Shown: positions 1 through 51,964 of the stretch, piece by piece
Numbering within the stretch: the stretch's first letter is position 1
Layout: each line of letters begins with the position of its first letter
Assembly (NCBI GenBank): GCA_016213405.1
Contig: JACRAM010000029.1
Coordinates: 1-51,964, forward strand
Length of the DNA stretch: 51,964 bases
Source of the DNA: Bacteroidota bacterium
GTDB lineage: Bacteria; Bacteroidota; Bacteroidia; Palsa-948
Direction: 5' to 3'
Notes under the pieces: generated by a model
The model's input: only the letters and a program-made list of their open reading frames with translations
What the model was told of the DNA's origin: nothing
Databases searched by the model: none
Translations under genes and position numbers: made by a program

Positions 1-1
1 A

Positions 2-3000
2 GGCGTTACCGGCAACGGAAGTTATACATGGACCATTCCGAATAATCCATCCGTCAATTGCTTGGTGAGAGTGGAGGATTACAACAACACCTGCCGCTAC
101 GATAACAGCGATGCGGTGTTTACCATTCAGGCGCCCACGCCATATATTACTGTTACTTATCCAAATGGCGGGCAAACTTTGTACAGCTACAACACGGCTA
201 ACATCACATGGACTTCAGGATATCTCAGTTCATCATTCGTGAGGATTGATTATTCTGCTGACAATGGTGCAACGTGGGTGAATGTAATAGCTTCAACCAA
301 CAATTCCGGTACTTATACATGGACAATTCCGAATATCACCACCACTCAGGCGCTCGTGCGTGTGATGGATTATGGAAATAGCGCCACGTATGATGTGAGC
401 AATGCCGTCTTCACCATTAATCCCGGTGTTGTTGTAACGGCTCCGAATGGAGGAGAAAATCTGAACGGATGCACTGTTACCACAATTGCATGGACGGGCG
501 AACCCGGCACAAACAGTTACACATTACAATATTCTACTAATGGCGGAACCACTTGGAACACTATAGTCAATCAAAGTTTCGCTGGCGGACCGAATTATTC
601 TTACAACTGGACATTACCAAACACTGCCTCTAATTTCTGTTTGGTACAAGTTTACAATAGCGGCAATGCAAGTAAAACAGACCAGAGCAATGCTGTATTT
701 AATATTGTTCCGGCTATTGTAGTAACTAATCCGAACAACGGAGGAAGTTATGCCGTGGGCTCTACGCTGAATATCACATGGACATCGGTAGGCGTTTCAA
801 ATTTTTACAACATAGATTATTCAACGAATGGCGGGGCAACATGGACTAATATAGTTTTCAATACTAATATTCTGACTAATTCTTATAGCTGGACTGTTCC
901 AAATTCTCCTTCGGTAAGTTGTTATGTCAGGGTAACCGATTACAACGCTGCATGCAAAACCGACCAAAGCGATGCCTTATTTACAATTACTAATTCTCCG
1001 GCATCAATAACTGTTACCTCTCCGAATGGAGGTGAGAACTGGGTGGTTTGTTCTACGCACAATATTACATGGAGTGCAAATGCAACATCTGGCAATTATG
1101 ATATTGATTACTCTTCTAATAACGGAGTAACATGGAATGTTGTTATTGCAAATTATGCTACTGTCAACGGAACTTATGCATGGACAACTCCATCCACTCC
1201 AACAGTACAAGGATTAATTCGCGTGAAGGATTCCGGCAATGGTGCTTTGGTTGATCAGAGCAATGCTGTGTTTACAATTTCTAATCTTGCAACGCCCGGT
1301 GTAATTTCCGGAAATACTCCTGTGTGTGAAAGTTCATCGCAAACATATTCTATTGCATTAGTTACAGGGGCGACTTCTTACGCATGGATATTGCCGTCTG
1401 GCTGGTCCGGAACTTCTACATCCAACATCATCAACGTTGTTGTTGGAAGCGCAAGCGGAACTATTACTGTTACTGCAAACAACAGTTGCTATACAACTGC
1501 TGCCTCAACAAAAACAGTAACAGCAACTCCACTTCCGGTAACTCCGGGAGCTATCAGCGGAAACATAACTCCATGTACAGGTATTGCTGTAACTTACAGT
1601 ATCACTGCCGTGAGTGGTGCAACATCCTATACTTGGCTTTTACCTATAGGATATACTGGCTCATCAACAACAAACTCCATAAGTGTTACGATTGGAAGCA
1701 ATCCGGGAACCATACAAGTATATGCAAATAATTCTTGCGGTTCAAGTGCTGCATCGTCATTAACAGTTACACCAACAGGAGGCAGTTTACCTGCACAGCC
1801 GGCAAGTATTTCAGGACCTGCTTCACCTTGTGCAAGCACTGCTCAGACCTATAGTGTATCTCCTGTAGCAGGAGCTACCTTTTATACATGGACGCTTCCT
1901 GGTACATGGACAGGGACTTCAACAACAAATACAATTAGTGTAACTGCCGGAACAGCAGGAGGAACTATTTCAGTTAGTGCAGGCAATACCTGCGGTTCTT
2001 CCTCCGTTCAAACGCTTGCAGTATCTATCAGTAATGTTCCCGCACAACCCGGAGTGATTTCAGGCAATACAACAGTGTGTCTTGGTTCTGCAAACACGTA
2101 CTCAATTACTGCAGTTGGTGGTGCAACCGGTTATACATGGACACTGCCGGGCGGATGGACAGGAACTTCAACTACAAATAGTATCAGCACAACAGCTGGA
2201 GCAACTGGAACTATTACTGTAACAGCAGACAATGCTTGCGGAAGCAGTACGCCAAGAACACTTGCTGTAACAGTTAATACAGTACCCGCACAACCTGGCG
2301 CTATTTCTGGCAACACAACTGTTTGCCTCGGTACAGCAAATACTTATTCTATCTCTGCAGTAAGCGGTGCTACAAGTTATTCATGGACATTGCCAGGTGG
2401 ATGGACTGGAAGTTCAACAACTAACAGTATCAGCACAACTGCTGGTGCATCAAGCGGTACTATTACTGTAACAGCGAACAATACATGCGGAAGCGGTACA
2501 GCACAGACACTTGCTGTTACAGTGAATTCAATTCCTGCTCAACCAGGAGCAATTTCAGGAAACACGACTATTTGTGGAAGCACTGCTCAAACATATAGTG
2601 TTACATCTGTTTCAGGTGCTACTTCATACGCATGGACATTACCAGGAGGATGGACAGGAAGTTCAACAACAAACAGCATCAATACTACAGCAGGAAATAC
2701 GAGCGGCAATGTCACCGTTACAGCAAGTAATACATGCGGCACCAGCCCTGTCCGAACATTGAGCGTAACAGTGAATCCTGTTCCTGCACAACCTGCTTCT
2801 ATCAGTGGAAACACAACTATTTGCGGTGGAACAACGAACACATACAGCATTACTCCTGTGAGCGGAGCAACTGCTTACACATGGACGCTACCCGGAGGAT
2901 GGACGGGAACTTCTACGAGCAATTCAATTAGTGCTACTGCGAATAATGCAAGCGGAACAATTACCGTGACTGCTGATAATGCATGTGGCAGCAGTCCAAC

Positions 3001-6000
3001 ACAATCACTTGCTATTACTGTGCTGTCTATACCTGTACAACCTGGTGCTATTTCTGGCAACACAACTGTTTGCCAGGGTACAGCAAATACTTATTCTATC
3101 TCTGCAGTAAGTGGCGCTACAAATTATTCTTGGACATTGCCAGGTGGATGGACTGGAAGTTCAGTTACTAATAGTATTACCACCACTGTGGGCGCAACGG
3201 GCGGCACTATTTCAGTTAGCGCTGCTAACAGTTGCGGTTCATCCAGTGCAGCAACTTTGACAGTTACAGTAAATCCTCTTCCTGCAATTCCAACTATCAC
3301 TGCGAGCGGACCGACAACTTTCTGCTCGGGCGGAAGTGTTGATTTAACTTCGAGTGTTGAGAACAGCTACAATTGGTCACCTACTTCTGCAACTACTCAA
3401 TCTGTTACAGTGACTTCATCTGGAAATTATGCAGTGACGGTAACGGATGTAAACGGATGTACAGCAACATCGGCTACTACAGCAGTAACTGTTAATGGTA
3501 TTCCAAGTTTAACTGTTACTGCAAGTGCATTAATGATTTGCGCGGGCAATTCAACAAGTTTAACTGCAAGCGGAGCATCAACATATGTATGGTTACCGAG
3601 CGGTGATTTGAATAATGCGAATATTTCAAATCCCATAGCAACTCCATCGGCAAATACAACCTACACCGTAACCGGAACTACAAACGGATGTTCTGGAACA
3701 TCTACTGTGTCTATCACCGTAAATCCAATACCACCAACACCAACCGTTACTGTGAGCGGTACAACTACATTCTGCTCTAGCGGAAGTGTTGATTTAACTT
3801 CAAGTGCAGCGAATAGTTACAGTTGGACTCCCACTTCAGCAACCACACAATCCATCACGGTGACTTCATCAGGAAATTATGCAGTGACAATAATTGATGC
3901 AAATGGCTGTACTGCAACTTCGGCTTCAACAAATGTTACTGTAAATTCGTTGCCAAGCTCAACCATTACTCCAAGCGGACCAACCACTTTCTGCCAGGGA
4001 GGAAGTGTGACGTTGTCTTCTCCAAGTTCAACAGGAAATGTTTGGAGTACAACTGCAACTACTCAAACAATTTCAGTTTCAACTTCTGGAACTTATTCCT
4101 TAACTGTTACTGATGTGAATTCGTGCTCATCAACCTCTTCAATAAACGTAACGGTAAATCCGCTCCCCACTGTTACTGCATCTGCAAATCTGACGACTAT
4201 CTGTGCCGGTTCATCAACCACACTTTCTGCAAGCGGAGCAACAACTTATGTTTGGTCACCGTCAACTGGTTTAAGTTCAACCACAGGAGCAAACGTTACG
4301 GCAACTCCAACGGCAACAATTACCTATACCGTTGCCGGAACAAATGGAAATAACTGTACAAGTACAGATGCAGTTACTATCAATGTAACTCCTGGTCCTG
4401 CAATTCCAACTATCACCGCAAACGGACCGACAACTTTCTGCGCAGGCGGAAGTGTTGATTTGACTTCGAGCGCTGCTACTACTTACAGTTGGACACCAAC
4501 AAGCGCAACTACTCAATCCATCACGGTTACTTCATCAGGAAGTTATGTGGTGACTGTAACGGATGCAATCGGATGTTCTTCCTCTTCTGCTCCGACAACT
4601 GTTACTGTTAATGCCCTTCCGACTATTACCGCAACAGCAAGTGCCTATACAATTTGCGCGGGCAATTCAACAAGTCTGAATGCAAGCGGAGCATCAACGT
4701 ATGTTTGGTCTCCAAGTGGCAGTTTAAATAATGCGAACATCGCAAATCCAATTGCAACTCCATCAGCAAATACAACTTACACTGTAACAGGAACTACAAA
4801 CGGATGTTCTGGAACGGCTGTTGTATCCATCACTGTAAATCCTGTTCCTGCAACTCCAACGATTACACCATCCGGAATGAATTTAGTTTCAAGTTCGGCA
4901 ACGGGAAATCAATGGTATCTGAACGGAACTCCGATTGGCGGAGCCACTAACCAAATTTACACTCCCACACAAAACGGAAATTACACAGTGGTTGTAACGA
5001 ATGCTTTTGGATGTACGGCAATTTCATCAGTATACGTTTACACTTCCATCGCGCCAATTCCCGTTGCGAATTTTGTTGCGAACACAACCACCGTTACAGT
5101 AGGAGGAAGCGTGAACTTTACGGATTTATCTACCAACAATCCGACAAACTGGTCATGGATTTTCACAGGAGGAACGCCAGCCACTTCAACCGCACAAAAT
5201 CCAACAAACATTGTTTACAGTACTGTCGGATGTTATTCTGTTACATTAACTGCCACAAACGCAAGCGGCTCAGATGCAGAAATCAAATCCTGTTATATTA
5301 ATGTAATTGCCACACCCACTTATTGCATTCCGAGCCCAACCAATGGAACTACCTATGATGATTTCATTGACGGAGTTGTTCTTGGAACCATCAACAACAC
5401 AGGCAGCGGAAGCACAGGCGGTCCAAGCTATACGAACTATTCCTCAACCATGTCAACCAATGTGAATAAATCAAGCTCCTATACAATTTCTATTACAGGC
5501 GGATTATATCAGCCCGATTATTATGCTGCATGGATTGATTACAATAAGGATGGTGATTTCCTTGATGCCGGAGAAAAACTTGGAGAATTTGTAACCACTG
5601 CTGCGTATCAAACACTGCCAATTAATTTTACTGTTCCTGCAGCAGCATCAACCGGTTCAACCCGATTGAGAGTGCGTTGCGTGTATAATGCGCCAGGAAT
5701 GGATGCTTGCACAAATTACACCTACGGTGAAACAGAAGATTATAAAGTTGTGATTTTTGCTGCGGGAAATCCGCCAGTTGCAAATTTCTCTGCAAGTTCA
5801 ACGAATTTCTGTGTGAACACGTGCATCAACTTTACTGATTTAAGCACCAACAGCCCGACAAGCTGGATATGGTCGTTTGCTGGTGCGTCACCGTCAGGAT
5901 CAACTTCACAGAATCCTACTAATATCTGTTACAACATACCTGGAACTTATAGTGTAACGCTGACGGCTACAAACGCTGTGGGTTCAAATTCACTGACACA

Positions 6001-7468
6001 AACATCTTACATTACTGTGACTGCAATGCCTGTTGCAAATGCGGGAACTGATGCAAGCATTTGTCAGGGTAATTCAACTACATTAAGCGCAAGCGGTGGA
6101 AGTAGTTACCTGTGGTCACCATCAACAGGATTAAGCGCGACAAATATTGCTAACCCTGTAGCTTCACCGACCACTACAATTACCTATACAGTTACAGTAT
6201 CTAACGGACCATGTTCATCAACTGACCAATTAACAGTATTTGTTTCACCTCCTCCTTCGGCAAATGCAGGTTCAGATGTTTCGATCTGTTCTGGAGGAAA
6301 CACAACATTGAATGCAAGCGGTGGAGGAAATTATTTATGGTCACCGTCAACAGGATTGAGCGCGACAAATATTGCTAACCCAATTGCATCACCGACAGTA
6401 ACCACTACTTACACTGTTACAGTTTCAAGTGGCAGTTGTTCGGCTAGTGATATAGTTGTTGTTACTGTGAACAATGTTCCTGCTCAACCCGGAATTATTT
6501 CAGGCAACTTTATTGCCTGTGCAGGTGCAAATGAAACCTATACTATTACTCCAGTTTCCGGGGCAACTTCCTACACATGGACATTGCCTGGAGGATGGAC
6601 AGGTTCATCAACTACCAATTCAATTACTGCAACAGCCGGAGCAACCGGTGGAACAATCACCGTTGTTGCAAACAATTCTTGCGGAAGCAGCACGGTGCAA
6701 TCATTGTCTGTGATAGTCACAAGTTCTGCACCACTTCAGCCGGGAGCAATTGCAGGAACAGATTCAGTGTGTTCAGGTTCTGTTCAAACTTATTCTGTTG
6801 TTAATGATCCTAACGCTTCTTCTTACACTTGGACGTTGCCGGGCGGATGGTCAGGCACTTCAGCGACTAATTCAATTAGCTCCACAGTGGGAATATCAGG
6901 AGGAACAATTTCTGTAATTGCAAATAACTCTTGCGGAAGCAGCACTGCGCAAACGTTCAGCGTGACGGTGAATGCACTTCCTGCTGTAACATTTAATCTT
7001 TCACCAAGCATTGTTTGTCTGAATTCGGGTGCATTTGCACTGACGGGAGGTTCTCCATCAGGAGGAACTTATTCCGGTACGGGAGTAAGCGCAGGAAATT
7101 TCACTCCTGCAACTGCCGGTACGGGTACATTTACTATTACTTATTCTTATACAGATGTTAATGGATGTACAAATACTGCAACACAGTCTATCATTGTTGA
7201 CCCATGCACAGGTATTCAGAATATTGTTGGTGAAGAACAAATTATAATTTATCCAAATCCGTTCAGTGAAAACGTGACGATAACATGGAACTTACACGGG
7301 AATCATATCGTAGAGTTGTTTGATGTGCTTGGGAACCATCTCGGAAAATGGAACATCACTGATAATCATTTGTTGATTGATGCCGGGAATCTGGAGGAAG
7401 GTGTTTATTACATCCGCACAAGTTCAGATTCGGGAATGTCTGTAAGAAAGGTTGTTAAATTGAAATAA
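2..7468 (+). CDS. Giant T9SS-exported repeat protein (PKD/GEVED adhesin), 5' end outside window
   Basis: The reading frame is open from base 2 and the repeat pattern is already running there, so the start lies upstream; about 2488 residues are visible. In order: several ~90-residue beta-sandwich repeats with PNGGE..W and YSxNNGxTW motifs (to about base 1290); eight ~83-residue PKD-like repeats beginning near 1291, 1540, 1795, 2038, 2287, 2536, 2785 and 3034, with PGAISGNTTVC and TLPGGWTG motifs; repeats with SGPTTFC and SSGNYAVTVTD; a PKD domain; a GEVED domain (about 5320-5755, GETEDY); another PKD; SANAGSD-type repeats; two more PKD-like copies near 6478 and 6730; and a C-terminal type A sorting domain (IYPNPF...GVYYIR...KVVKLK). 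It should be secreted by the Por system and anchored on or released from the cell surface, probably as an adhesin or matrix protein. The ligand is unknown. The role is inferred from domains. Confidence 0.93.
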   Translation, partial: GVTGNGSYTWTIPNNPSVNCLVRVEDYNNTCRYDNSDAVFTIQAPTPYITVTYPNGGQTLYSYNTANITWTSGYLSSSFVRIDYSADNGATWVNVIASTNNSGTYTWTIPNITTTQALVRVMDYGNSATYDVSNAVFTINPGVVVTAPNGGENLNGCTVTTIAWTGEPGTNSYTLQYSTNGGTTWNTIVNQSFAGGPNYSYNWTLPNTASNFCLVQVYNSGNASKTDQSNAVFNIVPAIVVTNPNNGGSYAVGSTLNITWTSVGVSNFYNIDYSTNGGATWTNIVFNTNILTNSYSWTVPNSPSVSCYVRVTDYNAACKTDQSDALFTITNSPASITVTSPNGGENWVVCSTHNITWSANATSGNYDIDYSSNNGVTWNVVIANYATVNGTYAWTTPSTPTVQGLIRVKDSGNGALVDQSNAVFTISNLATPGVISGNTPVCESSSQTYSIALVTGATSYAWILPSGWSGTSTSNIINVVVGSASGTITVTANNSCYTTAASTKTVTATPLPVTPGAISGNITPCTGIAVTYSITAVSGATSYTWLLPIGYTGSSTTNSISVTIGSNPGTIQVYANNSCGSSAASSLTVTPTGGSLPAQPASISGPASPCASTAQTYSVSPVAGATFYTWTLPGTWTGTSTTNTISVTAGTAGGTISVSAGNTCGSSSVQTLAVSISNVPAQPGVISGNTTVCLGSANTYSITAVGGATGYTWTLPGGWTGTSTTNSISTTAGATGTITVTADNACGSSTPRTLAVTVNTVPAQPGAISGNTTVCLGTANTYSISAVSGATSYSWTLPGGWTGSSTTNSISTTAGASSGTITVTANNTCGSGTAQTLAVTVNSIPAQPGAISGNTTICGSTAQTYSVTSVSGATSYAWTLPGGWTGSSTTNSINTTAGNTSGNVTVTASNTCGTSPVRTLSVTVNPVPAQPASISGNTTICGGTTNTYSITPVSGATAYTWTLPGGWTGTSTSNSISATANNASGTITVTADNACGSSPTQSLAITVLSIPVQPGAISGNTTVCQGTANTYSISAVSGATNYSWTLPGGWTGSSVTNSITTTVGATGGTISVSAANSCGSSSAATLTVTVNPLPAIPTITASGPTTFCSGGSVDLTSSVENSYNWSPTSATTQSVTVTSSGNYAVTVTDVNGCTATSATTAVTVNGIPSLTVTASALMICAGNSTSLTASGASTYVWLPSGDLNNANISNPIATPSANTTYTVTGTTNGCSGTSTVSITVNPIPPTPTVTVSGTTTFCSSGSVDLTSSAANSYSWTPTSATTQSITVTSSGNYAVTIIDANGCTATSASTNVTVNSLPSSTITPSGPTTFCQGGSVTLSSPSSTGNVWSTTATTQTISVSTSGTYSLTVTDVNSCSSTSSINVTVNPLPTVTASANLTTICAGSSTTLSASGATTYVWSPSTGLSSTTGANVTATPTATITYTVAGTNGNNCTSTDAVTINVTPGPAIPTITANGPTTFCAGGSVDLTSSAATTYSWTPTSATTQSITVTSSGSYVVTVTDAIGCSSSSAPTTVTVNALPTITATASAYTICAGNSTSLNASGASTYVWSPSGSLNNANIANPIATPSANTTYTVTGTTNGCSGTAVVSITVNPVPATPTITPSGMNLVSSSATGNQWYLNGTPIGGATNQIYTPTQNGNYTVVVTNAFGCTAISSVYVYTSIAPIPVANFVANTTTVTVGGSVNFTDLSTNNPTNWSWIFTGGTPATSTAQNPTNIVYSTVGCYSVTLTATNASGSDAEIKSCYINVIATPTYCIPSPTNGTTYDDFIDGVVLGTINNTGSGSTGGPSYTNYSSTMSTNVNKSSSYTISITGGLYQPDYYAAWIDYNKDGDFLDAGEKLGEFVTTAAYQTLPINFTVPAAASTGSTRLRVRCVYNAPGMDACTNYTYGETEDYKVVIFAAGNPPVANFSASSTNFCVNTCINFTDLSTNSPTSWIWSFAGASPSGSTSQNPTNICYNIPGTYSVTLTATNAVGSNSLTQTSYITVTAMPVANAGTDASICQGNSTTLSASGGSSYLWSPSTGLSATNIANPVASPTTTITYTVTVSNGPCSSTDQLTVFVSPPPSANAGSDVSICSGGNTTLNASGGGNYLWSPSTGLSATNIANPIASPTVTTTYTVTVSSGSCSASDIVVVTVNNVPAQPGIISGNFIACAGANETYTITPVSGATSYTWTLPGGWTGSSTTNSITATAGATGGTITVVANNSCGSSTVQSLSVIVTSSAPLQPGAIAGTDSVCSGSVQTYSVVNDPNASSYTWTLPGGWSGTSATNSISSTVGISGGTISVIANNSCGSSTAQTFSVTVNALPAVTFNLSPSIVCLNSGAFALTGGSPSGGTYSGTGVSAGNFTPATAGTGTFTITYSYTDVNGCTNTATQSIIVDPCTGIQNIVGEEQIIIYPNPFSENVTITWNLHGNHIVELFDVLGNHLGKWNITDNHLLIDAGNLEEGVYYIRTSSDSGMSVRKVVKLK

Positions 7469-7487
7469 GTTGAATTGAATTATATCA

Positions 7488-7521
7488 AAGCGTGTCCGTC
7501 AACTGACAGACACGCTTTTTT
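7488..7521. terminator. Bidirectional Rho-independent terminator
   Basis: Perfect 9-bp stem AAGCGTGTC / GACACGCTT (7488-7496 and 7509-7517). The interior GTC-AACT-GAC extends it after one mismatch, and it is flanked by A and T runs on both sides. It lies between the convergent giant T9SS gene and mnmE and reaches the last bases of mnmE, so it can serve both strands. Confidence 0.85.
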
Positions 7522-8917
7522 ATTTTCCGATGCAAAACTTCCCGAAGATATTCTGAAGTAAGTCATCTGTAGAAACTTCTCCTGTTATAAGTCCAAGATG
7601 ATGCAGCGCAGTGCGGATGTCGCTTGCTAAAAGTTCTCCTGAAAGTTTTTTATCCAATCCTTCACGTACTCTCGTTAAAGCATTTGAAGTTTGCTGCAAT
7701 GCTTCCACATGTCTTGCATTGGTGATGATTGTTTCAGGAATATTGCTTGCTTTCTTGTCAAAGATATCTAAGAGGCGTGCCTTGAGTTCTTCCAGATTAC
7801 GTTTTTCTTTCGAGGAAATAAAAATCATGTTTTTGAAATGCGAAAATTCTTTCTTGGTGTATTCAACATCTTCTTTGTCAATTTTGTTTCCCGTCAGGAT
7901 TAATTCAGCGCCACTAGTATGCTGCTTCAGATCTTCAAGTTCTTTTTGTAAGTCACTGGAACTGAGCTCATGTATATCGAACAAATAAATAATAATACTT
8001 GCCTTCTTCATTGCCTGATGGGTGCGTTCAATTCCGGCAGTTTCAATCACATCGGTGGAGTGGCGCAGTCCGGCAGTGTCAATAAAACGAAAGCGAACTC
8101 CTTCAATCACAATTTCATCTTCAATCGTGTCTCGCGTAGTGCCTGGAATATCCGATACAATGGCGCGCTCTTCATCTAAAAGAGAATTCAGCAATGTAGA
8201 TTTTCCTGAGTTAGGTCTGCCTGCAATGCAAACGGGCACACCATTCTTAATTACATTCCCTAGTTCAAATGACCGGATTAACTTTTCTATAACGCCCTGC
8301 AATGAAGAAACAAGTTTCTTTAATTCATCTTTGCTGGCGAACTCCACATCTTCTTCTGAAAAATCCAATTCAAGTTCAATGAGCGAAGCGAAGTTGATTA
8401 AATTATCCCGCAGGATTTTTATTTTGCCCGAAAATCCTCCGCGCATCTGCATCATGGCAACGTGGTGGGATGTTGCGCTGTTGGAAGAAATCAGATCAGC
8501 TACCGCTTCCGCCTGCGATAAATCAAACTTTCCGTTCATGAACGCGCGGAAAGTAAATTCACCGGCAGTGGCAAGACGCGCTCCCTGCTTCACCAGCAGA
8601 TGCAGTATTTGTTCCTGAATATATTTAGAACCGTGACAGGAAATCTCCGCAATGTTTTCTCCTGTATAAGAATTCGGAGCTTTGAAAACAGAAAGCATTA
8701 CATCGTCAATCACATTGTTCTTATAGACAATTTCTCCGTAATGTATGGTGTGTGATTTAAACTTAGAAATGTCAGTTTGTTTTCCATTCTTCTTTCGAAA
8801 AATCTTTTCGCAAATCAACAAAGAATTTTTTCCAGATAAGCGAATGATGGCAATCGCCCCTATGCCGGAAGAAGTTGAAAGCGCTGCGATTGTATCATTG
8901 TTAAGAGGATTCTTCAT
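7520..8917 (-). CDS. mnmE: tRNA uridine-5-carboxymethylaminomethyl modification GTPase MnmE
   Basis: MnmE works with MnmG to modify the wobble uridine of certain tRNAs, using a folate C1 donor. The sequence shows the N-terminal folate-binding domain (TIAALSTSSGIGAIAIIR; PNSYTGE; AGEFTFRAF), a helical domain, an inserted G domain with P-loop GRPNSGKST, switch motifs DIPGTTRDT and DTAGLR and specificity motif GNKID, and the diagnostic C-terminal FCIGK. Length is about 465 residues, normal for the family. The frame continues 8 codons upstream from a TTG, but I place the start at the ATG at 8917, where homologues begin (MKNPLNNDTI). It is divergent from sucD and convergent with the giant T9SS gene. 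Confidence 0.97.
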   Translation of the reverse strand: MKNPLNNDTIAALSTSSGIGAIAIIRLSGKNSLLICEKIFRKKNGKQTDISKFKSHTIHYGEIVYKNNVIDDVMLSVFKAPNSYTGENIAEISCHGSKYIQEQILHLLVKQGARLATAGEFTFRAFMNGKFDLSQAEAVADLISSNSATSHHVAMMQMRGGFSGKIKILRDNLINFASLIELELDFSEEDVEFASKDELKKLVSSLQGVIEKLIRSFELGNVIKNGVPVCIAGRPNSGKSTLLNSLLDEERAIVSDIPGTTRDTIEDEIVIEGVRFRFIDTAGLRHSTDVIETAGIERTHQAMKKASIIIYLFDIHELSSSDLQKELEDLKQHTSGAELILTGNKIDKEDVEYTKKEFSHFKNMIFISSKEKRNLEELKARLLDIFDKKASNIPETIITNARHVEALQQTSNALTRVREGLDKKLSGELLASDIRTALHHLGLITGEVSTDDLLQNIFGKFCIGK

Positions 8918-9003
8918 GAAAACAAAGTTATTAAATAACATATCAGCAATAAGAGAAAACTTTAATTTAGCGACCTGAATAAAAAATATTTATCTCTATT
9001 TTA

Positions 9004-9038
9004 CATTATACATTAACCATCAACCATTAATCATCTCT
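9004..9038. repeat. Heptamer word array in the sucD leader
   Basis: CAT occurs at 9004, 9011, 9018, 9025 and 9032, exactly 7 bp apart. Units: CATTATA, CATTAAC, CATCAAC, CATTAAT, CATCTCT. The array ends two bases before the sucD ATG. No inverted arm is seen. It is one of a class of short-period arrays in this window. Confidence 0.75.
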
Positions 9039-9040
9039 TT

Positions 9041-9922
9041 ATGTCTGTTTTAGTAAACAAAAATTCCCGCGTAATTGTTCAGGGTTTCACTGGTGGCGAA
9101 GGAACTTTTCACGCCACACAAATGATTGAATACGGAACCAATGTGGTGGGAGGTGTAACTCCCGGCAAAGGCGGAACCAAACATCTGGATAAACCTGTTT
9201 TCAATACTGTTTCAGATGCAGTGAAAACTGCTGGCGCGGATGTGTCTGTGATTTTTGTTCCTCCTCCGTTTGCGGCAGATGCCATCATGGAAGCTGCTGA
9301 AGCAGGAATCAAAGTGATCATCTGCATCACCGAAGGAATTCCCACAAAAGATATGATAGCGGTAAAAGAATATTTAAAAGATAAAAACTGTCGCTTGGTT
9401 GGACCCAACTGTCCCGGTGTGATTACTCCGGGAGAAGCGAAGTGCGGCATTATGCCCGGATTCATTCACAGGAAAGGAACTATCGGAATTGTTTCACGCT
9501 CGGGAACTTTAACGTATGAAGCCGTTGATCAGGTTACAAAAGCAGGAATGGGTCAAAGCACTTGTATTGGAATTGGCGGTGACCCGATTCCCGGAACCAC
9601 TACCAAAGATGCTGTTGAACTTTTTATGAACGACCCTGACACCGAAGGAATTATTATGATAGGAGAAATTGGCGGCAACATGGAAAACGAAGCGGCATAT
9701 TATATAAAAGCAAATCCAAGAAAACCTGTTGTTGGATTTATTGCCGGACAAACCGCGCCTCCCGGAAGAAGAATGGGGCATGCGGGCGCTATCATTGGCG
9801 GAGCGGATGACACTGCCGCGGCAAAAATGAAAATCATGCGCGAGTGCGGAATTCATGTAGTGGATTCTCCTGCGGTGATTGGAAAAATGATGGCGAAGGT
9901 TCTGAATAAAGTAATGGCGTAA
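9041..9922 (+). CDS. sucD: Succinate-CoA ligase (ADP-forming) subunit alpha
   Basis: Alpha subunit of the TCA-cycle enzyme that interconverts succinyl-CoA and succinate with substrate-level phosphorylation. The 293 residues match the usual length. Visible: an N-terminal CoA-binding Rossmann domain ([23 protein letters not shown]), VGPNCPGVI, the [15 protein letters not shown] segment, and the phosphorylated active-site histidine in [10 protein letters not shown] (His247). The ATG at 9041 is placed directly after a heptamer array. The beta subunit gene sucC is not adjacent, so the subunits are encoded apart, as is common in Bacteroidota. Cytoplasmic. Confidence 0.97.
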
Positions 9923-9952
9923 CATAACAATAACAAATAAACAATAAACACA

Positions 9953-10912
9953 ATGAAAAAAACAATTACCCTTTTAGCTGTTTTCGCTCTGGCGATTGCA
10001 GTTCATGCCCAATTGATCAACCCAGGTTTTGAAACATGGACCAATGACCTTGCAGTGCCAACGGCAATGAATCCTAACAGCGGCAACGGCACCACGGGCT
10101 GGTGGGATTATAATTTCTTCAATAGTCCGTTGGTTGGCAGCAGCCCCGTATCGGTGTTCAGATGCGATACTGCCCATTCCGGAAATTTTTCAGCCCGCAT
10201 TAAAACAACCATTTACACCCCAACTTCATGGAACATTTATAAAGCATGGGGCATTCCTTTTATCGGACACAATTATTCTGATACATTGGGTATTGTATTT
10301 GACGGCAACCTCAACGAAACGAATCAGGTGTTTCAACCCGGCATTCCCTGCACTCAAAAATTAACTTCTTTCAGTTTCTATTACCAATATTTTCCTCAGG
10401 CAGGTGACACCGCGGAGTGCCGTGTGTTATTAGTGAAACAGCGCAATGCTGTGGCAGGTGGTTGGTTCAAAACAAATGTTGCCACCGGCTTAACCTGGCA
10501 GCAAGCTACTATTACTTTTGCTTATGTTGATACAGTAACACCCGACACGCTGTATACTTTATTCAGTTCTTCATCGCTCGACCGTTTGCCAAAACCCGGC
10601 AGCATTTTTTTGATTGATGATGCCAGCGTAACCGGAGCTTCGGGCGTTAACCAGATTTTAGCCGATGAAAGCCGCGTTGATGTTTTTCCTAATCCTGCTT
10701 CCAATGAAATTAATTTCCACGTTGCCGGTGTGAACAATGCTGCAACTATTTCAATTGTTGACATTACCGGAAAAGAAATTAGCAGCGTGGCAATACATAG
10801 CAACCTTACTACGGTTAATACCCACGCCTACAGTGACGGACTTTATTTTTACCAGCTTTATAACAAAGCAGGCAACCTCATTAAGTCAGACAAGTTTAGC
10901 GTTGTTAAATAG
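9953..10912 (+). CDS. T9SS type A sorting domain protein of unknown function
   Basis: 319 residues. A signal peptide (MKKTITLLAVFALAIAVHAQ) is followed at once by LINPGFETW, a start typical of Bacteroidota beta-sandwich lectin-like surface proteins. The middle (about 30-220) is rich in aromatic and Thr residues and resembles carbohydrate-binding jelly-roll modules, but no catalytic motif is recognisable. The last ~80 residues form a Por secretion sorting domain (VDVFPNPASNEINF ... DGLYFYQLYN ... KFSVVK). Predicted to cross the inner membrane by Sec and the outer membrane by T9SS. The leader upstream (9925-9951) is a run of TAA-containing words spaced 6-7 bp. Substrate unknown. Confidence 0.85.
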   Translation: MKKTITLLAVFALAIAVHAQLINPGFETWTNDLAVPTAMNPNSGNGTTGWWDYNFFNSPLVGSSPVSVFRCDTAHSGNFSARIKTTIYTPTSWNIYKAWGIPFIGHNYSDTLGIVFDGNLNETNQVFQPGIPCTQKLTSFSFYYQYFPQAGDTAECRVLLVKQRNAVAGGWFKTNVATGLTWQQATITFAYVDTVTPDTLYTLFSSSSLDRLPKPGSIFLIDDASVTGASGVNQILADESRVDVFPNPASNEINFHVAGVNNAATISIVDITGKEISSVAIHSNLTTVNTHAYSDGLYFYQLYNKAGNLIKSDKFSVVK

Positions 10913-10960
10913 GCATGAATTTTATTGATTATATACCAAAGGTAAACGGAAATCCGAAAA

Positions 10961-11052
10961 TGATTACACCGATTTTATTTTGATTACACAGATGAAACAA
11001 CAGAAAAGCAATCGGTGTAATCATGTATTTTTTTCGAAAATCGGTGTAATCT
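10961..11052. repeat. Nested inverted word repeat upstream of C1 peptidase
   Basis: GATTACACCGAT at 10962-10973 and the near copy GATTACACAGAT at 10982-10993 (20 bp apart) are matched by two inverted copies, ATCGGTGTAATC, at 11011-11022 and 11040-11051. The whole can fold as two nested hairpins and ends about 20 bases before the next start codon. It is the 20-bp-period member of the inverted word array class. Confidence 0.75.
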
Positions 11053-11071
11053 CGGTATAAATAAAACATCT

Positions 11072-12316
11072 ATGAAAAAACAATTGGTAACTACTGTTGC
11101 AGTGATGATTGCAATTTTATTTTACAGCATTCTGTTTGCTCAGGAGAGAAAAGACAAAGCTCAGTTCAAACCAAGATCAAATGAGTTTTATGAACAAGTG
11201 CAAAAAGGAGTGGAGGCATTTGAAGCGCCAAAGAAAGCGGATAAGCCATTGGCATTACGCATGGATTTCACCGGAATGGATGTTCCGAAATCCATGTCGG
11301 AATTCAAAACAGTGTTTGCTCAGAAACCAGAATCGCAGGGAGAAACCGGAACCTGCTGGTGTTTTTCCACCACTTCGTTTTACGAATCGGAAATAAAACG
11401 CCTGAGTAATCTGGACATTCAGCTTTCTGAATTATATACTGTTTACTGGCAGTATGTGGAGAAAGCAAAAGAGTTTGTGCGCACGCGCGGCACCTCTGCT
11501 TTTGATGAAGGTTCGGAAACAAACGGAGTGGCAGCCATGATGAAACAATATGGTATTGTTCCGTTGGATGCATATAACGGAATGAAAATCGGTCAGCCCT
11601 ATCATAACCATAGTAAAATGGTGAATGAAATGAAAGCTTATCTGCAGGGAATTAAAACTGCAAACAACTGGAACACCGATGAGATTGTTTCTACCATAAA
11701 ATCAATTATGAACTTTTATCTGGGCGAGCCGCCCACATCTGTAACGATTGCCGGAAAAAAAATGACGCCTCTTGAATACCTGAAGAACGTTACCAAATTA
11801 AATCCTGATGATTATGTTGATTTCATGAGCTTCATGGAAGCGCCTTATTGGACGCAGGCAGAATATAAAGTATCAGACAACTGGTGGCACTCGGCAGATT
11901 ATTATAATGTTCCGCTGAATGATTATATGAGCATCATTAAAAGTGCAATCAAAAGCGGATACTCCATGTCAATTGGCGGTGATGTTTCAGAAAGCGGCAT
12001 GGATAATAAATTAGGTGTTGCCATGATTCCAACGTATGATATTCCATCAGCATACATTGATGAATACGCGCGTCAGATGCGTTTCACAAATGGCTCTACC
12101 ACCGATGATCATGCCATGCACCTGGTTGGCTATGAAGAAAAAACAAACGGAACTTGGTATCTGATCAAGGATTCCGGCAGCGGAGGACAAAACAACCAAA
12201 CAGCGCCCGGCTATTGGTACATGCACGAAGATTTTATCAAGTTAAAAATGACCAGCTTCACTATTCACAAAGATGCCGTGAAAGAAATATTGGCTAAGTT
12301 TCCTAAGAAACCATGA
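11072..12316 (+). CDS. Exported C1-family cysteine peptidase (bleomycin hydrolase-like)
   Basis: 414 residues with an N-terminal signal peptide or membrane anchor (about 1-24). Papain-fold signatures: oxyanion Gln89 and nucleophile Cys95 in SQGETGTCWCFS, and the histidine motif DDHAMHLVGY (His347), as in bleomycin hydrolase/PepC (C1B). Where the family normally has the catalytic Asn (KNSWG), this protein reads WYLIKDSGSGG, with Asp at about 367. Some Bacteroidota paralogues may share this; I cannot tell here whether activity is kept. Probably a periplasmic or outer-membrane-associated aminopeptidase. The following gene starts 4 bases after its stop, suggesting co-transcription. Confidence 0.85.
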   Translation: MKKQLVTTVAVMIAILFYSILFAQERKDKAQFKPRSNEFYEQVQKGVEAFEAPKKADKPLALRMDFTGMDVPKSMSEFKTVFAQKPESQGETGTCWCFSTTSFYESEIKRLSNLDIQLSELYTVYWQYVEKAKEFVRTRGTSAFDEGSETNGVAAMMKQYGIVPLDAYNGMKIGQPYHNHSKMVNEMKAYLQGIKTANNWNTDEIVSTIKSIMNFYLGEPPTSVTIAGKKMTPLEYLKNVTKLNPDDYVDFMSFMEAPYWTQAEYKVSDNWWHSADYYNVPLNDYMSIIKSAIKSGYSMSIGGDVSESGMDNKLGVAMIPTYDIPSAYIDEYARQMRFTNGSTTDDHAMHLVGYEEKTNGTWYLIKDSGSGGQNNQTAPGYWYMHEDFIKLKMTSFTIHKDAVKEILAKFPKKP

Positions 12317-12319
12317 TGT

Positions 12320-12961
12320 GTGAATAAATTATTTCTTGCTTCATTACTTGCTGCGCTTTCATGCGGGCATTTATTGGCTCAGAAAAAAGACACTATTCTT
12401 CAGCAGGATGATTTGCTTTCTTCTCTCATTGCAGATAGTTCCCATCCGCAAAAATTACTTCCCGACCACATTATTTTCACACAGCGGATTCTTTGGGGTC
12501 AGAAAGGATTAATGCGAAACTTCAATGCATTCGAATTAACTCCCGTAAACCGCGCACACGAATTAAAGGTAAGGAGAACCATGCTTGTATGCCATCAGGT
12601 AATGGGAGGCATCACTTCTTTAGGGATGATTGGACAGGCAATTGTTGGAGCTAAATTATACAACGGAGACAGAAGTATGAAAGATTTGCACGAAGGTCTT
12701 GGGGCAGGAGTAAATATCGGTTACTTTTCCACTGCTGCCTTCTCCTTATTTGCCCCTCCTAAAATGATAAACGAAAGAAAAGGATACAGCAGCATCAAAG
12801 TTCATAAATGGCTTGCTCTTATTCATATGTCAGGAATGATTGCCACAAATATTCTTGCCGGCCAATTGGAAGGTCATCCTGAATTAAGAAAGTGGCACCG
12901 GGCTGCTGCCTACACTGCCTTTGGCGTATTTATTGCAGCAGAAGGAGTGATTAAATTTTAA
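12320..12961 (+). CDS. Exported/membrane protein with cytochrome b561-like helices
   Basis: 213 residues from a GTG start 4 bases after the peptidase stop. A signal peptide (to about Ala20, LLAQ) is followed by a soluble stretch and then four hydrophobic helices from about residue 90 on. Histidines lie at the helix ends (MLVCHQVMGG, KVHKWLALIHMSGM, KWHRAAAYTAF), a pattern reminiscent of di-haem b561-type membrane proteins. The assignment is an inference from topology and His placement. Its tight position (4 bases) before a yceI gene supports it, since YceI proteins are often encoded next to b561-type cytochromes. It could equally be a non-haem membrane protein of unknown role. Confidence 0.6.
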   Translation: MNKLFLASLLAALSCGHLLAQKKDTILQQDDLLSSLIADSSHPQKLLPDHIIFTQRILWGQKGLMRNFNAFELTPVNRAHELKVRRTMLVCHQVMGGITSLGMIGQAIVGAKLYNGDRSMKDLHEGLGAGVNIGYFSTAAFSLFAPPKMINERKGYSSIKVHKWLALIHMSGMIATNILAGQLEGHPELRKWHRAAAYTAFGVFIAAEGVIKF

Positions 12962-12964
12962 TCT

Positions 12965-13516
12965 ATGAAAAAACAGTTTGTTGTCCTGCTGGTGATTTCT
13001 TTTGCTACTATAATTTCTGTTGCACAAACTGCAGTGAAGTACGGTGCCGATAAATCAAAATCTTATATAACTTATGGCATGTCGCATCCTATGCATGAGT
13101 GGGAAGGCACAAGCAAAGAGATGAATTCTGTTCTGTTGTATAATACCGAGACAAAAAAAATTGAGAAAGCTGCCATGGCTATTCCTGTTGCAACTTTCGA
13201 CAGCCAGAATGCGAACCGCGATTCTCACATGATAGAAGTGCTGGATGGAATTAAATTCCCGAACATAACTTTTTCAAGCGCCTCCATCACAGGCGATGAA
13301 AGCAAATTATCGGTTACAGGCAATCTTGTTTTTCATGGAGTCACTAAATCCGTCACATTTGATGCCCTGAGCAAAACCACAGCAGATGGAATAGAAATCA
13401 GCGGAACGTTTTCTGTACTGATGACAGATTACAACATAGAAATTCCTTCGATGATGGGAATGCCTGCCAAAAACGAAATCACCCTGAAGTTTTTTGCTTT
13501 GTATAAGCAGAAATAG
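12965..13516 (+). CDS. YceI family periplasmic lipid-binding protein
   Basis: 183 residues: signal peptide (1-20, IISVAQ), then the YceI lipocalin-like beta-barrel. Family hallmarks are visible: the HPMHEWEG segment near the start, FDSQNANRDSHMIEVLDGIKFP, ITFSSASI, GNLVFHGVTKSVTF and the C-terminal MTDYNIEIPSM. YceI proteins bind long isoprenoid or amphiphilic ligands in the periplasm; the ligand here is unknown. It is the last gene of the peptidase - membrane protein - yceI run and faces a convergent gene 24 bases away. Confidence 0.9.
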   Translation: MKKQFVVLLVISFATIISVAQTAVKYGADKSKSYITYGMSHPMHEWEGTSKEMNSVLLYNTETKKIEKAAMAIPVATFDSQNANRDSHMIEVLDGIKFPNITFSSASITGDESKLSVTGNLVFHGVTKSVTFDALSKTTADGIEISGTFSVLMTDYNIEIPSMMGMPAKNEITLKFFALYKQK

Positions 13517-13540
13517 TCCCGATATTCTCTTTAGAAATAT

Positions 13541-13921
13541 TTAATTCTGCCTGAAAGATTTCAGCCACTTCAATGCATCTTTTTCATTGCCGAACATTTT
13601 AAGAGAAGATTTCGGTCTGATAAAATTATTCATGAAGTTGACAAGAATGCGCATGAAAGATTTATCCGTGAGCACAGCAGTTGCAATCCTTGTCTTATTG
13701 AGGATTCCGCTTTTTACATACTTATTCGCTTCAGGGGTAATGGTGAAATAGGAGCGGGCATCATACAAGGCAAGCGCTTTTTTCCCTTTGGAAAGTTTTA
13801 TATCAATCTCCGCATCTTCAAGAAGACCGCGAAGATCAATATGTACACCGTCAATTACTTTCATGCGGAGAATACCATCCTCCATCCACTTTTCATTTAT
13901 CCCTGTGCGGGTTTTTTCCAT
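13541..13921 (-). CDS. SpoIIAA/STAS-like domain protein
   Basis: About 126 residues from the ATG at 13921 (a TTG two codons upstream is less likely). The fold pattern is an N-terminal strand pair (GILRMKVIDGVHIDLRGLLED), a helix and a conserved-looking KKALALYDARSYFTITPEANKYV core, then FGNEKDALKWLKSF at the end. This matches small Bacteroidota proteins annotated as STAS/SpoIIAA-like. No catalytic residues, signal peptide or membrane segment. Probably a cytoplasmic protein or ligand-binding regulator. Convergent with yceI and 27 bases downstream of the FISUMP gene, so it may be co-transcribed with that. Confidence 0.7.
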   Translation of the reverse strand: MEKTRTGINEKWMEDGILRMKVIDGVHIDLRGLLEDAEIDIKLSKGKKALALYDARSYFTITPEANKYVKSGILNKTRIATAVLTDKSFMRILVNFMNNFIRPKSSLKMFGNEKDALKWLKSFRQN

Positions 13922-13948
13922 ATACAATGAACTAATAAAATCAGGCGC

Positions 13949-14743
13949 TCATTTATTTAAGAAAAGTCGGACACTTAGCGCTAAACCTCTGTCGCCTTTT
14001 TCAAGTTCCGCCTTATGACTGTATGCGCCCAGCTTGAAATGCCACACTTTGCTGTCGCCATCTGTTGTATCGCTCCAGAAGTGTGCGCTGGCGCCAAGTC
14101 CGTTGAAAGTTCCTTTTGCAAAACGCCATCCGCCAAACAATCCATCAAAACCGCTGCTGCCGCCTGCTTTTAAATGATCGTACACTTTTTTATCATCATC
14201 ACCCAAAAAATGATGCAAGGTTTCCCATTCTGCTTTTGCGGGCAGATGCCATCCATTGGGCACTATTGTTTTTGCGGTTTCCAAATCATATAAATAACCA
14301 TACTTGCTCACATTATTGCTGTGCTCATCATACGCCCAATAGTTTCCGCTGCCGGGTTTTCTTGCAAAGTTTTCTGCCATGATTATTTGAGCGCCAATTT
14401 TTATTATTTTATAAGTGCGTTTATCATTTTCGTCAACAAAAGTTCCGTGCCCGCAATCCTGGCAGATGCCATTCACTTTATGATGTTTGTCGCTGCGGGT
14501 TTCTCCGCACGCTGAACATTTCTCGCAATCTTTTTCCCAGTCATGATGCGCCTCGCGTGTTTTACCGCACTTGGAACATTTCTCGCAATTCTTTGACCAG
14601 TCATGCTGATCTGATTCTTTACCGCACACTGAACATTTACCACAACCGTTTGAAACGTCATGTTGTTCATCTCTGGTTGCACCGCACTGGGAGCATTTGC
14701 ATCCCACCCAGGCGTGCAAACCGATTTTACATTTGAATGACAT
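13949..14743 (-). CDS. Zn-finger-like repeat protein with FISUMP domain
   Basis: 264 residues in two parts. Residues 1-100 hold four to five ~19-residue repeats, each with H-D-W/V, then C-x2-C-x2-C-G (for example CEKCSKCGKTREAHHDW), apparently metal-binding knuckles. Residues about 100-264 form a Fibrobacter succinogenes major paralogous (FISUMP) domain: TFVDENDKRTYKIIKIG, QIIMAENFA, YGYLYDLETA, GWHLPAKAEWE, GGWR, FWSDTTDG, ALSVRLF. FISUMP proteins are normally exported, often lipoproteins; this one has no signal peptide and so appears cytoplasmic. Function unknown. The ATG at 14743 opens right into the first Cys repeat. Confidence 0.85.
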   Translation of the reverse strand: MSFKCKIGLHAWVGCKCSQCGATRDEQHDVSNGCGKCSVCGKESDQHDWSKNCEKCSKCGKTREAHHDWEKDCEKCSACGETRSDKHHKVNGICQDCGHGTFVDENDKRTYKIIKIGAQIIMAENFARKPGSGNYWAYDEHSNNVSKYGYLYDLETAKTIVPNGWHLPAKAEWETLHHFLGDDDKKVYDHLKAGGSSGFDGLFGGWRFAKGTFNGLGASAHFWSDTTDGDSKVWHFKLGAYSHKAELEKGDRGLALSVRLFLNK

Positions 14744-14839
14744 ACTATATTTTCTTTTTATTGATTGATAAGAGCGATAATTTCAAGTGTCAAAAGTATA
14801 AAAAAAGCATACTGATACAATTCAAAATAATATTGAAAT

Positions 14840-14995
14840 GTGAGTTCGGTTCAAACTATTCTACATTGATTTTAATCCGAAAGCATTGTTTGTTATTGGA
14901 CTCCTTTGGAGTCCAATATGAATAGAAAAACATTTAGCTATTCACCTCCGACCCCTTCGGGGTCGAACAACATTTTACTTTGAACCCGAACTCAC
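14840..14995. repeat. 156-bp MITE-like element with internal REP-type hairpins
   Basis: The ends form an inverted repeat, GTGAGTTCGGTTCAAA (14840-14855) against TTTGAACCCGAACTCAC (14979-14995), identical apart from one inserted base. Inside lie two perfect palindromes: an 11-bp stem TATTGGACTCC / GGAGTCCAATA with TTT loop (14894-14918), and a 7-bp stem CGACCCC / GGGGTCG with TTC loop (14949-14965). No coding capacity. Probably a non-autonomous mobile or REP-type element. Confidence 0.7.
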
Positions 14996-15150
14996 GTTGT
15001 TGTAACTAAAAAAACAATTACTCATAAAATAAGTGGCGGATACTGAATACATAAAAAGCACTGTTGGGTACTTGATTACTGAGTACAGATTTTAATCCAC
15101 GCTTTCCTTCTTATTTGTAAATTCGCTTCCATTTATAAATCGAAATAAAT

Positions 15151-15271
15151 TAGGACTTACGCAACAACAAAAAGCAATGCCACAAAATCACAAAAGCACT
15201 AAAAAATACACACCAAAGTTTAGTGTGGTTTCGTGTTTTAGTGTTTTAGTGGCAAAACTGCGTAAGTCCTA
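15151..15271. repeat. 121-bp MITE candidate with TA-flanked terminal inverted repeats
   Basis: Perfect 13-bp terminal inverted repeats TAGGACTTACGCA (15151-15163) and TGCGTAAGTCCTA (15259-15271). The outer TA on each side fits TA target duplication as in IS630/Tc1-type transposition. The interior is itself an imperfect palindrome built of 8-bp words (CACAAAAT, CACAAAAG, CACTAAAA on the left; TTTCGTGT, TTTAGTGT, TTTAGTGG on the right). No transposase in the window carries these ends. Confidence 0.7.
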
Positions 15272-15318
15272 TAAATATGAAATCGAAGATTCACAAATAC
15301 CTTTAAAAAATAAAATGT

Positions 15319-16068
15319 ATGAGTAAATTACTTGCAGGAAAAACCGCCATCATCACAGGTGCCTCTCGCGGTATTGGAAAAAGCATCGCTATGAAATTTG
15401 CAGAGCACGGAGCCGACATTGCGTTCTCTGATGTGGTGCCTACAGAAAAAACCGATCCCGTAGCTGCCGAAATTGCTGCGCTGGGCGTTAAAGCAAAAGC
15501 ATATCAGTCCGATGCTTCCGATACAAAAGCGTCTGAAGAGTTTGTTGAAGCGGTTATAAAAGATTTTGGTAAAATAGATATTCTGGTAAACAATGCAGGC
15601 ATCACACGCGATCAATTGCTTCTCAGAATGACAGAAGAACAGTGGGACCTAGTAATGAAAGTGAATCTCAAATCGGTTTTCAACCTCACCAAAGCCGCGC
15701 AGCGCTATATGATAAAAGCGCGTTCAGGCAGCATCATCAACATGGCATCGGTGGTGGGGATAAAAGGCAATGCAGGACAATCAAATTACTCCGCATCAAA
15801 AGCAGGAATCATCGGCTTCACAAAATCAATCGCGCTTGAACTCGGTTCGCGCAATGTTCGCTGCAATGCCATAGCTCCCGGCTTCATCGAAACTGAAATG
15901 ACAGCCGTGCTCGACCCCAAAGTAGTGGAGCAATGGAAGCAACAGATTCCGCTCAGGCGTGCAGGCACACCCGAAGATGTTGCAAACCTTGCCGTGTTCT
16001 TCGGCTCTGATTTGTCTTCTTACATCACTGGACAAGTGCTCACTGTTTGCGGAGGAATGCTCACTTAA
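15319..16068 (+). CDS. fabG: 3-oxoacyl-[ACP] reductase
   Basis: NADPH-dependent reductase of the type II fatty acid elongation cycle; 249 residues, the normal length for this short-chain dehydrogenase. Motifs: nucleotide-binding TGASRGIG (13-20), NNAGITRD (91-98), catalytic Ser144, Tyr157 and Lys161 (YSASK), Asn at MKVNL, and the C-terminal VLTVCGGM. The ATG at 15319 starts two to three residues before the first beta strand, as in other FabG proteins. It stands alone, not in a fab operon, between a MITE-like element and a VWA gene, so another SDR substrate cannot be fully excluded. Confidence 0.92.
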   Translation: MSKLLAGKTAIITGASRGIGKSIAMKFAEHGADIAFSDVVPTEKTDPVAAEIAALGVKAKAYQSDASDTKASEEFVEAVIKDFGKIDILVNNAGITRDQLLLRMTEEQWDLVMKVNLKSVFNLTKAAQRYMIKARSGSIINMASVVGIKGNAGQSNYSASKAGIIGFTKSIALELGSRNVRCNAIAPGFIETEMTAVLDPKVVEQWKQQIPLRRAGTPEDVANLAVFFGSDLSSYITGQVLTVCGGMLT

Positions 16069-16070
16069 TC

Positions 16071-16146
16071 CAGCGAATTACGAATCTCTCCAATATACAA
16101 ATTGAAGTTTCGTTTATTCGTAGATTCGTACCCAATTCGTATTCGT
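16071..16146. repeat. Inverted word array upstream of VWA membrane gene
   Basis: CGAAT occurs at 16074 and 16081. The inverse word ATTCG occurs at 16116, 16124, 16135 and 16141. Spacing is irregular (6-11 bp). The array ends three bases before the next ATG. The 15-mer ATTCGTAGATTCGTA (16116-16130) recurs on the other strand at 38397-38411. Confidence 0.65.
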
Positions 16147-16148
16147 AG

Positions 16149-18239
16149 ATGAATTTTTCTCTCTATACCGATTACCCGATTTGGTTTTATTCATTCTGCA
16201 TTCTTGCAGGTGGCAGTTATGCTTTTCTTTTGTATAGGCGCGAAAAGCGTTTTGACGAAACTCCGAAGTGGGTGAGAGGGGCAATGCCTGTTTTGAGGTT
16301 TGTTGCTGTAACGCTCATTGCTTTCTTTTTGCTTTCCCCGCTTTTGAAAAATATTTCCCGCACGGTGGAGAAGCCCATCATCATTTTTGCGCAGGATCAT
16401 TCAGAATCGGTGACAGTCGGCAAGGACTCCGCTTTCTATAAAACAGAATACCGGCAAAAAGTTTCCGAATTAGTTTCTTCTCTCGCGGATAAGTTTGATA
16501 CGAATAATTATTCTTTCGGGGATAAAATCAAAAACGGGCTCACATTTGACTACAAAGAAAAGCAAACCGATATTGCCTCTCTCTTTGATGAAATCGAAAC
16601 AAGATTCTCCAACAGAAACGTAGGTGCTGTCATCATCGCTTCGGATGGGTTGTACAACAAAGGACAGAATCCGCTTTACTCTTCCGCGCAGAATAAATTT
16701 CCGGTTTACACTATTGCTCTTGGCGATACAATCGTGCGAAAAGATTTGGTTCTTGCCAAAGTTCTTTCCAACCGCATTGCCTATCTCGGAAATAAATTCC
16801 CGATTGAGATTCACATTTCAGCAAGGCAGTTAGCCGGAAAGACTTCCACCTGCACGGTTTCAAAAGGAAGTGATGTGTTGTTCACTCAGCAAGTTGTTAT
16901 CAATGGAAATAATTTTTCTACAACAGTCCCTGTTCAGTTAGATGCGAAAGAATCCGGACTTCAGCGATACACCATCAAGCTTTCAAGTATAGATGGAGAA
17001 GTAAGTTATGCCAACAACGTAAAAGATATTTTCATTGATGTGCTGGACGGCAGGCAAAAGGTTTTGATTCTTGCCGATGCTCCTCATCCTGATATTGCTG
17101 CTATTAAAAATGCTTTAGAAAGCAATGAAAATTATGAAGTGAACTCTGTTCTTGCTTCTGATTTTAATTCTTCATTGGCTGGATACAATCTTGTAATTCT
17201 TCATCAGGTGCCTTCTTCGAAAAATAAAATAGAAAAACTTCTCACAGATATTGACAAAGCAAAACTTCCTGTATTGTATATAATAGGAAGTCAGTCTTCT
17301 GTTTCTGCTTTTAATAATGCGCAATCTGATTTGTCTATTCCTTCTTCCGGTGGAAAGCTGAATGACGCGCTTCCAACCATGTCAAAGGATTTTTCTCTGT
17401 TCACCATCAGCGATGCGCTGAGAAATTATTCTATAAAGTTCTCTCCGCTTCAGTGCCCGTTCGGGAATTATAAAATAAATTCTTCTGTTTCTGTTCTCTT
17501 TAATCAGAAGATTGGTCTGGTTGAAACCCAGCAGCCCCTTTTTATTTTTTCTCAATCAGGCGAAAGAAAAACCGGAATCATCTGCGGAGAAGGAATCTGG
17601 CGCTGGCGCTTGCAGGATTTTTCCGAGCACAGCAATCAGAATGTTTTCAATGAGCTGGTAGATAAAACAGTTCAATATCTCTCCGCTAAGATTGACAAGA
17701 GTTACTTTAAAGTGATTTCTAAAAATAATTTCTATGAGAACGAATCTGTAGAATTTGAAGCGGAAGTTTATAATGACAGTTACGAACTTATCAACGACCC
17801 TGAAGTGAGTGTTTCAATTACAAACACGGATGGAAAAAGATTTCCATTCACATTCAATAAAACATCAAACGCTTATCGGTTGGATGCAGGTATTTTTCCT
17901 GTCGGCAATTACCATTATGAAGCAAAAGTGAAAGTGGGAGCAAAGCTATATTCAGAACATGGTGAGTTCAGCGTGGCTGCCTTGCAGGTTGAAATTACTA
18001 ACACCATTGCTGATCACCAACTTTTGTATTCTCTGGCAAAGAAGAGTGGGGGAGAGATGATTTATCCGAATCAACTTGACAAACTTGCCGAGATATTAAA
18101 TGCGCGAGAAGATATTAAACCAATCTCTCACAGCGAGAAGAAACTTTCTGATATGATTAATCTGAAGTGGATTTTCTTTTTGATTTTATCTTTGATTTCA
18201 CTGGAATGGTTTATGAGGAAAATTAATGGAGCATATTAA
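16149..18239 (+). CDS. Membrane-anchored VWA-type protein
   Basis: 696 residues. Two N-terminal membrane helices (about 11-28 and 47-67) and one near the C-terminus (about 672-690), with the domain between them on the periplasmic side by this topology. The first part resembles a von Willebrand A fold, with degenerate metal site FAQDHSESV instead of DxSxS, and NVGAVIIASDGLYNKG further on. The middle (about 300-480) resembles a glutamine-amidotransferase-like fold (KVLILADAPHPDIAAIKNAL, YNLVILHQVPS), and the rest is beta-sandwich. This matches a Bacteroidota family found near BatA-type operons. No bat genes are adjacent. Molecular function unknown; probably envelope-associated. Confidence 0.75.
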   Translation: MNFSLYTDYPIWFYSFCILAGGSYAFLLYRREKRFDETPKWVRGAMPVLRFVAVTLIAFFLLSPLLKNISRTVEKPIIIFAQDHSESVTVGKDSAFYKTEYRQKVSELVSSLADKFDTNNYSFGDKIKNGLTFDYKEKQTDIASLFDEIETRFSNRNVGAVIIASDGLYNKGQNPLYSSAQNKFPVYTIALGDTIVRKDLVLAKVLSNRIAYLGNKFPIEIHISARQLAGKTSTCTVSKGSDVLFTQQVVINGNNFSTTVPVQLDAKESGLQRYTIKLSSIDGEVSYANNVKDIFIDVLDGRQKVLILADAPHPDIAAIKNALESNENYEVNSVLASDFNSSLAGYNLVILHQVPSSKNKIEKLLTDIDKAKLPVLYIIGSQSSVSAFNNAQSDLSIPSSGGKLNDALPTMSKDFSLFTISDALRNYSIKFSPLQCPFGNYKINSSVSVLFNQKIGLVETQQPLFIFSQSGERKTGIICGEGIWRWRLQDFSEHSNQNVFNELVDKTVQYLSAKIDKSYFKVISKNNFYENESVEFEAEVYNDSYELINDPEVSVSITNTDGKRFPFTFNKTSNAYRLDAGIFPVGNYHYEAKVKVGAKLYSEHGEFSVAALQVEITNTIADHQLLYSLAKKSGGEMIYPNQLDKLAEILNAREDIKPISHSEKKLSDMINLKWIFFLILSLISLEWFMRKINGAY

Positions 18240-18240
18240 A

Positions 18241-18306
18241 CACTAATTGACACGAATTATCTCAAATTAGAATTAATTAAATTTGTGTCAATTAGTGAAA
18301 TTCGTG
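18241..18306. repeat. Inverted 10-bp word array upstream of M48 protease
   Basis: AATT recurs at 18245, 18255, 18265 and 18275 (period 10), and again at 18280, 18290 and 18299 on the other arm. The arms CACTAATTGACACGAATT (18241-18258) and AATTTGTGTCAATTAGTG (18280-18297) are complementary at 17 of 18 positions. It fills the whole gap between two genes. It also contains TAAATTTG (18278-18285), a match to the Bacteroidota -7 promoter box TAnnTTTG. Confidence 0.75.
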
Positions 18307-18309
18307 TTT

Positions 18310-19533
18310 ATGAATACACTTTTTATAATCATCGTTTCAATCATCCTCTTCGATTTCCTCTTCGACAAAGTTCTTGATTTTCTCAACCTTAAGAATTTAT
18401 CACCTAAACTTCCTGATGAAGCAAAAGGAATTTATGATGAAGAGAAATACAGCAAGTCGCAGGAGTATTACAAGGTGAATCATAACTTCTCTATGCTTAC
18501 AAGTGCGATAAGTTTGATTGCACTTCTGCTGATGTTATTCCTCAATGGTTTTGCGTATGTAGATTCTTTTGTAAGAAGTTATACTGATAATCCGATTCTT
18601 ACAGCTCTTATGTTTTTTGGAATTCTTGGTTTTGCTTCTGATATTTTAGGAATGCCATTCTCACTCTACAAAACTTTTGTCATAGAAGAAAAATTCGGAT
18701 TCAACAAGACAACTGTGAAAACTTTCATCTTTGATAAGCTGAAAGGATATTTGCTTGCGGCAATTATCGGTGGCGGATTATTTTCGCTTATCATTTGGAT
18801 TTATCAATCTACCGGACCATACTTCTGGCTCATCGCCTGGGCGGTGATTTCTTTCTTCACCATTTTCATTACAATGTTCTATACGACATTTCTTGTTCCC
18901 ATCTTCAATAAACTTACTCCGCTTCCTGCAGGAGAATTAAGAACCGCCATTGAAGAATATTGCAAGAAGGTTGGTTTTAAACTGAACAACCTTTTTGTGA
19001 TAGACGGTTCCAAACGTTCCGCAAAAGCAAATGCCTATTTCAGCGGACTTGGCGCAAAGAAAACAATTGTGCTTTACGATACGCTGATTGAAAAACATTC
19101 CATTGAAGAACTGGTGGCGGTGCTGGCGCATGAAGTCGGACACTACAAAAAGAAACATACATTGATTGGCGCAATACAAGGAATTGCACAAACGGGTGTA
19201 ATGCTTTTTATCCTTTCATTGTTCTTAGGAAATCCTGCGTTAGCGAATGCGCTTGGAGTAGGGCAGAGCAGTTTCCACATTGATATTCTCGCGTTCGGAT
19301 TGCTTTATTCTCCGCTCTCAGAAATCATCGGCATCATTTCAAATATACTTTCCCGAAAACATGAATTTGAAGCTGACGCATTCGCAAAAGAAACGTACAA
19401 CGGAAATGCTTTGGGAACAGCGCTAAAAAAACTTTCATCCGATAATCTCAGCAACCTTAAGCCGCATCCTGCATACGTATTTGTGCATTATTCTCATCCT
19501 CCTGTGCTGGAGAGATTGAGAAAACTTGTTTGA
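18310..19533 (+). CDS. Ste24-type M48 family zinc metallopeptidase
   Basis: About 407 residues from the ATG at 18310. A GTG 27 bases upstream lies inside a repeat and is unlikely. Zinc site HEVGH at 274-278 (VLAHEVGHYKKKH), with the third ligand in EFEADAFA. Several membrane helices (about 1-20, 60-85, 95-120, 145-170, 175-200, 290-310 and 330-350) as in CAAX prenyl protease 1/Ste24 proteins. In bacteria these integral inner-membrane proteases are thought to work in membrane protein quality control; the substrate here is unknown. Length and motifs are typical. Confidence 0.92.
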   Translation: MNTLFIIIVSIILFDFLFDKVLDFLNLKNLSPKLPDEAKGIYDEEKYSKSQEYYKVNHNFSMLTSAISLIALLLMLFLNGFAYVDSFVRSYTDNPILTALMFFGILGFASDILGMPFSLYKTFVIEEKFGFNKTTVKTFIFDKLKGYLLAAIIGGGLFSLIIWIYQSTGPYFWLIAWAVISFFTIFITMFYTTFLVPIFNKLTPLPAGELRTAIEEYCKKVGFKLNNLFVIDGSKRSAKANAYFSGLGAKKTIVLYDTLIEKHSIEELVAVLAHEVGHYKKKHTLIGAIQGIAQTGVMLFILSLFLGNPALANALGVGQSSFHIDILAFGLLYSPLSEIIGIISNILSRKHEFEADAFAKETYNGNALGTALKKLSSDNLSNLKPHPAYVFVHYSHPPVLERLRKLV

Positions 19534-19559
19534 TTTTCTCTGTTTTCATTCATAATAAT

Positions 19560-19567
19560 TATATTTG
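19560..19567 (+). promoter_or_regulatory. Candidate Bacteroidota -7 promoter box
   Basis: TATATTTG matches the TAnnTTTG consensus perfectly and lies five bases before the ATG at 19572, which would imply an almost leaderless message. No good TTG (-33) element is found at normal spacing, so this is tentative. Confidence 0.25.
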
Positions 19568-19571
19568 CTGA

Positions 19572-21845
19572 ATGAAAATTATTTTTCAGCGATTAGTTTT
19601 TATTTTCTTTCTTTTCTTTTATTCTTTTATTTATACACAGACAAATAGTTCGCTAATCAGCGAAAAGTTATTATCGGATAAATCCGACAGAGAAACTTTT
19701 GAAAAAGCAGAGACAGTTATTCATGACGAAAATTATTTAGACGCTTTACCCCTTTATCAAAACCTGCTCAAAAAATATCCTGATGACGGTTATCTCAATT
19801 ACCGTCTTGGAATTTGTTATTTGTATAGGAGCGATATTCCTGAAAAGTCGCTGGAGTATTTGAAGATTGCCAACGACAAGAAAATTCCGGTTTCTGATTT
19901 AAGTTTCTATTACGGAAGAGCGCTTCACCTGAATTATTTATTCAGCGATGCCATCAAGCAGTTTCAAAATTGCATCAGCTCAAAACCGAGCAGTAAACTT
20001 ATTGCGAATTCAAAATTATATATTGAGTATTGTAAGAATGCCAAAGAGCAGGTTGCCCTGCCACTGGATATTGCTATAAAAAATATCGGAAAGGATATTA
20101 ATACACAATGGGCGGAATATGTTCCCGTAATTTCTTCGGATGAAGTTTTTTTGATTTTCACTTATCGCGGACTGCGCTCTATGGGCGGATTGCAGAGCAT
20201 TTACACCGATTCAAAAGTTTTGCCAGATTCTCTGAAACAATATTATGAAGACATATTTTATTCCTATAAAATCGGCAGTCGTTGGATTGTTCCTGACCCA
20301 ATCGGTGGGAATATCAATACAAACTATCACGATGCAGCTGTTGCGCTTTCTGCTGACGGACAAAAACTTTTTATTTTCAAAAGTACACCCAAAGACAACG
20401 GAGATATTTACATGAGCATTCTCGATGGGAATATGTGGTCAAATCCTGTGTCACTTGGTAAAAACATCAACACCAATTCATGGGAAGGCAGTTGTTCTCT
20501 TTCTGCCGATGAAAAAATAATTTATTTCTCCAGTGAACGAACCGGTGGATTTGGTGGAAAAGATATTTGGAAATCCCAACTTCAGCCGGATGGAAGCTGG
20601 GGCAAAGCGGAGAATCTGGGATCGATTATTAACACTCAATATGATGAAGACGCTCCGTTTATTCATCCTGACGGAAAAATGCTTCACTACAGTTCTAACG
20701 GTCTGAAAAGTATGGGTGGTTATGATGTGTTCAGAACGTATCTTCAGAATGACGGTTCCTGGTCGAAGCCACAAAACCTCGGTTATCCGGTGAACACGGT
20801 GGATGATGATATTTATTATGTTGTCTCTGCCGATGGTTCCAAAGGATATTATTCTTCCGCACGCGCTGGTGGATTCGGCATGCAGGATATTTATGAAGTG
20901 AAACCGGGAGTGGTTGGAAAAAAAAATGCACTTGTTTCCCTGAAAGGAAACATCACACTGGATGATTCTCCTGTGAAAGCAACCATCCGGGTGGTTAATG
21001 CGGATGCTGAAAAAGAGCAGGGAATATATTTTTCAAATTCTGTAACGGGGAAATATCTCATCAACCTGCCAACCGGATGCAATTATAAAATTTTTTATTC
21101 AGCCGATGGAACAAATGAAGAACAGATTAAAGCAGTTAATACTACCAATGTTGACTATTATATGGAAGCAACCATTGACGTTCCGTTTTATACCAGCGAT
21201 GTGCTTGCAAAACGCATGAAGAACAAACTTTCCATCATCAATAAAGACGGTTCTGTTTTTAAAACATCCATTCAATCCCGTAATGGAATGTTTTTATTCA
21301 ACTACCTTCCTCCCGAAGATGATGTGATGTATAAATTAACCGGTGAAGATGTAGAGTTTATAAATAAAATAATGATATCTGTTTCGGGCATTCAAAAAAC
21401 GCTGCTTCGCGGAAAGGATAAGTTTTTCAGGTATGATTATTTGTATCCGGAATCCAGCTTGCTTATTCCTATTTCTGAATCTGATCCTCTGCTGAAGAAA
21501 AAGAATCCTGAACTGATGGAGTATGCTGAAATTATAGATGCTTTCGGCAAATACACTGCTGACGGGCTTTCATTCACTGTGCAGGTGAGCGCTTATTACG
21601 AAGAACATAATTTTAATTATTTTCATCTTGTTTCATTAGGAAAAACAGAACCGCATAATTACAATGACGGCATCACACGCTTTACCATCGGCCTGTTCGC
21701 TTCACTTGCCGAAGCGGAAGAGATGCGAAAAAAAGTTGTTGCGCTTGGTGGAGAAACAACCGATTCCTTCGTGCTGGCTGTTTATCAAAACAAAAGAATT
21801 CTTCTTAAAGATTTAGCGGAGAAAAATTTTTACAATAAGAAATAA
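19572..21845 (+). CDS. TPR / PD40 beta-propeller / SPOR envelope protein
   Basis: 757 residues. Signal peptide (about 1-24), then tetratricopeptide repeats (about 40-160: ALPLYQNLLKKYPDDGYLNYRLGICYLY). Next are PD40/WD40-like propeller blades (about 190-450) with repeated LSADGQKLF, FSSERTGGFGGKDIWK and YYSSARAGGFGMQDIYE motifs, then a carboxypeptidase-regulatory-like beta-sandwich (about 460-540), and a C-terminal SPOR-like module (FTVQVSAYYEE ... FTIGLFASLAEAEEMRKKV). The order resembles PorE-type T9SS accessory proteins, but the usual OmpA peptidoglycan-binding domain is absent and SPOR takes its place. Peptidoglycan contact through SPOR is an inference. Confidence 0.8.
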   Translation: MKIIFQRLVFIFFLFFYSFIYTQTNSSLISEKLLSDKSDRETFEKAETVIHDENYLDALPLYQNLLKKYPDDGYLNYRLGICYLYRSDIPEKSLEYLKIANDKKIPVSDLSFYYGRALHLNYLFSDAIKQFQNCISSKPSSKLIANSKLYIEYCKNAKEQVALPLDIAIKNIGKDINTQWAEYVPVISSDEVFLIFTYRGLRSMGGLQSIYTDSKVLPDSLKQYYEDIFYSYKIGSRWIVPDPIGGNINTNYHDAAVALSADGQKLFIFKSTPKDNGDIYMSILDGNMWSNPVSLGKNINTNSWEGSCSLSADEKIIYFSSERTGGFGGKDIWKSQLQPDGSWGKAENLGSIINTQYDEDAPFIHPDGKMLHYSSNGLKSMGGYDVFRTYLQNDGSWSKPQNLGYPVNTVDDDIYYVVSADGSKGYYSSARAGGFGMQDIYEVKPGVVGKKNALVSLKGNITLDDSPVKATIRVVNADAEKEQGIYFSNSVTGKYLINLPTGCNYKIFYSADGTNEEQIKAVNTTNVDYYMEATIDVPFYTSDVLAKRMKNKLSIINKDGSVFKTSIQSRNGMFLFNYLPPEDDVMYKLTGEDVEFINKIMISVSGIQKTLLRGKDKFFRYDYLYPESSLLIPISESDPLLKKKNPELMEYAEIIDAFGKYTADGLSFTVQVSAYYEEHNFNYFHLVSLGKTEPHNYNDGITRFTIGLFASLAEAEEMRKKVVALGGETTDSFVLAVYQNKRILLKDLAEKNFYNKK

Positions 21846-22958
21846 TTATTTTTTCCTCTTCAAAACTTTTTCCACCGCTTCCACAATATTCGGAGTGTCA
21901 ATTCCGTATTTCTTCATGAGGTCAGCGGGAGTGCCGCTTTCTCCAAAGGTATCGTTTACGCCAACCATTTCAATTGGTGCAGGAAAGTTTTTTGAAAGAA
22001 CCTGCGCTATGCTGTCGCCTAATCCACCGTTAAGTTGATGTTCTTCGGCAGTAACAGCGCATTTAGTTTTTCTCACGGAAGTAAGAATTGCTTTTTCATC
22101 CAGCGGTTTTACGGTGTGAATATTAATAAGCTCGCAGGAAATTCCTTTTGCTTCAAGTATCTCGCATGCCTCGATGGCTTTCCAAACCAAGTGTCCGTTA
22201 GCAAAAATGGAAACATCTGCAGCCCCCTCCCCCGATGCTCCGATTGGGGCAAGCTGACCTCCCCCGTTAGGGGAGGAAATTATTTGTGCCTTTCCAATCT
22301 CGAATTTTTCGTTCGGGTCGGTAAAATTCGGAACAGCAGGTCTGCCGAAACGTAAATAAGCCGGACCTTGATGAGTTCCCAAAGCAAGTGTTGCCGCTTT
22401 TGTCTGATTGTAATCGCAGGGAATAATCACGGTCATGTTCGGCAGCATTTTCATCATGCCAACATCTTCAAGGATTTGATGTGTTGCTCCGTCTTCTCCA
22501 AGTGTGAGTCCTGCGTGCGATGCGCAAATCTTAACATTCTTTCCTGAGTAAGCAACGGATTGGCGAATCTGATCATACACTCTTCCTGTAGAAAAGTTGG
22601 CGAAAGTTCCGGTGAAAGGAATTTTTCCACCGATGGTTAATCCCGCAGCAGCGCCAATCATATTTGCTTCAGCAACTCCGCACTGGAAGAACCTATCGGG
22701 AAATTCTTTTTCGAATGCATCCATTTTCAGAGAACCTGTCAAGTCTGCACATAGTCCGACTACATTCGGATTTTTTCTTCCGAGTTCAAGTAATCCCGCT
22801 CCGAATCCTGAGCGTGTATCTTTCTTTTCTGTGTAGGTGTACAGCCCCCTCCGACTCCCCCGAAGGGGGAGGGTTTTGTTTTCCCTTTGACTGCGCAATG
22901 CGCGCAACCTTCGCTTGTCCTTCAGGAAGGGGGGATGGGCTTTTCTTTTCTTTTTCAT
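21846..22958 (-). CDS. Transketolase C-terminal section, with two in-frame repeat insertions
   Basis: Second half of a two-gene transketolase (pentose phosphate pathway, TPP enzyme): pyrimidine-binding domain ([45 protein letters not shown]) and C-terminal domain ([37 protein letters not shown]). 370 residues, longer than usual. The excess is explained by two stretches that look translated from DNA repeats: residues about 7-40 ([17 protein letters not shown]...) and residues about 229-246 ([18 protein letters not shown]). The reading frame is intact. It follows the VWA gene in a three-gene run whose first gene is the transketolase N half. Confidence 0.93.
22221..22274. repeat. In-frame repeat insertion inside transketolase C gene (internal)
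   Basis: 54-base GC-rich block encoding residues about 229-246, between KAQIIS and [13 protein letters not shown], which are contiguous in ordinary transketolases. It begins AGCCCCCTCC, identical to the start of the second insertion at 22843, and ends in an imperfect hairpin around CCCCCGTTAGGGG. The multiple-of-three length keeps the frame. Confidence 0.7.
22841..22944. repeat. In-frame repeat insertion at the transketolase C gene 5' end
   Basis: About 104 bases encoding residues 6-40. It contains the perfect hairpin CTCCCCC-GAA-GGGGGAG (22855-22871), CCTTC-AG-GAAGG (22919-22930), and ends GATGGGCTTTT (22934-22944), which recurs exactly at 23000-23010 just outside the gene. The ends AGCCCCCTCC and GGGATGGGCT are near inverted repeats. 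Confidence 0.75.
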
Positions 22959-22978
22959 CTTTTTTATAGTTTATATCT

Positions 22979-23010
22979 CCTTCCCTTCGGGAAGGTAGGG
23001 ATGGGCTTTT
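22979..23010. repeat. REP-like hairpin between VWA and transketolase C genes
   Basis: Perfect 7-bp stem CCTTCCC / GGGAAGG with TTC loop (22979-22995), followed by TAGGGATGGGCTTTT. It matches the end of the insertion at 22919-22944 within the adjacent coding sequence. Confidence 0.75.
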
Positions 23011-24418
23011 AATAAAGTTTTACTTGTGTGCTTCCTCCTGATTCAACATTGAATTTCTTTTCTATAGAGTAAACAGTTTCTTTTGCTGAAAGCGGGCGGT
23101 ATACGATTCTGTATTTTCCCGGCTGTAGCACCAGCGCTTCCTGCATGGCATTTGTATTCAGATTGCAAACCCATACAAGTTCATTTTTGTCTTCGAGATA
23201 AACGCTGGAAGGTCCGGGACCTGGTTTGTAAATTCCAACAGATCCAGCTTGCGGGATTTCTATGGTAGTTGTTTTGCTTTGATTGATTTCTACATTATTG
23301 AATTTAATCCTCGGCAAACTCAAAACTTCAAGATCATATTTTCCGATAATGTATTTATCATAGGCATTGAAGTTTTGGATGTGAAGCGTTTTCATCTCTC
23401 CGTTTTTCCTGACGATGCATTCAAGTTTTCCATAAGTGCTCACATTGTCGCCAACCTTCAGATATAAATATCCCTGTGGCGCATCAATGAGAATTTTGTT
23501 GTGCTTCCCCGGTGTGATTTTTATTCCTGTCTTTACCACTTCAGGAATGGTATGCACAACCATTTTATAAGTTCCGATCGGGTCAATAAAAATTGTATCC
23601 GGATTTCCGATATTATTCAGCGTATGCATGAAGTTGTAGCGGATTGCACCCGAGAATTCATCATAAAAAGTTATTGCGACATCTGTTTCGGCTGGCTTTT
23701 TGTTTATGTCAAGCAAATCCACTTCAGCAGTTGTATTGTTCAGCGCCTGTGCGACTACCATGCTCAGAATATTTTTAAAACCAGTTTCGGAAGACGCGTC
23801 ATAAAATTTTCCTATGCACTTGAACGCATCAGCAAAATTCATGTCAAGACCTATGCCGATGACAAAGGGTTTGATGATGACGCCTTTCTTCTGAAGTTCA
23901 AGTGAAACAGCACAGGGGTCGCCATTGCATTCTTCAATTCCATCTGTAATGAGAATAATAACGTTTCTTGCTTTGTTGTCAGGAAAATCATAAGCGCTTC
24001 TTCCAAGCGAGTAGGCGATGGGGGTGGTTCCGGTTGGAGTGAGTGAGTTAATCACCTTTTTCATTTTTGGAATATTGGTCGGAATGATTGCAAAAGGAAC
24101 TTCCAGTTTTGTGTCTTCGCAATTTACCGGACCCGGCCAAAGTGAAAATTGATGTCCGTACACTCTGAGAGCAATTTCTATGTCGGGTGAACTGCTTTTC
24201 ATCAAACTATCCAAAAACTCCGACATTAATTTTTTAGCTATCTCAATTTTTTTTCCGCTCTGCCAGTCACCAAACATGCTGAAGGAATCATCAAAGACAA
24301 AAAGCAATCTGGTTTTCTGCGGAGTGGGTTGACAGATTGCAGATTGCAGATTGCAGATTGAAAAAAATAAAATAAGGAGTAAAAACCTGTAACCTCTAAC
24401 CTGTAACCTGTAACCCAT
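23009..24418 (-). CDS. Exported von Willebrand factor A domain protein
   Basis: About 469 residues from the ATG at 24418, which follows the upstream transketolase stop by one base (TAATATG), suggesting translational coupling. Signal peptide to about residue 31 (ICQ). VWA domain about 37-240 with MIDAS motif DDSFSMFG, the Thr of TGTTPIAYSL, and ITDGIEECNGDPC. The remainder is beta-rich repeats (GTYKMVVHT, GKYDLEVLS, GKYRIVYRP). No C-terminal sorting domain. Probably periplasmic or surface-located; role unknown. The signal-peptide codons are largely made of two heptamer arrays (24333-24360 and 24384-24415), which is unusual. It separates the two transketolase genes without any obvious metabolic link. 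Confidence 0.85.
   Translation of the reverse strand: MGYRLQVRGYRFLLLILFFSICNLQSAICQPTPQKTRLLFVFDDSFSMFGDWQSGKKIEIAKKLMSEFLDSLMKSSSPDIEIALRVYGHQFSLWPGPVNCEDTKLEVPFAIIPTNIPKMKKVINSLTPTGTTPIAYSLGRSAYDFPDNKARNVIILITDGIEECNGDPCAVSLELQKKGVIIKPFVIGIGLDMNFADAFKCIGKFYDASSETGFKNILSMVVAQALNNTTAEVDLLDINKKPAETDVAITFYDEFSGAIRYNFMHTLNNIGNPDTIFIDPIGTYKMVVHTIPEVVKTGIKITPGKHNKILIDAPQGYLYLKVGDNVSTYGKLECIVRKNGEMKTLHIQNFNAYDKYIIGKYDLEVLSLPRIKFNNVEINQSKTTTIEIPQAGSVGIYKPGPGPSSVYLEDKNELVWVCNLNTNAMQEALVLQPGKYRIVYRPLSAKETVYSIEKKFNVESGGSTQVKLY
24333..24360. repeat. Heptamer tandem repeat CAGATTG x4 inside signal-peptide codons
   Basis: Four perfect tandem copies of CAGATTG (+ strand), encoding the end of the signal peptide of the VWA protein (CNLQSAICQ). 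Seven is not a multiple of three, so gain or loss of one unit would shift the frame. Confidence 0.9.
24384..24415. repeat. Heptamer tandem repeat AACCTGT x4 at the VWA start codon
   Basis: Units AACCTGT, AACCTCT, AACCTGT, AACCTGT at 24384-24411, then AACC next to the CAT (24416-24418) that is the start codon on the minus strand. It encodes the first residues GYRLQVRGYRF of the signal peptide. Confidence 0.88.
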
Positions 24419-24419
24419 A

Positions 24420-25310
24420 TTAATAATCCCCGAGAGTTTCCGGGAGTTGAGCGAGTGCTTTTGCAAGTTGTTCATCGTTGGGTGCAATGCCATGCCATTT
24501 ATGACTGTTTTCCATAAAATCTACTCCGTGCCCCATTCCTGTTTTCATCAATATCATTACCGGCTTTCCTTTTCCCGTTCTTTTCTTGGCTTCTTCTATA
24601 ACGGAAACCACCTCTTCAATATTGTTTCCGTTCATTCCGAGAACATCCCAGCCAAAAGCTTGCCATTTTGCTTTCAGGTCGCCTAAAGGTATTATCTTAT
24701 CTACAGGACCATCAATCTGCTGACCATTCCAATCTATGGTAGAAATTAAATTATCAATCTTGCGTGCGGAAGCGAACATGGCTGCTTCCCAGATTTGTCC
24801 TTCCTGAATTTCTCCGTCACCATGTAAACTAAAAACAAGCTGAGAATCATTATTTAATTTTTTGGCGAGAGCAGTTCCGCAGGCAACGGACATTCCTTGT
24901 CCAAGCGAACCGGAGGCGACTCTTATTCCCGGCAAACCTTCATGTGTGGTCGGATGCCCTTGAAGACGTGAATTTATTTTTCGGAAAGTGGAAAGTTCTT
25001 TCACAGGAAAATATCCGGAACGAGCAAGCACGCTGTACCACACCGGAGAAATATGTCCGTTGGATAAAAAGAAAATATCTTCTCCGATTCCATCCATCGT
25101 GAAATTTTTCGGATCGTGTTTCAGAATTTGGAAATACATCGCAGTAAAAAATTCTGTGCAGCCAAGAGAACCTCCGGGGTGCCCTGACTGGCAGCCGTGC
25201 ACCATTCGCACAATATCTCTGCGCACCTGCAAGCAGATTTTTTTTAGTTCGTCAATTGATTTACTCACAGAAGAGGAAGTTTTTTGAGGAGAAAGAATTT
25301 CAGCAATCAT
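24420..25310 (-). CDS. Transketolase N-terminal section
   Basis: First half of the split transketolase; binds thiamine diphosphate through GDGEIQEGQIWE and the N at DWNGQQIDG. Other motifs: GHPGGSLGCTE (substrate/TPP contact), FFLSNGHISPVWY, GQGMSVACGTALA, KPVMILMKTGMGHGV. About 296 residues from the ATG at 25310; a TTG four codons upstream is less likely. The length is normal for the N half. Together with the downstream C half it forms the pentose-phosphate enzyme. The two halves are normally adjacent, but here a VWA gene lies between. Confidence 0.94.
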   Translation of the reverse strand: MIAEILSPQKTSSSVSKSIDELKKICLQVRRDIVRMVHGCQSGHPGGSLGCTEFFTAMYFQILKHDPKNFTMDGIGEDIFFLSNGHISPVWYSVLARSGYFPVKELSTFRKINSRLQGHPTTHEGLPGIRVASGSLGQGMSVACGTALAKKLNNDSQLVFSLHGDGEIQEGQIWEAAMFASARKIDNLISTIDWNGQQIDGPVDKIIPLGDLKAKWQAFGWDVLGMNGNNIEEVVSVIEEAKKRTGKGKPVMILMKTGMGHGVDFMENSHKWHGIAPNDEQLAKALAQLPETLGDY

Positions 25311-25386
25311 AATCGTGAGCAAAAATAAATAAATACATCCCTAAAAACTCAATGTTGAAAAACAGATTTTATGTTGATAACTGAAT

Positions 25387-25480
25387 GTACAAAGTACGAT
25401 GTATTATGTACAATGAAAATGAAAAAAACATTCAGTCTGGCTGTTGACTTAATACTTTCTACTTCTTACTTGGTACTTTT
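25387..25480. repeat. Two-armed heptamer word array upstream of ychF
   Basis: Left arm: GTA at 25387, 25394, 25401 and 25408. Right arm: TACTT at 25453, 25460, 25467 and 25474. Both have a period of exactly 7 and four units, the cores inverted relative to each other. The arms can pair imperfectly across a ~40-base spacer. It lies between divergent transketolase N and ychF. Confidence 0.8.
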
Positions 25481-25594
25481 CTCTGTTAATAACCCTGTGG
25501 ATTTCTCATTTTCTCTTTTTGGTTTCTTGCCTTGAATGAAAGTAACTTCGTTTCACCCAAAGAATATTTCAATAAATGTTTACCGGGTAAACTT

Positions 25595-26695
25595 ATGGCG
25601 CTAAAAGCTGGAATTGTAGGAATGCCCAATGTTGGCAAGTCAACTTTATTTAATTGCTTGACAAACGCGAAAGCGCAGGCAGCAAACTTTCCGTTCTGCA
25701 CCATTGAACCGAACATTGGTGTGATAACCGTTCCGGATGAGCGCCTCAACAAACTTGCGGAACTTGTGAAGCCCGAACGGATTGTTCCGACCACTGTTGA
25801 AATAGTTGACATTGCGGGATTAGTGAAAGGCGCGAGCAAAGGAGAAGGATTGGGAAACCAGTTTCTTGCTAACATACGCGAGTGCGATGCACTTATTCAT
25901 GTGCTCCGCTGTTTTGATGATCCGAACGTAGTTCATGTGGATGGTTCTGTAAATCCTGTACGCGATAAAGAAGTGATAGACATGGAACTTCAGTTAAAAG
26001 ATTTAGACAGCGTGGATAAAAAACTTGGGCGCGTGAGGAGCACGGCCAAAGCAGGAGTGGATAAAGACGCCAAGAAAGCATTTGAAGTGCTGAGTATTTA
26101 TAAGGAACATCTGGAGGCAGGAAAATCCGCGCGTTCGGTACATATAAAGGAAGAAGATAAAATTCATGTTGCTGATTTAATGCTCCTCACATCGAAACCT
26201 GTTTTGTATTTATGCAACGTGGATGAAAAGTCAGTGAAGGAAGGAAATAAATATGTTGACGCTGTTAAGGAAGCTGTGAAAGCAGAAAATGCCGAAGTGC
26301 TTTTCCTCGCTGCCGCGATGGAAGCGGAAATTGCTCAACTGGATAGTTATGAAGACAGAAAATTATTTTTAGAAGAAGCGGGACTGGAAGAAGCAGGCGT
26401 GAACAAACTTATAAAATCCGCTTACAAGCTTTTGAATTTATATACCTACTTTACAGCAGGACCGAAAGAAGTAAAGGCATGGACTATCACAAAAGGAATG
26501 ACAGCTCCGCAGTCTGCAGGAGTAATTCACACGGATTTTGAAAAAGGATTTATCCGTGCAGAAGTAATTAAGTACAACAACTTCATTTCACTTGGCTCGG
26601 AAGCAGCTTGTCGCGATGCGGGAAAATTAGCGCAGGAAGGAAAAGAATATGTGGTGGGAGATGGAGATGTAATGCACTTTCGTTTCAATGTATAA
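25595..26695 (+). CDS. ychF: Redox-regulated ATPase YchF (Obg family)
   Basis: 366 residues from the ATG at 25595 (MALKAGIVGMPNVGKSTLFN); the frame runs 21 codons further upstream but the conserved protein starts here. G domain with P-loop GMPNVGKST, ANFPFCTIEPN, DIAGLVKGASKGEGLGNQFL; the nucleotide-specificity motif is CNVDE rather than NKxD, as in YchF, which prefers ATP. A coiled-coil insertion (about 130-200) and a C-terminal TGS domain (TYFTAGPKEVKAWTI ... GDGDVMHFRFNV) complete it. Universally conserved; associates with ribosomes and stress responses. Cytoplasmic. Confidence 0.97.
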   Translation: MALKAGIVGMPNVGKSTLFNCLTNAKAQAANFPFCTIEPNIGVITVPDERLNKLAELVKPERIVPTTVEIVDIAGLVKGASKGEGLGNQFLANIRECDALIHVLRCFDDPNVVHVDGSVNPVRDKEVIDMELQLKDLDSVDKKLGRVRSTAKAGVDKDAKKAFEVLSIYKEHLEAGKSARSVHIKEEDKIHVADLMLLTSKPVLYLCNVDEKSVKEGNKYVDAVKEAVKAENAEVLFLAAAMEAEIAQLDSYEDRKLFLEEAGLEEAGVNKLIKSAYKLLNLYTYFTAGPKEVKAWTITKGMTAPQSAGVIHTDFEKGFIRAEVIKYNNFISLGSEAACRDAGKLAQEGKEYVVGDGDVMHFRFNV

Positions 26696-26698
26696 CAA

Positions 26699-27260
26699 TT
26701 GCCACGACCTTTAGGTCGTGGGTAAAAAAAATGAAATAATAAATTGGCTTTAGCCAAAAATCAGTAAAGTAATGCCCTATACGAAAGTTATGATTCATTT
26801 TATCTGGTCAACTAAAAACAGAGATAAAACTATTTCGAAAGAAGTAAAACCGTTGCTATTGACTCATATAAAGGAAAACAGCATTGCAAAAGAAATTTTT
26901 ATTGACTGCCTGAATTGTGTTGAAGACCACGTCCATTTATTGATTTCTCTTGGAACAGAACAAACTATTTCTAAAGTTGCAATGCTTATTAAAGGTGAAT
27001 CATCCTTTTGGGTGAATAAGCAAAAATTAATTAAAGAGAAATTTGAATGGCAGGATGAATACATTGCATTATCTGTAAGCGAATCTGGAATTGCAAAGGT
27101 TCAGCAATACATCGCAAATCAAGAGGAACATCATCGTAAGAAAACATTTACTCAGGAATATGAAGAATTTTTATTGGCATATGGTTTTAGCAGAAGCAAT
27201 TTCGGCTGAAGCCGATTTTGATTATCAATTAATTTATCCACGACCTGAAGGTCGTGGCAA
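26699..27260 (+). mobile_element. REP-flanked IS200-like element (RAYT unit)
   Basis: A Y1 transposase gene bounded on each side by two palindromes. Left: CCACGACCT-TT-AGGTCGTGG (26702-26721) and TTGGCT-TT-AGCCAA (26744-26757). Right: TCGGCT-GA-AGCCGA (27202-27215) and CCACGACCT-GA-AGGTCGTGG (27238-27257). The outer ends TTGCCACGACC... and ...GGTCGTGGCAA are inverted copies differing at one base over 23 bp. The symmetric order of REP pairs is typical of REP-associated transposase loci. The transposase stop codon lies inside the inner right REP. Confidence 0.85.
26772..27209 (+). CDS. REP-associated Y1 (IS200-like) transposase
   Basis: 145 residues, the full length for IS200/TnpA-REP enzymes. 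HUH motif H53-V-H55 (CVEDHVHLLIS) for metal binding and the catalytic tyrosine Tyr113 in VQQYIANQEEHH. These single-strand transposases cut at hairpins next to the element; the REP palindromes on both sides are the likely targets. All key residues are present, so it is probably active. The start ATG at 26772 is 15 bases after the inner left hairpin. Confidence 0.93.
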   Translation: MPYTKVMIHFIWSTKNRDKTISKEVKPLLLTHIKENSIAKEIFIDCLNCVEDHVHLLISLGTEQTISKVAMLIKGESSFWVNKQKLIKEKFEWQDEYIALSVSESGIAKVQQYIANQEEHHRKKTFTQEYEEFLLAYGFSRSNFG

Positions 27261-27279
27261 CTAAAATGAAAATAAAATC

Positions 27280-27307
27280 TCAACAATCATATCTCACTAC
27301 TCAATAC
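27280..27307. repeat. Heptamer word array in the parE leader
   Basis: TCA at 27280, 27287, 27294 and 27301, period 7: TCAACAA, TCATATC, TCACTAC, TCAATAC. It ends seven bases before the parE ATG. Single arm. Confidence 0.7.
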
Positions 27308-27314
27308 TAAGATT

Positions 27315-29171
27315 ATGGCAAAAGATCCAAAATACAACGAAGACAGTATTAAGTCGCTTGACTGGAAAGACCATATCCGTTTCCGCCCGGGAATGTACAT
27401 TGGAAAATTGGGCGATGGCTCATCAATGGATGACGGAATTTATATTCTGCTCAAGGAATCATTGGACAACGCTGTGGATGAATTCGCTATGGGGTTTGGG
27501 AAGAAGATAGATGTGAGCATTAAAAATAAAATGGTGTTGGTGCGTGATTACGGAAGGGGAATCCCGCTGGGCAAGGTAATGGACTGCGTTGCCAAAATAA
27601 ATACAGGAGCGAAGTATGATTCTGAAGCATTTAAAAAATCTGTCGGACTGAATGGTGTTGGAACAAAAGCGGTGAATGCGCTTTCTTCCTATTTCAAAAT
27701 ACAATCTGTGCGCGAGGGAAAAACAAAAGTGATTGAGTTTGAAAGGGGAGAAGTGGAGAAAGATGCAAAAGTTGTTTCGAGCGATGATAATGACGGAACT
27801 ATTGTGCAGTTTACTCCCGATGAAAAAATGTTCCCGAATTTTAAATTCCTCAATGAGCATGTGGAGAGAATGCTGTGGAACTATGCTTACCTGAATCCGG
27901 GACTTGTCATTAATTACAATGGGCAGAAAATAGTTTCCGAAAATGGTTTGAAGGATTTACTCACTACTGAAATTAACGGGAAAATAGTTTATCCGATCAT
28001 TCATCTGAAGAATCACGACATAGAAGTTGCGATGGCGCATTATGATAATAAGTATGGAGAAGAATATTATTCCTTCGTGAATGGCGCGCATACAACCCAA
28101 GGTGGAACTCATTTGATTGCTTTCCGCGAAGCGGTAGTGAAAACCATCCGTGAGTTCTACAAAAAAGAATTTGATGTAGTGGATATTCGAAATGCTATCG
28201 TATCGGCTGTCAGTGTGAAGATTGAAGAACCTGTTTTTGAATCACAGACAAAAACAAAACTTGGTTCGCAGGATATGGGACCGAAAGGACCGAGCGTGAA
28301 AACTTTTGTGAGTGATTTTCTGAAAAAGGAACTGGATGATTTTCTTCATAAGAATCCGGAGACTGCTGAACTTCTGCTTACGAAAATAACTACTTCGGAG
28401 AAAGAGAGAAAGGAAATGTCGGGCATTCAGAAAATTGCTAAAGAACGAGCGCGCAAAGCGGCATTACATAACCGAAAGCTCCGCGATTGCCGTTCTCATT
28501 TGAATGGTGACGATGAAAAAAGATTGGATACCACTCTTTTTATCTGTGAGGGTGATTCCGCAAGCGGTTCAATTACAAAAGTGCGCGATGTGAATGTACA
28601 GGCAGTGTTCAATCTGAAAGGAAAACCGCTGAACTCTTACGGACTTACAAAGAAAATTGTTTATGAGAACGAAGAGTTCAATCTATTGCAGAACGCGCTG
28701 AACATTGAAGAGAGTCTGGAAAATCTCCGGTACAATCAAGTGGTGCTTGCAACTGACGCAGATGTGGACGGAATGCACATTCGTCTTTTGCTCATCACTT
28801 TCTTTTTGCAGTTCTTTCCCGACCTAGTGAAGAACGGACACCTTTATATATTGCAGACACCGCTCTTTCGTGTGAGAAATAAAAAAGAAACAATTTATTG
28901 TTACTCCGATAAAGAAAGGCAAAACGCTGTTGCAAAACTCGGACCAAAACCGGAGCTCACCCGATTTAAAGGACTAGGAGAAATTTCACCAGATGAGTTT
29001 AAGAATTTCATAGGAAAAGATATGCGCCTTGAACCTGTCATCATTGACAGCAAAACTAAAATTGATCAACTGCTTTCTTATTATATGGGAAAGAATACGC
29101 AAGAGAGACAGGAATTTATTATTGATAACCTGAGAGTGGAAAAGGATTTGGTAAATGTGGATGCGATATGA
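27315..29171 (+). CDS. parE: DNA topoisomerase IV subunit B
   Basis: 618-residue ATPase subunit of a type IIA topoisomerase. GHKL ATPase motifs: [45 protein letters not shown]. Transducer domain about 220-390 ([12 protein letters not shown]). TOPRIM domain with [11 protein letters not shown], the acidic triad region [11 protein letters not shown], and [13 protein letters not shown]. It lacks the inserted regions of GyrB, so ParE is the better call. Acts with ParC to unlink daughter chromosomes. No parC follows; instead a polysaccharide cluster begins within about 120 bases. Confidence 0.93.
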
Positions 29172-29225
29172 TGTAAGATGTAAGTGAATAGATGGAAAAT
29201 ACAAAGTAAGAAGCAATAGGAATAA
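29170..29225. repeat. Purine-rich heptamer word array after parE
   Basis: Units GATGTAA, GATGTAA, GTGAATA, GATGGAA, AATACAA, AGTAAGA, AGCAATA, GGAATAA in 7-bp register from 29170. It starts inside the parE stop codon region and lies upstream of the SGNH gene. More degenerate than the other arrays. Confidence 0.55.
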
Positions 29226-29292
29226 TGAATAGAGTCATAAAGGAGAATTTTTTATAAGTTTTTTGTTTATAGAAGGATTTACAAAAATTACA

Positions 29293-30513
29293 ATGAATTA
29301 TTTTTTATTAGCAGTAATTGCAATAGTTTTTTTAGAAGCTGCTCTGATGATTTTAGTAAAGTGGGTTCGAAGGAAATTCCAATGGTTTATTACTGCCGAT
29401 GATGAATTTCCCGTCATGAGCAAGGACGGAATGGAAAAATTTTTTCAGTTTGGATATGACGCTGAACTCGGATGGATAAGAAAACCCAATACCAGCCACA
29501 ATGAAAAAGGTAAATATGGAAAAACATCTTTTCATATAGATGAAAACGGTGCAAGAAATAATCCGAGTCACGAAAAACTGAATTCAACTATTGCCTGTTT
29601 TGGAGATTCATTTGCTTTTTGCAGACAAGTAAATGATAATGAAACATGGCAGTGGTATTTATCTGAAATGACAAATTCAAACGCTTCAAATTTTGGTGTT
29701 GGTAATTATGGAATTGATCAGGCATATCTTCGGTTAGAAAGAGAAATTTCTAACATTAAACCAAGCATTGTTTTAATGGGAGTTGTGCCTTCCACTATTG
29801 TTAGAATATTATGCATTTGGAAACATTACAATGAATTTGGTAACACTTTTGGATTCAAGCCCCGCTTCGATTTTAAAGACGGAAAATTAATTCTTATAAA
29901 AAATATTATTGACAGTAAGTCAAGGTTTTTTGAATATAAAAAATATATTAACGAAATAAGAGAGAGAGATTATTTTTATTTGACTAAATTCAAAAAAGAA
30001 ATGATAAGATTCCCTTTTAGTTATTATTTTCTGAAAAACCCTATCAGGAATTTTTCTATTTCCATCGCTATGCTTCTATGCTCTTTGTTTGGGGTATTAG
30101 GTGTAAAGTGCAAAACAGTGTGCAATTACCCGTTGCAAAAAATAATGAACATTAATTTGAAGTTAAGGCGTAAGTTGTTTCAACATAAATATGCCTGTGA
30201 TATTTTTTCCGGCATCCTTGATAAATTCATACAGTTATCAAAAGAAAAACAAATTATGCCTATTTTCGTTCTGCTCCCACAAAAAGATGATGTGCTTTTT
30301 GTTAAAAAAAAACACAACTATTATAATCACTTTCTTGAAGAGATGAGGAAGAAAATATTTATCATCGATCTGACGCAACCTCTTCTTGAAGTCAACAATC
30401 TTGATTTTCTGTATTCCGATGATGGTGTATATGGCGGTCATTTTAGCAAAGACGGCAATAAGTTTGTGGCAGAGTTCATTTTCGATCAGTTAAAAAGAAA
30501 AGGTCATGTATAA
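29293..30513 (+). CDS. SGNH/GDSL-type hydrolase, membrane-anchored
   Basis: About 406 residues from the ATG at 29293. One N-terminal membrane helix (about 2-24), then an SGNH hydrolase fold: block I with the nucleophile Ser in ACFGDSFAFC, block II Gly in NFGVGNYGIDQ, and block V with Asp/His in YGGHFSKDGN. A second hydrophobic stretch near 250-275 lies inside the domain. In this setting (first gene of a polysaccharide cluster) it is likely an O-acyl esterase or transferase acting on surface glycan. The substrate is inferred from neighbours only. Codons are strongly AT-rich. Confidence 0.75.
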   Translation: MNYFLLAVIAIVFLEAALMILVKWVRRKFQWFITADDEFPVMSKDGMEKFFQFGYDAELGWIRKPNTSHNEKGKYGKTSFHIDENGARNNPSHEKLNSTIACFGDSFAFCRQVNDNETWQWYLSEMTNSNASNFGVGNYGIDQAYLRLEREISNIKPSIVLMGVVPSTIVRILCIWKHYNEFGNTFGFKPRFDFKDGKLILIKNIIDSKSRFFEYKKYINEIRERDYFYLTKFKKEMIRFPFSYYFLKNPIRNFSISIAMLLCSLFGVLGVKCKTVCNYPLQKIMNINLKLRRKLFQHKYACDIFSGILDKFIQLSKEKQIMPIFVLLPQKDDVLFVKKKHNYYNHFLEEMRKKIFIIDLTQPLLEVNNLDFLYSDDGVYGGHFSKDGNKFVAEFIFDQLKRKGHV

Positions 30514-30537
30514 TAATTTAATATATGCAAATCTCCT

Positions 30538-31533
30538 ATGAACAATAAAACTTATTATGGAGTAGATAACAGCAAAACTATAACCTATCTTGAGTTCGGT
30601 GAAATTGATATTCAGAATTCGCAGAAAAAAATTTGGAATTTTCAACTTCACCAGAAAGCATACGATTGGCTTATGTTGGGCCGCTATGCTAACGATTTAC
30701 AAAGTGCTGTTACTATGCAGCAATTGCTCAGTGAAGACGCGATAGAACAGATGCTGCATCTTTATAACAAAGAAGTTCATCATTCAGATGAAGCCTCTTT
30801 AAATTTATCCAAACTACTTGCTCTTTGTGCGGCAAAAGACAATACTGATTTATCGGCTATATCCTTCTATGAGTTGGGTCAGACAATATTCGGATGCATA
30901 GAAGGAATGGAATTTTATTCTGCCCTGCTAAAACATTTGAAGATTGATTTCCCAGTAATTGATTTAAAAAATGTAGAATGGTATGGTGTAGATATTTCAG
31001 AAATGTTTAACCAATTATCTGTTACATTTCATAGGGCATATAAAGTAAAGACTATGTTTGATTCGACCAAACTTCCGGATAAAATAGATGTATTTTTTTC
31101 AAAAGGCATTACTTTGCTTTATGCGGTTCGAAAAATTGAAGACCTTTTTAATACAATTGAAAAGAGCAGAGTTTCTATTTTTGATTATTCTTTTTCTTTA
31201 GACAAAACGGAGGATACGACTATTGGAAGCGGAAAAACTGTTCGGTATCTTCAGTTGAAAGATTTTTTAAGTGCATTAAAAAATCGCAAACAAGTTCTTT
31301 ATGTCAAAAAATCAAATTCAAGATTCATTCCAGAAACAAACAGAATATGGCTGGATTGTTTGTTTGCAGAAGAAAAAATTTGTCAAAAATATATTGAACT
31401 GGATACTAAAATCAGATTGCAAGTATTTAAAAAACTATCCAGCTTGCCTTCCTCGGAAAGATTTTTAAATAATGATAAATCACCCAAATGGCTTCCTATT
31501 GATAAGTTTATCGAATCAATTAATTTAAAATGA
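30538..31533 (+). CDS. Putative sugar methyltransferase-like protein
   Basis: 331 residues, no signal peptide or membrane helix. The central part resembles a degenerate class I methyltransferase: FYELGQTIFGCIEGMEFY at the position of motif I, VEWYGVDISEMFNQL for the acidic ribose-binding region, and KIDVFFSKGITLLYAVRK as a motif IV-like strand. This recalls the putative sugar O-methyltransferases found in surface glycan clusters, but the glycine loop is not canonical and I am not certain of the family. Its stop overlaps the LicD-like gene by four bases (ATGA). Confidence 0.5.
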   Translation: MNNKTYYGVDNSKTITYLEFGEIDIQNSQKKIWNFQLHQKAYDWLMLGRYANDLQSAVTMQQLLSEDAIEQMLHLYNKEVHHSDEASLNLSKLLALCAAKDNTDLSAISFYELGQTIFGCIEGMEFYSALLKHLKIDFPVIDLKNVEWYGVDISEMFNQLSVTFHRAYKVKTMFDSTKLPDKIDVFFSKGITLLYAVRKIEDLFNTIEKSRVSIFDYSFSLDKTEDTTIGSGKTVRYLQLKDFLSALKNRKQVLYVKKSNSRFIPETNRIWLDCLFAEEKICQKYIELDTKIRLQVFKKLSSLPSSERFLNNDKSPKWLPIDKFIESINLK

Positions 31534-32192
31534 TAGCGAGGTTAAAACAGCGTGTGAAGAATTTATTTAAGCGCTTAAAACTTCCTCCTGAAGTTATGTA
31601 TATGAGGAATTATATCAACTATGATTCAATTGATAAATCTCCAAGGACGTACGATGCTTTAATAAAATGTATGAACAAGGGTTTCGATGTATTGGATAAA
31701 CTTGGAGTTAAATATTCATTAGGTCGTGGATTGATTTTGGGATTTCACAGAGACGGCAAGTTTTTACCAAACGATATTGATATTGACATTGATATTTTTG
31801 GTGACAAACAGGTTTATGAAATCATTAAAAATATGCCCTTCGAAATGTTATTGCTTTCTTCGTGCAATGGGCGATATATGCAATTGGCATTTCTAGATCG
31901 CGAAACCAATGTTATCTTCGATATATTATTTTATTACACGGAAGGGAATAGAGTAGTGAACAGAAATGTGTATGGATATTTCTGGATGCCTGTAGAAAAA
32001 ATAAAAAACATGTCAGCAATAACAATTAATAATAAGTCTTATCCTTCTCTGGATCCCGAATGGTTTTGCAATTTCTGGTATGGAGAAGATTGGAAAAAAC
32101 CCCAAAAATATAATGCGGACTGGACTATTGATTACAGGAGAAACTGCAAAGGATTTATTTATAAAGGTATTGACAATGTAGTTTTTAGATAA
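31530..32192 (+). CDS. LicD/fukutin-like phosphotransferase
   Basis: 220 residues. The core YSLGRGLILGFHRDGKFLPNDIDIDIDIFG matches the LicD/nucleotidyltransferase-like pattern (G-T-L-L-G...H-D-G-F-I-P-W-D-D-D-I-D), with the metal-binding acidic DIDID. Such proteins transfer phosphocholine or other phospho-substituents to sugars. It overlaps the preceding gene by four bases and is followed 11 bases later by wbsX. The exact substituent cannot be told from sequence. Confidence 0.72.
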   Translation: MIARLKQRVKNLFKRLKLPPEVMYMRNYINYDSIDKSPRTYDALIKCMNKGFDVLDKLGVKYSLGRGLILGFHRDGKFLPNDIDIDIDIFGDKQVYEIIKNMPFEMLLLSSCNGRYMQLAFLDRETNVIFDILFYYTEGNRVVNRNVYGYFWMPVEKIKNMSAITINNKSYPSLDPEWFCNFWYGEDWKKPQKYNADWTIDYRRNCKGFIYKGIDNVVFR

Positions 32193-32203
32193 TCTGATTC
32201 GGA

Positions 32204-33301
32204 ATGAAGAAGAAAGCCAGATTAATAGCATTTTATTTGCCTCAGTATTATCCAATACCTGAAAATGACAATTGGCATGGAAAAGGATTTACCGAATGGA
32301 CGAATGTTACCAAAGCAAAGCCATTATTTAAAGGTCATTATCAACCTATTCTTCCTGCTGATTTAGGTTTCTATGATTTAAGAGTTTCTGAAACGCGCAT
32401 GGCTCAGGCACAACTCGCAAAAGAATATGGTGTGGAAGCATTTTGTTACTGGCACTATTGGTTTGGCAATGGAAAAAGAATATTAGATCAGCCATTTCAT
32501 GAAGTTTTAAAATCAAAGCAACCGGATTTCCCTTTTTGTCTTGCATGGGCAAATGCAAGTTGGACTGGGATTTGGTACGGCATGTCAAACAATACTCTAT
32601 TAAAGCAGGAATATCCCGGGAAAGAAGATTACATCGCTCATTTTTATGCAATGCTCGATGCATTTAAGGACGAACGATATTTGACCGTAAATGGAAAACG
32701 ATTATTTTTTATTTACAGCCCACATTCCATTCCCAATGTAAATGAATTTACAACTCTTTGGCAGGACTTAGCTGAAAAAGAAGGCATAAATAGTTTTTAT
32801 TTTATCGGTGCCACACATTTAGAAGAAGAACCTGTTTACGATGGCTTTATGGGAAGTGTTCAACTTGCCCCATTCGAATGTTTAAACAAAAAATATCCCG
32901 ACAAACTAGAAAGAATGTTTTTACGCCTATCAAAAAAAGGAATTACGAGCATGTTGAAGAAGTCATCACAAATGCCAAGAAAAGTTCATGAGTATATTGA
33001 ACTGTTAGAATACCTGAACAACAAGAAACTAAAAAAAAATGAATTGCCTTTAATTATGCCCAATTGGGATAATACAGCTAGAAGCGGATTAAATGGTTCA
33101 GTCCTTACTGACTCATCTCCTGAACTTTTTAGCGAAGTGATAAAAAATGCTATAAAAAAAATTGACCACATACATAATCAGGATGAGCGCATTATTTTTG
33201 TGCAGGCATGGAACGAATGGGCGGAAGGAAACTACTTGGAACCCGACCGCAAATTCGGACATGGCTACTTAAAAGCAATCAAGAAAAATATCTTTTATTA
33301 A
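32204..33301 (+). CDS. WbsX-type glycan-processing protein (GH99-like)
   Basis: 365 residues. Begins with the characteristic RLIAFYLPQYYPIPENDNW, then GKGFTEWTNVTKAKPLFKGHYQP, YGVEAFCYWHYWFGNGKRIL, FCLAWANASW and the C-terminal IIFVQAWNEWAEGNYLEPD. This is the WbsX family, which occurs in O-antigen and capsule clusters and has a GH99-like (endo-mannosidase) TIM barrel. No signal peptide, so probably cytoplasmic and possibly acting as a glycosyltransferase. Family assignment is firm, activity is not. Confidence 0.9.
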   Translation: MKKKARLIAFYLPQYYPIPENDNWHGKGFTEWTNVTKAKPLFKGHYQPILPADLGFYDLRVSETRMAQAQLAKEYGVEAFCYWHYWFGNGKRILDQPFHEVLKSKQPDFPFCLAWANASWTGIWYGMSNNTLLKQEYPGKEDYIAHFYAMLDAFKDERYLTVNGKRLFFIYSPHSIPNVNEFTTLWQDLAEKEGINSFYFIGATHLEEEPVYDGFMGSVQLAPFECLNKKYPDKLERMFLRLSKKGITSMLKKSSQMPRKVHEYIELLEYLNNKKLKKNELPLIMPNWDNTARSGLNGSVLTDSSPELFSEVIKNAIKKIDHIHNQDERIIFVQAWNEWAEGNYLEPDRKFGHGYLKAIKKNIFY

Positions 33302-33322
33302 TCGGCAAAAACCAGTTATTGC

Positions 33323-33736
33323 ATGATAGAACAGATTAAACACGATAATCAATTACTCGCTATAATTATACCAAGTAAGTTTGAAAAACAAGGCATTCAT
33401 TTTTTCACACCCAACGAATTCTCCCAACAGCTTGCCTATATGAACCGCCCGGCAGGATATGTGATAGAACCACACATTCATAATCCTGTTCCGCGCGAAG
33501 TCACTTATACACAGGAGGTATTATTTATTAAAAGCGGAAAATTGCGCATTGATTTTTTTGATAACGATAAAAAATATTTGCAAAGCAAAATATTAAAAAC
33601 CGGTGATGTCATCCTTCTTGCTTCAGGGGGTCATGGTTTTGAAATGCTTGAGCCAACCGAGATGATTGAAGTGAAGCAAGGTCCCTATATTGGTGAAGAA
33701 GATAAAACCAGGTTCAAAGCATCTGACAGCAAGTGA
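33323..33736 (+). CDS. Cupin-fold protein of polysaccharide cluster
   Basis: 137 residues forming a single cupin barrel: RPAGYVIEPHIHNPVPREVTYTQEVLFIKSGKLRIDFFD gives the two metal-ligand His and the Glu of motif 1, and GDVILLASGGHGFEMLEPTEMIEVKQGPY gives motif 2. Small cupins of this type sit beside DegT aminotransferases in glycan loci and may act as sugar epimerase-like or binding proteins. Possibly metal-dependent. The activity is unknown. Confidence 0.78.
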   Translation: MIEQIKHDNQLLAIIIPSKFEKQGIHFFTPNEFSQQLAYMNRPAGYVIEPHIHNPVPREVTYTQEVLFIKSGKLRIDFFDNDKKYLQSKILKTGDVILLASGGHGFEMLEPTEMIEVKQGPYIGEEDKTRFKASDSK

Positions 33737-33793
33737 ATTCTTCTTCACTTATATTTTTTACTTTTATCGCTTTAAAATCCTACTGAATACGAA

Positions 33794-34903
33794 ATGTTTA
33801 TTCCTGTAAATCAACCGCTGCTTGATGGAAATGAAAAAAAATACCTGAACCAGTGTATTGATACAGGATGGATTTCAAGCGAAGGACCTTTTGTTAAATC
33901 TTTTGAAGAAAAATTTTCTTCCCGTGTTGGAAAAAAATTCGGAGTAGCTGTTGCTAATGGTTCTGTTGCGCTGGAGGCAGCTGTTTTAGCATTAGGCATT
34001 GGAAAGGGAGATGAAGTAATCATGCCCGCTTTTACAATCATTTCATGTGCTGCGGCTGTGGTCAGAGTTGGTGCTGTTCCCGTTTTAGTTGACTGTGATA
34101 ATACGTGGAACATGGATGTTACCTGTGTTGAAGAAAAAATCACACCCAGAACAAAAGCAATAATGGTCGTTCATATTTACGGACTTCCTACCGATATGAA
34201 CTTACTGATTACCCTTGCTCAAAAGCATGAATTGAAAATTATTGAAGATGCTGCCGAAATGCACGGGCAAACATATTACGGAAAACCATGCGGAAGTTTT
34301 GGTGATATAAGCACCTTTAGTTTTTATCCCAACAAGCACATTACAACAGGAGAAGGAGGAATGATAGTTACAAATGATGAAACAATTGCCTATAAATGCC
34401 GCTCTCTGAGAAACCTTTGTTTCATTCATGGCAAAAGATTCATTCATGAAGAACTCGGATATAATTTCAGAATGACAAATCTTCAGGCTGCTTTAGGTGT
34501 TGCTCAACTCGAACGGATGGATGAATTTGTATTGAGAAAAAGAAAAATGGGAAAGTTATATAATGATCTTCTCGGAAAAGTAAAAGGAATTGAGCTTCAG
34601 CCAATGAAAACTTCCTATGCCGAAAATATTTTTTGGGTGTTTGGAATTGTATTGAAAGATGAAGTTGATTTTGATGCCGAGCAAGCTATGAAAAAGCTTT
34701 CGGATTTAGAAATCGGGACACGCCCGTTTTTTTGGCCCATGCATAAGCAGCCCGTTTTTGAAAAGATGGGATTCTTTAAAAATGACAAGCATCCCTTTTC
34801 CGAAAGAATTGCAAGAAGGGGATTTTATATTCCCAGTGGGTTAGCATTGACGGAAGAGCAAATAAGAATTTCAGCTGAAGCCGTGAAAAATATTCTGAAA
34901 TGA
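33794..34903 (+). CDS. DegT/DnrJ/EryC1/StrS family sugar aminotransferase
   Basis: 369-residue PLP-dependent aminotransferase that converts keto-sugar nucleotides to amino sugars. Visible: N-terminal PVNQPLLDGNEKKYLNQCIDTGWISSEGPFV, ANGSVALEAAVLAL, the EDAAEMHGQTYYGK segment, and the PLP lysine Lys181 in FYPNKHITTGEGGMI; later NFRMTNLQAALGVAQL. Length and motifs are complete. It probably supplies an amino sugar to the glycan made by this cluster. The next gene starts two bases after its stop. Confidence 0.93.
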   Translation: MFIPVNQPLLDGNEKKYLNQCIDTGWISSEGPFVKSFEEKFSSRVGKKFGVAVANGSVALEAAVLALGIGKGDEVIMPAFTIISCAAAVVRVGAVPVLVDCDNTWNMDVTCVEEKITPRTKAIMVVHIYGLPTDMNLLITLAQKHELKIIEDAAEMHGQTYYGKPCGSFGDISTFSFYPNKHITTGEGGMIVTNDETIAYKCRSLRNLCFIHGKRFIHEELGYNFRMTNLQAALGVAQLERMDEFVLRKRKMGKLYNDLLGKVKGIELQPMKTSYAENIFWVFGIVLKDEVDFDAEQAMKKLSDLEIGTRPFFWPMHKQPVFEKMGFFKNDKHPFSERIARRGFYIPSGLALTEEQIRISAEAVKNILK

Positions 34904-34904
34904 T

Positions 34905-35654
34905 ATGGCGGTTTTTCTCTCATATGCGCATTATTACGATTTGCTTTATGCGGATAAGGATTACTCATCTGAGTCCGATTATGTTTTTCAATTAATAAAA
35001 AAGTATGCTCCGACAACAAAATCAATCTTAAACCTTGGATGCGGAACAGGAAAACACGATGTGTTTTTAGAAAAAAAAGGATTTAAGATAACCGGCATAG
35101 ATTTATCGGAAGAAATGATTTCAAGGGCTAATCTCCAAAACTCTCAAATAGATTTCAGGGTAGGGGACGTGCGTACGATCCAGCTGAATAAAAAATTTGA
35201 TGCTGTTATTTCTCTTTTCCATGTTGCCTGCTATCAGAATTCTGACCATGATTTGATTTCTTATTTTAATACTGCTGCAAATCATCTGAACACTAAAGGC
35301 GTTTTCATTTTTGATGTGTGGCACGGACCTGCTGTTTTATCTGATCCGCCAGTATATAAAACCAAAGAAGCGGAGAACGATGAGTTAAAGATTTTTAGAA
35401 AAACATCTCCGGTAATGCATAAAGAAAAAAACATTGTTGATGTAAATTTCTCACTTGAAGTAAAGTATAAAAAAACCGGAACAATCAGCAAAGTTGATGA
35501 AAAACATTCTATGAGATATTTATTCCCGGATGAAATAAAAAATATAATAAAATACTCAAACCTTGAATTGCTGTCTAGCGAACAATGGATGACTGGAGCA
35601 ACACCATCTGATAAAACATGGTATGTAACGTATGTTGCAAGAAAGATTGATTGA
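34905..35654 (+). CDS. Class I SAM-dependent methyltransferase
   Basis: 249 residues. Motif I LNLGCGTGKHDVFL, GIDLSEEMISRA for the ribose-binding acidic residue, DFRVGDVRTI, FDAVISLFHVACYQNSD and GVFIFDVWHGPAVL. This type (Methyltransf_25-like) occurs in glycan and nucleotide-sugar pathways. In context it probably N- or O-methylates the amino sugar made by the adjacent DegT enzyme. It overlaps the next gene by 23 bases, so it is in the same operon. Confidence 0.88.
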   Translation: MAVFLSYAHYYDLLYADKDYSSESDYVFQLIKKYAPTTKSILNLGCGTGKHDVFLEKKGFKITGIDLSEEMISRANLQNSQIDFRVGDVRTIQLNKKFDAVISLFHVACYQNSDHDLISYFNTAANHLNTKGVFIFDVWHGPAVLSDPPVYKTKEAENDELKIFRKTSPVMHKEKNIVDVNFSLEVKYKKTGTISKVDEKHSMRYLFPDEIKNIIKYSNLELLSSEQWMTGATPSDKTWYVTYVARKID

Positions 35655-36819
35655 AAAAAGAAACATAGCATTTGTTCATTACCCTCATTATCCCGAACAC
35701 GCCAGGGTAGATACTATGCCGTTTGTCAGCAACACAATAAAAAAACTTGCTGATGCAGGGTGGAAGATTGATTTATACCTCTGGGAAAATCCTTCTATTG
35801 ATTATTCCATAATGTTTCCCAAAAATGTTCATCTGCATTATCAGAATGATAAATGGATTCCGATCGTTGATTCAGTTTTAGTTCGCATTTCAAAAAAGAA
35901 GTATAAAGAGAATACCTATCGTTACAGATTTTGTTCAGGAAAGAAGTATGATTGTGTGTTTGGATTAGGGCAAATCGGTGCCTTTGTTGCACGGCTTATT
36001 TCCAAAAGGAATAATACTCCGCTTATACTTTTCAATGATGAATTTCCGAGTGCCCTTCCTGAAAGTAATTGGAAAATTCATGAAAAAAAGTCAGCTCAAA
36101 CTGCGCGGCTTATTGTTGTTCCGGATGAATCAAGAATTAAATTTCTGCTTGACGATTATGGATTAAATAATCATCCATGGGCAGTTCTTCCGAATGTCAG
36201 CCAGCTGAAACTTCCCGATAAAAAAATTGACTGGCATGAAAAATTAAATATACCGAAGCATCTTGCTCTTTGCCTTCATGCAGGATCTATAGGAGATTTT
36301 GCGATGATTTCTGAATTGATGACGAGTGTTATTTCCTGGCCGGAAAACACAGCATTGGTTCTCAACGACAGGAATAAATCTAATCTGGAACGGATGAAAA
36401 AAATCTATGAACCACTCAACAGGCAAGACAGAATATTCTGGAATGCAGATTCTTTAAGTGACGAAATGTTAAACTCTCTTGTTTCTTATTGCAAACTTAA
36501 TTTCGGTTTATACAGAAATACAAGTCCTAACATAGAATACATTGGGTTCTCTTCAGGAAAAATAATGCGAAGCATTGCAGCCGGAGTTCCTGTTATTGCA
36601 AGCGATTTAGTTTCTTTGCAATTTATAAAAGAACATAAGCTGGGAGTTCTTGTACAGAATCCCATTGAAATTCCAGATGCCATTTCTACCATTCTTCATG
36701 GGAATGAAAATTACAAACAAAACTGTAAAGTATTTTATGAAAATGTTTGCTCTTTTGATAAATACTGGATTTCATTTTGCAAAAAAGTACATTCTGCTAC
36801 GGGTGTAATGATTGATTGA
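35632..36819 (+). CDS. Glycosyltransferase, GT4-like
   Basis: 395 residues. Two Rossmann-like halves: IAFVHYPHYPEHARVDTMPFVSNTIKKLADAGWKIDLYLW at the start, and a C-terminal half with HAGSIGDFAMISEL, PNIEYIGFSSGKIMRSIAAGVPVIASDL (Glu and Gly positions of the donor-binding site), VQNPIEIPDAI. This is the GT-B pattern of group 1/GT4 enzymes. Cytoplasmic, with no membrane segment. The start overlaps the methyltransferase by 23 bases; a later start is possible but less likely given IAFVHYP immediately after. Last gene of the cluster. Confidence 0.82.
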   Translation: MLQERLIEKRNIAFVHYPHYPEHARVDTMPFVSNTIKKLADAGWKIDLYLWENPSIDYSIMFPKNVHLHYQNDKWIPIVDSVLVRISKKKYKENTYRYRFCSGKKYDCVFGLGQIGAFVARLISKRNNTPLILFNDEFPSALPESNWKIHEKKSAQTARLIVVPDESRIKFLLDDYGLNNHPWAVLPNVSQLKLPDKKIDWHEKLNIPKHLALCLHAGSIGDFAMISELMTSVISWPENTALVLNDRNKSNLERMKKIYEPLNRQDRIFWNADSLSDEMLNSLVSYCKLNFGLYRNTSPNIEYIGFSSGKIMRSIAAGVPVIASDLVSLQFIKEHKLGVLVQNPIEIPDAISTILHGNENYKQNCKVFYENVCSFDKYWISFCKKVHSATGVMID

Positions 36820-36882
36820 TTCATAGGTATCATTGTAGTCGCTTATTCATACATTTGTTTCTCTTAAAATATTTTATTATCC

Positions 36883-38376
36883 ATGCAAACACAATTAACC
36901 TTAGATCAAATTCAGGATTTCAAAGGGAAATATCCGAAGCAGCTTTGGTATTTATTTCTATCAGAGATGTGGGAACGCTTTTGTTTCTACGGTATGCGCG
37001 GCATGCTTGTTATTTTTATGGTAGACAAAACGGTTGGGTTAAACATGAAAGATGATACTGCCAACCTTCAATATGGAGCTACACAGGCATTTGTTTATGC
37101 GTTTACTTTTATTGGCGGATTGTTTGCAGATAAAATTCTTGGTTTTCGGAAATCTCTTTTCTGGGGTGGCATCTTAATGATTGCCGGCAGTTGTATCTTG
37201 GCATTTAATCCTCATGATTATTTCTTTTTGGGAATCGGATTTACAATAATCGGCACCGGATTCTTCAAGCCCAATATTTCCACTATGGTCGGATCGCTTT
37301 ATAAAACAGGCGACAACAGAACAGATGCAGGGTTTTCTTTATTTTATGCCGGAATAAATCTAGGCGCGTTGTTAGGAGGATATGCCTGTATTGTGGTCGC
37401 CAAAAACTATTCATGGAATTTAGCATTTGGATTAGCCGCCATTGTAATGACAATCAGTTTGATCACTTTCGTTTTCACTCAGCGAACATTAGGACCCATT
37501 GGACTATCGCCATTTGCAAAAGATGAAAATGGCAAGCGCAAACAATGGTATGAGTATGCTGTTTATCTTGGTTCATTATGCATTATTCCAATTATAATGA
37601 AAATGGTTTCTCAAACGGAATACACAGATTGGTTCATGTATATCATCGGACCCTGCACGCTCGTATATATATTTTATGAAATGCGTAAGTTTTCAAGAGC
37701 AGAGAATAAAAAACTAATTGCCGCTTTAGTGTTTATTATTTTTTCAATATTCTTCTGGGCATTTTTCGAACAAAGCGGTGGCTCTCTGAGTTTATTTGCA
37801 GCCAATCATTTGCATGATACTGTTCTTGGAATTAAATTAGATCCCAACGGAGTTAACAATTCTTCAAATTCTTTTTTCGTAATTATTTTTGCTTCTTTAC
37901 TCGGATTGGTTTGGCTGTGGATGAGCAAAAGAAAAATTGAACCTAATACGGTAGTTAAATTTGGTTTAGGGTTCTTGTTTTTAGCAGTTGGGTTTTATGT
38001 ATTTTATTATACCAGATTTTTTACGGATTCAGACGGAAGAACCTCTTTGGATTTATTCACCTTTGGCTGGTTCATAATTACTTTCGGAGAATTATGTCTG
38101 TCTCCAATAGGAATGTCAATCATGACAAAACTGTCCCCGCTGCGTTTACAGGGAGTGATGATGGGAATGTGGTTCTTGGCAAGCGCTTACGGACAATACG
38201 CTGCCGGAATATTGGGCGCAGGCATGTCAACAGCAAATGAAAACGCCCCGCTAACAGAAAAATTAATTGCTTACACCGATGGTTATAAACAGCTTGCTAT
38301 ATACGCGCTCATTGCAGGTGTTGTGATGATACTCATTTCGCCCTTTGTCCGAAAACTTATGCAGGAAGTTAAATAA
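36883..38376 (+). CDS. POT/PTR family proton-dependent oligopeptide transporter
   Basis: 497-residue inner-membrane transporter with about 14 hydrophobic helices. The family signature ExxER is present as EMWERFCFYGMRG, followed by the GGLFADKILGFRKSLFWGG loop and the PTR2 motif region GTGFFKPNISTMVGSLY; FSLFYAGINLGALLGGY and FFEQSGGSLSLFA are also typical. It imports di- and tripeptides with protons. It starts 63 bases after the polysaccharide cluster and is probably separately transcribed. Confidence 0.94.
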   Translation: MQTQLTLDQIQDFKGKYPKQLWYLFLSEMWERFCFYGMRGMLVIFMVDKTVGLNMKDDTANLQYGATQAFVYAFTFIGGLFADKILGFRKSLFWGGILMIAGSCILAFNPHDYFFLGIGFTIIGTGFFKPNISTMVGSLYKTGDNRTDAGFSLFYAGINLGALLGGYACIVVAKNYSWNLAFGLAAIVMTISLITFVFTQRTLGPIGLSPFAKDENGKRKQWYEYAVYLGSLCIIPIIMKMVSQTEYTDWFMYIIGPCTLVYIFYEMRKFSRAENKKLIAALVFIIFSIFFWAFFEQSGGSLSLFAANHLHDTVLGIKLDPNGVNNSSNSFFVIIFASLLGLVWLWMSKRKIEPNTVVKFGLGFLFLAVGFYVFYYTRFFTDSDGRTSLDLFTFGWFIITFGELCLSPIGMSIMTKLSPLRLQGVMMGMWFLASAYGQYAAGILGAGMSTANENAPLTEKLIAYTDGYKQLAIYALIAGVVMILISPFVRKLMQEVK

Positions 38377-38383
38377 ATGTGCA

Positions 38384-38456
38384 GATAACGAATAACTACG
38401 AATCTACGAATGAATACATGGTTGTTATTCGCAGATTCGGAAAGATTAGTTATCCG
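38384..38456. repeat. Two-armed CGAAT/ATTCG word array upstream of maoC-like gene
   Basis: CGAAT at 38389, 38399 and 38407; ATTCG at 38427 and 38435; outer GATAAC (38384-38389) is inverted by GTTATC near 38449. TACGAATCTACGAAT (38397-38411) is the exact complement of the 15-mer at 16116-16130. Lies between two + strand genes. Confidence 0.7.
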
Positions 38457-38539
38457 TAAATCCTAGAGATATAAGATATAAAGGTTTATTTCTGCTATGT
38501 AAACTTATTTCCCAATATCTTTAACCATATATCTTTTTT

Positions 38540-38965
38540 ATGAAAGACATTTTTGTAGGAAAAAAAATCGACTTCGGAGAGATAATTCTTTCCGAACAGG
38601 AAATCATTGCCTTTGCAAAAGCCTTTGATCCGCTTGAGTTTCATACCAACAAAGAGGTTGCAAAGAAAACCATCTTTAAAGGATTGGTGGCAAGCGGTCC
38701 GCACATTTTCAATCATATTTATCAACGAGAATGGATTCCACGTTTTGGAAAAACGGTGATTTGCGGAACAGGTGTATCAAGCTGGAAATTTATCAAACCC
38801 GTTTATCCCAATCAAAAGATACATGCCGAACTTACCGTTCTTGCTATGAAACCGGATGTTGAAATAGGCGGAACCATCACCACCTGGTTGTTTGAATTTA
38901 AAAACTTGAAAGGAGAAATGGTTCAGACCATGCAAATGGAAGTGATGCATAAGTTGCCCGAATAA
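38540..38965 (+). CDS. MaoC-like hot-dog dehydratase
   Basis: 141 residues, single hot-dog domain of the MaoC/R-hydratase type. Catalytic-type Asp and His in AKAFDPLEFHTNKEVAKKTIFKGLVASGPHI, and the central GTGVSSWKFIKPVYPNQKIHAELTV, where the chain substrate lies. Family members hydrate enoyl-CoA thioesters; the substrate is not determinable. It stands alone, downstream of a two-armed word array. Cytoplasmic. Confidence 0.88.
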   Translation: MKDIFVGKKIDFGEIILSEQEIIAFAKAFDPLEFHTNKEVAKKTIFKGLVASGPHIFNHIYQREWIPRFGKTVICGTGVSSWKFIKPVYPNQKIHAELTVLAMKPDVEIGGTITTWLFEFKNLKGEMVQTMQMEVMHKLPE

Positions 38966-39001
38966 AGTCGCAGAATTTTCTTACCTTAGCAATTCAATTT
39001 C

Positions 39002-39589
39002 ATGAAAGGTGTAAAAATCATATCCTTTTTTCTTGCAGGAGTATTGCTCTTCAGCAGTTTTGTTTTCTTTTCTATTGGAGAAGGTGAAACGGAAGCAATA
39101 AAATGGCATTCTTTCCAGGAAGCAGTGGAACTAAGCAAAACAACTAAGAAAAAAATTTTCATTGATGTGTACACCGATTGGTGCGGATGGTGCAAGGTGA
39201 TGGATAAAAACACTTTCACGAATCCTGTTATCGCGAAATACATGAATGAGCATTTTTATGCGGTAAAACTCAATGCTGAAATGAAAGATACTGTTGTATT
39301 TAACGGGACTACTTTTATAAATCCTAATCCTAAAATTCCCCGCTCTACTCACCAACTGGCGGCATCCCTTCTGAATAACAAACTTTCTTATCCAACCACC
39401 GTTTACTTAGATGAAAACTTTAGTTTGCTCACACAAGTTCCAGGGTATTTACAGCCCACACAAATGGAACCCATCCTGAAATATTTTGGCGATAATGCTT
39501 ATCCGAATACCAAGTGGGAAGATTACAGCAAATCATTCAAAGGAGAAATCACTGCCCCACCGCCACCCGTAACACCTCCATCTCACTGA
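39002..39589 (+). CDS. Exported thioredoxin-like protein
   Basis: 195 residues. An N-terminal hydrophobic segment (about 5-25) acts as signal or anchor, then a thioredoxin fold of the DUF255/SoxW-like group: KKKIFIDVYTDWCGWCKVMDKNTF with the redox CxxC at Cys61 and Cys64, and SYPTTVYLDENFSLL carrying the cis-Pro. The tail PPPPVTPPSH is low-complexity. Probably a periplasmic thiol reductase or oxidase. The next gene begins nine bases downstream. Confidence 0.85.
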   Translation: MKGVKIISFFLAGVLLFSSFVFFSIGEGETEAIKWHSFQEAVELSKTTKKKIFIDVYTDWCGWCKVMDKNTFTNPVIAKYMNEHFYAVKLNAEMKDTVVFNGTTFINPNPKIPRSTHQLAASLLNNKLSYPTTVYLDENFSLLTQVPGYLQPTQMEPILKYFGDNAYPNTKWEDYSKSFKGEITAPPPPVTPPSH

Positions 39590-39597
39590 TTTTTTTC

Positions 39598-39999
39598 ATG
39601 AGCGACAAAATAAATTTAAAGGAAAAAGTTTTACAAGTTCTCAAGATGAATAATCATACCTACAGCGAACTTGCTGAGCATGTAGGATTACCGGAGAAAG
39701 AGCTGGACAAACAGTTTGCTGATAATTCTCTCGAAGTCCGCACACTTGAACTTATTTCCAAAGCCCTGCGCATTCCGCTTTACAGTTTGTTTCGCGATAC
39801 AAACTATAAATTCAATTATGACGAAGAACTTTATTACAATGTGGACATCTGGGGAAAAGAAGGAGTAGAACTAAGAACCGTATTAAAAAAAGATTCTCAG
39901 GGAAATATTGCTGATAGTGAGATTGAAAAACTCAGAAAAGAACTTCAAGAAAAAGAAAAACTTCTTCGTGAAATGGAAAACAAACTGAATAAGAAATAA
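39598..39999 (+). CDS. HTH-domain protein with C-terminal coiled coil
   Basis: About 133 residues from the ATG at 39598; the frame is open upstream but overlaps the thioredoxin gene. Residues about 5-60 look like a Cro/XRE-type helix-turn-helix (HTYSELAEHVGLPEKELDKQFADNSLEVRTLELISKALRIPLYSLF). The last ~35 residues form a strongly charged coiled coil (EIEKLRKELQEKEKLLREMENKL) suited to dimerisation. Likely a small DNA-binding regulator. Targets unknown. Followed four bases later by a lipoprotein gene. Confidence 0.78.
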   Translation: MSDKINLKEKVLQVLKMNNHTYSELAEHVGLPEKELDKQFADNSLEVRTLELISKALRIPLYSLFRDTNYKFNYDEELYYNVDIWGKEGVELRTVLKKDSQGNIADSEIEKLRKELQEKEKLLREMENKLNKK

Positions 40000-40003
40000 T
40001 TTT

Positions 40004-40267
40004 ATGAAAACATTTTTCATATCTGTTGCTTTAATTGTTTCTCTTTTATTTTACGGATGCGGAAATTCAGGAGAGAAAAAGCAAGATGATGGAGCGGTGC
40101 CGCATGATACATCAAACGGAGTTTCTGCAATGCTGCTTGACTCATTGCACACCGACCAAGCATCGCTCGTTTACGTTTGTCCCTGTGGCGGCTGCCCTGA
40201 AGTGAAAGAATCAAAGCAAGGCAATTGCCCAAAGTGCGGATTGGAGTTGGTTGAGGAGAAAAAATAA
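40004..40267 (+). CDS. Lipoprotein with heavy-metal-binding-like Cys motif
   Basis: 87 residues. Lipoprotein signal with lipobox LLFYGC (Cys at about 19). The C-terminal ~30 residues, VYVCPCGGCPEVKESKQGNCPKCGLELV, resemble the heavy-metal-binding domain usually written YTCPMHPEV...PGKCPKCGMDL. Here the Met-His pair is replaced by CGGC, giving more cysteines. Probably a periplasm-facing or outer-membrane lipoprotein binding a soft metal ion such as copper. Probably co-transcribed with the HTH gene. Confidence 0.82.
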   Translation: MKTFFISVALIVSLLFYGCGNSGEKKQDDGAVPHDTSNGVSAMLLDSLHTDQASLVYVCPCGGCPEVKESKQGNCPKCGLELVEEKK

Positions 40268-40278
40268 TAGAAAGAATG

Positions 40279-40353
40279 GGTGGCCAATGGGATTTGAACC
40301 CACGACCTTCTGAACCACAATCAGACGTTCTAACCAACTGAACTATGGCCACC
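40279..40353 (-). tRNA. tRNA-His (anticodon GTG)
   Basis: The minus strand gives a full cloverleaf: acceptor GTGGCCA (from 40352) pairing with TGGCCAC (ending 40280), an encoded extra 5' G (G-1, 40353) opposite discriminator C (40279) as in tRNA-His, D arm with AGTTCAGTTGGTTAGAAC, anticodon loop TTGTGGT, and T loop GGTTCAAATCC. The 3' CCA is not encoded. Confidence 0.97.
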
Positions 40354-40401
40354 GTATATTATAAGAACATTGGGTTGCAAAAATAATTATTTAATGGTCA
40401 G

Positions 40402-41676
40402 ATGAGCATTCCTTTAGCAGAACGACTTCGCCCTAAAACTCTTGACGAGTTCATCGGGCAAAAACATTTGGTAGGAGAAGGGGCAATCCTGAGAAAAGCG
40501 ATTGAGTCTGGCACAATTCCTTCTATGATTTTGTGGGGACCTCCGGGAGTGGGGAAAACCACACTTGCGAGAATCATTGCCACACAACTCAAACGCCCAT
40601 TTTATCAGTTAAGTGCAATTAATTCAGGTGTGAAAGATATTCGTGAAGTGATTGAGAAAGCGCAATCAGATTCTTTTTTCGGAACAAATTATCCTATACT
40701 TTTCATAGATGAAATTCACCGCTTCAGCAAAGCGCAGCAGGATTCATTGCTTGGCGCAGTGGAACGCGGAACAATCACATTGATTGGAGCGACAACAGAA
40801 AACCCTTCGTTTGAAGTTATCTCTGCTTTGCTTTCCCGCTGTCAGGTGTATGTGTTGAAATATCTCGATAAGGAAGACTTGCTTTCGCTTATAAGCTACG
40901 CTTCCAAAACGGATGAATTCCTGAAAAAGAAAAAAATCGTATTGAATGAAAACGATGCATTGCTTCGCTTGTCAGGCGGAGATGTTCGCAAACTTTACAA
41001 CGCACTTGAACTTTTTGTGAATTCTGTTTCAGAAGAGGTCATTGAAATCACAGATGAAAAATTGTTGAATGTTGTTCAGCAGAAAATGGCTTTGTACGAT
41101 AAAACAGGCGAGCAGCATTATGATATTATTTCCGCCTTCATAAAATCAATTCGTGGCAGCGACCCGAACGCTGGAGTTTATTACTTAGCAAGAATGATTG
41201 AAGGCGGAGAAGATCCGCTTTTTATTGCCAGGCGGCTTGTGATTCTCGCATCAGAAGATATTGGCAACGCAAACCCGATGGGATTAGTTCTCGCTAACAA
41301 TTGTTTTCAGGCAGTGAATGTTATTGGAATGCCCGAGTCGAGAATTATTTTATCGCAGACAGTAGTTTATCTTGCCTGCTCGCCAAAGAGCAATGCCTCT
41401 TACAAAGCAATCGGTGCAGCTCAGGAAAAAGTAAAACAGAAGGGCGATTTATCTGTTCCGCTTCATATCCGAAACGCTCCAACAAAATTAATGAAGGAAC
41501 TCAATTATGGAAAGGACTATCAATATGCTCATAGCTTTGAAGGAAATTTTGTTGATTCAGAATTTCTTCCGGAAGAATTAAAAGGAACCAAACTCTACGA
41601 GCCGGGAGATAATGATATTGAAAAAAGATTCAGAGAGTTTTTAAAAAAGAACTGGAAAGAAAAATACGGCTACTAG
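40402..41676 (+). CDS. rarA: Replication-associated recombination protein A (AAA ATPase)
   Basis: 424 residues, normal for RarA/MgsA, a clamp-loader-like AAA+ ATPase acting at stalled replication forks. N-terminal [24 protein letters not shown]; Walker [11 protein letters not shown] (about 45-54); Walker [11 protein letters not shown]; sensor 1 [11 protein letters not shown]; arginine finger region [11 protein letters not shown]-terminal MgsA tetramerisation domain ([28 protein letters not shown] ... [15 protein letters not shown]). Its stop overlaps the stop of the convergent membrane gene by four bases. Confidence 0.96.
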
Positions 41677-42125
41677 TCCCCGCCAAACATTTTCCGGGTA
41701 ATAATCTCCACGGGGTTTCCATCATATATCCAGATGTAAATCAAGCCAACAGTGATTCCGCCAAAAGTTTGTTCCACTGTTTGCCAGAGAAGGTCAAACA
41801 AAATGTACTGCGGAGTAAGTGTGCTGTTGAAGGAAACGCCAATCACTAAAGCGACAATGTAGGTGGAGAGCCCGAGCAATGCACCGGAAATGATTCCGCG
41901 CACTAAGGGTTTTCTTGCAAGTTGCTTTGGGAGCTTCATTAAATAAATTTTCGTAACCAGAAAACCAAGAATGAGGTAAGTGATGATTGATCCGGTAAGA
42001 AAAATTTCTTTGGGGTAGGAGAGACGTTCTAAATCGTTCAGAAAAACTCCATGCCAAAGGTATGACAGGGAAAACATTACTACGGAACTTAAAATCCAGG
42101 AAAGAAAAAATCGTTTCGTGCTCAT
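41673..42125 (-). CDS. Four-helix membrane protein of unknown function
   Basis: About 150 residues from the ATG at 42125 (MSTKRFFLSW); the frame runs 11 codons further up. Four hydrophobic segments (about 5-25, 45-65, 80-105 and 115-140) with a basic loop KLPKQLARKPLVRG. No catalytic motif. It resembles small integral membrane proteins of Bacteroidota of unknown role. Its 3' end overlaps rarA (opposite strand) by four bases, and cinA lies upstream on the same strand. Confidence 0.7.
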   Translation of the reverse strand: MSTKRFFLSWILSSVVMFSLSYLWHGVFLNDLERLSYPKEIFLTGSIITYLILGFLVTKIYLMKLPKQLARKPLVRGIISGALLGLSTYIVALVIGVSFNSTLTPQYILFDLLWQTVEQTFGGITVGLIYIWIYDGNPVEIITRKMFGGD

Positions 42126-42181
42126 AGATGCTCTTCTTAACGAAGAAACTTGGAACAAAGTTACAAATTTTAATGAAATCG

Positions 42182-43498
42182 TTAATTAGTTTCCAACACT
42201 GTTCTCAACATATTTAAAGCGGAGAGTCCGGCCCTGTGGATAGTTCGTTCACGATTGCTGCCAAAAAGAAATTTCTCAGAAATTATTTTTTCTGCTGATG
42301 AAACCGAAATCCAAACGGTTCCTATTGGTTTTTCTATACTTCCTCCTGTTGGTCCTGCTATTCCTGTAGTAGCAATTCCGAAATCAGCTTTCAGCCGTAT
42401 CCTTACTCCGCTTGACATTTGCTCAACTACTTCTTTGCTGACAGCTCCATTTGCTTCCAGAATTTTTTCATTCACTTTCAGTACATTTACTTTTATGTCA
42501 TTCGCGTAAGCGATTATTCCTCCATTGAAATAATCAGAACTTCCTGCAATGGAAGTGATGAGATGCCCGATATATCCGCCTGTGCAGCTTTCTGCAACGG
42601 CAAGTGTTTTCTTTTTCTTGCGAAGAATTTCTCCGATTGTCTTTTCAAGAGTTTCAGGTTCTTTTCCGTAATCCTCTATGGCAAAAATGATATCAGGAAT
42701 AATTTTTCTGAGAGAAGTTATTTTTTCGTTAACTGTTTCAGTTAGTTTTTTTTCATCATTGCCTTTGGATGATAAACGAAGTTTAACTTGTCCTGGCGAA
42801 GGAAGATAGGCGAGTTTGATATTCAATGAAGCAAGTGAATCTTCCCATTCTTTTATTTTTTCTGCCAAGGTAGATTCTCCGATTCCCTGCGTGTGAACTG
42901 TTTTGTGAACGATAAATTCTTTCTGAAATCTATTTTTCAGTTCAGGAATAACAAATTCTTCCATCATCGCTTTCATTTCGTAAGGAACACCGGGAAGAGA
43001 AATCCATATTAAGGATTCAGGATTTGGGATTAAGGATTTTTTAAATCCTAAATCCTTATTCCTTAATCCTAAATCATTCTCAAACCACATCCCCGGTGCT
43101 GTGCCATTTTTATTTTTTATTGGAGTGCAGTTTTCCGGAACTTCCGCCTGCCCGCGGTTTGATTCAGGCATTGGAATGTTGCGGGATGAAAACATTTTCT
43201 TCACTTCTTCAAAAATTTCTTCTTTAAAAATAAGTTTTGTATTGAAGAACTCACAAAGAACGGGTTTGGTTATGTCATCGCTTGTGGGACCGAGCCCGCC
43301 TGTGATGAGAATGATGCCTGAACGTTTTTGTGCATCAGAAAATGCTTTCAGCATGTCTTCGCGGTTATCGCCAACAGTGATAAGATGTGTTACAGAAATT
43401 CCGATCAGGTTCAGCTGCTGAGCCATCCATTGGGCGTTGGTGTTGGTGATTTGCCCAATGAGAATTTCGTCACCTATGGAAATTATTTCTGCAAACAT
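42182..43498 (-). CDS. cinA: CinA family protein (NMN deamidase / competence-damage inducible), with in-frame array insertion
   Basis: 438 residues. N-terminal MoaB-like domain (AEIISIGDEILIGQITNTNAQWMAQ, LITGGLGPTSDDITKPVL) and C-terminal CinA domain (VAESCTGGYIGHLITSIAGSSDYFNGGIIAY, IATTGIAGPTGGS, GTVWISV). The family handles pyridine-nucleotide by-products; the C-terminal domain deamidates NMN. Between GTAPGMWFEND and IWISLPGVPYEM, where the family normally has only a few residues, lies LGLRNKDLGFKKSLIPNPES, encoded by an inverted heptamer array (43013-43074). The frame is preserved. Confidence 0.94.
   Translation of the reverse strand: MFAEIISIGDEILIGQITNTNAQWMAQQLNLIGISVTHLITVGDNREDMLKAFSDAQKRSGIILITGGLGPTSDDITKPVLCEFFNTKLIFKEEIFEEVKKMFSSRNIPMPESNRGQAEVPENCTPIKNKNGTAPGMWFENDLGLRNKDLGFKKSLIPNPESLIWISLPGVPYEMKAMMEEFVIPELKNRFQKEFIVHKTVHTQGIGESTLAEKIKEWEDSLASLNIKLAYLPSPGQVKLRLSSKGNDEKKLTETVNEKITSLRKIIPDIIFAIEDYGKEPETLEKTIGEILRKKKKTLAVAESCTGGYIGHLITSIAGSSDYFNGGIIAYANDIKVNVLKVNEKILEANGAVSKEVVEQMSSGVRIRLKADFGIATTGIAGPTGGSIEKPIGTVWISVSSAEKIISEKFLFGSNRERTIHRAGLSALNMLRTVLETN
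43013..43074. repeat. Two-armed heptamer array inserted in frame within cinA
   Basis: GGATT at 43013, 43020, 43027 and 43034 (period 7); the inverse word TCC at 43046, 43053, 43060 and 43067 (period 7). Nine heptamer lengths make 63 bp, 21 codons, so cinA stays in frame. The arms are complementary enough to fold into a hairpin. Confidence 0.88.
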
Positions 43499-43540
43499 TT
43501 AAATAACAGTTAACTCAGTTTTATTTTTACTTCTTCGCAG

Positions 43541-43993
43541 TCAGTATTTTTTTCTTATTCTCCGGAATATTCGTCTGACCAGCATTCCGAATGAACGGGC
43601 AATGGTGCTGAAGATATTGTCATCCTGCACGATATCCGTATTTTCTTTAATTGCATTTGCCAGTTCAATATAATGATAAAGTTTGTAATTCAGCAGCCAC
43701 TTTTCAGCTTTTTTGTCTTTATTAATTGTACTCGCAGTAGCCGCCCATTCTGCTTTTTTATTATCTATGAGCCATTTAAATGCGGTTTTGTCTCCGCGCA
43801 CTGCATGTGCGAATGCGATTACATCAAAATGTTTTTTATCTGATATTTTTTTTAACGAGTCATCGTACCCTTTGAGTGAGTAGTGGAGTAGAATCAGTTC
43901 ATGAAAATTATTTCTTTGCAGCCAGATTCTAGACTCATCCTTTCCTTTTATTAGTTTGACGAGATGCACTATTGTTTCTTTTGAATAGTTCAT
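43541..43993 (-). CDS. Helical protein of unknown function
   Basis: 150 residues, no signal peptide. Almost entirely helical by composition, with two weakly similar segments (HELILLHYSLKGYDDSLKKISDKKHFDVIAFAHAVRGDKTAFKWLIDNKKAEWAA and EKWLLNYKLYHYIELANAIKENTD), perhaps ankyrin- or TPR-like helical hairpins. The C-terminus is very basic (RRIFRRIRKKY), which could bind nucleic acid or membrane. I do not recognise a family. Nine bases downstream of the TfoX-like gene, so probably the second gene of that pair. Confidence 0.65.
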   Translation of the reverse strand: MNYSKETIVHLVKLIKGKDESRIWLQRNNFHELILLHYSLKGYDDSLKKISDKKHFDVIAFAHAVRGDKTAFKWLIDNKKAEWAATASTINKDKKAEKWLLNYKLYHYIELANAIKENTDIVQDDNIFSTIARSFGMLVRRIFRRIRKKY

Positions 43994-44002
43994 AGTTAAT
44001 TT

Positions 44003-44386
44003 TTAAGATACTTTTTTCTTCTTCCTTGCCTTTGGAATTTTTCCAATCCGTTCATCTCCTTTTAAAATCAGTTCGCATATTTTTGTAACAGATTCTTCAA
44101 AGTCACCGGCATTTTCATGAATCATTTGCCATCCCGTTTCATTTTTCCCATCACTTAAGATGTAAACCGATTTCATAGAAGGCAGTTCTTTCCGCAAGCT
44201 ATCGTGATGCTCTTTTCCGGTGGCAAGCCAGACACCGTTGGCATCTGAGTGATCTGCTTTTTTTCTTACGATGAGAATAATCTTTTCTTTTGCATAAATC
44301 GCATGGCATCCAAACATAGGTTTGACGGTGATTTCTAAGGGATGGAGATAATCCAAAATAAAATCAAAAGGGATTTTCTTTTTCAT
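44003..44386 (-). CDS. TfoX/YjbR-like N-terminal domain protein
   Basis: About 127 residues from the ATG at 44386 (MKKKIPFDFILDYL); the frame is open further upstream through a terminator-like hairpin, which argues against a longer protein. Core PLEITVKPMFGCHAIYAKEKIILIVRKK is the TfoX N-terminal signature (VRPMFGG.G.Y.......I......). The tail is Lys-rich (ARKKKKVS). TfoX proteins regulate competence in Proteobacteria, but standalone N domains are widespread with unknown role. Confidence 0.75.
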   Translation of the reverse strand: MKKKIPFDFILDYLHPLEITVKPMFGCHAIYAKEKIILIVRKKADHSDANGVWLATGKEHHDSLRKELPSMKSVYILSDGKNETGWQMIHENAGDFEESVTKICELILKGDERIGKIPKARKKKKVS

Positions 44387-44687
44387 CACGATAGCCATCG
44401 GGAACGAAAATACAAAAATAGAACCCCTGTGTATAAATCGAAAAAGGCGGGTTCCGAAACCGGTCGCCCGCCTTTTGGTTTCATCTGTTTTTCCATCCCC
44501 CAATCCTCCGGTATTCTCGGAGGAATGACTCTTCAGGAAACAGGTGAACTCCTACTCATGTCTAACGAAAAACGTGCCAGCAGGTTTCACTTATTTAGGA
44601 AGTGGTTGAAATTATTGAGTAAGTGGTAAAATAATAGACCCGGATTGCCCATTTTGGCTTATCTTCGTTTTTAAATAAACACATATT
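44387..44687. other. Structured intergenic region between divergent genes
   Basis: 301 bases between the TfoX-like gene (minus) and a T9SS gene (plus). Two GC-rich hairpins stand out: CCTCCG-GTATTCT-CGGAGG (44505-44523) and the terminator-like stem at 44442-44476. A frame of about 96 codons on the plus strand here has no protein-like composition. A small RNA or leader on the minus strand is possible. Confidence 0.5.
44442..44476 (-). terminator. Terminator-like hairpin in the tfoX leader
   Basis: 10-bp stem AAAAGGCGGG / CCCGCCTTTT with a 15-base loop. On the minus strand the stem is followed by a T run. It lies 55 bases upstream of the TfoX-like start codon, so it would end a transcript begun near 44600 or act as an attenuator. 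Confidence 0.65.
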
Positions 44688-45740
44688 ATGAAAAAAATAA
44701 CTTTACTCTTTTATTTTCTTGGTGCAGGAATTTTCATTTCTAATGCACAGATTTGGATTGGTCCCTGGAGTGTTGCTGGCGTAGGCATGGTGCTGCAGCA
44801 GGCGCATGACACCGAAAAAGACACAGTGCCCGGCTCTATTAATCCCGGTCCTGCGGGTGCAAGTCAAACATGGGTTTTTACTACGCTTGTTCCTAGTACT
44901 GTAGATACATTAACCTTTACCAATCCCGCCTGGCTTCCTAATGGCGTAAATTTTCCCAATTCAAATCTTGCGATAATTAATTCCACCGATGCCTCTGAAT
45001 TGTATCTTGAAAACATAGCAACCGGACTTTTTGTTGATGGAGTGTATGCCGATCCTTTCGGTCAGGGAGCGATGGCAATACAATTTAATCCGAGAGAACA
45101 ACTTGCCGGATTTAATGCTACCTATAATTCTACTTTTCAAAACACATCAATGATAGACACAGCAATTGGAGTTTCATATCCTGGCTTTGATTCAGCGCGT
45201 GTAAAACAAGTCAAGTATAAGGATAACAAAACAGACGGGTGGGGAAGCATACAAACGCCTTTAGGAACTTACAACTGTTTACGGAACAGGGAAAAGGTTA
45301 TTACCATTGACACTATATGGATTCATGTTCCTGCTCCACCTCCCACATGGTATGTATACTCTGTTACGAATGATACCGTATGGCATTTTTCATGGTGGGC
45401 AAACGGAGTAGGATTTCCATTACTGGAATTTGATAGCACACATGCCGATACCATTCAAAACATTCAATGGCTGAAAACGCTTCCAGTAATAGGCGGGGTG
45501 AATGAAACCTCTCAGTTGGGAGGAGTAAATGCCTACCCGAATCCTTCTTCCGGAAAATTTATTCTTGAGGGCAGGGGAGAAGCGTGCATTTATAATTGCA
45601 TTGGCGAAAAAGTTTATTCAACTACTTCACGGAATGAAAAAAGAGAAATTGATTTATCTGCCCAGCCGGAAGGAATTTATTTTGTTCGAATGTTAAATGA
45701 AAAAGGCGCATCTGTAAAGAAGATTATTATTAACAGGTAA
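44688..45740 (+). CDS. T9SS type A sorting domain protein of unknown function
   Basis: 350 residues. Signal peptide (MKKITLLFYFLGAGIFISNAQ), then a beta-rich body (about 22-270) with many aromatic and Thr residues and no recognisable enzyme motif, and a C-terminal Por sorting domain (VNAYPNPSSGKFILEG ... QPEGIYFVRMLNEKGASVKKIIINR). Predicted to be exported across the outer membrane by T9SS. It ends at a strong terminator. Similar size and layout to the protein at 9953-10912 but not clearly a paralogue. Confidence 0.85.
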   Translation: MKKITLLFYFLGAGIFISNAQIWIGPWSVAGVGMVLQQAHDTEKDTVPGSINPGPAGASQTWVFTTLVPSTVDTLTFTNPAWLPNGVNFPNSNLAIINSTDASELYLENIATGLFVDGVYADPFGQGAMAIQFNPREQLAGFNATYNSTFQNTSMIDTAIGVSYPGFDSARVKQVKYKDNKTDGWGSIQTPLGTYNCLRNREKVITIDTIWIHVPAPPPTWYVYSVTNDTVWHFSWWANGVGFPLLEFDSTHADTIQNIQWLKTLPVIGGVNETSQLGGVNAYPNPSSGKFILEGRGEACIYNCIGEKVYSTTSRNEKREIDLSAQPEGIYFVRMLNEKGASVKKIIINR

Positions 45741-45764
45741 AGGCAGTATTGCTATTTCTTTTTG

Positions 45765-45797
45765 AAAGGGTTGCCATAAATGACAACCCTTTTTTAT
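45765..45797 (+). terminator. Rho-independent terminator
   Basis: 9-bp stem AAAGGGTTG / CAACCCTTT (45765-45773 and 45784-45792) with a 10-base loop, followed by a T run. It lies 25 bases after the T9SS gene stop. Confidence 0.88.
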
Positions 45798-45811
45798 TTT
45801 ACTTTAGACGA

Positions 45812-45856
45812 ATGAACAGAAGAAACTTTCTTAAGACCACCGGCACCACGGGATGA
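45812..45856 (+). pseudogene. Remnant of a Tat-signal gene
   Basis: ATG at 45812 opens MNRRNFLKTTGTTG and then meets TGA (45854-45856). R-R-N-F-L-K is a classical twin-arginine signal, here cut off before the hydrophobic core. Nothing downstream continues it. Probably the surviving 5' end of a deleted Tat-exported protein such as an oxidoreductase. A chance match is possible but unlikely. Confidence 0.55.
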
Positions 45857-45930
45857 AGGGCTGGGGCTAAATCTTTTTTACCTTTACACATGCACACAAA
45901 TGAATTAAATATAAATTATTTTCTATTCGG

Positions 45931-47565
45931 GTGATTTCATTCAGAAAATATCCAGCGCACTGTTTTTCCTCATTCTTCTTTTTTATTTTTATTTTTTTAC
46001 ACCTGCCTGCCGAAGTGTCCGCGCAGGAAGGTACCCGGGTAATTGACAGTTTGAAAAATGCACTCTTAACTGCCAAGGAGGACACCCAAAAAGTGAACAT
46101 CCTTTCGGAACTTGCCAATCAATTGCAAAAGCATAATAATCACGAAGCTTCCTTTGAATATATACGGATGGGAATTGAACTGGGTGAAAAACTGAAACAT
46201 AACCGCGAACTCGCCTTGCTGTACAAATGCAGAGGCGATTATAATGTTGCCATGAACAGCACGGCTTTTGCCCTTCAGGACTATAACAAAGCGATGGATA
46301 TTGAAACAGCCGCAGGAAGAAAAGATAAAATGGCAATGTGCTACGATAAAATTGCGAGACTATATCAAAACACAGGGCAATACGAAAAAGCAGTTTCAAA
46401 TTATCAGGATGAATTAAAATTATATACCACCGTTGGTGATACTTCAAAAACAATGGATGTGTTGCTTTCTCTCTGGGATGTTCACTATAAAAAAATAAAA
46501 GACGCACCCGCTGCGGCACGTTATCTGGGGGAAGTACACACGCTTATCGGTAATTCATCCAATCCCGTTTTGCTTTCTTCCCTCGATAATAAACTCGGAA
46601 AATTCTATTCGATCGAAGGTGATTTTGAAAAAGCGGCAGAGTATTTAAACAAAGCATTGCCTTTGCACAGCGCCAATAAAGATTACATGGGAATGGTATC
46701 TGATTACTATGAAATAGCGCGCCTTTATGAAAAAACAGGAAACCATCAGAAGGCATTTGAATATTACATTCAGGTGTTGAAAATACAAGAAGCAAGAGGA
46801 ACAAAACTTGAACAGGCGCTTGCCCTCAATAATGCCGGCTGGGGGTATCAGTTGATTAGCGATTATCCTAAAGCGCTTGAATTTCAACTCAAATCCTATA
46901 AAATATTTCTTGATGCCGGAGAGCAGGTGTTCATTGCTTATCCGCTTGGCAATCTCGGAATCATTTACAACCAACTGGGCGCCTTTAATACCGCCATAGA
47001 ATATTCTGAGAAAGCAATGGCTCTCTTTCTGAAGAACAAGGATTTTGTAGGTGTGGCTGAATCCTATAACAACATTGGCAGCGCCTATTTGAACCTTGAA
47101 AAGACGGATAGCGCAATGGCAAATCTTCAAAAAGGATTGCAGGTTGCAAAAGATGAAAATGTTTTGCGTGAAATAAAAAATTCTTATTCGGGACTTGCCT
47201 CCGCCTGTGAGCAAAAGAAAGATTACCGGAATGCATACAATTATTTTCGCCTGTATGCCAGGCAGGTGGATATAATCATGAACCAGGACAATGCCGAGAG
47301 CGTGAGAAGGATGCAGTTCAGCATTGAGAATGAAAAAAACCAAAAGACCATTGAATTGCTCAGCATGAACGCTCAGATAAAAGAAGCCGAACTAAGAATA
47401 CAGCGCGTGCTTACGTATGCTGCCGTCACCGGACTGCTGCTGATGCTCACCGTTGTGTTTTTTGTTTTACGGGCGAGAAAACAAAAACATAAAGCGGATG
47501 AACAAATGGCGAAGCTGAATGCTGAACTTTTTACTCATAAGGAAAAAACTGCCGGGATGGGGTAG
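45931..47565 (+). CDS. TPR sensor-like membrane protein lacking an output domain
   Basis: 544 residues from a GTG. Signal peptide (to about 31, EVSAQ); about ten tetratricopeptide repeats (about 50-440; examples AMCYDKIARLYQNTGQYEKAVSNYQDEL and YNNIGSAYLNLEKTDSAMANLQKGL); a helical linker; one membrane helix (about 500-520, YAAVTGLLLMLTVVFFVLRA); then about 25 charged cytoplasmic residues. The layout matches Bacteroidota sensors that carry a histidine kinase, SpoIIE phosphatase or HTH after the helix. Here the protein stops at KTAGMG. It may be a truncated sensor or act through a partner. Confidence 0.8.
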   Translation: MISFRKYPAHCFSSFFFFIFIFLHLPAEVSAQEGTRVIDSLKNALLTAKEDTQKVNILSELANQLQKHNNHEASFEYIRMGIELGEKLKHNRELALLYKCRGDYNVAMNSTAFALQDYNKAMDIETAAGRKDKMAMCYDKIARLYQNTGQYEKAVSNYQDELKLYTTVGDTSKTMDVLLSLWDVHYKKIKDAPAAARYLGEVHTLIGNSSNPVLLSSLDNKLGKFYSIEGDFEKAAEYLNKALPLHSANKDYMGMVSDYYEIARLYEKTGNHQKAFEYYIQVLKIQEARGTKLEQALALNNAGWGYQLISDYPKALEFQLKSYKIFLDAGEQVFIAYPLGNLGIIYNQLGAFNTAIEYSEKAMALFLKNKDFVGVAESYNNIGSAYLNLEKTDSAMANLQKGLQVAKDENVLREIKNSYSGLASACEQKKDYRNAYNYFRLYARQVDIIMNQDNAESVRRMQFSIENEKNQKTIELLSMNAQIKEAELRIQRVLTYAAVTGLLLMLTVVFFVLRARKQKHKADEQMAKLNAELFTHKEKTAGMG

Positions 47566-47597
47566 GGAAGAGGGCGAAAACTTTTTTACATTTATAT

Positions 47598-48269
47598 ATG
47601 AAAAGAATCTTTACTGTCGGATTATTTTTATTGAGCTCCTTACAATTATTTACACAAAACCAATCCGATTCGATTGAAGTCAAAAAAGTTTTTTTAGGAA
47701 CAAGATTCAGACAAAATGGTAAAAACTTAACAGTTTACCAACTGATGGATATTACCCGAACCAATGCAGAGGCATATAAAGAAATGAAAATTGCAAGAAA
47801 CAATTATAATGCTGCCGTTGCATTTACTATTGCTGGAGGTATCTTGCTTGGCATACCATTTTCAATAGCATTTACTAAGCATGCAAAAAATGCAGTGAGA
47901 ATTTATAATGCAAGTGCTAAAATAAAAAATAGCGAACCTCAAAAGGATATTACATCAGCATCAAATGATGTGAAACATTCAGTGGATTTATTAAGTGTGC
48001 TTTATTATACAAGCGCTGATTCAGGTTATCAAAACTATAGCGCTAGAATGCAATCATTACTGAAACAGGATATAAAAATTATTTCTTATGAATTCCGTGA
48101 ATACAAATATAGGAATGGAAAACTAAAATCCAGAGGGTTTAAAGCAAAACACAAGTATGGCATTAATGATGAGTATAGTTATACAATCGGCACTTGGGAA
48201 TATTATACTAAGGAAGGAGTATTGGAAAAGACTATAAATTATAATTTGAGAGAAGAAATTGTTAAATAG
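47598..48269 (+). CDS. Exported protein of unknown function
   Basis: 223 residues. Signal peptide (MKRIFTVGLFLLSSLQLFTQ), then VKKVFLGTRFRQNGKNLTVYQLMDITRTNAEAYKEMKIARNNYNAA, which recalls a group of Bacteroidota exported proteins of unknown role. One membrane-type helix (about 73-92, VAFTIAGGILLGIPFSIAF). The end (about 155-223) is charged and includes YEFREYKYRNGKLKSRGFKAKHKYG. The strongly AT-rich codons resemble those of the polysaccharide island. It lies 32 bases after the TPR gene. No function can be given. Confidence 0.7.
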   Translation: MKRIFTVGLFLLSSLQLFTQNQSDSIEVKKVFLGTRFRQNGKNLTVYQLMDITRTNAEAYKEMKIARNNYNAAVAFTIAGGILLGIPFSIAFTKHAKNAVRIYNASAKIKNSEPQKDITSASNDVKHSVDLLSVLYYTSADSGYQNYSARMQSLLKQDIKIISYEFREYKYRNGKLKSRGFKAKHKYGINDEYSYTIGTWEYYTKEGVLEKTINYNLREEIVK

Positions 48270-48842
48270 TGTAACTACACACAATCCTGTAATTCTCCCT
48301 TTAAAATATTTTTCTGTTTTTTTCTTCTCCGAAGGAGATATGCGGATAATTTCCCCTATAGAAATTTAAAATCCAGCATAGATTTATTATTTCTATTGTA
48401 AACCATCAATTTCCATCATGGAAATATTATTTCTGCGATGGATTTATTATTTCTATCATGTAGAAACCAAATAGGGCAGAGGCAAAATTTTTCAAAAACA
48501 ACACAATCAGATACTTTTCCTTTCATTATTTATAAATTACCTGCCTGTAATAATAAATAGCATGAATGTCTCTTATCAATGCTGTGATGTAATTTAAGGA
48601 TACAGACAAGCATTATATAAATGTGATTCTGCATATATAAAGTGCATGTAAGAGAAATTAAATTGCATGCGTGTATTTATAAGATTCATGCCTGCAAAAT
48701 CAACATGCAGGTATTCAATTAATCAGTTTATGCATAGAAAAATAATTTGCAGGCAATTAAATATTTTTTGAATGTGTACGTTACATAATTTCATGTATGC
48801 AAAAGTTAAAGACATGCAAGCATTTATTAAATATAAATTCAC
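48270..48842. other. 573-base gene-free region filled by phased repeat arrays
   Basis: Very AT-rich, no coding capacity on either strand that looks protein-like. It holds a small hairpin TCTCC-GAA-GGAGA (48326-48338), a 20-bp-period array (48341-48460) and a 21-bp-period array (48530-48844), listed separately. The 48481-48529 stretch between the arrays shows no clear unit. Confidence 0.7.
48341..48460. repeat. Degenerate 20-bp tandem array, six units
   Basis: Units begin at 48341, 48361, 48381, 48401, 48421 and 48441. The best copies are at 48381 and 48441, sharing GATTTATTATTTCTAT exactly. The shared core is about A-TTTC-(T/C)AT-CATG. A seventh unit at 48461 is too divergent to count. Confidence 0.75.
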
Positions 48843-48844
48843 AT
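48530..48844. repeat. Degenerate 21-bp tandem array, 15 units, ending at the FN3 start codon
   Basis: Every 21 bases from 48530 an A/T-rich ~10-mer (often WWATAAATTG) is followed by CATG and then about YATGYAW. By my alignment of the 15 units, C is present at column 11 in 11, A at column 12 in 12, G at column 14 in 11 and G at column 18 in 10. Exact CATG at that column: units at 48551, 48635, 48656, 48677, 48782 and 48803. The last unit runs into the ATG at 48843. Confidence 0.8.
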
Positions 48845-49454
48845 GCGAACGCGTTGGTTAGTTGCCATGAAATTATCGCGGGCTGCAGTGCCGCTGCGCA
48901 TCGCTAAAGCCAGGCTTTTTGTTGAAAAGATGACAGGCAATCTGAATTTTCCGTCTCCGAATCCTGCGCTTGCATCCATCACAATTGCCGCCCAAAAACT
49001 GGAGGATGCATATTTAGAAACTCAAACCGGAAAAAAGGAAGCAACGCCAATCATGTATCAAAGGCGGAATGAACTTATGTTGCTGCTCAAAAAACTCTCA
49101 CATTATATAGAAGATATTGCCAATGATTCTCAAAACCCTGAAGCGGTGATAACCAGTGCCGGAATGGAATTTCAAAAAGAAAAGGAAAAGAAAGCGCGTG
49201 TGTTTTCTGTGAAAAACGGAAATTTGAAAGGAGCTGTGAAAGGTATCACAGCATCGGCAGGCATAAGAACAAGTTACCTGTGGCAATACCGCGTTAAAGA
49301 AACTGATGCGTGGATTAGTTCAGGAATTACCATCAATGCGAACCATATCTATAAAAACCTCAAGAGCGGAACCACTTATGAATTCCGCGTAAAAATTATA
49401 ACTGTTCAGGGGGAAGGTGATTGGAGCAATGAACTGGAATTGGTTGTGCTTTGA
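48843..49454 (+). CDS. Fibronectin type III domain protein without signal peptide
   Basis: 203 residues. N-terminal helical region (about 1-100: RAAVPLRIAKARLFVEKMTGNLNFPSPNPALASITIAAQKLEDAYLETQTGKKEA ... LLLKKLSHYIEDIAN), then a C-terminal FN3 domain (about 118-203: IRTSYLWQYRVKETDAWISSG ... LKSGTTYEFRVKIITVQGEGDWSNELELVVL). This two-part layout is a recognisable Bacteroidota small protein family of unknown role. No secretion signal is seen, which is odd for FN3. The start codon is the last element of the 21-bp array, so the array probably is or contains its promoter and leader. Regulation by an array-binding protein is inference. Confidence 0.8.
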   Translation: MRTRWLVAMKLSRAAVPLRIAKARLFVEKMTGNLNFPSPNPALASITIAAQKLEDAYLETQTGKKEATPIMYQRRNELMLLLKKLSHYIEDIANDSQNPEAVITSAGMEFQKEKEKKARVFSVKNGNLKGAVKGITASAGIRTSYLWQYRVKETDAWISSGITINANHIYKNLKSGTTYEFRVKIITVQGEGDWSNELELVVL

Positions 49455-49831
49455 TTGATATATATATATAATTATTCTTTTTTAATAGAATGCTGGTTTT
49501 AAGGTAAATATGATAAAATAACTAAATAATAAAAGTAATAAATAAACACCATAATTTACATTATATTAAATTGCTGTTTTAGAGATATTTAGGTCTTAAC
49601 CCTATTTAATACGAAGTTTATTATGGTTGATTATTGACTTTACCTTAATTAACTTAAGTGAGAACCCGCTAAAAACTCATGAATCCTACGTGGTGAACAA
49701 TAGAATAATTGAACATTTGAATTACGAAATCAGAAGTAAAATGCATTCACTTCGAATGTTCGCTGTTCAAATGTTCAAATGTTCTTCATTCAAAATAGAT
49801 TTTAGAGATGCCCTTAATAAACTGAATTAAC
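49455..49831. other. Intergenic region with nested inverted repeats
   Basis: 377 AT-rich bases between convergent FN3 and TPR genes. Outer pair TTAAGGTAAA (49499-49508) / TTTACCTTAA (49639-49648), with ACCATAA / TTATGGT nested inside. A two-armed GAA/TTC word array follows (49695-49791). An open frame at 49627-49830 overlaps these repeats and is not considered a gene. Confidence 0.6.
49695..49791. repeat. Two-armed GAA/TTC word array (period 7-8)
   Basis: Left arm: GAA at 49695, 49703, 49711, 49719, 49726 and 49733 (spacing 8, 8, 8, 7, 7). Right arm: TTC at 49751, 49759, 49766, 49774, 49782 and 49789 (spacing 8, 7, 8, 8, 7). Six words per arm, cores inverted. Confidence 0.8.
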
Positions 49832-51130
49832 CTACTTACCTCCCTTCAGTTCTTCGTTGAGTTTTTTGTATTTATCAGTATCTCCTTGTCCGGTTCGGGC
49901 ATAGAGTTGCCTGAGCGTTCGCATGGTGTCTTTATCTGTTCGGTCAAGTTCATGGGCTTTTTCCAATAGCGGAATTGCTTTCTGGAACAGCACATCTGCC
50001 TTATCCTCTTCGGCTTTCACTTTTTTTGGGTCTTTCATGTCTTCTGCTTGCTTGATGATATCAGCGCCCAGATTGTTATAGAAAATGCCTATGCTGTATA
50101 GCCCTACAAAATAATCAGGTTTTATTTCAATTGCCTTGCTGAATTCTTCATCTGCTTTTTTAGTGAGTTCGCTGAAATTAGCCGGTTTGGGCAAATCTTT
50201 TCCTGCCGCATCTTTCGGGAAAGCCATTTTGTTCCAGGTCTGCCCCAATACTAAATGCAGTTCGTGGTTCTTCGGATCTTTTGCCAGCGCCAAGTTGATG
50301 CTGTTGATGGCAGATTCTGATTTTCCGTTTCTCAGGAAAAGATTTATCTGTTCAATCAGCAATGCGTAACTATCGGGCATTGCAATAACTGATTTATTAA
50401 TTACCAAACGTGCGGATGCCGTGTCGCCCGCATCGGTATACATCTGAATAATTGATAAATAACATTTCTCCTGCTTGTATTTCATTTCAATCAGCTTGGT
50501 GTAATACTGCTCTGCTTTTTTGTAATCTTTAATTTTCACTGCTGAAAACGCCATGTTGTTCACAGCAGCCGTGTCAATTATGTTCTGCTTCGCTTTCATA
50601 TCGTATGATTTTTCATAGTAAGAAATGGCATCGGTATAGTTTTTATTAAGCAGGCAGGAATATGCTTTGTCGCTGTAATCGCTGGCAATCACCCGCATAT
50701 TGTTATTGGCATCATTGATATAAATTTTCTTGTCGTCCAGTTCAATTTCTTTCTTAAACGATTTCAGGGCTTCATCCACTTCTGCCATTGAAACGGTATT
50801 ATAGGCAACAATGAGTTTTTTATTGATGTCGGCTTCGGTGCTTTTATTCATTTCATTTTTCAGGTTCAGTTCAAACAACGCCACATAAATCAACCCTCTG
50901 TAATACCATGTTTTGAATTTTCCGGAAGTGGCTTCGTTTGTTGCTGCCAGTTCAATTTTTTCTTTCGCCTGCGGAAGCGATTTCAGTTCATTGTATTTGG
51001 TGTAATCTTCATAGTAGCTTATGGCGCTGTTCAGGTTTTGATTCTGAGCGAAAGCCAGCGAAGAGAGAAGTCCCGAAGGGACTGAAGCCAATAAGAAGTA
51101 AGAAGTGAGAAGCAGAACAGCTTTTTTCAT
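49832..51130 (-). CDS. Exported TPR protein
   Basis: About 432 residues from the ATG at 51130 (MKKAVLLLTSYF); the frame extends 11 codons upstream without a signal-like start. Signal peptide to about residue 28 (SLAFAQ). The rest is helical repeats of the tetratricopeptide type (NMAFSAVKIKDYKKAEQYYTKLIEM, INLALAKDPKNHELHLVLGQTWNKM, EFSKAIEIKPDYFVGLYSIGIFYNNLG). Such periplasmic TPR proteins scaffold envelope complexes; the partner is unknown. The signal-peptide codons contain a heptamer array and a TTC-loop hairpin. Confidence 0.83.
   Translation of the reverse strand: MKKAVLLLTSYFLLASVPSGLLSSLAFAQNQNLNSAISYYEDYTKYNELKSLPQAKEKIELAATNEATSGKFKTWYYRGLIYVALFELNLKNEMNKSTEADINKKLIVAYNTVSMAEVDEALKSFKKEIELDDKKIYINDANNNMRVIASDYSDKAYSCLLNKNYTDAISYYEKSYDMKAKQNIIDTAAVNNMAFSAVKIKDYKKAEQYYTKLIEMKYKQEKCYLSIIQMYTDAGDTASARLVINKSVIAMPDSYALLIEQINLFLRNGKSESAINSINLALAKDPKNHELHLVLGQTWNKMAFPKDAAGKDLPKPANFSELTKKADEEFSKAIEIKPDYFVGLYSIGIFYNNLGADIIKQAEDMKDPKKVKAEEDKADVLFQKAIPLLEKAHELDRTDKDTMRTLRQLYARTGQGDTDKYKKLNEELKGGK
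51069..51113. repeat. REP-like hairpin plus heptamer array inside signal-peptide codons
   Basis: AGTCCC-GAA-GGGACT (51069-51083) is a perfect 6-bp stem; ten bases later AAGAAGT, AAGAAGT, GAGAAGC (51093-51113) repeat with period 7. Both are within the signal peptide of the TPR protein (encoding VPSGLLS and TSYFLLA). Confidence 0.82.
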
Positions 51131-51177
51131 ATAACTTGGATTTTTAATGCTGTGAAAATACAAAAATCATACCTACC

Positions 51178-51816
51178 CTATTCGCTGGCATAATATTTCA
51201 TGAACTTCATGAATTTTTTCATAAACACCCTTGATTTTATTCTGTACCTCTCCCCTTTTATCCAAAAGTCAATATATTTTGTTTTCGGCTTTCCCAATAC
51301 CGCTTTGTAACTGATGTAAAAATCTTTAGACGTGTTGAAGTCATGATAAATTACTTCGAACGGCTTGGCTTTTTCAGATACTATTTTCTGCCGGAGTTCT
51401 TTGTAATTTGATAAAAGCGATTTGCATTGGTTGATGTCAAGATTAATGTACGTGTAGTTTGTTTCAAGAGGGGCGCTTATCAGTTTAAATAATCTTTTCC
51501 CGTTGAAATGATATTTCTCCGCTCCAATCACCATGCCCGTTTTTCCTTTGTGTTTGTATCCGGTGAGTTCCAGATAGGCGAATCCTTTGAACGAGCCGCT
51601 TTGATTATGAAGATGCTTTTGAAAAATGGAATACGTTTCGAGCCGGCTGAATTCATTTTCTGCATGCTCTTCAATATTTGTTTTGATGTATTGCTCGGTG
51701 AGATAGCGCGTGTGGCGGCAGCTTGAAAAAACAAATGGGGAAATAAATAAAATGAATAATGAATATCGAACAAGGAATTTCGAATGATGAAGTTTTGCTT
51801 TTACTTCGATATTCAT
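51178..51816 (-). CDS. Putative lipoprotein of unknown function
   Basis: 212 residues. Signal sequence with a lipobox-like end (FLVRYSLFILFISPFVFSSC, Cys33), so probably lipidated. The mature part is basic and beta/alpha mixed (SGSFKGFAYLELTGYKHKGKTGMVIGAEKYHFNGKRLFKLI; KPKTKYIDFWIKGERYRIKSRVF). No recognised domain. It ends 47 bases before the start of the exported TPR gene on the same strand, so the two may form an operon. The leader codons are made of a heptamer word array (51750-51791), so the long n-region may be a by-product of that element. Confidence 0.72.
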   Translation of the reverse strand: MNIEVKAKLHHSKFLVRYSLFILFISPFVFSSCRHTRYLTEQYIKTNIEEHAENEFSRLETYSIFQKHLHNQSGSFKGFAYLELTGYKHKGKTGMVIGAEKYHFNGKRLFKLISAPLETNYTYINLDINQCKSLLSNYKELRQKIVSEKAKPFEVIYHDFNTSKDFYISYKAVLGKPKTKYIDFWIKGERYRIKSRVFMKKFMKFMKYYASE

Positions 51817-51837
51817 TATTCTTTATTAGACATTATT
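51750..51837. repeat. Two-armed heptamer array covering the lipoprotein start
   Basis: Left arm: GAA closes each of six heptamers AAATGAA, TAATGAA, TATCGAA, CAAGGAA, TTTCGAA, TGATGAA (51750-51791). Right arm: ATT at 51811, 51818, 51825 and 51832. GAATAATGAATATCGAA (51754-51770) and TTCGATATTCATTATTC (51805-51821) form a perfect 17-bp inverted repeat. Confidence 0.85.
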
Positions 51838-51868
51838 CAGATTAAGATGTTATATCCACCGTTTTCAA

Positions 51869-51925
51869 CACAGAGTTCACAGAGTTTAATGAGTTTCACA
51901 GAGCAGAACTCTCTGTGTAACTCTC
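51869..51925. repeat. Two-armed 9-bp word array upstream of lipoprotein gene
   Basis: CACAGAGTT, CACAGAGTT, TAATGAGTT (51869-51895) repeat GAGTT every 9 bases; the inverse AACTC occurs at 51907 and 51919. The arms can pair. It lies in the region upstream of the minus-strand lipoprotein gene. Confidence 0.75.
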
Positions 51926-51964
51926 GTATGTTTGCGAAATTAAATAAACTAGTGCAACTAAAAG

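Follow-up and report, generated by a model that had tools for sequence, protein, structure and literature searches.

Non-coding arrays of phased near-palindromes beside small FN3-protein genes: spacing and symmetry are kept while unit sequences change

What is the role of a run of degenerate 21-bp units that ends at the start codon of a small FN3-protein gene? The question arose in a stretch of 51,964 nucleotides (hereafter the window), contig 29 of a 3.65-Mb Bacteroidota genome holding 10 matches to the FN3 family studied here. The original prediction saw there either iteron- or operator-like sites facing the same side of the helix or a phased-bend promoter. Here, we argue that the array is non-coding and acts in cis as a series of phased palindromic sites for a dimeric, cooperative binder, coupled to the neighbouring gene. 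We put the probability of this reading, made from sequence comparisons, at roughly 55%. Two features are central to it.

48530 to 48844, no strand assigned: array of 15 units of 21 bp (autocorrelation, column consensus, dyad symmetry, six-frame stops)
48843 to 49454, plus strand: partner gene encoding a 203-residue FN3 protein (Pfam, AlphaFold2)

The array is real. Identity at lag 21 is 0.459 within it, against a dinucleotide-shuffle mean of 0.302 (autocorrelation, z 5.9), with further peaks at lag 42 (0.480, z 6.4) and lag 63 (z 5.2). In 2000 dinucleotide-preserving shuffles no lag between 5 and 69 attained the identity observed at lag 21, so the array passed the comparison on which its existence had been staked. 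In a scan of the entire window the region ranks first for period 21/42, the remaining top signals being mostly repeats of period 18-36 at 1.9-4.7 kb. The fit to the unit is lost in the 21-base rows flanking the array on both sides, and the last unit extends into the start codon of the FN3 gene. The CATG positions first reported (48561, 48645, 48666, 48687, 48792 and 48813) are correct; the same four bases also occur at 48704 and 48842, both out of phase with the 21-bp series. The units are old, with a mean pairwise identity of 0.469 (range 0.24-0.76; expected 0.304), and it is because of this low identity that Tandem Repeats Finder, the kind of search suggested for confirming the period, lists nothing at this place.

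The unit had been described as an A/T-rich 10-mer, CATG and about YATGYAW. The A/T stretch stands, shortened to some 7 bp, and the rest is better written as a degenerate 14-bp palindrome, TTGCATGCATGCAA; column counts over the 21-base rows give the consensus TTATAAAATGCATGCATGCAA. Its dyad self-similarity is 0.83, compared with 0.38 when columns are permuted (P 0.0002). A second short repeat lies in the same intergenic neighbourhood and is possibly a partial or older array.

48409 to 48460, no strand assigned: repeat of period 20, 2.6 copies, unit ATTTCTATCATGGAAATATT, palindromic TTTCYATYATGGAAA (repeat search and sequence)

As predicted, the abutting gene encodes a small FN3 protein and not a replication initiator. 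Pfam places fn3 at residues 146-199 (E 1.3e-6, 28.9 bits for a cut-off of 25), and no Rep family occurs among the neighbouring genes. The AlphaFold2 model, built with 68 relatives (pLDDT 96), consists of a short strand, a four-helix bundle (16-105) and an FN3 sandwich (110-203), the latter superposing on the FN3 of integrin beta4 with a VIA-align Z of 15.1 and an rmsd of 1.5 over 87 residues. With a score above the gathering cut-off and a beta-sandwich, residues 110-203 are thus the C-terminal domain shared with the FN3 proteins (PF00041). Yet, FN3 domains are usually extracellular and part of multidomain proteins, whereas this protein has a single one placed after a helical bundle. Modelled alone, the bundle keeps a pLDDT of 94.5; no significant PDB match came up for it, the best being talin R4 (E 0.95). 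Fold searches with the full-length protein returned FN3 matches only, no known DNA-binding domain was recognised by Pfam or by fold searches, and PHROGs, NCBIfam, PADLOC and Rfam gave FN3-like or marginal matches at most; no close described relative was found. The protein is basic (pI 9.7; median of 107 relatives, 9.0), and inspection of its N-terminus reveals no obvious signal peptide. Pfam assigns the six genes between 44688 and 51816 to TPR proteins, a Por_Secre_tail protein, the FN3 protein and two unknowns, and finds no ATPase among them.

Profile searches revealed about 70 further family members in other genomes, some of which carry more than 10 copies; the highest number is 21, in G006. 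Members occur in records of Bacteroidota, Planctomycetota, Verrucomicrobiota, Acidobacteriota, Methylococcales and Ignavibacteria, many of them metagenome-assembled genomes (MAGs), where binning may err; named records with relatives of the window protein are mostly Bacteroidota. The distribution is patchy, members having turned up in 8 of the 296 genomes sampled from the phylum, and genome-wide counts rest on samples. The searches made in viral contigs, phages and plasmids found no relatives, including a tblastn search of plasmids with a Pedobacter relative (L138).

The linkage between gene and array was counted over 96 distinct family members with both flanks available, an array being counted when it lay no more than 500 bp from the gene and had a period of 20-22 bp or a multiple thereof. 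Such arrays accompany 79 of them (63 upstream, 17 downstream, 1 on both sides) and went undetected in 17, while 24 of 477 control ORFs, drawn from three of the family-bearing genomes, have one. The odds ratio is 88; the p-value, 8e-58, overstates independence because members are mutually related, although almost no two loci have related unit sequences. In the window's own genome four paralogues have clear 21-bp arrays directly upstream, one of them (L008) with nine copies of AACAACCGAAGCATCATCTGT. The expectation that the unit would recur at paralogues was therefore borne out for the array and failed for its wording, since each uses another sequence. FN3 relatives with unrelated upstream DNA had been named as evidence that would count against the array; the sequences there are indeed unrelated, yet the 21-bp arrangement is the same. 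The exact junction with the start codon, found in the window, does not generalise: elsewhere anything from 0 to about 345 bp separates the two, and some arrays lie 3' of the gene. At one locus (L080, G005:C131:24001-26066) two FN3-family genes stand in tandem, and an array was detected upstream of the first only.

Array and gene have also been duplicated together. Two loci in one genome (L105 and L106, G015:C26 and C42) share 1358 bp, comprising array, gene and terminator, at 92.9% identity between unrelated flanks, which implies that array and gene are able to move together. There is no obvious target-site duplication around the shared block.

Which properties of the arrays are kept, and which are replaced? 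Spacing is kept. Arrays have 10-28 units per locus, and 62 of them, with 759 units in all and 24% of cells departing from the consensus of their own array, can be read in a fixed 21-bp phase. The spacing is 21 bp nearly everywhere, with 20 bp at L155, 22/44 at L158, and mixtures of 21 and 22 bp at L088 and of 20 and 21 bp at L060; this spread brackets two turns of B-DNA and does not allow a spacing bound to codons. At L082 the unit sequence switches midway and the 21-bp phase is kept. Higher-order repeats of 42 and 63 bp reveal ongoing duplication of whole units. The unit sequence, on the other hand, is different at almost every locus. Across 59 arrays unit similarity is uncorrelated with protein identity (Spearman 0.0015), except above 70% identity, so that co-evolution of unit and protein was rejected below this value. 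Even genes 78-88% identical in nucleotide sequence (L005/L006, L060/L065/L066, L088/L089) have different arrays.

Symmetry is kept as well. In 61 arrays self-similarity is 0.549 under reverse complement, 0.366 under mirror and 0.242 under complement (p 2e-9); the signal is weaker in arrays next to other genes (0.468 vs 0.355, p 0.04, n=20). The clearest dyads are found in Sphingobacterium pedocola, where the unit is TGTACA followed by 15 nearly free bases, twelve times over, and in an Ignavibacteria MAG, with TATACAtGTATA. FN3-linked arrays also favour A/T at a distance of 5.5 bp from the dyad (z 6.2 over 37 arrays, z 3.6 over the remaining 24), a preference absent in arrays of other genes. 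They may therefore share a weak grammar of their own, but this is only suggestive, since unsupervised alignment recovered a shared motif at just z 2.2 against permuted columns and about 1 against mirrored ones.

These properties point to a protein that binds DNA as the likely mechanism. Near-palindromes repeated every two turns of the helix (20-22 bp, 21 in nearly all cases) would all face the same side of the DNA, and a symmetric, presumably dimeric, protein could assemble cooperatively along them. Array and adjoining small-protein gene would then form one module, which might serve autoregulation, DNA clustering or partition, or the maintenance of a mobile module. The arrays seem to act in cis only, given that one paralogue's unit has no second occurrence in its genome and that TTGCATGCATGCAA recurs elsewhere in the window's genome only as scattered lone copies with 2 mismatches. 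The iteron- or operator-like view in the original prediction thus fits well: units are palindromic, two turns apart, and show neither coding nor RNA covariation. We infer that the leading candidate for the binder at FN3 loci is the basic protein encoded next to the array, because gene and array are linked in both orders and have in one case been duplicated jointly, and because the FN3-linked arrays may have a weak grammar in common. The main argument against it, as read from the sequences, is that the wording of the sites changes faster than the protein, which would be odd for a sequence-specific reader; the binder would have to read shape and spacing, or co-evolve very fast. That arrays stand on either side of the gene, that 17 of the 96 members have no detectable one and that no known DNA-binding domain is recognised also speak against the reading as a whole.

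The same rapid turnover is the best argument for an alternative without any binding partner, in which the array is a by-product of copying in fixed steps of about 21 bp (slippage, unequal exchange or some unknown enzyme), carried along in a duplicating or mobile module. Units that turn over far faster than the gene, to the point that genes 78-88% identical have different arrays, whole-unit duplication that is still continuing, unit sequences unrelated to protein identity and the patchy distribution are all as this account predicts. However, neutral repeats should accumulate indels and drift in period, while 62 arrays hold their phase, and the window array does so at a unit identity of 47%. Copying also leaves unexplained why unrelated arrays have dyad symmetry and why they are so tightly linked to certain gene families. 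We regard it as rather unlikely, with perhaps one chance in five or slightly better.

An action as RNA, with transcribed repeats folding, binding protein or guiding, is improbable. Palindromic units could pair with one another, and the window array touches the start codon and would fall in or near the leader of the transcript. But hairpins were rejected: covariation between dyad-paired columns is absent (mean z 0.06), and eight loci searched gave no Rfam match. Many family members have the array downstream of the gene, and there is no strong strand bias (purine fraction 0.54 upstream, 0.51 downstream). Repeats within an array resemble one another, which is not guide-like, and the unit tested is unmatched elsewhere in the genome. 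The spacing, a multiple of the 10.5-bp helical repeat, fits B-DNA.

Slightly less probable still is an ordinary operator region, through which a host transcription factor would control the FN3 gene. In its favour, a dispersed palindromic motif, TTTCTCCTATGAAAA, occurs near some paralogues. It is found at 42 places in the window's genome with at most 1 mismatch, compared with 10 for the backward pattern, and upstream of L120 it forms four copies of alternating orientation, 20-22 bp apart. It was also seen upstream of L002 and L003, and in degenerate form near the window array.

48350 to 48364, no strand assigned: copy of TTTCTCCTATGAAAA with 3 mismatches, whose membership in the window array is only putative

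A host regulator should nevertheless use one site sequence per genome, and paralogues of the same genome have unrelated units; the window palindrome itself is dispersed only as lone copies. Ten to 28 sites, often 3' of the gene, would be atypical for operators. The phased-bend promoter is not supported: judged by A/T content, the arrays have a 10.5-bp harmonic below random (z -2.8, 45 arrays), they may also lie downstream of genes, and no enrichment of sigma-70-like sites was found in the window region.

The arrays as a class carry neither a coding nor an RNA-pairing signal, and the idea that they encode, or once encoded, heptapeptide-repeat proteins (21 nt being 7 codons), the DNA repeat being secondary, is already refuted as a general explanation and hardly credible otherwise: several arrays do have an open frame with ATG, e.g. 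(NNRSINC)n at L008, (AVDTQEL)n at L166 and (SDHFVPL)n at L173, but a period that is a multiple of 3 gives open frames by chance (34 stops vs 33 in reversed arrays), spacings of 20, 22 or mixed 20/21 and 21/22 bp would shift the frame, and the arrays of the window (11/10/3/10/6/5 stops in the six frames) and of L093 are interrupted in every frame. Neither residue similarity (p 0.56) nor letter permutation (z 0.07) revealed coding, and there is no period-3 signal. A first coding test against permuted columns had been positive (mean z 0.76), misleadingly so because that null breaks conserved blocks; the signal vanished with reversed arrays and letter permutations.

To see how far such arrays extend beyond this family, one may look at sampled sequence. 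In 755 kb from three family-bearing genomes there are 17 more repeats of lag 21, 42 or 63 away from FN3 genes, two of them plainly coding. Five genomes that gave no FN3-family matches, two of them of the same genus, had none in 531 kb, a result that concerns the sampled stretches only, since G004, counted among these genomes, holds one gene of a third family with an array. A second family (STSETGHAxNxxNF..ATGYG..YNP, ~245 aa), with no Pfam match above the cut-off, has a 21-bp array directly 3' of the stop in 4 of 4 full-length copies of the window's genome. The third family (MAKDFVKSNDVQF.., ~247 aa) is represented by L190:14114-14857, and most of its matches lie close to an array. That unrelated families have like arrays, three families having been checked in all, means that the FN3 protein is not the sole partner.

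L242 (G000:C8), L243, L244, L245 and L187:625-1353: loci of the second family
L190:13801-14857, L248-L250 and L253-L255: loci of the third family

A minus-strand gene for a protein of 233 residues (L165:1019-1720) has a layout like that of the third family, with an array about 60 bp upstream. At L173:8623-9110 a 21-bp array next to an SprB-like gene has a 25-bp direct repeat, ATTGGAGGAAAAACTCATTTACCTG, on both sides, which may mark an insertion. The intergenic regions of the window's genome also commonly contain 7-base tandem repeats (CAGATTG, AACCTGT, TAAATCC, AACCTTT and others), often just before starts or after stops, some being inverted pairs around a run of T.

Window 24333-24360, 24384-24415 and 43008-43075; L008:506-543, 787-829 and 1538-1568; flanks of L004 to L006: sites of 7-base repeats

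In plasmids, iterons are tandem, helix-phased direct repeats of about 17-22 bp beside the gene of their binding protein, usually 3-7 in number. The present arrays are likewise tandem, helix-phased and next to a small-protein gene. Unlike iterons, they reach 28 units, are chromosomal and have a unit that differs at every copy in one genome, and the lack of a Rep family among the neighbouring genes sets the locus apart from iteron origins; a literature search on iterons returned nothing. By analogy, the closest known system in behaviour would be type II plasmid partition by ParR/parC. In pSK41 its repeats are 20 bp long and the protein assembles along the repeat array, and the sequence and spacing of parC repeats differ widely between related partition systems (PMC9426499). 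The likeness is that direct repeats follow one another next to the gene of a small protein, at a spacing near two turns as in pSK41, the 15 units of 21 bp being regularly spaced. The arrays described here differ in being chromosomal, in having many modules per genome and 10-28 palindromic units, and in standing on either side of the gene. Nor is the locus a ParMRC system, for the neighbour is a helical bundle with FN3 (Pfam, predicted structure) and not a ParR-type protein, and Pfam recognises no actin-like ParM among the six genes around it. CRISPR and other guide arrays also place repeats beside a dedicated protein gene, but they combine a conserved repeat with foreign unique spacers, whereas the present units are variants of one another, and the partner protein has only marginal PADLOC matches.

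We found no description of FN3-linked 21-bp arrays in the searchable literature, a coverage that leaves out most subscription journals and preprints. The array module is real, widespread and, apparently, undescribed. More tentatively, and with slightly less than even odds in our judgement, it might represent a whole class of chromosomal modules in which a small fast-evolving protein is paired with a private phased palindromic array, spacing and symmetry being kept and wording replaced, so that each module has its own DNA address and several unrelated families share the architecture.

Plasmid origins and centromeres are known to contain arrays of phased sites, each system using a single site sequence. 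In the present case such an architecture is found on chromosomes of at least six phyla, with up to 21 family copies per genome and a new site sequence at nearly each of them. If the neighbour protein binds its own array, these loci would amount to a naturally diversified set of protein-DNA pairs. Otherwise, some process preserves a 21-bp period without preserving the sequence. Either outcome would be new.
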